Of a DNA stretch of 26,497 nt, positions 1-26,497 are shown piece after piece; within the stretch, counting starts at the first letter, position 1; each line of letters opens with the position of its first letter. This stretch comes from a virus. The notes below the pieces were generated by a model that made no database searches, was not told the DNA's origin, and worked only from the letters and a program-made list of their open reading frames with translations. The stretch spans positions 1-26,497 of the IMG/VR virus record IMGVR_UViG_3300042455_003940, one strand, 5' to 3'. Both the position numbers and the translations under genes were made by a program.

Positions 1-45
1 CCCCCCCCACTAACGCGCAAAAAAACTACGCTCGTTCAGTCTCAT

Positions 46-130
46 TTGTCTCAGATGTTGGTGGACTTATACATTGTCAACCTGGTTGACGCGGTTGGTT
101 GACACAATCTTCATCCACAGAAATTATTCT
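46..130 (+). promoter_or_regulatory. Promoter/operator region ahead of the methyltransferase genes
   Basis: A perfect 7-bp inverted repeat, GTCAACC-T-GGTTGAC, lies at 76-90, and a direct copy of its right arm (GGTTGAC) lies at 97-103. The second copy runs into a perfect -35 hexamer TTGACA at 99-104. About 17-18 bp downstream there is only a weak -10 candidate (AATTAT/ATTATT, 122-128), followed closely by the first start codons. A second weak promoter (TTGTCT 46-51, TATACA 68-73) ends just before the palindrome, which would place the palindrome as an operator over its start site. The sequence motifs are direct observations; repressor binding is inferred. No gene is visible in bases 1-141. Confidence 0.45.
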
Positions 131-141
131 CGGAAATCATT

Positions 142-1095
142 TTGAATGTCTTGGCTTTATGTGCCGGCGCTGGCGGGCTTGAGCTTGGCCTGCGTCTCGC
201 CGTGCCTGATGCCCGTGCCGTTTGTTATGTCGAGGGGGAAGCCTATGTTGCCAGCCTCCTTGTCGCGCATATGGAAGCAGGACGGTTGGATCCGGCGCCT
301 GTCTGGTCTGACGTGCGAACCTTTGACGGCACAGGTTGGCGTGGAACAGTGGATTGCATCACGGCTGGCTATCCCTGCCAGCCGTTCAGCATCGCCGGCC
401 GCAAGCGGGCTGAGCAAGATCCCCGCCACCTGTGGCCACACGTTGCCCGCATCGCCCGTGAAATCCAACCCCAGTGGTGCTTTTTCGAGAACGTCGCCCA
501 CCATCTATCGCTGGGATTTGAACAGGTCTGCCATGACCTGGACGGCTTGGGTTACCAAATTGCGGCGGGTTTGTTTAGCGCGGAAGAAGTGGGTGCGCCG
601 CACCGCCGTGAACGATTATTCATCATGGCCCACCGTGCGGGTGTCATCGGCAAACGGGCCGTCATCGCGGGAGATTGCAGCGGGCAACCCGAAACAGCGG
701 CTGGAAGTGGATGTGGTGCATTGGATGCAGAATCTCTGGCCGACCCCACGGGCGCAGGAGCCAGGCAGCACCAGCGACAATTACAGCATGGGGCTGGCCG
801 AAACGGCAAAAGTTTGGCCCACCATCACGGCGCAGGACGCCAAGAACAATGCGGGGGCGAGCCAGTTTCAGCGCAACACCAAGCCGCTGAATGTGGAAGC
901 AGCCTTGCACTGTTCCCACCTCACCCCGACGGCGACTGGAGCGGTGTCCCAGCCCACCTTAAACCCAGCGTTCACCGAATGGCTGATGGGCTGGCCTATC
1001 GGGTGGACCGCATCAGAGCCTGCGGTAACGGGGTGGTACCGCTGGCAGCAGCATATGCATGGCGCACTCTTCGCGCTTGTTTCGATCAGGACTGA
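142..1095 (+). CDS. Phage DNA (cytosine-5) methyltransferase
   Basis: Transfers a methyl group from S-adenosylmethionine to cytosine C5 in DNA, in the cytoplasm. C5-methylase motifs appear in order: motif I CAGAGGLELG at residues 7-16, motif IV GYPCQPFS with catalytic Cys79, motif VI ENV at 116-118, and the motif VIII region GAPHRRERLF at 151-160. The C-terminal block (MADGLAYRVDRIRACGNGV) carries motif X as in phage enzymes of this family. Residues 165-255 are low-complexity and rich in Gly, Gln and His, which fits a stretch constrained by the overlapping frame that starts at 146. The start is TTG at 142, with a weak GGA 7 nt upstream; no better ATG exists in frame. The stop lies 2 nt before the next methylase gene, so the two are probably co-transcribed. 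It likely protects phage DNA from host restriction. The recognition sequence is unknown. Confidence 0.85.
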   Translation: MNVLALCAGAGGLELGLRLAVPDARAVCYVEGEAYVASLLVAHMEAGRLDPAPVWSDVRTFDGTGWRGTVDCITAGYPCQPFSIAGRKRAEQDPRHLWPHVARIAREIQPQWCFFENVAHHLSLGFEQVCHDLDGLGYQIAAGLFSAEEVGAPHRRERLFIMAHRAGVIGKRAVIAGDCSGQPETAAGSGCGALDAESLADPTGAGARQHQRQLQHGAGRNGKSLAHHHGAGRQEQCGGEPVSAQHQAAECGSSLALFPPHPDGDWSGVPAHLKPSVHRMADGLAYRVDRIRACGNGVVPLAAAYAWRTLRACFDQD

Positions 1096-1132
1096 CTATG
1101 AACGACTTGCAAATCCACCACTACCCAGTTGA
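146..1132 (+). CDS. Overprinted phage protein with WPT motifs, overlapping the methyltransferase
   Basis: This 328-residue frame, +1 to the methyltransferase, begins with ATG 4 nt after the TTG start of that gene. It contains three WPT motifs (residues 161, 198 and 224) and the block LNPAFTEWLMGWPIGWT at 272-288, followed by a GWYRW tail. I recognise these as hallmarks of a common but uncharacterised phage protein found with such methylases; that recognition is from memory. Residues 1-150 are Ser/Arg/Pro-rich and look like the shadow of the methylase catalytic domain, so the functional part may be the C-terminal half only, perhaps from the internal Met130. The C-terminus overlaps the next gene by 35 nt. 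Function unknown. The alternative is that one of the two frames is a relic that no longer makes protein. Confidence 0.5.
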   Translation: MSWLYVPALAGLSLACVSPCLMPVPFVMSRGKPMLPASLSRIWKQDGWIRRLSGLTCEPLTAQVGVEQWIASRLAIPASRSASPAASGLSKIPATCGHTLPASPVKSNPSGAFSRTSPTIYRWDLNRSAMTWTAWVTKLRRVCLARKKWVRRTAVNDYSSWPTVRVSSANGPSSREIAAGNPKQRLEVDVVHWMQNLWPTPRAQEPGSTSDNYSMGLAETAKVWPTITAQDAKNNAGASQFQRNTKPLNVEAALHCSHLTPTATGAVSQPTLNPAFTEWLMGWPIGWTASEPAVTGWYRWQQHMHGALFALVSIRTDYERLANPPLPS

Positions 1133-2375
1133 ACGTTTGATCCCATATGCCCGCAACGCGCGGACACATGCGGATGAGCAGATCAGCCAAATTGCGGGGA
1201 GCATCGCGGAGTTTGGGTTCATCAATCCGATTCTGGTGGGTGAGGACAACATCATCATCGCGGGGCATGGGCGGCTGATGGCGGCGCAGCGATTGGGCTT
1301 GCCGACAGTGCCGGTGATCATGTTGGCGCATCTCTCGGAAACCCAGCGGCGGGCTTTGGTCATTGCCGATAACAAAATTGCGGAGAACGCAGGCTGGGAC
1401 GAAGAGATGCTCCGCATTGAGCTGCAAGCATTGCGGGAAGCGGATTTTGATTTGGACATTACGGGGTTTGATTTTGAGGATATCGACAGGCTTCTGAACG
1501 GTGAATCGGCTGAAAACCAAGGTTTTACCGACGATGACGCCGCCCCCGAAGTAACAGAAAACCCAATATCGCAACCCGGTGACCTGTGGCTGCTCGGCGA
1601 TCACCGTGTGCTGTGCGGCTCCGCAACGGTGTTGGTGGATGTTGAACGGGTGATGGATGGCCAGCTGGCCGACATGGTCTTTACCGATCCGCCCTACAAC
1701 GTAGATTACGGCAATACCGCCAAAGACAAAATCCGCGCCAAGGGCGGCAAAAAAGCGGGCCGCACCATCATGAACGACAATCTCGGCGAAGGGTTCGAAC
1801 AGTTTTTATACGATGCGTGCGTCAATTTTCTCTTGGTCTGCAAGGGTGCGGTGTACATCTGCATGAGTTCCAGTGAGCTGGACACGCTGCAATCGGCCTT
1901 TCGCAAGGCGGGCGGCAAATGGTCAACCTTCGTTATCTGGGCAAAAAACACTTTTACGCTGGGGCGCTCTGATTACCAGCGGCAATATGAACCCATCCTC
2001 TACGGCTGGAAGGAAGGCGCGGAACACTTCTGGTGCGGGGCGCGGGATCAGGGTGATGTTTGGTTTTTCAACAAGCCCCAGAAAAACGACCTGCACCCCA
2101 CCATGAAGCCGGTGGAACTGGTGGAACGGGCGGTGCGTAATTCCAGCAAGACGCGGGACATTGTCCTTGACCCGTTCGGTGGTTCCGGATCCACGTTGAT
2201 TGCTTGCGAAAAATCCGGGCGGCAGGCGCGGCTAATTGAACTCGACCCGCGCTATGTGGATGTCATCGTCAAACGGTGGGAAGATTATACTGGAAAAAAG
2301 GCCGTCCGTGTGTCAGACGGCCCTGTTTCTCTAGCCCCTTCAATCGAGGTCGGGGCACCAGAGGTCGCCACTTGA
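1098..2375 (+). CDS. ParB-domain DNA methyltransferase (TDPPY type, N4-cytosine or N6-adenine)
   Basis: A 425-residue DNA methylase. Residues 1-100 form a ParB/Srx-like N-terminal domain, with the IAGHGRLMAAQRLG signature near residue 55. The catalytic domain holds TDPPY (motif IV) first and DPFGGSGST (motif I, S-adenosylmethionine binding) near the C-terminus. This is the beta-class order and implies methylation of an exocyclic amino group. ATG 1098 is chosen over upstream in-frame codons because AGGA lies 6-7 nt before it and it starts just after the preceding stop. Such fusions are common beside phage packaging genes, where they are thought to modify phage DNA. The last 36 nt overlap the 3' end of a minus-strand gene, and the minus-strand terminator at 2300-2322 lies inside the coding sequence. 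The target sequence cannot be read from the gene. Confidence 0.9.
   Translation: MNDLQIHHYPVERLIPYARNARTHADEQISQIAGSIAEFGFINPILVGEDNIIIAGHGRLMAAQRLGLPTVPVIMLAHLSETQRRALVIADNKIAENAGWDEEMLRIELQALREADFDLDITGFDFEDIDRLLNGESAENQGFTDDDAAPEVTENPISQPGDLWLLGDHRVLCGSATVLVDVERVMDGQLADMVFTDPPYNVDYGNTAKDKIRAKGGKKAGRTIMNDNLGEGFEQFLYDACVNFLLVCKGAVYICMSSSELDTLQSAFRKAGGKWSTFVIWAKNTFTLGRSDYQRQYEPILYGWKEGAEHFWCGARDQGDVWFFNKPQKNDLHPTMKPVELVERAVRNSSKTRDIVLDPFGGSGSTLIACEKSGRQARLIELDPRYVDVIVKRWEDYTGKKAVRVSDGPVSLAPSIEVGAPEVAT
2294..2322 (-). terminator. Intrinsic terminator for the minus-strand gene pair, inside the opposing methylase gene
   Basis: Read on the minus strand there is a GC-rich 7-bp stem, GGCCGTC/GACGGCC (2322-2316 with 2306-2300), around a 9-nt loop, followed directly by six T residues (2299-2294). 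It lies about 18 nt beyond the stop codon of the minus-strand gene at 2340. On the plus strand the stem is followed only by CTGTTTCT, so termination there would be weaker. Confidence 0.75.
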
Positions 2376-2588
2376 AGCGTCGGCCTCGTAGACCAGATCG
2401 GCGAACCCCCCGCATCGGTCGCTGATGCGTACGCCGCCGATGGCCTTGATGGCAATGCCGTACTGGCGGCTAAGGTCCGTCAGGCCAGCCACAAAGGCGT
2501 CGTAGTTGGCGGCCATCTCTGGCTCGCTCAACATCAAAGGCCCCTTAGGGGGGGTGGAGAGGGCATCGGCTTTTGAGTCATGAATCAT
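2340..2588 (-). CDS. Small conserved-looking phage protein of unknown function
   Basis: An 82-residue acidic protein; I do not recognise a named family. The core (EMAANYDAFVAGL to the C-terminal DLWCPDLD) looks globular, with no membrane segment or signal peptide. The ATG at 2588 is chosen over an in-frame ATG 10 codons upstream because AAGGA lies 8 nt before it. Upstream is a leader element (2625-2653) shared with the unrelated small gene at 24745. It is transcribed away from the repressor region, downstream of the DUF3489 gene, with an intrinsic terminator just past its end. It probably belongs to the early or regulatory set rather than the virion. Whether it is co-transcribed with DUF3489 or made from its own promoter is open. 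Confidence 0.65.
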   Translation of the reverse strand: MIHDSKADALSTPPKGPLMLSEPEMAANYDAFVAGLTDLSRQYGIAIKAIGGVRISDRCGGFADLVYEADASSGDLWCPDLD

Positions 2589-2624
2589 AAGGTTTTCCTT
2601 TCGTTTGATGGTTTTCATAAGAGT

Positions 2625-2653
2625 ATGAATGCTTGGATTCCCGTAAGGATCAA
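2625..2653 (-). promoter_or_regulatory. Shared promoter/leader element, copy 1
   Basis: On the minus strand: TTGATC (2653-2648), exactly 8 nt, then AATCCAAGCATTCAT (2639-2625). The same 15-mer, with TTGATA at the same 8-nt distance, occurs on the plus strand at 24679-24707. In both places a CGAAAGGAA ribosome-binding segment and an ATG follow, with the ATG 36-37 nt after the 15-mer. TTGATC can serve as a -35; the hexamer 17 bp later (ATTCAT) is a poor -10, so an activator or alternative sigma factor is possible. Confidence 0.55.
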
Positions 2654-2658
2654 CTCTA

Positions 2659-2901
2659 TTAGGACTCTGTTTTTTCTTTATTTTTTTCTCTCGCTTGGTA
2701 AACGCGTTCTCCGCCGTCGGTTTTTTCTGAAATGACCGTCAAACCGCGTTTTTTCTTGATAAACCCACTGATAAAGCCCCGCACGCTGTGCTTTTGCCAG
2801 CCCGTGGCATCCATAATTTGACCGAGGGTAGCCCCTTCGGGACGGCTCAGTAACGCTAGAAGAAGATCCTGTTTGCTGGGGGTTTTGGAAGATTGTGTCA
2901 T
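2659..2901 (-). CDS. DUF3489 winged-helix protein
   Basis: An 80-residue protein matching the DUF3489 pattern: SKQDLLLALLSRPEGATLGQIMDATGWQ, then HSVRGFISG and a basic KKKRGL turn, then GGERVYQA. These are the helix-turn-helix and wing expected of a small DNA-binding protein. The family is common in alphaproteobacterial phages and elements; its molecular role is not established. The start at 2901 is supported by an AGGAG sequence 7 nt upstream. In-frame sequence continues back to a TTG at 2982 but crosses the leader hairpins, so it is more likely leader than protein. It is divergent from the XRE repressor gene at 3104 and sits upstream of the small gene at 2588. A regulatory role is inferred from fold and position. 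Confidence 0.8.
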   Translation of the reverse strand: MTQSSKTPSKQDLLLALLSRPEGATLGQIMDATGWQKHSVRGFISGFIKKKRGLTVISEKTDGGERVYQAREKNKEKTES

Positions 2902-2923
2902 AAAAAGCTCCTGAATTAAGGCT

Positions 2924-2959
2924 AACAAAACAAGCGGTGTCCGCTTGGTATCCACCAAG
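2924..2959 (-). promoter_or_regulatory. Competing hairpins (possible attenuator) in the DUF3489 leader
   Basis: On the minus strand a first hairpin CTTGGT-GGAT-ACCAAG (2959-2944) shares its last CAAG with a second hairpin CAAGCGG-ACA-CCGCTTG (2947-2931). The second is followed at once by TTTTGTT (2930-2924). The second has the form of an intrinsic terminator, and the first would block its formation, which is the arrangement of a transcription attenuator. No ligand-binding domain or leader peptide with repeated codons is evident. The hairpins are seen directly; attenuation is inferred. Confidence 0.4.
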
Positions 2960-3012
2960 GCTTCTTTTTTAGGGCTTATCAAGCTATAAAATCATTTATT
3001 TTCAAGTGTGTA

Positions 3013-3059
3013 ATCGTTATTTTTCTTGAGATCCGCCTGTCTTTACGCTAAAAAACGAT
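3013..3059 (+). promoter_or_regulatory. Promoter and candidate autoregulatory operator of the XRE repressor
   Basis: A sigma70-like promoter, TTGAGA (3026-3031), 17-bp spacer, TAAAAA (3049-3054), faces the repressor gene. It is framed by an inverted repeat, ATCGTT (3013-3018) and AACGAT (3054-3059), extended by flanking T and A runs. Repressor binding to these arms would cover the -35/-10 region. The rest of the 202-bp intergenic interval is AT-rich and contains no other gene that I can see. Confidence 0.45.
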
Positions 3060-3103
3060 AAACCATTAGTGTGTTGTTTTTAATGTAAAAAATAGGATTT
3101 TGG

Positions 3104-3451
3104 ATGGAAGATCAAGAGCGCACCTTGAGTGGAATCATCGGGCAAAAAATCAAACATCAACGCCGAGCCATTCGTTTGACCCAAAAGGACCTTGGGCACC
3201 ATTTGGGCATCACGTTTCAACAACTGCAAAAAATTGAGCGGGGGATTAACCGCATTTCAGCGGCCCGCCTGATGTTGCTGGCCCCTTTGTTGCAAGTGGG
3301 CATGGATTATTTTTGGGAACCGCTGCCGGATGCCGTCCACCTCACAGAGATTGAACAGGAATTGATCGCCCTATTTCGTACCTTATCTCTTCATGAGCAA
3401 CACCACGTTCTGGCAGCCATCCCCGTCATCGCCGCAAAAAATACTTTTTAA
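3104..3451 (+). CDS. XRE-family helix-turn-helix transcriptional regulator
   Basis: A 115-residue cytoplasmic DNA-binding protein. The helix-turn-helix spans about residues 26-47 (LTQKDLGHHLGITFQQLQKIE), with the GINRISAARL continuation typical of the alphaproteobacterial HTH_3 type. A short C-terminal region follows (residues 75-115: acidic, then hydrophobic) that could mediate dimerisation. There is no LexA/CI-type peptidase domain, so induction by RecA-stimulated self-cleavage is not expected. TAGGA lies 8 nt before the ATG. It is divergent from DUF3489 and directly upstream of the packaging genes, which suggests a phage repressor or late-gene controller. The operator candidate lies in its own promoter region. 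Confidence 0.85.
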   Translation: MEDQERTLSGIIGQKIKHQRRAIRLTQKDLGHHLGITFQQLQKIERGINRISAARLMLLAPLLQVGMDYFWEPLPDAVHLTEIEQELIALFRTLSLHEQHHVLAAIPVIAAKNTF

Positions 3452-3457
3452 AAAAAA

Positions 3458-3937
3458 ATGATCCTTACCCCATCTGAATGGGCACGGCACAAGGGATTCT
3501 CACGGCAATACGCCGCCAAACTGATTAAGCAGGGCACCATCCGCCTTAATGGCGGCAAGGTGGATACGGTGCAGGCGGAAGCCGCGCTGGCTGCCCTGCG
3601 GGAACCGTTACGGCAAACGTCTGGCGAGGAACCACTGGAAAGTGCCGGCCAGAACCTTTCCACCCTTCTGCTCAAATCCCGCATCAAAACCGAGGTCGAG
3701 CGCGGACGACTGTTGGAGGCCAAGGCTAAAGCAGAAACCGGCAAACTGATCAGTGCTGATGAGGTACGCATCGCCGCCTTCCGCCGCGCGCGCATCGTGC
3801 GGGACGGGATGCTGAACCTGCCCGATCGTCTCGCTGCCGTTTTGGCCGCCGAGCATGACGCCACCAAAGTACACACCCTGCTGACCACCGAAATCCGTAC
3901 CGTGCTTGTGGAACTGTCCGATGCCGACAACGGCTGA
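3458..3937 (+). CDS. Terminase small subunit (phage DNA-packaging protein, Nu1-like)
   Basis: A 159-residue DNA-recognition subunit of the packaging motor. Residues 1-35 (TPSEWARHKGFSRQYAAKLI, then GTIRLNGGKVD) form a winged-helix/MerR-like DNA-binding head as in lambda Nu1. Residues 60-95 are a charged helix (LKSRIKTEVERGRLLEAKAK). The C-terminal part probably contacts the large subunit. The ATG follows a run of nine A residues with no Shine-Dalgarno sequence and lies only 6 nt after the repressor stop, so translation may be coupled to the repressor gene. The 3' end overlaps the large-subunit gene by 17 nt, as is usual for this pair. Confidence 0.8.
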   Translation: MILTPSEWARHKGFSRQYAAKLIKQGTIRLNGGKVDTVQAEAALAALREPLRQTSGEEPLESAGQNLSTLLLKSRIKTEVERGRLLEAKAKAETGKLISADEVRIAAFRRARIVRDGMLNLPDRLAAVLAAEHDATKVHTLLTTEIRTVLVELSDADNG

Positions 3938-5795
3938 AGTTTACAACGCCGCGTTCAGCGATGGCCTGCGGCCCGATCCGCTGCTGACGGTGTCGAAGTG
4001 GGCGGATCAGTTTCGGATGCTGTCGCAAACGGCTTCCGCTGAACCTGGGCGCTGGCGTACCGACCGCACGCCGTATTTACGCGAAATCATGGACTGCTTG
4101 TCCCCGTCTTTGGGCGTGGAAAAGGTCGTCTTCATGAAAGGCGCCCAGGTCGGCGGTACCGAGGCTGGCAACAACTGGATCGGGTATGTTATCGACCAAG
4201 CGCCGGGGCCGATGCTGGTGGTATTGCCCACCGTGGAAATGGGCAAACGCTGGAGCAAGGGGCGCTTTGCGCCGCTGATTGATGACACGCCGGCTATCCG
4301 CGCCAAGGTCAAAGACCCGCGCAGCCGCGATGCGGGCAACACGGTGCAGAGCAAGGAGTTTCCCGGCGGCATTGTCGTCATCACAGGCGCAAACAGTGCC
4401 GTGGGCCTGCGCTCCATGCCGGTGCGGTATCTGTTCATGGACGAGATCGACGGTTACCCCGGCGATGCCGACGGTGAAGGTGATCCCGTCTCATTGGCGG
4501 TACAGCGCACCGCCACATTTGCTCGGCGCAAGATTCTTGAAGTCTCTACGCCCACGGTGAGCGGCCTCAGCCGCATTGAAAAAGAATTTGAATCCTCTGA
4601 TCAGCGCTTCTTCCATGTGCCGTGCCCCGTGTGTGGGCATATGCAGGTGCTGAAATGGGCGCAGTTGCGCTGGCAGGATAATGACCCCGCCACGGTGCGT
4701 TATCACTGCGAAGCGTGTGACACGCCGATTCCCAACCACGGCAAAAGCCGGATGTTGGAGGGCGGCGAATGGCGCAGCACAGCGGTTGGTGATGGCAAAA
4801 CCCGTGGCTATCACCTGTCGTCGCTGTACAGCCCCGTGGGCTGGTTTTCATGGGAAGAAGCGGTACGGGGATTCCTGAAAGCCAAGGACGATGAAGCGCA
4901 ACTGAAAGTCTGGGTGAACACCGTGCTGGGCGAAACCTGGGTGGATCGCGGCGAAGCGCCGGACTGGCAGCGGCTTTATGAGCGGCGGGAAACCTATCCT
5001 CTCGGGATTATCCCCCCATCTGGCCTGTTGCTCACCGCCGGTACAGACATCCAGAAAGACCGCATCGAGGTTGAGGTGGTTGCTTGGGGCAAAGGCAAGG
5101 AAAGCTGGTCGGTGGATTACCGTATTTTGTACGGCGATCCGGCACAAGAAGCTGTCTGGCAACAATTGCAAACGCTGCTGGCCGAACCCTTCCGCCATGC
5201 CAGCGGCGTTGATCTTACGATCCGCGCCCTGGCGGTGGATACGGGCTTTGCCACGCAGGATGTCTACGCGTGGTGCCGCCGGCAGGAAACCGGCCGCGTG
5301 CTGGCGGTGAAGGGCGTGGAACGGGCGATAGCGCCGGTGGGTGCCCCCACGGCAGTCGACGTGAATATCGGCGGCAAACGCCTGCGGCGCGGCGTAAAAG
5401 TCTGGCCAGTGGGGGTTTCGCTGCTGAAATCTGAGCTTTACCAGTGGCTGAAGCTCCAGTGCGGTGAAGACAGCCAGTTTCCCGGCGGATACTGCCACTT
5501 TCCGCAGTATGAAGCCGAATACTTCAAGCAGCTGACCGCCGAACAGCTGGTGACCAAAACCGTCAAGGGCTACCCCAAACGCGAGTGGCAAAAACTGCGG
5601 GAACACAACGAGGCCCTCGACTGCCGGATTTACGCCCGCGCCGCCGCCATCACCCTTGGCATCGAACGCTTCACCGACCGCCATTGGCAGAATCTGGAAG
5701 CGCAACTGATACCTGCCGAGTGCCGTGCCATTGAACCCGTGACAATGAATAAACCTATGCGCCCCCGCGTAACGCGGTCGCGCTGGATGACCTGA
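3921..5795 (+). CDS. Terminase large subunit, GpA family
   Basis: The 624-residue ATPase-nuclease motor that cuts and packages phage DNA into the prohead. The ATPase half shows the variant Walker A (FMKGAQVGGTE, residues 71-81) and Walker B (LFMDEIDGYP, 171-180). A zinc-finger-like pair follows (CPVC at 234-237, CEAC at 262-265). The nuclease half has conserved acids in LTAGTDIQKDRIEVEV, DTGFATQDVYAWC and ALDCRIYARAA. Length is normal for the lambda gpA group. ATG 3921 is chosen over an in-frame TTG at 3906; either start overlaps the small-subunit gene. The gene gpW follows 1 nt after the stop. The protein looks complete. Confidence 0.95.
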   Translation: MPTTAEVYNAAFSDGLRPDPLLTVSKWADQFRMLSQTASAEPGRWRTDRTPYLREIMDCLSPSLGVEKVVFMKGAQVGGTEAGNNWIGYVIDQAPGPMLVVLPTVEMGKRWSKGRFAPLIDDTPAIRAKVKDPRSRDAGNTVQSKEFPGGIVVITGANSAVGLRSMPVRYLFMDEIDGYPGDADGEGDPVSLAVQRTATFARRKILEVSTPTVSGLSRIEKEFESSDQRFFHVPCPVCGHMQVLKWAQLRWQDNDPATVRYHCEACDTPIPNHGKSRMLEGGEWRSTAVGDGKTRGYHLSSLYSPVGWFSWEEAVRGFLKAKDDEAQLKVWVNTVLGETWVDRGEAPDWQRLYERRETYPLGIIPPSGLLLTAGTDIQKDRIEVEVVAWGKGKESWSVDYRILYGDPAQEAVWQQLQTLLAEPFRHASGVDLTIRALAVDTGFATQDVYAWCRRQETGRVLAVKGVERAIAPVGAPTAVDVNIGGKRLRRGVKVWPVGVSLLKSELYQWLKLQCGEDSQFPGGYCHFPQYEAEYFKQLTAEQLVTKTVKGYPKREWQKLREHNEALDCRIYARAAAITLGIERFTDRHWQNLEAQLIPAECRAIEPVTMNKPMRPRVTRSRWMT

Positions 5796-5796
5796 T

Positions 5797-6024
5797 ATGG
5801 CCTACATCGAACAAGACCTCACCGACATCGAAACCGCTATCCGCAAACTGCAAAGCGGTGAGCGGGTGGCGTCTGTTGCCTATGACGGTAAAACCGTGAG
5901 CTACAGCCAAGTGCAGTTGGGCGAGCTGATTTCTCTGCGCGACCGTATCCGCCAAGAGGTTAAAATCACCACGGGTGCCAAAACCCGTCAAATCCGTGTG
6001 TTTACCAGCAAAGGTGTGGAATGA
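5797..6024 (+). CDS. gpW-family head-tail joining protein
   Basis: A 75-residue structural protein. The sequence matches the gpW pattern: an N-terminal helix (DLTDIETAIRKLQSG), a short beta hairpin (VASVAYDGKTVSYS), a second helix (ELISLRDRIRQEV) and a basic tail ending RQIRVFTSKG. In lambda, gpW seals the packaged head below the portal ahead of tail attachment. The position between terminase and portal is the expected one. Start and stop overlap or abut both neighbours (TGATATG upstream, ATGA downstream), indicating translational coupling. This is the only head-tail joining protein left in the window; the others expected after the capsid gene are missing. Confidence 0.8.
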   Translation: MAYIEQDLTDIETAIRKLQSGERVASVAYDGKTVSYSQVQLGELISLRDRIRQEVKITTGAKTRQIRVFTSKGVE

Positions 6025-7484
6025 ACATTTTTGGCTGGTTGAAACGTCCTAAAGCCAAGGCTTTGGGCTATGACGCGGCGGGCACAGGGCGGCGTCTGCA
6101 AACGTGGGTGCCAACCACTGATTCCGCAAATGCCATTCTGTTTCAGGACGCGGCCTTGCTGCGCTCCCGCAGCCGGGATATGGCGCGAAAGAACGCCTAT
6201 GCCGCCAACGGCATCGAGGCAATTGTGGCGAACGCCGTTGGCACCGGCATTAAGCCGCAATCCAAAACAGCAGATGCAGACATCCGCAAAACCATTCAGG
6301 AACGCTGGTTGGAATGGACGGATGAAGCCGATAGTGCCGGGTTGACGGACTTTTACGGTCTGCAAGCCCTCATCTGCCGCGCCATGGTGGAGGGCGGTGA
6401 ATGCTTTGTGCGCCTGCGCGTGCGCCGCCCAGAAGATGGCCTTTCCGTGCCGCTGCAACTGCAGACACTGGAAGCCGAACATCTGGACGCCAGCAACAAC
6501 AAGCCGCTGGCAAACGGCAATTTTATCAGGGGCGGCGTTGAGTTTAACCGCCTCGGCCAGCGTGTCGCCTATCATCTCTACCGTGAACACCCCGGCGATG
6601 CGGCGTTGTTTGGCACCGCCAGGGAAACGGTGCGCGTGCCCGCCGAGGAAGTGCTGCATATCTTCAAACCGCAGCGGCCAGGGCAGATTCGCGGTGAGCC
6701 TTGGCTGGGGCGCGTACTGCTGAAGCTCTATGAACTCGATCAATACGACGATGCGGAACTGGTGCGCAAGAAAACCGCCGCTATGTTCGCAGGGTTTATC
6801 ACCAAAAACGACCCCGACACGCCGTTCATGGGGGAAGGCAATCCCGATGACAAAGGCGCGGCGCAGGCGGGCTTGGAACCCGGCACGCTGCAGCTTTTAG
6901 AGCCTGGCGAGGATGTCAAATTCTCGGAACCCGGCGATGTCGGCGGCAGCTATGAGGCGTTCTTTCGCCAGCAACTGCGCATGATCGCGGTGGGGCTGGG
7001 CATTACCTATGAGCAGCTCACCTCCGACCTGACCGGCGTCAACTATTCCAGCATTCGTGCTGGTTTGATTGAATTTCGTCGTCGCTGCACGATGCTCCAG
7101 CATCAGGTGCTGGTCTATCAGCTCTGCCGCCCGGTGTGGCAACGGTGGTTAGAACTGGCGGTATTATCGGGTGTGCTGCCCATTTCGCTCAGCGATTTTC
7201 AGAAAAACCGCCGTGCCTATCTTGCCGCGAAATGGATTCCCCAAGGCTGGGATTGGGTTGATCCCTTGAAAGACCAACAGGCCGAGCAACTCGCGGTGCG
7301 CAACGGCTTCAAGAGCCGCTCAGAGGTTGTTTCTGAATTGGGATACGACGCCGAAGAGATTGATGCGGAAATCGCCGCTGATAATGAGCGTGCCGACAGC
7401 CTCGGCCTAATTTTAGATAGTGACCCACGCAAAGTCGCCAAAACTGGCGCGGCACAACAAACACAAAGCAGTTTTTCCGAGTAA
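6021..7484 (+). CDS. Phage portal protein, lambda gpB family
   Basis: A 487-residue portal subunit that forms the dodecameric ring at one head vertex through which DNA enters and leaves. Family features are present: SRSRDMARKNAYAANGIEAIVANAVGTG near the N-terminus, the HIFKPQRPGQIRGEPWL block at about 210-230, and LGITYEQLTSDLTGVNYSSIRAGLIEFRR at about 325-355. Length is normal. The ATG overlaps the gpW stop (ATGA), and the protease gene starts 2 nt after the stop. No truncation is visible. Confidence 0.93.
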   Translation: MNIFGWLKRPKAKALGYDAAGTGRRLQTWVPTTDSANAILFQDAALLRSRSRDMARKNAYAANGIEAIVANAVGTGIKPQSKTADADIRKTIQERWLEWTDEADSAGLTDFYGLQALICRAMVEGGECFVRLRVRRPEDGLSVPLQLQTLEAEHLDASNNKPLANGNFIRGGVEFNRLGQRVAYHLYREHPGDAALFGTARETVRVPAEEVLHIFKPQRPGQIRGEPWLGRVLLKLYELDQYDDAELVRKKTAAMFAGFITKNDPDTPFMGEGNPDDKGAAQAGLEPGTLQLLEPGEDVKFSEPGDVGGSYEAFFRQQLRMIAVGLGITYEQLTSDLTGVNYSSIRAGLIEFRRRCTMLQHQVLVYQLCRPVWQRWLELAVLSGVLPISLSDFQKNRRAYLAAKWIPQGWDWVDPLKDQQAEQLAVRNGFKSRSEVVSELGYDAEEIDAEIAADNERADSLGLILDSDPRKVAKTGAAQQTQSSFSE

Positions 7485-7486
7485 AT

Positions 7487-8584
7487 ATGCTCGATACCTT
7501 CTCCCAGCACTGGCTGAACCGGTCTTTGTTGCTGGCGCCGCATGCCTTACCGCTGCTGCGTGCGCCGCAACCACTGGCCGCCCGCAGCGGTTCAGTTAGC
7601 GGTAATGCACGGATTGCGGTGGTGCCCGTATTGGGGCCGATGGTCAAACGCGGATCGTTCTTGGATAGCCTATTCGGCTTTGGCAATTACGAGGATGTGC
7701 AGGCGCGGTTCGATGCGGCGGTGGCTGATGCTGGCATTGATGCCATTCTGTTGGAAATTGACAGCCCCGGCGGTGAGGCGGCAGGCGCGTTTGATCTGGC
7801 AGACCGCATTTTTGCCGCCCGTGACGGCAAACCCGTCTGGGCGATTGCGAACGATAGTGCCTTTTCCGCTGCCTACGCCATTGGCAGTGCGGCCGATAAG
7901 CTGTTTCTCACCCGCACCGGCGGTGTCGGCAGCATCGGCGTGCTGGCTGCCCACGTTGACCAATCGGGCTACGACGAAAAACAGGGCGTGAAGGTCACAA
8001 CGATCACCGCCGGTGCCCGCAAGAACGATTTCAACGCCCATGAACCGCTGTCGGAAGACGCAGCAGGCTTCCTGCAAGCTGAGGTTAATCGCCTGTACAG
8101 CATGTTCGTCGATACCGTTGCCCGTAACAGGGGAATTACTCCCGATACCGTCTGCGCCACCGAAGCCGGGCTGTTCTTTGGCGAGGACGCCGTGAAAGCC
8201 GGGCTCGCCGATGGCGTGGGCACGGTTGAAAGCACGATCAGAGCCCTTGCCTCGACCCTAACCCCAACCACCAAAAGAAAGGAAACTCGCATGCTTGATG
8301 AAAAACCACCCGTTGATCTGGAGGCTATCCGTAAAGAAGCCGCCGAAGCCCTGAAAACCCAGCATCTGGAGATCATTCACGCATGCCGTTTGGCTGGAAA
8401 GCCCGATAAGGTCGCTGATTTTATTGAGCAGGGCGTGTCGCTGGATGTTGCCCGCATGGCACTCCTCGAGATGGCTGCGCAACAGGCGGAAATCCAATCC
8501 CAAATCCAGCCTGCCAGCGGCACCGATGCCCCCAACCCCATGCTGGCGGAGGCACAAAAACGCGCCGCCCAAGCCAAACAGTAA
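7487..8584 (+). CDS. S49-family prohead protease fused to a scaffold domain (lambda gpC type)
   Basis: A 365-residue head maturation protease. The SppA/ClpP-like fold is marked by LLEIDSPGGEAAG (residues 88-100), the catalytic Ser127 in SAFSAAYAIGSAAD and the catalytic Lys179 in GARKND. Residues 269-365 form a separate helical, charged domain that can also be made alone from an internal start at 8291, as Nu3 is from lambda C. The gene lies between portal and decoration protein. A strong ribosome-binding site for the next gene (AAGGAG) overlaps its stop. It should cleave scaffold and capsid components during prohead maturation. Confidence 0.92.
   Translation: MLDTFSQHWLNRSLLLAPHALPLLRAPQPLAARSGSVSGNARIAVVPVLGPMVKRGSFLDSLFGFGNYEDVQARFDAAVADAGIDAILLEIDSPGGEAAGAFDLADRIFAARDGKPVWAIANDSAFSAAYAIGSAADKLFLTRTGGVGSIGVLAAHVDQSGYDEKQGVKVTTITAGARKNDFNAHEPLSEDAAGFLQAEVNRLYSMFVDTVARNRGITPDTVCATEAGLFFGEDAVKAGLADGVGTVESTIRALASTLTPTTKRKETRMLDEKPPVDLEAIRKEAAEALKTQHLEIIHACRLAGKPDKVADFIEQGVSLDVARMALLEMAAQQAEIQSQIQPASGTDAPNPMLAEAQKRAAQAKQ
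8291..8584 (+). CDS. Nested scaffolding protein (Nu3-like), in frame inside the protease gene
   Basis: A 97-residue helical protein starting at an internal ATG preceded by GAAAGGA, with a 7-nt spacer. This is a stronger initiation signal than the parent gene has. It consists of the C-terminal scaffold domain of the protease (DLEAIRKEAAEAL to the Gln/Ala-rich end). In lambda, the scaffold Nu3 is made from an internal start in gene C in just this way. The signal is seen directly; that the protein is made separately is inferred. Confidence 0.65.
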   Translation: MLDEKPPVDLEAIRKEAAEALKTQHLEIIHACRLAGKPDKVADFIEQGVSLDVARMALLEMAAQQAEIQSQIQPASGTDAPNPMLAEAQKRAAQAKQ

Positions 8585-8596
8585 GGAGACCCCATC

Positions 8597-8971
8597 ATGC
8601 CTGCTTTAAACGAATCGAATTATCTCGGCGATTTCCTGAAATACGAAGCCCCAAACCTGTTTTCTCGGGAAAACGGAATTATCGGAACAGGGGCTAACTT
8701 GACCCTGGGGGCTGTTTTGGGACGCATCACGGCAACGGGGAAATATGTGCTGCTGGCCCCCGCCGCCGTGGATGGCAGCCAGACGGCGGCGGCGATTTTG
8801 CTGGCGGATGCTGCTGCAGCCACGGCGGATGTTAAGGGCCTCATCCTCGCCCGCCACGGCATCGTCGCCGATCACGGCCTTGTCTGGCCAGGCAGTGCCA
8901 CACTGGCGCAAAAAAATACAGCCATTTCACAACTGGAAACCAAGGGCATTCTTGTCCGTAAAGGAGTATAA
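8597..8971 (+). CDS. Head decoration protein, lambda gpD family
   Basis: A 124-residue capsid-stabilising protein. Family features are the N-terminal YEAPNLFSRENGIIGTGANL segment, the LGRITATGKYVLLAPAAVDGSQTAAAILL core, and the ARHGIVADHGLVW and LETKGILVRKGV ends. In lambda, gpD trimers clamp the expanded shell at local three-fold axes. A strong Shine-Dalgarno sequence (AAGGAG) precedes the ATG, fitting a high-copy virion protein. The capsid gene follows 5 nt after the stop. Confidence 0.92.
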   Translation: MPALNESNYLGDFLKYEAPNLFSRENGIIGTGANLTLGAVLGRITATGKYVLLAPAAVDGSQTAAAILLADAAAATADVKGLILARHGIVADHGLVWPGSATLAQKNTAISQLETKGILVRKGV

Positions 8972-8976
8972 CCATC

Positions 8977-9930
8977 ATGCAAAACCCGTTTCAAAACCCC
9001 GCCTTCAGCATGACCAGCCTGACGTCGGCCATCAATATCTTGCCCAATACCTACGGGAGACTGGAGCAATTGAACCTCATGCCGCCCAATCCGGTGCGGT
9101 TTCGGGCGATTACCGTTGAAGAGCAGAATGGCGTTTTAAACCTGCTGCCCACGGCGGTGGTGGGATCCCCTGGGACGCTGGGCAAGCGCGGTAGACGCAC
9201 CGTGCGCTCGTTCACCGTGCCCCACATTCCCCATGACGATGTGGTGTTGCCCGAAGAAATTCAGGGCATTCGGGCTTTTGGCTCGGAAGACACCACCCGC
9301 GCTTACGCGGATGTCTTGGCCACGCATTTGCAGAATATGCGCAACAAGCATGCCATTACGCTGGAGTATCTCCGCATGGGCGCCCTGAAAGGTGTGATCC
9401 TTGATGCGGATAACTCGACATTGTTCGATCTTTACACGGAGTTTGGCATCACCGCTAAATCCGTCAACTTCCAGCTTGGCACCGCCACCACCGACATCAA
9501 AAAGAAATGCCTTGAGGTCATCCGCCACGTCGAGGATAACCTGAAAGGCGAGGTCATGACCCGCGTCCACGCCCTGGTGAGCCCAGAGTTTTTCGATGCC
9601 CTGACCAGTCATGCCTTGGTTAAGGAGGCCTATCAACGCTGGCAGGACGGCGCGGCGTTGCGGGACGATATGCGCTCTGGTTTCCCTTTTGCTGGCATGG
9701 TGTTTGAGGAATATCGCGGCGTGGCCACCGATGCCGACGGCAACGTGCGGCGGTTTATTGCCGCGAACGAGGGGCATTGTTTCCCCATTGGCACGCTGGG
9801 GACGTTTACCACGTATTTCGCACCGGCGGATTTCAATGAGACCGCCAACACGCTGGGTCAGCCGCTCTACGCCAAACAGGAGCCGCGTAAATTTGAACGC
9901 GGGACGGATTGTATAGGTGCTTTGACATAA
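8977..9930 (+). CDS. Major capsid protein, gpE family, C-terminus replaced
   Basis: The 317-residue main shell protein. The gpE family is recognisable throughout: INILPNTYGRLEQLNLMPPNPVRF at the N-terminus, RSFTVPHIPHDDVVLPEEIQGIRAFG, the central MRMGALKG-like helix, and TANTLGQPLYAKQEPRKFERGTD near the C-terminus. After GTD (nt 9909) family members normally continue for about 20 residues of the type HTQSNPL...RP. Here only CIGALT follows before a stop that lies inside the promoter of the restriction-modification cassette. The expected end therefore appears to have been lost at the cassette border. Whether the shell still forms is unknown. AAAGGAG precedes the ATG. Confidence 0.92.
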   Translation: MQNPFQNPAFSMTSLTSAINILPNTYGRLEQLNLMPPNPVRFRAITVEEQNGVLNLLPTAVVGSPGTLGKRGRRTVRSFTVPHIPHDDVVLPEEIQGIRAFGSEDTTRAYADVLATHLQNMRNKHAITLEYLRMGALKGVILDADNSTLFDLYTEFGITAKSVNFQLGTATTDIKKKCLEVIRHVEDNLKGEVMTRVHALVSPEFFDALTSHALVKEAYQRWQDGAALRDDMRSGFPFAGMVFEEYRGVATDADGNVRRFIAANEGHCFPIGTLGTFTTYFAPADFNETANTLGQPLYAKQEPRKFERGTDCIGALT

Positions 9931-9950
9931 TTTGCTTTTTAAATTACAAT
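9922..9950 (+). promoter_or_regulatory. Near-consensus sigma70 promoter of the restriction-modification cassette
   Basis: TTGACA (9922-9927), a 17-bp spacer and TACAAT (9945-9950) differ from the consensus by one base. The -35 box overlaps the stop codon of the truncated capsid gene. Transcription would start near 9957, leaving a leader of about 26 nt before the methylase ATG. It allows expression in the lysogen independently of late phage transcription. Confidence 0.75.
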
Positions 9951-9982
9951 CCCAATTGAAGATACGTAGCTCGGGTAGGAAT

Positions 9983-11122
9983 ATGAAAAAACCAATTGTG
10001 TTTTCTTTTTTTTCAGGGGCAGGATTCTTAGATTTGGGATTTGAAAAAGCAGGGTTTGAAGTTGCTTACGTCAATGAAATCCATACTCCTTTTTTAGAAG
10101 CTTATCAATATTCCCGTCATGAAATGCATATTGCCCCTCCGCGGTATGGTTACTTTCAGGGAGATATAGCTGATTGTTTTGAAGGCATAGAATCAGTCCG
10201 CTTAAGTTCTCTAGTAAATGAGGTAAAAAAGGAAGGACATCTAATAGGTTTTATTGGTGGCCCGCCATGCCCAGATTTTTCTGTTGGTGGAAAAAATCGT
10301 GGTCGTAACGGTGAGAATGGAAAGTTGTCTAAAACCTTTATTGACCTTATATGCGCAAAACAGCCGGATTTTTTTGTTTTTGAAAATGTGAAAGGGCTCT
10401 ATCGAACTTCACGTCACCGTGAATTTTTTGATGAATTAAAAAAGCAAATTGAAAAAGCTGGGTATGAATGGACAGAACGCCTTATAAACGCGATTGAGTA
10501 TGGGGCTCCTCAAGACCGCGAGCGAATAATACTTTTTGGTGCTAAGAAAGATTCTTATAGACAAATATGTAAATTTGAATGGTTATTGCACACCACATAT
10601 CCTGAAAGCAAGGCGTTTGAATATAAATGGCCCTCCGCCCAACCAATAACAATTTCCCGCTCCAAGCCTGAAGCCATAGCTGAAGAACTTACACTTCAAT
10701 ACTGGTTTAAAAAGAATGATGTAGAAAATCATCCTAATGCACAGCATCAATTCAAGCCAAGAGCAGGATTGGCCAAATTTGAAGTAATAGATGAAGGTGA
10801 TGATGCTAAGAAATCTTACAAACGACTACATCGCTGGCGATATTCTCCAACTGCTGCCTATGGGAACAATGAAGTTCACATACATCCGTACCTACCAAGA
10901 CGTATATCTGTTGCTGAAGCATTAGCAATACAATCTTTGCCAAAAGAGTTTGAACTACCCCCAAAAATGTCACTAAGTAATATGTTTAAAACGGTAGGCA
11001 ACGGTGTTCCGTATCTTGCCGCACTTGGCTTGGCACTAACTATTATGGATTTTTTAAAACGAGGACAAAATTATGAGGTTAACAGCGAGCAATATCGTGA
11101 GAGCGATAGAAAAGCTTCCTAA
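9983..11122 (+). CDS. Type II DNA (cytosine-5) methyltransferase of the R-M cassette
   Basis: A 379-residue modification enzyme methylating cytosine C5 at the site cut by its partner. Motif I is FSFFSGAGFLDLGF (residues 7-20). Motif IV is GGPPCPDFS with catalytic Cys96; the usual PCQ is PCP here. Motif VI is ENV at 134-136, motif VIII QDRER at 177-181, and motif X GNGVPYLAALGLA near residue 340. The target-recognition region lies roughly between residues 190 and 330. The ATG at 9983 has AGGA very close upstream. The gene overlaps the nuclease gene by 50 nt, which favours methylase synthesis first. It is AT-rich compared with the phage genes, pointing to a different source. It is unrelated in sequence to the phage C5 enzyme at 142. 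Confidence 0.92.
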   Translation: MKKPIVFSFFSGAGFLDLGFEKAGFEVAYVNEIHTPFLEAYQYSRHEMHIAPPRYGYFQGDIADCFEGIESVRLSSLVNEVKKEGHLIGFIGGPPCPDFSVGGKNRGRNGENGKLSKTFIDLICAKQPDFFVFENVKGLYRTSRHREFFDELKKQIEKAGYEWTERLINAIEYGAPQDRERIILFGAKKDSYRQICKFEWLLHTTYPESKAFEYKWPSAQPITISRSKPEAIAEELTLQYWFKKNDVENHPNAQHQFKPRAGLAKFEVIDEGDDAKKSYKRLHRWRYSPTAAYGNNEVHIHPYLPRRISVAEALAIQSLPKEFELPPKMSLSNMFKTVGNGVPYLAALGLALTIMDFLKRGQNYEVNSEQYRESDRKAS

Positions 11123-12158
11123 GGATCAATGGTTTGAATATGTGAGCCCCCGCGCCAAAACTAAGGTTAAGGTTGTCAGTATTACGAAACCTGAGGGACC
11201 TATTGCTATTCGACGCAAAGAAACAGGTAAAACAGCTAAAGAAAATGATGTTTCGATTTCTACGACAATGTTATGGCGTATTGCAAATGCCTTTCAACCC
11301 AAAGTTCCAGTTAACTTCGACCGTATTTTAGGAGCAAGCTACAATACAAGGTCAGCTTTAGAAGCCTTAATGGCACACACTTCTGAATTTTTTTGGTGCA
11401 CACCCGGAAGAATTGAGCTTGTAAATTCCACTCAAGAAATCAAGATTGGTCATAAACACATAGTATGGCTGCCAGATAATCCGCACACCAATGGCATCAT
11501 GCAAAAATTTGATACAGACGTTGTTATATCGGAAATTCCCTCTTCCAATGCTATATATGAAGCCCTTTCTTTACCAAATATCTTGGGAGAAAGAATAAAA
11601 GACATTGAAGTGCAACGTAGACACCTACAAATTCAAATCGCGCTGGTTGCTATCGGTCATCAACTTGGATTCAGAACGTGGGTGGCTCGCAATGATCAAG
11701 GCATTAAATATGGTGAAAAAAAAGTCGGGGAACTAGATGGAGTTGTTGTTAATCTAAGCCAAGAGAATCTTTTAAAATCTTACGAAGATGCTGTAGCAGC
11801 TGCATTGCATATAGATTGTATATGGTTCCGTAACGGAAAATTTTTGCCAGCTGTAATGGAAGTGGAACACAGTACAGGTGTTACATCCGGCTTATCTCGT
11901 ATGAAGAATCTACAGGATAAATTACCACCTTTTTTGACACGCTGGGTTATCGTTGCGCCAGACGAAGATAGAGACAAAGTTTTGAAGGAAGCTAACAAAT
12001 CTCAGTTTCAATCTTTACGTACCATGTTTTTTCCATATTCTGCCGTTGATGAATTATACGCTTTATGTCAAAAGCGTAGGCTAACAAATAAATCAGTCAA
12101 TGAAGAGTTCCTTGATTGTTTTATGGAGCCATGTTTTCAACCTCTGGCTTTGAACTAA
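11073..12158 (+). CDS. Probable type II restriction endonuclease, partner of the upstream methylase
   Basis: A 361-residue protein assigned mainly from its tight overlap with a C5 methylase. I do not recognise a named enzyme family. The C-terminal half has a plausible PD-(D/E)XK-type core: GELDGVVV (218-226), Asp248 in HIDCIWF, then VMEVEHSTGV with Glu263 and Glu265, followed by LTRWVIVAPDEDR. That pattern (strand with EVEH, then a VAP strand) recurs in several restriction nucleases. Residues 1-180 probably recognise DNA. AGGA lies 7 nt before the ATG. No controller (C) protein gene is present. The stop at 12156-12158 abuts tail-tube sequence in the same frame, so its last residues could derive from the junction. 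Confidence 0.75.
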   Translation: MRLTASNIVRAIEKLPKDQWFEYVSPRAKTKVKVVSITKPEGPIAIRRKETGKTAKENDVSISTTMLWRIANAFQPKVPVNFDRILGASYNTRSALEALMAHTSEFFWCTPGRIELVNSTQEIKIGHKHIVWLPDNPHTNGIMQKFDTDVVISEIPSSNAIYEALSLPNILGERIKDIEVQRRHLQIQIALVAIGHQLGFRTWVARNDQGIKYGEKKVGELDGVVVNLSQENLLKSYEDAVAAALHIDCIWFRNGKFLPAVMEVEHSTGVTSGLSRMKNLQDKLPPFLTRWVIVAPDEDRDKVLKEANKSQFQSLRTMFFPYSAVDELYALCQKRRLTNKSVNEEFLDCFMEPCFQPLALN

Positions 12159-12191
12159 AAGATCGGACTGCCCCAAATCCCCGCTTTTTTC

Positions 12192-12758
12192 ATGGTGGCC
12201 GGCGTGCGTGTCAATTCCATGGCGTTCAATTTTACCCGCTCGGGCGAGGCCACCGCCACCATCAACTGCATCGGCCAAGGCGAAACGCGGAATGCGACCA
12301 CCCAAGGCGGCACGCCCACCCAGGCCAATTACACGCACTTTTCCCAGTTTCAAGGGGCCATCAAACAAGGCGGCAGTGCGCTGGCCAATGTCACCAGCGC
12401 ATCCGTCACCTACAGCAACAACCTCGAGAAAATCGAAACCATTCGCAGCGACGGCAAGCTGGACGGCGTCGATCCTGGTATCACCGCCCTCACGGGGTCA
12501 GTGGCGGTGCGCTACGCCGATAACACGCTGATTGACCTTGCCAGTGCCGGTACGGCTGTGGATCTGGAGTTTTCCTACACGATTGATGCCAACAACAAGC
12601 TGGTCATCCTGTGCCACGAGGTGTATTTGCCCAAACCCAAAATTGGCATCCAAGGACCCGGCGGTGTCGAGGCCAGTTATGATTTCCAAGGGGCCAGAAA
12701 CACGGCGGCCAACGCCATGGTGACCGTTACCTTGGTGAATGATGTGGCGTCTTATTGA
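12192..12758 (+). CDS. Phage tail tube protein, N-terminally truncated
   Basis: A 188-residue remnant of a tail tube protein of the Phage_tube_2 type. The pattern VAGVRVNSMAFNF, GQGETRN, FQGAIKQGGSALANVTSASVTYSNNLE, DPGITALTGSVAVRY and VSFQ-like C-terminal strands matches the last two thirds of that family. In-frame coding-like sequence (KIGLPQIPAFF) extends upstream of the ATG to the stop of the nuclease gene, where family members would have another 100 or so residues. No Shine-Dalgarno sequence precedes ATG 12192; GTG codons nearby are alternatives. The N-terminal half was lost at the restriction-modification junction, so a functional tube is unlikely. It may be a pseudogene or be translated at low level. 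Confidence 0.75.
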   Translation: MVAGVRVNSMAFNFTRSGEATATINCIGQGETRNATTQGGTPTQANYTHFSQFQGAIKQGGSALANVTSASVTYSNNLEKIETIRSDGKLDGVDPGITALTGSVAVRYADNTLIDLASAGTAVDLEFSYTIDANNKLVILCHEVYLPKPKIGIQGPGGVEASYDFQGARNTAANAMVTVTLVNDVASY

Positions 12759-12792
12759 TTCATCTTTTACATTAAAAAACAGGAAAAAACCT

Positions 12793-13248
12793 ATGTTATC
12801 GTTAAAAATCCCCACAGAGCCCTATTGGCTTGATTTAAAGCTGGGTGTGCGTGTGCAGGTGCGCCCGTTCACCAGCGCGGTGTTTTATGCGGCCCAATCG
12901 GTGGCGCGGCAGAAGCTGGGCGATACCCCATCAGAAAATACCGCCCTAGAGGAAGGCCGCCGCATCGCTGCCTTCACCACGGCGCTGGCGAAAGTGGGTA
13001 TTCTGGCATGGGAGGGGGTGCTGCTGCCCGATTCCGAAGACCCCGCCCCCGTCAATAACCAAACCGTAAGCGATTTGATGAGTTTCTGGACGCTGGCCGA
13101 TGAGTTTCGCACGCAGTACACGGGATTAAAGGAGTTGTTAGACGCCGAAAAAAAGCCCTGTTCGAGCGCTGCCAATGGCACTTTGGCGGCGGCGCCCGTT
13201 ACTGCGCCGGATGCCATGAGCAGCGACTCCCCTGTGCAAGTGAGCTAA
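12793..13248 (+). CDS. Tail assembly chaperone (gpG-like, zero-frame product)
   Basis: A 151-residue protein located between tail tube and tape measure, the place of lambda gpG. It begins with LKIPTEPYWLDLKLGVRVQVRPFTSAVFYAA, and TLADEFRTQYTGLKELLDAEKK marks the last ordered part before the frameshift site. The 30 residues after the site are Ala/Ser/Pro-rich and look like filler. The ATG at 12793 has AGGA 8 nt upstream and is preferred to an in-frame ATG at 12739 that overlaps the tube gene. Such chaperones coat the tape measure before tube polymerisation and are absent from the virion. Confidence 0.8.
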   Translation: MLSLKIPTEPYWLDLKLGVRVQVRPFTSAVFYAAQSVARQKLGDTPSENTALEEGRRIAAFTTALAKVGILAWEGVLLPDSEDPAPVNNQTVSDLMSFWTLADEFRTQYTGLKELLDAEKKPCSSAANGTLAAAPVTAPDAMSSDSPVQVS

Positions 13249-13457
13249 CCGACGATTGCCCTTATCAGCGCTTTGAGCCGAAAACGCTGGAGGGTTGGCA
13301 GGCGTGGGACATTGGCTTGCGCACCCAAACCCTGTCTGATGCCCTGCAACTGGCTTCCTGCCTCGGCTATGACACGGCTGTGATTGCCGAACTGTTTCCG
13401 GCTATCCCCGCCGCCCTTCATTCAGCAATGAACGACACCACCCATGGTAACCCGTAA
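12793..13457 (+). CDS. Tail assembly chaperone, -1 frameshift product (gpGT-like)
   Basis: A 221-residue fusion formed when ribosomes slip back one base on A AAA AAG at 13149-13155, so that base 13155 is read twice. The zero frame supplies 121 residues. The -1 frame adds 100 residues starting ALFERCQWHFGGGARYC and ending DTTHGNP at 13457. The added domain contains a Cys/His cluster (CQWH, CAGCH, CAS, CP) and DDCPYQRFEPKTLEGWQAWD, a pattern I associate with the second tail-chaperone domain of alphaproteobacterial phages. The -1 frame is open right across the junction and overlaps the tape-measure start, as expected for a T domain that recruits the tape measure. Confidence 0.75.
13128..13191 (+). 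promoter_or_regulatory. Programmed -1 ribosomal frameshift signal
   Basis: Three elements line up. An SD-like AAAGGAG lies at 13128-13134, 14 nt upstream. The slippery heptamer A AAA AAG lies at 13149-13155, in the correct zero frame. A 9-bp stem (13167-13175 with 13183-13191, one G-U pair, 7-nt loop) starts 11 nt after the heptamer. This matches the organisation of the E. coli dnaX signal. Confidence 0.8.
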
Positions 13458-15867
13458 CCTCTCCATCCGTCTTGCCACCGAAAACGGCAAAGTCGTCGCG
13501 CGGGAGCTGCAGGATATTGGCCGCGCGGGGGAACAGGCATTAAAACGCATTGAGCAGGCCGGTGTGCCGGCCTCGAACCAGTTGCAGGCCCTCAGTTCCG
13601 TTGTGGGCGGATTAAAGCGAGCTTTTGCTGTAGCCGGAACGCTGGCGGCGGGGAATCAGATTTTTGATAGCATCAACCGCGCCGTCATAAAAACGGCGGA
13701 GCTGGGCGATTTGGCCCAAAGCATCGGCATCAATGTCGAGCGGCTTCAGGAATTGCGCTACGCCGCCGAACAAAGCGGTGCTTCGGCAGAATTGCTGGAT
13801 GATGGCATCCGCAAACTCAATCAGCGCCTCGGTGATGTAGCAACCGATGGCACGGGCGCGGCGGCAGGTGCGTTTGAACGATTACAGATTGCGGCCCTAA
13901 ATACTGACGGCACCATCCGCAATGCGGGCGATGTGTTCGACGAGTTTGTCCGCAAGCTCGAAAGTGTAGGTTCTGAGGCTGAAAAGGCCGCCTTGGCCTC
14001 GGATCTGTTCGGTAAACAGGCGGGGCCGCGTCTGGTGCAATTTCTCTCCGAAGGCGAGGCCGGCATTGCCAGCCTTTCCAAGGAAGCCCGTGCGTTCGGC
14101 CTTGTGATGGGCGAGGATCTGGTCAAACAGACCCAAGCTCTGGAAGATGAATGGAATCGCTTCACCCAGCAGGTAGATACCACCTACAAAACGGTTATCT
14201 TGCGCACCGTCAATGGTCTGCGGGGATTGTTTTCTGATCCATCGTTGGATGAGCAGTTTCGGGATTTAACCGCACGATTGCAACGGGCAACGGCGGATTT
14301 GAACGCCTCCCAGCAACTGAATAACGATAGCGATGGCCTGCTGGGTGGCCGCCGCATCGCCCAAGCACGGGAAGAGGTGAACCGCATCAAGGCAGAACTG
14401 GACGCTGTACAGCGGCAGATCCTCGAAAACGCCGCTGCCGAAACTGCCAAACAGCGCAAAAAAGAGGAAGCGCAAAAGGCCTACGAAGCCGCCCGTAAAC
14501 AACAGGATACAGGCGAAGTCATCGATACCTTGCAACGGGAACAGCAGCAGATTGAACAATTAAACGCGGCCATGATCCAAGGTGCAGACGCCGTGGCGCG
14601 GGTGAAGGGTGAACAAGCTGCCGAAACACAGATCCGTAAATTAGGAATCGATGCCAAAAGCGCGGAGGCCCAGAAAATCCGAGAACTGGCCGTGGCCAAT
14701 GCCGCGTTGGAACAGGCGGGTAGAGAACAGGCCGAAGCCCAAAAAAGCACCGTGGATGCCCGCGCCAACATCATCCGTTCCTTGGAAGATGAACGGCAGG
14801 CTCTGCTGCTCAACGAACGCCAGCAGTTTGTTTTAACGGCGGAACGTCGGCTTTCCAGCGAAGCCACTGCCATCCAACGCGAACGGGTGCGCGAACTGGC
14901 GGGGGCTCTGTACGATGAAAAAACTGCGCTGGAGGCCATCAAAAAGGCGCAGGAAGATTACGCCAAGAATCAGGAGGTGCTGGCACGGTTAGAGGCCGAT
15001 CGTTCTGGTGTCGGCAAATCGGATAAGGAAAAATTCACGGATCAGGCCATTGAAAGACTCTCCCCGGATGCCACCGATGATCAAAAAGCCAAAGCCCAGG
15101 AACTGGCGGCGAAACTTTACGAAGAACAGCAAACCGCCGATGCCGCCCGGCAGGTGTTCGAAGCCACCCGCAACGATGCGGAAAAATACGGCGCTGAAAT
15201 CGCCAAACTGAACGACCTGCTGGCCAAAGGGGCCATTGACCAGGACACCTATAACCGTGCTGTCGCACAGGCAAGCGAGACTTTCCACCAGGCCGAGGAA
15301 GGCAGCAACGATTTTGCAACGGGCGCGAAACGGGCTCTGGAAGACTACGCCAAATCCGCCACGGACGTTGCGGGGCAGGTGCAGGACGCTATGAGCCGCA
15401 GCCTGCAGGGGCTGGAGGATTCGCTGGTGGACTTCGTCACCACGGGAAAACTCAACTTTCAAGATCTCGCCAATAGCATCCTGCGCGATCTGGCACGGAT
15501 TGCTATTCGCCAAGCGATCATCGCACCATTAGCACAAGGGTTACTCGGTGCGGGGGTATTCCACGAGGGTGGCACGGTTGGCGCGGGTGCACCGTCACGC
15601 TCCGTATCGCCGATGCTGTTTGCCACTGCACCCCGCTATCACAGCGGCGGCATTGCAGGGCTGATGCCCGATGAAGTGCCTGCCATCCTGCAGCGCGGTG
15701 AGATCGTCATCCCCCGTGAACAGGCCGGGAAAATGGGCGGCTCCAGCAGTCCCGTCATTAACATGACCATCGTCACCCGCGACGCCGAATCTTTTCGCCA
15801 GAGTCGCGGGCAGATTATGGGGGATCTGGCGGTGTCGCTGGCACGGCACAAGGGGCGGAATACATGA
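13444..15867 (+). CDS. Tail tape measure protein
   Basis: An 807-residue protein that sets tail length and helps DNA injection. The N-terminus (residues 1-250) contains the tape-measure head typical of alphaproteobacterial phages (LSIRLATENGKVVARELQDIG, then IGINVERLQELRYAAEQSG). Residues 285-560 are long charged coiled coil. The C-terminus resembles lambda gpH: MSRSLQGLEDSLVDFVTTGKLNFQDLANSILRD near 660, then Gly-rich PRYHSGGIAGLMPDEVPAILQRGE. Length is consistent with a tail of medium length, at roughly 1.5 angstrom per residue. The ATG lies inside the end of the frameshifted chaperone frame with no Shine-Dalgarno sequence, so translational coupling is likely. The stop overlaps the next gene (ATGA). 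Confidence 0.92.
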   Translation: MVTRNLSIRLATENGKVVARELQDIGRAGEQALKRIEQAGVPASNQLQALSSVVGGLKRAFAVAGTLAAGNQIFDSINRAVIKTAELGDLAQSIGINVERLQELRYAAEQSGASAELLDDGIRKLNQRLGDVATDGTGAAAGAFERLQIAALNTDGTIRNAGDVFDEFVRKLESVGSEAEKAALASDLFGKQAGPRLVQFLSEGEAGIASLSKEARAFGLVMGEDLVKQTQALEDEWNRFTQQVDTTYKTVILRTVNGLRGLFSDPSLDEQFRDLTARLQRATADLNASQQLNNDSDGLLGGRRIAQAREEVNRIKAELDAVQRQILENAAAETAKQRKKEEAQKAYEAARKQQDTGEVIDTLQREQQQIEQLNAAMIQGADAVARVKGEQAAETQIRKLGIDAKSAEAQKIRELAVANAALEQAGREQAEAQKSTVDARANIIRSLEDERQALLLNERQQFVLTAERRLSSEATAIQRERVRELAGALYDEKTALEAIKKAQEDYAKNQEVLARLEADRSGVGKSDKEKFTDQAIERLSPDATDDQKAKAQELAAKLYEEQQTADAARQVFEATRNDAEKYGAEIAKLNDLLAKGAIDQDTYNRAVAQASETFHQAEEGSNDFATGAKRALEDYAKSATDVAGQVQDAMSRSLQGLEDSLVDFVTTGKLNFQDLANSILRDLARIAIRQAIIAPLAQGLLGAGVFHEGGTVGAGAPSRSVSPMLFATAPRYHSGGIAGLMPDEVPAILQRGEIVIPREQAGKMGGSSSPVINMTIVTRDAESFRQSRGQIMGDLAVSLARHKGRNT

Positions 15868-16466
15868 GCGGCTTTCATGAGGTGCGCTTCCCCGATGCCA
15901 TCGCTTATGGGGCAACCGGTGGCCCCGAATATTTGACTGATATTGTCATCCTGCAATCGGGCTTTGAGCAGCGAAATCAAAGCTGGGACAGTGCGCGGGC
16001 GCGGTATGATGTCTCCACGGGCATCAAAAACCGCACCCAAGCGGCGGAGGTCATCAGCTTTTTCCGTGCCCGCAAGGGGCGTGCGTATGGCTTCCGCTTT
16101 AAGGATTGGAGCGATTACCGCGTTACAGGGCAACTGATTGGTGCGGGTAACGGCACGCAAACCGCCTTTCAACTGACCAAAACCTACACCAGCGGCGGTG
16201 AAAACGAGACCCGCCCGCTGAAAAAACCCGTCTCTGGTACGGTGAAGATTTACAAGGACAGCATCCTGCAATCGTCAGGTGTCACTGTAGATCACACGAC
16301 AGGGGTGGTAACGTTTACCACCGCCCCAGCTGCCGGCGTGCTGATCACGACTGACTGCGAGTTTGATGTGCCCGTGCGTTTTGATACCGATCGCCTCGCC
16401 ATCCGTATCCAGTCCCACGAACTGTTTGTGTGGGATCAGATTCCCCTCATTGAGATTCGCCTGTGA
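15864..16466 (+). CDS. DUF2460 distal tail protein (GTA gp12 type)
   Basis: A 200-residue tail-tip protein. DUF2460 features are FHEVRFPDAIAYGATGGPEY at the N-terminus, the RYDVSTGIKN segment, FFRARKGRAYGFRFKDWSDY, and the C-terminal CEFDVPVRFDTDRLAI. In the Rhodobacter GTA the homologous protein forms the distal tail ring joining tube and baseplate. The start overlaps the tape-measure stop (ATGA) and the stop overlaps the next start (GTGA). It is complete. Confidence 0.92.
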   Translation: MSGFHEVRFPDAIAYGATGGPEYLTDIVILQSGFEQRNQSWDSARARYDVSTGIKNRTQAAEVISFFRARKGRAYGFRFKDWSDYRVTGQLIGAGNGTQTAFQLTKTYTSGGENETRPLKKPVSGTVKIYKDSILQSSGVTVDHTTGVVTFTTAPAAGVLITTDCEFDVPVRFDTDRLAIRIQSHELFVWDQIPLIEIRL

Positions 16467-17299
16467 TTCCCGCCTCCACCACCCTGAAAACCCACCTTAC
16501 CAGTGAGGTAACCACGCTGGCTTTGTGCTGGAAGGTTATGCGCAAAGACGGCGTGATATCGGGCTTTACCTCGTTCAGCCGCGATCTGGTCGTGGACGGG
16601 GTTACTTACAAAGCCTCCACGGGCTTCACCCCCACCGCCATTGAGACGAGCGCGGGGTTGGCGGTGGATCAGCTGGAGGTGGAGGCCATCCTCAATGACA
16701 GCAGCATCACTGAGGCGGATTTGCAGGCGGGAAAATACGATTATGCCGCGATTGAGGTGTTTCTGGTCAATTACCAAGACCTCACCCAAGGAAAACTGGT
16801 GTTGCGCGTGGGCACTCTGGGGGAAGTCACGGTGCTCAAGGGCGTGTTCGTGGCGGAAATTCGTGGGTTATCGCAGACGTTTCAGCGGCAAATCGGGGAA
16901 CTCTATTCCCCAACCTGCCGTGTGAAACGTTTGGGCGATACGCGGTGCAAGATCGACCTTGCGCCGTATACGCACACCTTAACGGTATCAGCGGTGACGG
17001 ATCAGCGTACTTTTGCCCATGCTGCCAGTCTGAAGCCAGACGGGTATTTCCAGATGGGTCTGGTGGAATGGCTGACGGGCGCCAATGCGGGGCTAGAGAT
17101 CGAGGTCAAAACCTACAGCAGCGGCGTGTTCACGCTGGTGCAGCCGATGCCTTACCAAATCGCCGTGGGCAACACCTTCAAAGCCATTCGTGGCTGTGAC
17201 CGCACGTTTGAGACCTGCCGCACCGTGTTTAACAATGTGCTTAACTTTCGCGGCGAACCGCATTTGCCCGGCATTGACCAGATTTTGAAACTGCCATGA
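16463..17299 (+). CDS. DUF2163/phage_BR0599 tail hub protein (GTA gp13 type)
   Basis: A 278-residue baseplate hub protein. The first 160 residues match DUF2163 (LCWKVMRKDGVISGFTSFSRDL, GLAVDQLEVEAIL). The remainder matches the phage_BR0599 C-terminal domain, with Cys residues in SPTCRVKRLGDTRCKID and GCDRTFETCRTVFNN, and the ending NFRGEPHLPGIDQILK. The clustered cysteines are conserved in this family and in the GTA structure are associated with metal or iron-sulfur binding. It starts at GTG overlapping the previous stop. An ATGA overlap leads into the peptidase gene. Confidence 0.92.
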   Translation: MIPASTTLKTHLTSEVTTLALCWKVMRKDGVISGFTSFSRDLVVDGVTYKASTGFTPTAIETSAGLAVDQLEVEAILNDSSITEADLQAGKYDYAAIEVFLVNYQDLTQGKLVLRVGTLGEVTVLKGVFVAEIRGLSQTFQRQIGELYSPTCRVKRLGDTRCKIDLAPYTHTLTVSAVTDQRTFAHAASLKPDGYFQMGLVEWLTGANAGLEIEVKTYSSGVFTLVQPMPYQIAVGNTFKAIRGCDRTFETCRTVFNNVLNFRGEPHLPGIDQILKLP

Positions 17300-17724
17300 C
17301 CCGAGATGATATCGTTGCTGAAGCCCGCAGCTGGCTGGGAACGCCGTATCATCATCAGGCTGCGCTGAAAGGCGTGGGCTGTGACTGCATTGGTCTCTTG
17401 CGCGGAGTATATGAGGCGTTTGTCGCGCCGCTTAAGGTGGAGATTAACTACTCACCGCACTGGCATTTCCACCGCGCCGAAGAGGTTTTGTATGCCCATG
17501 CCTGCCAGTATGCGGAAGAAATCCCGCTGGAATCTGCACATATCGGCGATGTGCTGCTGTTCGGCTTTGGCACGGGGCCAGCGGCGCACGCCGGCATCAT
17601 CGCCAGCGCGGACACCATTATTCATGCCTACGCTGAAATTGGTAAGGTGGCGGAAACACGGCTTTCTGACAAATGGCTGGCCCGCCGCCGTTTTGCCTTT
17701 CGCTTCCCTGGGCTGGAGAACTGA
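17296..17724 (+). CDS. NlpC/P60-family tail peptidase (GTA gp14 type)
   Basis: A 142-residue cysteine peptidase expected to cut cell-wall peptides at the tail tip during DNA entry. The Cys nucleophile is in GVGCDCIGLLRGVY (about residues 27-40). The His is in AAHAGIIA (near 95), and the third residue lies in DTIIHAYAEIGKV. Length and order match the TIGR02219-type phage cell-wall peptidases that always follow the DUF2163 gene. It starts in an ATGA overlap. A 42-nt gap containing a 7-bp tandem repeat follows. Confidence 0.92.
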   Translation: MTRDDIVAEARSWLGTPYHHQAALKGVGCDCIGLLRGVYEAFVAPLKVEINYSPHWHFHRAEEVLYAHACQYAEEIPLESAHIGDVLLFGFGTGPAAHAGIIASADTIIHAYAEIGKVAETRLSDKWLARRRFAFRFPGLEN

Positions 17725-17735
17725 AATGCTTCCCG

Positions 17736-17763
17736 TCACCTGTAACCTGTTCCCTGTCACCTG
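17736..17763 (+). repeat. Four tandem copies of a 7-bp unit
   Basis: The units TCACCTG, TAACCTG, TTCCCTG and TCACCTG follow one another without gaps (consensus TNMCCTG). They fill most of the 42-bp gap between the peptidase and tail-tip genes. The next ATG (17767) has no Shine-Dalgarno sequence, so the repeat replaces the usual start/stop overlap at this point in an otherwise tightly coupled operon. Confidence 0.7.
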
Positions 17764-17766
17764 ATT

Positions 17767-18384
17767 ATGGCTCAGCTTGCTCTTGCTGGGGCTGGGGCAC
17801 TGGTCGGAAGTGCTTTTGGGGCCCCGTACCTGGGCTTTGCGCTAGGTTCTCTGCTGGGCGGTGTTCTGTTTCCGCAGGACGGCCCGCCAGATCAAATCCA
17901 AGAAGGGCCGCGCCTGCATGACCTGAAAGTCCAGTCCTCAGCGCATGGCACGATGCTGCCGCTGCTGTATGGCACGGTGCGTATTGCGGGCAACGTCATC
18001 TGGGCGGCAGACCTCGAAGAACAGGTGGTCACGGAAACCAACTCCGGCAACGGCGGTAAAGGCGGCGGCGGATCGGTGACCAGCACCACCCGTACCTATA
18101 TCTATTTCGCCAGCTTCGCCGTGGGGCTGTGCGCGGGATCGATTGCCTCGGTGGAACGGGTGTGGGCGAACGGCAAGCTGGTGCATGATGTCAACAGCAG
18201 CTTGCTGGATATGACGGTGTACCTCGGAAACGAGACGCAAAACCCCGACGACCGCATTGAAAGTGCGCTTGGCGTTGGCTTTGTGCCTGCCTATCGCGGC
18301 ATGGCCTATGCTGTCATCAACCGCCTGAACCTCACCGATTACGGCAACCAGATTCCCAATTTGCACTTCGAGGTGACGGCGTAA
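17767..18384 (+). CDS. Tail-tip protein, N-terminal module of a GTA gp15-like protein
   Basis: A 205-residue protein corresponding to the start of the large gp15-type tail protein. It has a Gly/Ala-rich hydrophobic N-terminus, then GPRLHDLKVQSSAHGTMLPL and YGTVRIAGNVIWAADL, a Gly-rich loop (GNGGKGGGGS), TYIYFASFAVGLCAGSIASVERVWANGKLVHD, and YRGMAYAVINRLNLTDYGNQIPNLHFEV. In most relatives this segment continues into a TIM-barrel domain; here the gene stops. The next gene begins with a second, divergent copy of the same module. The start overlap with that gene (TAATG) implies coupled translation. Confidence 0.85.
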   Translation: MAQLALAGAGALVGSAFGAPYLGFALGSLLGGVLFPQDGPPDQIQEGPRLHDLKVQSSAHGTMLPLLYGTVRIAGNVIWAADLEEQVVTETNSGNGGKGGGGSVTSTTRTYIYFASFAVGLCAGSIASVERVWANGKLVHDVNSSLLDMTVYLGNETQNPDDRIESALGVGFVPAYRGMAYAVINRLNLTDYGNQIPNLHFEVTA

Positions 18385-20015
18385 TGGCGATGCTGGTACT
18401 CGGTGCTGCTGGCGCAGGCATGGGATCGGGTTTTGCCATGGCAGGCTTAGGGCTGGGCATTGCCGCCGCTATGGGGGGGTTCAGCGCAGCGGGGAGTTTG
18501 CCCAACGCCGATGCCTATCAGGTGGGACCGCGCCTGGAAGATTTGAAAGCGCAGTCATCTGCCCACGGCGCGATGATTCCGCTGGTCTACGGCATCACTC
18601 GTGTGGCGGGGAATGTCATTTGGTCAACCGACATCACCGCCACATCGGAAAACGTGCTGGTGGGCACCACGGTGATTGAGGGCGGCAAGAGCGGGCGAAC
18701 CCAACCTGTCTACCAAACGCGGGAATTTTATGTGGCCAGTTTCGCCGTTTCGTTCGCCAATACGCTGGCGTTAGAAGAGGAAGGCAGTGCACGGGAAAGC
18801 TTCGAGGATGAGGACGAACTGACCTTCAAACGCCGCCAAGGCATCTCGGCGATGCGGCGCATCTGGATGAACCGCAATCTAGTGTATGATTTTCGTGCCA
18901 ACAATCGCGGCGTAAATGGTCGTGATCTCAATGTGGAAATCTACCTCGGCGGCGAAGAGCAAGCCCCCGATGAATTGATCGAAAGCCTTGAAGGCATCGG
19001 CGAAACGCCTGCCTACCGCGATCATGCTTACTTGCGCTTTGAAACCATTGATTTATCCCGTTACGGCAACCGCCTGCCCAACGTGGAAGCAGAAGTTATC
19101 GACACGCTGGGGCGGGTATTCACCGAAGAAGGCCCGCATGGCCTCGCCGAAGGGCTGGACGGCGATATCTATGTCGTGAATCGCCTGCAGCGCACGGTGA
19201 CGCGCATTGACGGCACAACGTTTCGGGTTAAGGCGACCCTTGGCCGCAATAGCGCCGACTATTTAGGGGCTCTGGACGCACAGCCTGTGCGGGCGGCGGT
19301 CAGCCCCGTGGACGGCCACCTGTGGGTCACCTGCCATGCCAATAACACTGTGCAGCGGATTAATCCTGCGACAAACGCGATTATCGCAACCATTAACACG
19401 GGGATTTACCCTTGGGGCGTCAAAGTTGCTGCCGATGGTTTTGTCTGGATCACCTGCCCATGGGCGGATGGGGTGCAGAAGATTAACCCCGCCACCAACA
19501 GCATTATTGCCAGTTACACGGTAAGCGAATGCCCCACCGAGCTGTCCTTTGGCCTCGATGGCGATCTGTGGGTGACAACCAATGAAGGCGTGGTGCGGCT
19601 CAACTCCGCTACGGGTGTCATCAAAGCGACAATTCCCTTGGGCTTCTTTCCGTGGGGCATTGCCGTTAACCCCGTGAATGGCTTCATTTGGGTGGTGGTG
19701 AACGGGCAGGACATCCTGCAGGTCATCAATCCTGCGACCAATTCCATCACCAAAACGCTGAACCACGGCACAAACGCCATGGATGTCAGCATTCACCCGC
19801 TTGATCCATTCGGGATTGTCTGGAGCACGTCTTACGGCGGTAATCGGGTTCGTTCCTACAGTCCGAAGGAGGGATTCGCCAAGGACGGCGGTTATCTGTC
19901 GCTGATTCAATACGGAACGGTGGCGTTTCCGGGGCAAGTGCTGGCGCTGCGGGATGGGCGGTTTGTGGTCACCCAAACCAAATACGATTTTGTCCTGATC
20001 GGCGAAGGCTACTGA
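18384..20015 (+). CDS. Tail-tip protein with fused beta-propeller
   Basis: A 543-residue protein in two parts. Residues 1-240 repeat the module of the preceding gene (VGPRLEDLKAQSSAHGAM, YGITRVAGNVIW, YVASFAVSFA, RRIWMNRNLVYD, RYGNRLPNVEAEV), with an acidic insertion near 130-145. Residues 245-543 are a beta-propeller of the NHL/streptogramin-lyase-like type. Blades of about 40 residues carry the repeat INPATNxI or similar (near 323, 362, 402 and 444), each followed by a GxxPWG or DGxLWVT strand. Propellers of this kind bind ligands or glycans. The fusion suggests receptor or polysaccharide binding at the tail tip. No virginiamycin-lyase activity is claimed. Confidence 0.85.
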   Translation: MAMLVLGAAGAGMGSGFAMAGLGLGIAAAMGGFSAAGSLPNADAYQVGPRLEDLKAQSSAHGAMIPLVYGITRVAGNVIWSTDITATSENVLVGTTVIEGGKSGRTQPVYQTREFYVASFAVSFANTLALEEEGSARESFEDEDELTFKRRQGISAMRRIWMNRNLVYDFRANNRGVNGRDLNVEIYLGGEEQAPDELIESLEGIGETPAYRDHAYLRFETIDLSRYGNRLPNVEAEVIDTLGRVFTEEGPHGLAEGLDGDIYVVNRLQRTVTRIDGTTFRVKATLGRNSADYLGALDAQPVRAAVSPVDGHLWVTCHANNTVQRINPATNAIIATINTGIYPWGVKVAADGFVWITCPWADGVQKINPATNSIIASYTVSECPTELSFGLDGDLWVTTNEGVVRLNSATGVIKATIPLGFFPWGIAVNPVNGFIWVVVNGQDILQVINPATNSITKTLNHGTNAMDVSIHPLDPFGIVWSTSYGGNRVRSYSPKEGFAKDGGYLSLIQYGTVAFPGQVLALRDGRFVVTQTKYDFVLIGEGY

Positions 20016-21127
20016 TGCTCAATTTCATCGAAACCAGCGGCGCGTTGGCGGCAGGGCAACTGACCAGCACCAATGTCGGTCTGTCGTTCCACAACGTCCA
20101 GCGCAAACGCCTGGAAAAGTACGGCAAGCAGTACATTGCCACCGACCACCAGCCGGTGCAAAATCTGCTCTCCGAAGGGCAAGCCGATACCAGCAGCGGC
20201 GCGGTGAAGAAAAGCCGTCGGGGCTTTCAGGACACCCGCCGTCTGCTGGTCATCAGCCAGTGGTATCGGTATTCGCTGGATACCGCCGCCCGCGATAAAA
20301 TCCGCCGCGTACTGCTGGACTGGACGAGCCTCAACATCCCCGATGGAAATCCCATCAACGAGACGCACTTTGAGGGGTTTTTGAAGGCAATTCGTCTGCA
20401 TCGGGATTTATTCAGCACATCCGAAAATGCCATCCTGAACGCCTGGCTGACCAAGGTGCGGAACGCTGCTGAAGGATTCACCTTCCCCGGCCGCGCCACC
20501 CGCTATGGCAACTGGTACACGCATCACCTCAAAAAGTTGTTGTTGTGCTATTACGCCCAGGAAGATACTGCCGCTTTTAATGCGCTGTTGCCGACCATTG
20601 ATGCCCACGCGCTGGTGAATTTTCCCTACGGCAATGCCGCCGTCATCGTGCCTGCGTCTGGTGTGCCGTTTAACCAAAGCATCCACGATATACCCCGCGC
20701 CGCCAACCATCCTGGCGAGAGCATCGACTACATCCGCCGCGACTCCTTGCATTACCATGTCTATGACGTGGAGCCATGGTTGGAAATCGCCATCCTCACC
20801 GGCAACCGCTACGAGGCGCTGATGGATAACGCTTGGGCGTTTTTGAAAGACAAGGTGTTTTCCACCACGAAGCATTATGAGTTCGCGGCCTCTACCGATC
20901 CCTTTGATGCGCAGCGGTGGCTCGCCAGCCGCCCAGAATATCTGGCACCCAACGCGATGTTCATCCCCGGTCATGCGTCACGGGTGGCTCTAGCCTACAG
21001 CCATTTCAAACGGCTTTTGAATTCAAGTTATCAGCCTGAAAGCCGTATGATCACCATTGCCAGCCGTTCCGAACGCCTCACCACCGACTGGTATTACTGG
21101 TTTCGCTTGTTTTTGGGATACGCTTAG
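20015..21127 (+). CDS. Alginate-lyase-like (alpha/alpha-barrel) tail protein, putative depolymerase
   Basis: A 370-residue protein made largely of amphipathic helices. The segments RYGNWYTHHLKKLLLCYYAQED (near 165-190) and DSLHYHVYDVEPWLEIAILTGN (near 240-262) resemble the Asn/His and Tyr motifs of the alginate-lyase (PF05426) alpha-toroid family. The preceding helix (VLLDWTSLNIPDGNPINETHFEG) fits the same fold. If correct, it would cleave uronic-acid-rich surface polysaccharide. It sits between the two halves of the tail-tip protein, a place suited to an enzyme that opens the capsule during adsorption. The fold is assigned from motif memory, so activity and substrate are uncertain. It starts in a TGATG overlap. 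Confidence 0.55.
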   Translation: MLNFIETSGALAAGQLTSTNVGLSFHNVQRKRLEKYGKQYIATDHQPVQNLLSEGQADTSSGAVKKSRRGFQDTRRLLVISQWYRYSLDTAARDKIRRVLLDWTSLNIPDGNPINETHFEGFLKAIRLHRDLFSTSENAILNAWLTKVRNAAEGFTFPGRATRYGNWYTHHLKKLLLCYYAQEDTAAFNALLPTIDAHALVNFPYGNAAVIVPASGVPFNQSIHDIPRAANHPGESIDYIRRDSLHYHVYDVEPWLEIAILTGNRYEALMDNAWAFLKDKVFSTTKHYEFAASTDPFDAQRWLASRPEYLAPNAMFIPGHASRVALAYSHFKRLLNSSYQPESRMITIASRSERLTTDWYYWFRLFLGYA

Positions 21128-21130
21128 ATC

Positions 21131-22768
21131 ATGGCCTTGCTGCAGGAAGTGTTGGCGAATCTGTGCCAGAAGGCGGGGCTTGCCCTGTCACAGGTGGATT
21201 TATCGCTGGTGACGGGCACCATCGAGGGGTTTGTGGTGAGCAACCGCGCCAGCGTGCGCTCCAGCCTTGAACACCTGCAACGGGCGTTTTTTCTCGATAT
21301 TGTTGAGAGCAGCGGCAAAATCCGCTTTGTGCCACGTGGGCAGTTGGTGGCAGCCACCATTCCTATCAACGACCTGATACCCCAAGGGGACGGTAATAGT
21401 CGGGAACTCCTCACCATCACCCGGCGGCAGGAAAGCGAGCTGTCGCAGACCCTCAATGTGAATTATCTCAGCAAGGGTGCCGATTACCAGCAGGGCACGC
21501 AGTTGGCGCAGCGGCAGGTGAACGAGGCCGAGAACGCCAGTAACGTCACCGTGCCCATCGTCATGACAGCTGATTATGCGCGGAAAGTGGCGGATGTGCT
21601 GCTGTACACCGAATGGACGGAGCGCACCTCGTACCGTTTCGCCCTGCCGGTGAAATACGCCTGCCTCGAGCCAGGCGATGTGTTGGATATTGTGACGGCC
21701 AGTGCCACTCACCGCATCCGTTTGCAGAAAACCGCGCTGTTCGGCCAGCAATTGCGCTGTGAGGGTTTTGCCGAGGATGGCAGCGTCTACAACCAGTCCA
21801 ACCCCGGCGGCGATGATACCATCCCCGTGCAGGTGGTGCCGAACGTGGGCGACACGACGCTGTTTTTGCTCGACATTCCGATGTTGCAGGATGCCGACGA
21901 TAACGCAGGGTTTTATCTGGCAGTGGACAGGCAGGAAAACAGCAGTTGGCGCGGCGCCACGGTGTATCGCTCGGCCAACACCACCGATTATGGCTTTCTC
22001 GCGAGCAGCCCCGTTGCTGCCATTACCGGCAAAGCCACAACCGTGTTGGCGGCGGGACGCACCACACTGTGGGATTATCAAAACACCGTGACAGTGGTAT
22101 TGAGCCGCACGGGCACGCTGCTGTCCGCCCCCGCCCTTGATGTGCTGAATGGCGCGAACGCTGGTCTGCTGGGCGATGAAATCATCCAGTGGCAGACGGC
22201 GGAACTCATCGCGCCAAAAACCTACCGCCTCTCAAAATTATTACGCGGACGGCGCGGCACGGAAGCCGACGTTGGCACCCATGCGCTCAATGAACGGTTT
22301 GTAGTGCTCTCCAGCAGCACGGTGCAGCGCATTCCCGATGGCCTCGACCTGATTGGCGCATCACGATCTTATAAAGCCGTGTCGGCGAGGCGGGATATCA
22401 CCTCCGCCACGGCGGCCAGCTTCAGCAATACCGCCAAAGGGTTGAAGCCCTTATCACCCGTTAATCTCACCGGCCGCCGCAACAGCGCGGGCGATCTCAC
22501 CCTTACATGGAAACGCCGCACGCGGATAGGTGGCGGTTGGAGGGATAATGCCGAGGTGCCGCTTGGAGAAACCAGCGAAGCCTACGAGATCGAAATTCTG
22601 AACGGCACGGCGGTGATGCGCACGATTGCAACCGCCAGTCCCACGATTACTTACACCGCCGCCCAGCAAACGGCTGATTTTGGCAGCGTGCAGGCAGCAA
22701 TTGCTGTGCGCGTGTATCAACTGTCCGCCACCGTTGGGCGCGGCGCCCCTTTGGAGAAAACGATATGA
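21131..22768 (+). CDS. Phage tail protein, C-terminal module of a GTA gp15-like protein
   Basis: A 545-residue tail-tip/central fibre protein. It carries the PF13550-type region: EGFVVSNRASVRSSLEHLQRAFFLDIVESSGKIRF, then ESELSQTLNVNYLSKGADYQQG, RTSYRFALPVKYACLEPGDVLDI, and the gp15-like LSKLLRGRRGTEADVGTHALNERFVVL near residue 370. A fibronectin-III-like segment follows (SPVNLTGRRNSAGDLTLTWKRR, residues 440-530). With the gene at 17767 it makes up a split version of the single long protein found in relatives. It is coupled to the fibre gene by an ATGA overlap. Confidence 0.88.
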   Translation: MALLQEVLANLCQKAGLALSQVDLSLVTGTIEGFVVSNRASVRSSLEHLQRAFFLDIVESSGKIRFVPRGQLVAATIPINDLIPQGDGNSRELLTITRRQESELSQTLNVNYLSKGADYQQGTQLAQRQVNEAENASNVTVPIVMTADYARKVADVLLYTEWTERTSYRFALPVKYACLEPGDVLDIVTASATHRIRLQKTALFGQQLRCEGFAEDGSVYNQSNPGGDDTIPVQVVPNVGDTTLFLLDIPMLQDADDNAGFYLAVDRQENSSWRGATVYRSANTTDYGFLASSPVAAITGKATTVLAAGRTTLWDYQNTVTVVLSRTGTLLSAPALDVLNGANAGLLGDEIIQWQTAELIAPKTYRLSKLLRGRRGTEADVGTHALNERFVVLSSSTVQRIPDGLDLIGASRSYKAVSARRDITSATAASFSNTAKGLKPLSPVNLTGRRNSAGDLTLTWKRRTRIGGGWRDNAEVPLGETSEAYEIEILNGTAVMRTIATASPTITYTAAQQTADFGSVQAAIAVRVYQLSATVGRGAPLEKTI

Positions 22769-23961
22769 GCACCCCACGTTTTGCCTTGCCCTACATTCAG
22801 GCTGCCCAAGCGCAGAAAGAGGTCACGCATAATGAAGCGTTGCTGATGGTGGATGCGCTGGTAAGCCTAAGCCTCGAAGACCGGCATCTCAGCGCCCCGC
22901 CCATCAGCCCACAAAATGGGCAGGTCTGGTTCATTAACGGGGCTGGATCGGGGGCATGGAACGGTCAGAGCAACAAGCTCGCCCATTACGACAGCGGCCA
23001 GTGGTATTTTTATGTCGTACCCGATGGCCTCAGGGCATGGATCAAGGATGAGGCGGGGTATTTTGTCTATAGTGGCAGCTCATGGTCACCGTTTGTTGGC
23101 AGCGGGCAGTTTATCACGGTGGCCAGCGTTTCCGCCAATTACGGCGTGCAAGCCAGCGACAGAGGAAAATTGCTGGCGGTGGGCGCTAATACCGCCGCTG
23201 TTGAGGTGCGCTTGCCGAGCGCCGCCACCATCGGCAACGGCTTTCCTATCACCGTCAAAAAAATCGACAGCAGCGCAAATGCCGTGACACTGCGGGCAGC
23301 GCAAAACCTGCTCACCCAAAGCCAGCAACTCGACAACGCCGCTTGGATAAAGACCCGCGTTACCGTCACCGCCAATACTGCCGCCGCACCCGATGGCACC
23401 ACCACCGCCGATCGTGTGTTGGAAACGGTGGATAACGGCGTGCACGAAATCAAGCAGGCGTATAGCAAACCTGGGGGTGTTACGATTCTCACCGCCGCCG
23501 TGCGACTCAAGGCCGATGGCCGGAGTGAAGCCTACCTGATGCTGGATGACGGCACAGCGACCAATCGGGCACAAATCCGGGCGAACCTTTCCACTGGCGC
23601 GGTGCCATTCACCGACAACACCGGCACCTACACGCTGTTATCGAATAGTGTCACCAACCTTGGCAGCGGCTGGTATCTGCTCCGTATTACCATCAGCGTG
23701 CCCACGGGTGCGAGCAGCGTGACCCAAACCGTGCGCCTCTATAACGCTGGTACATCCTACGTTGGCGATACTGCCCTTGGCGTGCAGGCATGGGGCATGC
23801 AGCTGCAAGAAGGCAGCCTGCTGGGCGAATACATGGAAACCACCACCGCTGCGCTGACCCAGACCATTGATGCTGCCAACGCCCAGAGCCTCACCACCCA
23901 GAACCAAGCCGTGCAGGTCGTATCAGACGGCGCAAATTGGCTTATTTCCGCCAAAGCCTGA
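22765..23961 (+). CDS. DUF2793 tail fibre with an inserted carbohydrate-binding-like domain
   Basis: A 398-residue fibre. Residues 1-110 match DUF2793 (RFALPYIQAAQAQKEVTHNEAL, QNGQVWFINGAGSGAW, GLRAWIKDEAGYFVYSGSSW). A beta-strand region follows (ITVKKIDSSANAVTLRAA, near 162-180). It is interrupted by about 170 residues resembling a jelly-roll carbohydrate-binding module (NLLTQSQQLDNAAWIKTRVT, TAAAPDGTTTADRV, GSGWYLLRITISVP). It resumes with QTIDAANAQSLTTQNQAVQ and VSDGANWLI, which in other phages follows directly. It probably binds surface glycan. The start overlaps the tail gene; the stop is followed by a strong ribosome site for the membrane protein gene. Confidence 0.85.
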   Translation: MSTPRFALPYIQAAQAQKEVTHNEALLMVDALVSLSLEDRHLSAPPISPQNGQVWFINGAGSGAWNGQSNKLAHYDSGQWYFYVVPDGLRAWIKDEAGYFVYSGSSWSPFVGSGQFITVASVSANYGVQASDRGKLLAVGANTAAVEVRLPSAATIGNGFPITVKKIDSSANAVTLRAAQNLLTQSQQLDNAAWIKTRVTVTANTAAAPDGTTTADRVLETVDNGVHEIKQAYSKPGGVTILTAAVRLKADGRSEAYLMLDDGTATNRAQIRANLSTGAVPFTDNTGTYTLLSNSVTNLGSGWYLLRITISVPTGASSVTQTVRLYNAGTSYVGDTALGVQAWGMQLQEGSLLGEYMETTTAALTQTIDAANAQSLTTQNQAVQVVSDGANWLISAKA

Positions 23962-23984
23962 CAAACCAAACCACTGGAGGACAT

Positions 23985-24176
23985 ATGAACGCGGACGTTT
24001 CCAGCGAATCCGAACACCTGCCCATTCACGTCGCCAAGTGCGAAGAACGGTACAAGATGCTGGAAATGCGACTCTCTCGCCTTGAACGCGCCCTCTATTG
24101 GATTGCCGCTGTGCTGATGACAGGCATGGCGACCATCATTTTCAAATTGTTTTTATTGGTACAGGAGATTGGCTAA
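23985..24176 (+). CDS. Small single-pass membrane protein of the lysis region
   Basis: A 63-residue protein with a soluble charged N-terminal helix (residues 12-37, coiled-coil-like) and one membrane segment at about 38-59 (LYWIAAVLMTGMATIIFKLFLLV). The start is set by GGAGGA 4 nt before ATG 23985. The stop overlaps the holin start (TAATG). The layout resembles XhlA-like or antiholin partners, which tune holin timing, but I do not recognise a specific family. Confidence 0.75.
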   Translation: MNADVSSESEHLPIHVAKCEERYKMLEMRLSRLERALYWIAAVLMTGMATIIFKLFLLVQEIG

Positions 24177-24628
24177 TGTTGACGTTACTCGGATCTTTAC
24201 TGGGGTTTCTGGGCAGTGCTTTTCCCCAAATCCTAAAACTCTTTCAAGAGGCCCATGATCGCCGCCATGAGCTGGCCATTCTTAATTTACAGATGGAGCA
24301 ACAACGGCAGGGGCATCAGCAGCGCTTAGAAGAAATCCAAAGGGATGGGGATATCAAACAATCGTTGGCCCTCTACCAGCACGACAGCCAGCCTGCGGGC
24401 TACAAATGGGTGGAGGCCCTGCGTGCCAGTGTGCGTCCCGTCCTTACATATGCGTTCTTCCTGCTGTTCGCGGCGGTGAAAATTGCCGGATTGTACACCA
24501 TGGTGGGTTTTGACGGGATGTCGCTGGCCGTGGCCCTGCCCTTAATTTGGGATGCAGAAACGCAAGCCCTGTTCGCCGCCATCATGACATTTTGGTTTGG
24601 CCAACGGGCCATGGGCAATAGAAAATAG
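24176..24628 (+). CDS. 3-TM phage holin (GTA holin-like)
   Basis: A 150-residue inner-membrane protein expected to release the endolysin to the periplasm at lysis. It has a hydrophobic N-terminal helix (1-22), a charged helical stretch (25-80, HRRHELAILNLQMEQQRQ), and two further membrane segments (about 90-111, VLTYAFFLLFAAVKIAGLY; and about 130-145, LFAAIMTFWFGQRAMG). The C-terminal FWFGQRAMG motif is typical of this holin type. AGGAG lies 8 nt before the ATG. The endolysin lacks a signal peptide, which fits holin-dependent export. Two accessory genes separate holin and endolysin. Confidence 0.85.
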   Translation: MLTLLGSLLGFLGSAFPQILKLFQEAHDRRHELAILNLQMEQQRQGHQQRLEEIQRDGDIKQSLALYQHDSQPAGYKWVEALRASVRPVLTYAFFLLFAAVKIAGLYTMVGFDGMSLAVALPLIWDAETQALFAAIMTFWFGQRAMGNRK

Positions 24629-24678
24629 GAAAGCCCTGAAATCAAAAAATTATTATTGTAAATCATTATCTTATTGCC

Positions 24679-24744
24679 TTGATAGGAAAAAAAATCCAAG
24701 CATTCATGGTGTTGTAAGCAACACCAACCGAAAGGAAACACACT
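24679..24744 (+). promoter_or_regulatory. Shared promoter/leader element, copy 2, with a leader hairpin
   Basis: TTGATA (24679-24684), 8 nt, then AATCCAAGCATTCAT (24693-24707) repeats the element at 2625-2653 with identical spacing. It is followed by a perfect 8-bp hairpin TGGTGTTG-TAAG-CAACACCA (24707-24726) and then CGAAAGGAA before ATG 24745. The hairpin lacks a T-run, so it is not a terminator. It could affect access to the ribosome site. Copy 1 has no such hairpin. The remaining AT-rich bases from 24629 hold no gene. Confidence 0.5.
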
Positions 24745-25056
24745 ATGAAAAAAGACTTAATGAAACGGGTGATCATCGACGTCCAAAACGAAGGCTGCCC
24801 TGAAGCGCACATCGCCCCGCTGCTCGACTGCTTCGAAAGCCTGATGGCGACAGCCGCCAGTGCCTCCTGCCGCCGCGCTTATTATGAGCTTGGCGACTTG
24901 ACGCTGGCCAGCCGCCAAGGATTAGGGGCGTACAGCATAGAAATTGAGCGGATGATGGACAACCACGGCCTTAAGAAAAACGACCACGTCTGGACGGGCA
25001 CCTTCACCGATGGCCAGCACAGCCTGAAGGTGATGGGCTGCCTCGAAGCCCGCTAA
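24745..25056 (+). CDS. Small accessory protein of unknown function
   Basis: A 103-residue soluble protein; I do not recognise its family. It has an N-terminal helical region with Cys residues (NEGCPEAHIAPLLDCFESL, ASASCRRAYYELGDL) and a C-terminal part that looks beta-rich (DHVWTGTFTDGQHSLKVMGCLEAR). AAGGA lies 8 nt before the ATG; Met6 is a second possible start. It has its own promoter-like leader shared with the small gene at 2588. It ends convergently, overlapping the stop of the COG2958-like gene by 4 nt. An accessory (lysogenic-conversion type) gene is likely from its separate leader and position. Confidence 0.65.
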   Translation: MKKDLMKRVIIDVQNEGCPEAHIAPLLDCFESLMATAASASCRRAYYELGDLTLASRQGLGAYSIEIERMMDNHGLKKNDHVWTGTFTDGQHSLKVMGCLEAR

Positions 25057-26009
25057 TCACCGCGACGGGGCTGCCCATCCCAGCCGGTTTCTGGCACTTC
25101 GCCCGTTTGATGAAACTGGCGCACCAGCTTTATGAATTGCCGAAAATCGGTATTTTCCTCGCACAGGCGATTGGCCGTGCTCCAGTCGACCTCCGTGCGG
25201 AAACGTGCGGGGATCACCACTTCACTCTTGGCAATGTCCTCAACGTTCAGCTGAATCACGCCAATGCCGTGGAGTCCATAGAGCATGCGGAGTTCCTTGA
25301 GGGTATCGGGCCCCTCGATGCGTCCAGCGACCAGATAGCCATAATGCGCCCATGAGGAGTTGCTGACCGCCTGAAAATACGCCTCTCGGGTATTGCTGCG
25401 GTTAAGGAGTTTTTTGACCTCAAACGACCACAGCCGCGCCTTGGGGGCCGTCATCTCCCCCACACAATCCCGAAGATCCCGATCCCAATCGCGGGTGAGA
25501 TTTTCCAGCGACACCATATCAGGATAAAGCCATATGTTGCCGCTGAGGCCGCGCCGATTGCTGGATCGTTTTTCGTCAATCCGCTTGGTGTACACATCAA
25601 ATTCTGCCGCAAGATACTGGGCCAACAACGGATACAGATCCGCTTCGCTGAGGGGCATTTCCATCGTTGGCGTTGTGCCAGGGCTGGATTGGTTATCCTT
25701 TTCGATCAAATCAATCTCTTCTTCATCGCTGCGTTCGCTGTAATAGAACCGACGGGGGCGGTCTTCGATGGTTTTGATGTGGGGATCTTTGCTAAAATTA
25801 TGGGGCTTAATTTCTGCGGCAAGCTGCTGAATCAAATCGACTTCTGTTTTAAGGCGCTGATTTTTGCTGCGCTCCATTTTTTGGCGACATTCATGAGGGA
25901 AAGATTTCAAAAGCCATGTTGCCAGCGCCCGCGCCGTAAAGGCCTCCCCTGGCTTTGAGCGCAAAAGCTCAGCCACCCGTTCCGTTGTCAGAGAGAATTT
26001 TTCTTCCAT
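25053..26009 (-). CDS. COG2958-like winged-helix protein with PD-(D/E)XK nuclease signature
   Basis: A 318-residue cytoplasmic protein. Residues 1-92 look like a HARE-HTH/winged-helix domain (TTERVAELLRSKPGEAFTARAL, ending RPRRFYYSE). A linker rich in Glu and Ser follows. Residues 122-305 match the COG2958 core: LYPLLAQYLAAEFDVYTKRI, NIWLYPDMVSL, LWSFEVKKLLNRSN, YFQAVSNSSWAHYGYLVA, LHGIGVIQL. PD (163-164), E197-V-K199 and Q213 reproduce the spacing of a PD-(D/E)XK nuclease. ATG 26009 is chosen over a TTG at 26027. It is oriented against all neighbours and divergent from the lysozyme gene, so it is probably expressed in the lysogen. Its function is unproven; a defence or superinfection role is inferred. 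Confidence 0.75.
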   Translation of the reverse strand: MEEKFSLTTERVAELLRSKPGEAFTARALATWLLKSFPHECRQKMERSKNQRLKTEVDLIQQLAAEIKPHNFSKDPHIKTIEDRPRRFYYSERSDEEEIDLIEKDNQSSPGTTPTMEMPLSEADLYPLLAQYLAAEFDVYTKRIDEKRSSNRRGLSGNIWLYPDMVSLENLTRDWDRDLRDCVGEMTAPKARLWSFEVKKLLNRSNTREAYFQAVSNSSWAHYGYLVAGRIEGPDTLKELRMLYGLHGIGVIQLNVEDIAKSEVVIPARFRTEVDWSTANRLCEENTDFRQFIKLVRQFHQTGEVPETGWDGQPRRGD

Positions 26010-26050
26010 AGGGAGCACTCTTATCAAAAAACACTCGCCTTTACAATCCT

Positions 26051-26497
26051 ATGCGAAACATAAGCAAAACAGGTCTTGATGTGATCAAACGGTTCGAGGG
26101 CTTTTCGCCAACCGTGTACATCTGTCCGGCTGGTTATCCCACCATCGGTTATGGCCATGTGGTAAACCCCGATGAGCGACAACAGTTCGCCAGCGGCATC
26201 ACCTCCGAACAGGCCGAAGCCCTGCTGCGCCAAGATGTGCAAATCGCCGAACGCGCCGTCCTGCGCCTCATCACCGTGCCCCTGACAGACGGACAATTCG
26301 ATGCGCTCGTGTCCTTCACTTTCAATCTCGGCGCTGGTGCCCTGCAACGCTCAACCCTGCGGCGGAAGGTCAATCGCGGCGATCATGCCGCCGTGCCACC
26401 AGAGTTTAGGAAATGGGTCTGGGCGGGGGGACGGAAGTTAGAGGGGTTGGTGAGGCGACGGGAGGCAGAGGCGGCATTATACTCAGCAACGCCCTGA
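26051..26497 (+). CDS. Endolysin, T4-type lysozyme (GH24)
   Basis: A 148-residue muramidase that cuts the N-acetylmuramic acid to N-acetylglucosamine bond of peptidoglycan. Glu16 (KRFEGF), Cys25 (YICPAGYP) and Thr31 (TIGYGH) have exactly the spacing of the T4 catalytic residues Glu11, Asp20 and Thr26. Cys in place of Asp occurs in a known phage subgroup, and T4 lysozyme tolerates this change. The C-terminal lobe is intact (FDALVSFTFNLGAGALQRSTL, then GLVRRREAEAALY). There is no signal peptide or membrane anchor, so the holin is needed. The stop codon is the last three bases of the window. The gene is divergent from the COG2958-like gene, with a 41-bp gap. Confidence 0.92.
   Translation: MRNISKTGLDVIKRFEGFSPTVYICPAGYPTIGYGHVVNPDERQQFASGITSEQAEALLRQDVQIAERAVLRLITVPLTDGQFDALVSFTFNLGAGALQRSTLRRKVNRGDHAAVPPEFRKWVWAGGRKLEGLVRRREAEAALYSATP

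Follow-up and report, generated by a model that had tools for sequence, protein, structure and literature searches.

What does a gene on the minus strand do amid the late genes of a phage? The window considered here, the whole stretch of 26,497 nucleotides that was analysed (IMG/VR record IMGVR_UViG_3300042455_003940), is a linear virus contig of 26.5 kb that ends with the stop codon of a lysozyme gene. Close to that end, a reading frame on the minus strand is open from an ATG at 26009 to a stop at 25053, a length of 318 codons. I will refer to this gene as hrgA, after the protein family discussed below. It converges with a small plus-strand gene, with an overlap of 4 nt, and diverges from the lysozyme gene across a gap of 41 bp. 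Its first-pass annotation as a lone minus-strand gene with a small convergent neighbour is thus borne out by the orientations and the overlap. The same annotation had placed it as cargo between lysis genes, which is right for the lysozyme flank; the other flank is made up of the small gene and a phrog_6637 protein whose match to a holin is weak and sub-threshold. The genes concerned are as follows:

24176..24628, plus strand: phrog_6637 membrane-like protein, ahead of the small gene (phrog_6637, 2.2e-36; weak sub-threshold match to GTA_holin_3TM)
24745..25056, plus strand: small conserved phage gene, 103 aa, judged not to be a partner of hrgA (hrgA-free relatives L154 and L155, family alignment, other cargo adjoining in L178 and L183)
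25053..26009, minus strand: hrgA homologue, 318 aa, winged helix plus PD-(D/E)XK nuclease (open reading frame, homologues, 50-sequence alignment, AlphaFold2 model, dN/dS)
26051..26497, plus strand: lysozyme (endolysin), a phage late gene (Pfam Phage_lysozyme, 1.2e-44; phrog_7 endolysin)

On its 5′ side hrgA has only the lysozyme gene before the contig ends, as is also the case in L093, L096 and L110. Scans for promoters and terminators around hrgA gave no signal above that of shuffled sequence.

Judged by full-length homology to proteins of that name, the product of 25053-26009 is a member of the HrgA family (COG2958-like). By tblastn against plasmids, it is 41-44% identical over 95% of its length to RefSeq HrgA proteins of Proteus, Vibrio, Shewanella and Alteromonas (E about 1e-66 to 1e-68) and 37% identical over 69% to Helicobacter HrgA. 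A homologue on a Candidatus Megaera plasmid, not annotated as HrgA, is 50% identical. More than 560 relatives were found in the genome collection and, with an alignment as query, 64 viral loci in the viral collection. Neither scanning viral contigs with the single sequence nor tblastn of phage records turned up a relative, and blastn of E. coli genomes found no hrgA. Searches of Pfam, NCBIfam, PHROGs and PADLOC returned nothing significant for the window protein, and the PADLOC 2023 models matched neither it nor any of 50 relatives. Against its closest homologue, in the metagenome-assembled genome L010, the window hrgA has a dN/dS of 0.19, indicative of purifying selection, and so the gene has been kept functional.

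The gene had been put forward as a candidate new defence gene, and "new" is right only in part. The family received its name in 2002 in the Helicobacter pylori literature, and hrgA in that species is described, as cited in PMC4615327, PMC4687069 and PMC6563999, as replacing the restriction gene hpyIIIR beside a methylase gene. The literature searched contains no test of HrgA in phage defence and no experimental tie to it, reports neither nuclease nor anti-phage activity for any HrgA and has nothing under COG2958. HrgA of the hpyIII locus of H. pylori and Cj1602 of Campylobacter jejuni belong by homology to the same family as the window protein. The H. pylori protein is linked to a restriction-modification (R-M) locus, and its name is shared in RefSeq by the plasmid homologues at 41-44%, whereas the window gene is phage cargo between late genes with no adjoining methyltransferase.

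The architecture of the protein was assessed from an alignment of 50 relatives and from an AlphaFold2 model (mean pLDDT 89.4, pTM 0.69), which is divided into two domains. The domains and the residues of interest, all encoded on the minus strand, are these:

25725..26009, minus strand: N-terminal winged-helix domain, residues 1-95 (VIA-align of the AlphaFold2 model)
25206..25655, minus strand: PD-(D/E)XK nuclease domain, residues 119-268 (VIA-align of the AlphaFold2 model)
25644..25646, minus strand: E122, first helix of the nuclease core, invariant in 50 relatives
25518..25523, minus strand: P163-D164, motif PD, D164 invariant in 50 relatives and P163 in more than 90%
25413..25421, minus strand: E197-V198-K199, motif ExK, E197 and K199 invariant in 50 relatives
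25371..25373, minus strand: Q213, helix after the ExK strand, invariant in 50 relatives

P163-D164, E197-V198-K199 and Q213 occupy the positions given to them in the first reading of the sequence. P163, D164, E197, K199 and Q213 are all invariant in a smaller alignment (A1) of 8 relatives with 29-51% identity, and in the alignment of 50 the invariant set comprises E122, D164, E197, K199 and Q213. The PD and ExK residues are therefore conserved. In the model, residues 122-231 run in the order helix-strand-strand-strand-helix-strand expected of a PD-(D/E)XK core. The best structural match of residues 119-268 found by VIA-align is the type IIS enzyme PaqCI (Z 9.8, rmsd 3.2 over 132 residues), followed by SPO1766 (Z 8.9), EndoMS (8.1), AspBHI (6.6) and MspJI (6.0), the last two of which are modification-dependent enzymes. 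MmcB-like proteins appear among the structural matches of HrgA in viral models. Foldseek alone found no PDB match to the model at E <= 0.001, so the assignment of the fold rests jointly on motif, topology and the second-look aligner; phmmer against the PDB likewise found no match for the window protein. By its residues and its modelled core fold, the protein is placed in the PD-(D/E)XK nuclease superfamily, with DNA cleavage as its predicted activity.

The N-terminal domain is of a different kind. Residues 1-95 resemble the winged helices of the LACTB2 C-terminal domain (Z 7.1), Zalpha (6.7), Fur (6.3) and FoxO (about 6) in VIA-align. The Pfam model HARE-HTH (PF05066) is matched by 4 of the 50 relatives, all distant members (best 1.1e-10), and has no match to the N-terminus of the window protein. 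When the N-terminal regions of the close and the distant groups were compared by hhalign, the likeness was weak (probability 6%, P 0.006), and the winged helix of the close group, to which the window protein belongs, appears to have diverged from the HARE-HTH of the distant one. The fusion of a winged helix to a PD-(D/E)XK nuclease, as first proposed, is backed by the alignment of 50 relatives, the model and the structural matches alike.

How the gene came to its place can be seen from two close relatives of the phage. The viral contig L154 is 95.8% identical to the window in DNA over 5 kb and L155 is 88% identical, and their copies of the small gene are 95% and 92% identical to that of the window, respectively. 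In both, hrgA is absent: the small gene is followed by a terminator with an 8-bp stem and a T run, and the lysozyme gene begins about 80 bp on. Since L154 and L155 have an empty site, the window carries about 0.9 kb of additional sequence in place of that gap:

25057..26050, no strand: segment with hrgA, in place of the terminator-bearing gap of about 81 bp in close phage relatives (DNA comparison with L154 and L155)

In L010, an hrgA 88% identical to that of the window is accompanied by 46 bp of matching upstream DNA and by just the final 25 codons of the small gene, away from the lysozyme gene, an arrangement to be expected of a moving cassette. In L155 (about 5360-5916), some 500 bp not present in the window lie between the phrog_6637 gene and the small gene, perhaps a second site of cargo.

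The first-pass annotation had suggested that hrgA and the convergent gene at 24745 form a two-gene system, perhaps effector and regulator. Such a pair finds its main support in one betaproteobacterial-type phage group, where a distant homologue of the small gene converges with hrgA at a distance of about 25-30 bp in 38 of 41 testable loci, a count biased upward because the query (alignment A3, limited to a single phage group) consisted of copies that adjoin hrgA; the more diverse alignment A2 was too variable for scanning, and A3 was used in its stead. Against the pairing, the small gene stands without hrgA in L154 and L155, the closest relatives of the phage, and near terminase genes in two Megaera phage-like plasmids, and it faces other neighbours in the place of hrgA, hsdR in L178 and a CD-NTase gene in L183. 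Many chromosomal copies of hrgA, conversely, have no small gene. Co-occurrence of the two is thus not obligate. Nor does the small protein look like a regulator: its predicted alpha/beta fold has no helix-turn-helix, and no convincing structural relative of the model was found (best Z 4.9). The reading of hrgA and its neighbour as effector and regulator is largely refuted by the hrgA-free loci and the fold, and I consider it very improbable indeed. The gene at 24745 is instead a conserved phage gene bordering a cargo slot, and a dedicated pairing with hrgA is not supported. The viral loci L167, L169, L186, L163 and L201 end 3-114 bp from the small gene, possibly through trimming of proviruses at that border.

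If hrgA is mobile cargo, its companions elsewhere may be informative. The neighbours of 149 hrgA genes were clustered and the clusters named with Pfam. The commonest in cellular genomes are HsdR, HsdM and HsdS, followed by type III Mod/Res, SMODS CD-NTase with a SLATT_4-like protein of two transmembrane segments (CBASS-like), McrBC, GmrSD, YhcG and RhuM. Proteus and Vibrio plasmids have the annotated order hsdM-hsdS-hrgA-hsdR, and the order hsdMSR-hrgA is found as well. The gaps are short, as in operons: hrgA follows hsdS by 0-3 bp, hsdR by about 20 bp and CD-NTase by 12 bp, and lies 25-27 bp from McrC. An hsdR gene lies within 4 kb of hrgA in 26 of 78 chromosomal loci as against 0.37 expected (from 49 HSDR_N matches in about 120 Mb, 30 whole genomes), an enrichment of about 70-fold that is inflated by the shared ancestry of hrgA loci. 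On the HrgA tree, however, it takes 16 changes to account for the type I R-M label, and well-supported branches force no fewer than 7 of them; the association has therefore arisen repeatedly. On the 5′ side of hrgA, R-M or other defence genes are present in 19 of the 22 viral contigs that have the border between hrgA and the small gene and enough sequence beyond it. Since the residues are conserved and defence neighbours enriched, the initial proposal of a defence nuclease withstands the comparison.

The window copy, unlike many of its relatives, lies neither inside nor beside a type I hsd operon; for R-M, the window yielded a single pair, which is of type II and about 13 kb away. No Dnd or BREX genes were seen near hrgA. 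A role as the effector of CBASS was considered in view of the 11 loci in which hrgA follows CD-NTase by 12 bp, and rejected: in several of them the SLATT_4-like two-transmembrane gene already precedes CD-NTase, and most copies of hrgA have no CD-NTase beside them. In the betaproteobacterial-type phage group (L012, L032, L033, L047, L116, L121, L133 and others), the slot for cargo by the lysis cassette holds type I R-M, McrBC, GmrSD, type III R-M or the CBASS-like pair of SLATT_4 and CD-NTase.

The architecture, the invariant catalytic-type residues, the purifying selection, the insertion into an empty site and the linkage to R-M and other defence genes are directly supported. Taken together with them, hrgA is probably mobile single-gene cargo encoding a restriction-like nuclease, most likely one that defends a putative lysogen against phages or plasmids. 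As a "moron" it would have slipped into the late region between the conserved small gene and the lysozyme gene, and it may be expressed in the lysogen from its own short upstream region. Its winged helix would bind DNA and its PD-(D/E)XK domain would cut foreign DNA, with HrgA acting alone or alongside R-M. Speculatively, transcription running on from the small gene to lysozyme might silence the antisense hrgA during lytic growth. The target could be modified foreign DNA, as with type IV enzymes, or cleavage could be triggered by failure of R-M, as with PrrC. Solitary copies would favour the reading of modified bases, and the position within operons a response to the inhibition of R-M. I somewhat prefer type IV-like sensing over an R-M-failure trigger, since within 8 kb of about half of the chromosomal copies there is neither R-M nor any other recognised defence gene, although modification-dependent restriction is something I infer only from the winged helix and the R-M neighbours.

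The defensive reading has points against it. No recognised defence gene occurs within 8 kb of 38 of the 78 chromosomal copies, the copy in the window is itself some 13 kb from the type II R-M genes, the family is absent from PADLOC and without reported activity in the literature searched, and PD-(D/E)XK domains also serve repair enzymes, EndoMS and the MmcB-like matches among them. Such matches, in the PDB to EndoMS (Z 8.1) as well as SPO1766 (Z 8.9) and among viral models to MmcB-like proteins, would suit a nuclease of DNA repair or recombination common to phages and bacteria and without a role in defence. That is unlikely, given a patchy distribution, a position as cargo and a roughly 70-fold enrichment of hsdR, all typical of defence genes and not of core repair genes. 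It is more unlikely still that HrgA regulates transcription without being an enzyme, its nuclease domain having decayed. Some distant relatives are annotated merely as HTH domain proteins, but a dead domain would not keep its catalytic-type residues invariant in 50 diverse sequences.

A more serious competitor, possible if clearly not favoured, is a second line of defence like that of PrrC, in which an R-M complex would keep latent HrgA silent until inhibition of the complex by a phage set the nuclease free. The gene for PrrC lies within an R-M locus of type IC, and the protein is released in just this way (PMC12707154, PMC2610378); the order hsdM-hsdS-hrgA-hsdR likewise puts hrgA inside an R-M operon; the partners, moreover, are repeatedly R-M systems, of different types. 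About half of the chromosomal copies and that of the window are nonetheless not beside R-M, so that in the window HrgA would need an R-M system in trans, and hrgA adjoins CBASS-like and McrBC genes as well. The example of RloC indicates that such a link can be loose. The combined proposition that HrgA is a DNA-cutting analogue of PrrC behind R-M and also a recurrent border gene of a slot for defence cargo by the lysis genes of phages is one I regard as doubtful. The likeness to PrrC and RloC, whose genes may sit in type I hsd operons as relatives of hrgA do, stops at the proteins: PrrC is a tRNA-cutting protein with an ABC ATPase, whereas HrgA has a predicted domain of DNA-nuclease type and no ATPase.

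Other known systems resemble the favoured reading of HrgA as a restriction-like defence nuclease in one respect or another. PMC10853773 and PMC12839542 describe REase domains fused to HARE-HTH, which have been predicted to act in Dnd loci as restriction enzymes that discriminate modification and which also figure in lists of BREX effectors. Like HrgA, these combine a winged-helix-type domain with PD-(D/E)XK in the company of defence genes, but the N-terminus of the window protein gives no HARE-HTH match, and Dnd or BREX genes were not seen in its vicinity. The winged-helix fusion endonucleases (DpnI-like, type IV; PMC11037411) also carry winged helix and endonuclease in one protein. There a 6mA-sensing winged helix is joined to HNH, GIY-YIG or PLD, whereas HrgA has a predicted PD-(D/E)XK domain, and its sensing of modification is hypothetical. 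As to position, P2-like prophages have defence hotspots beside conserved anchor genes (PMC9122126), and variable defence cargo beside conserved phage anchors is what hotspots of the P2/P4 type share with the hrgA slot; in the latter, the anchor is a lysis cassette with the small conserved gene, the phage group is another one and hrgA is a recurrent border gene.

For two decades HrgA, to which no molecular function had been assigned, has been followed mainly as an H. pylori marker considered in connection with gastric cancer. From the comparative data it gains a testable role, that of a restriction-associated nuclease that phages and plasmids move about and that occurs throughout Proteobacteria and in some other phyla. 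The slot for defence cargo by the lysis cassette of a phage group could be mined for further systems.

The phage had also been said to carry an R-M system already, and it does: a type II pair at 9932-12158, between the capsid and tail genes, consists of a C5 methyltransferase and a protein matching PADLOC REase_II (PDLC03534). With a GC content of 39% as against 55.6% for the window, the pair looks recently acquired. Two further methyltransferase genes, slightly overlapping, lie at 142-2375 and encode a C5 cytosine methylase and a protein with ParB_N and N6_N4_Mtase domains. At 18384-20015, a protein of the tail region has repeats of the type INPATNSIIATI and resembles a YVTN-type beta-propeller within a phage tail protein.
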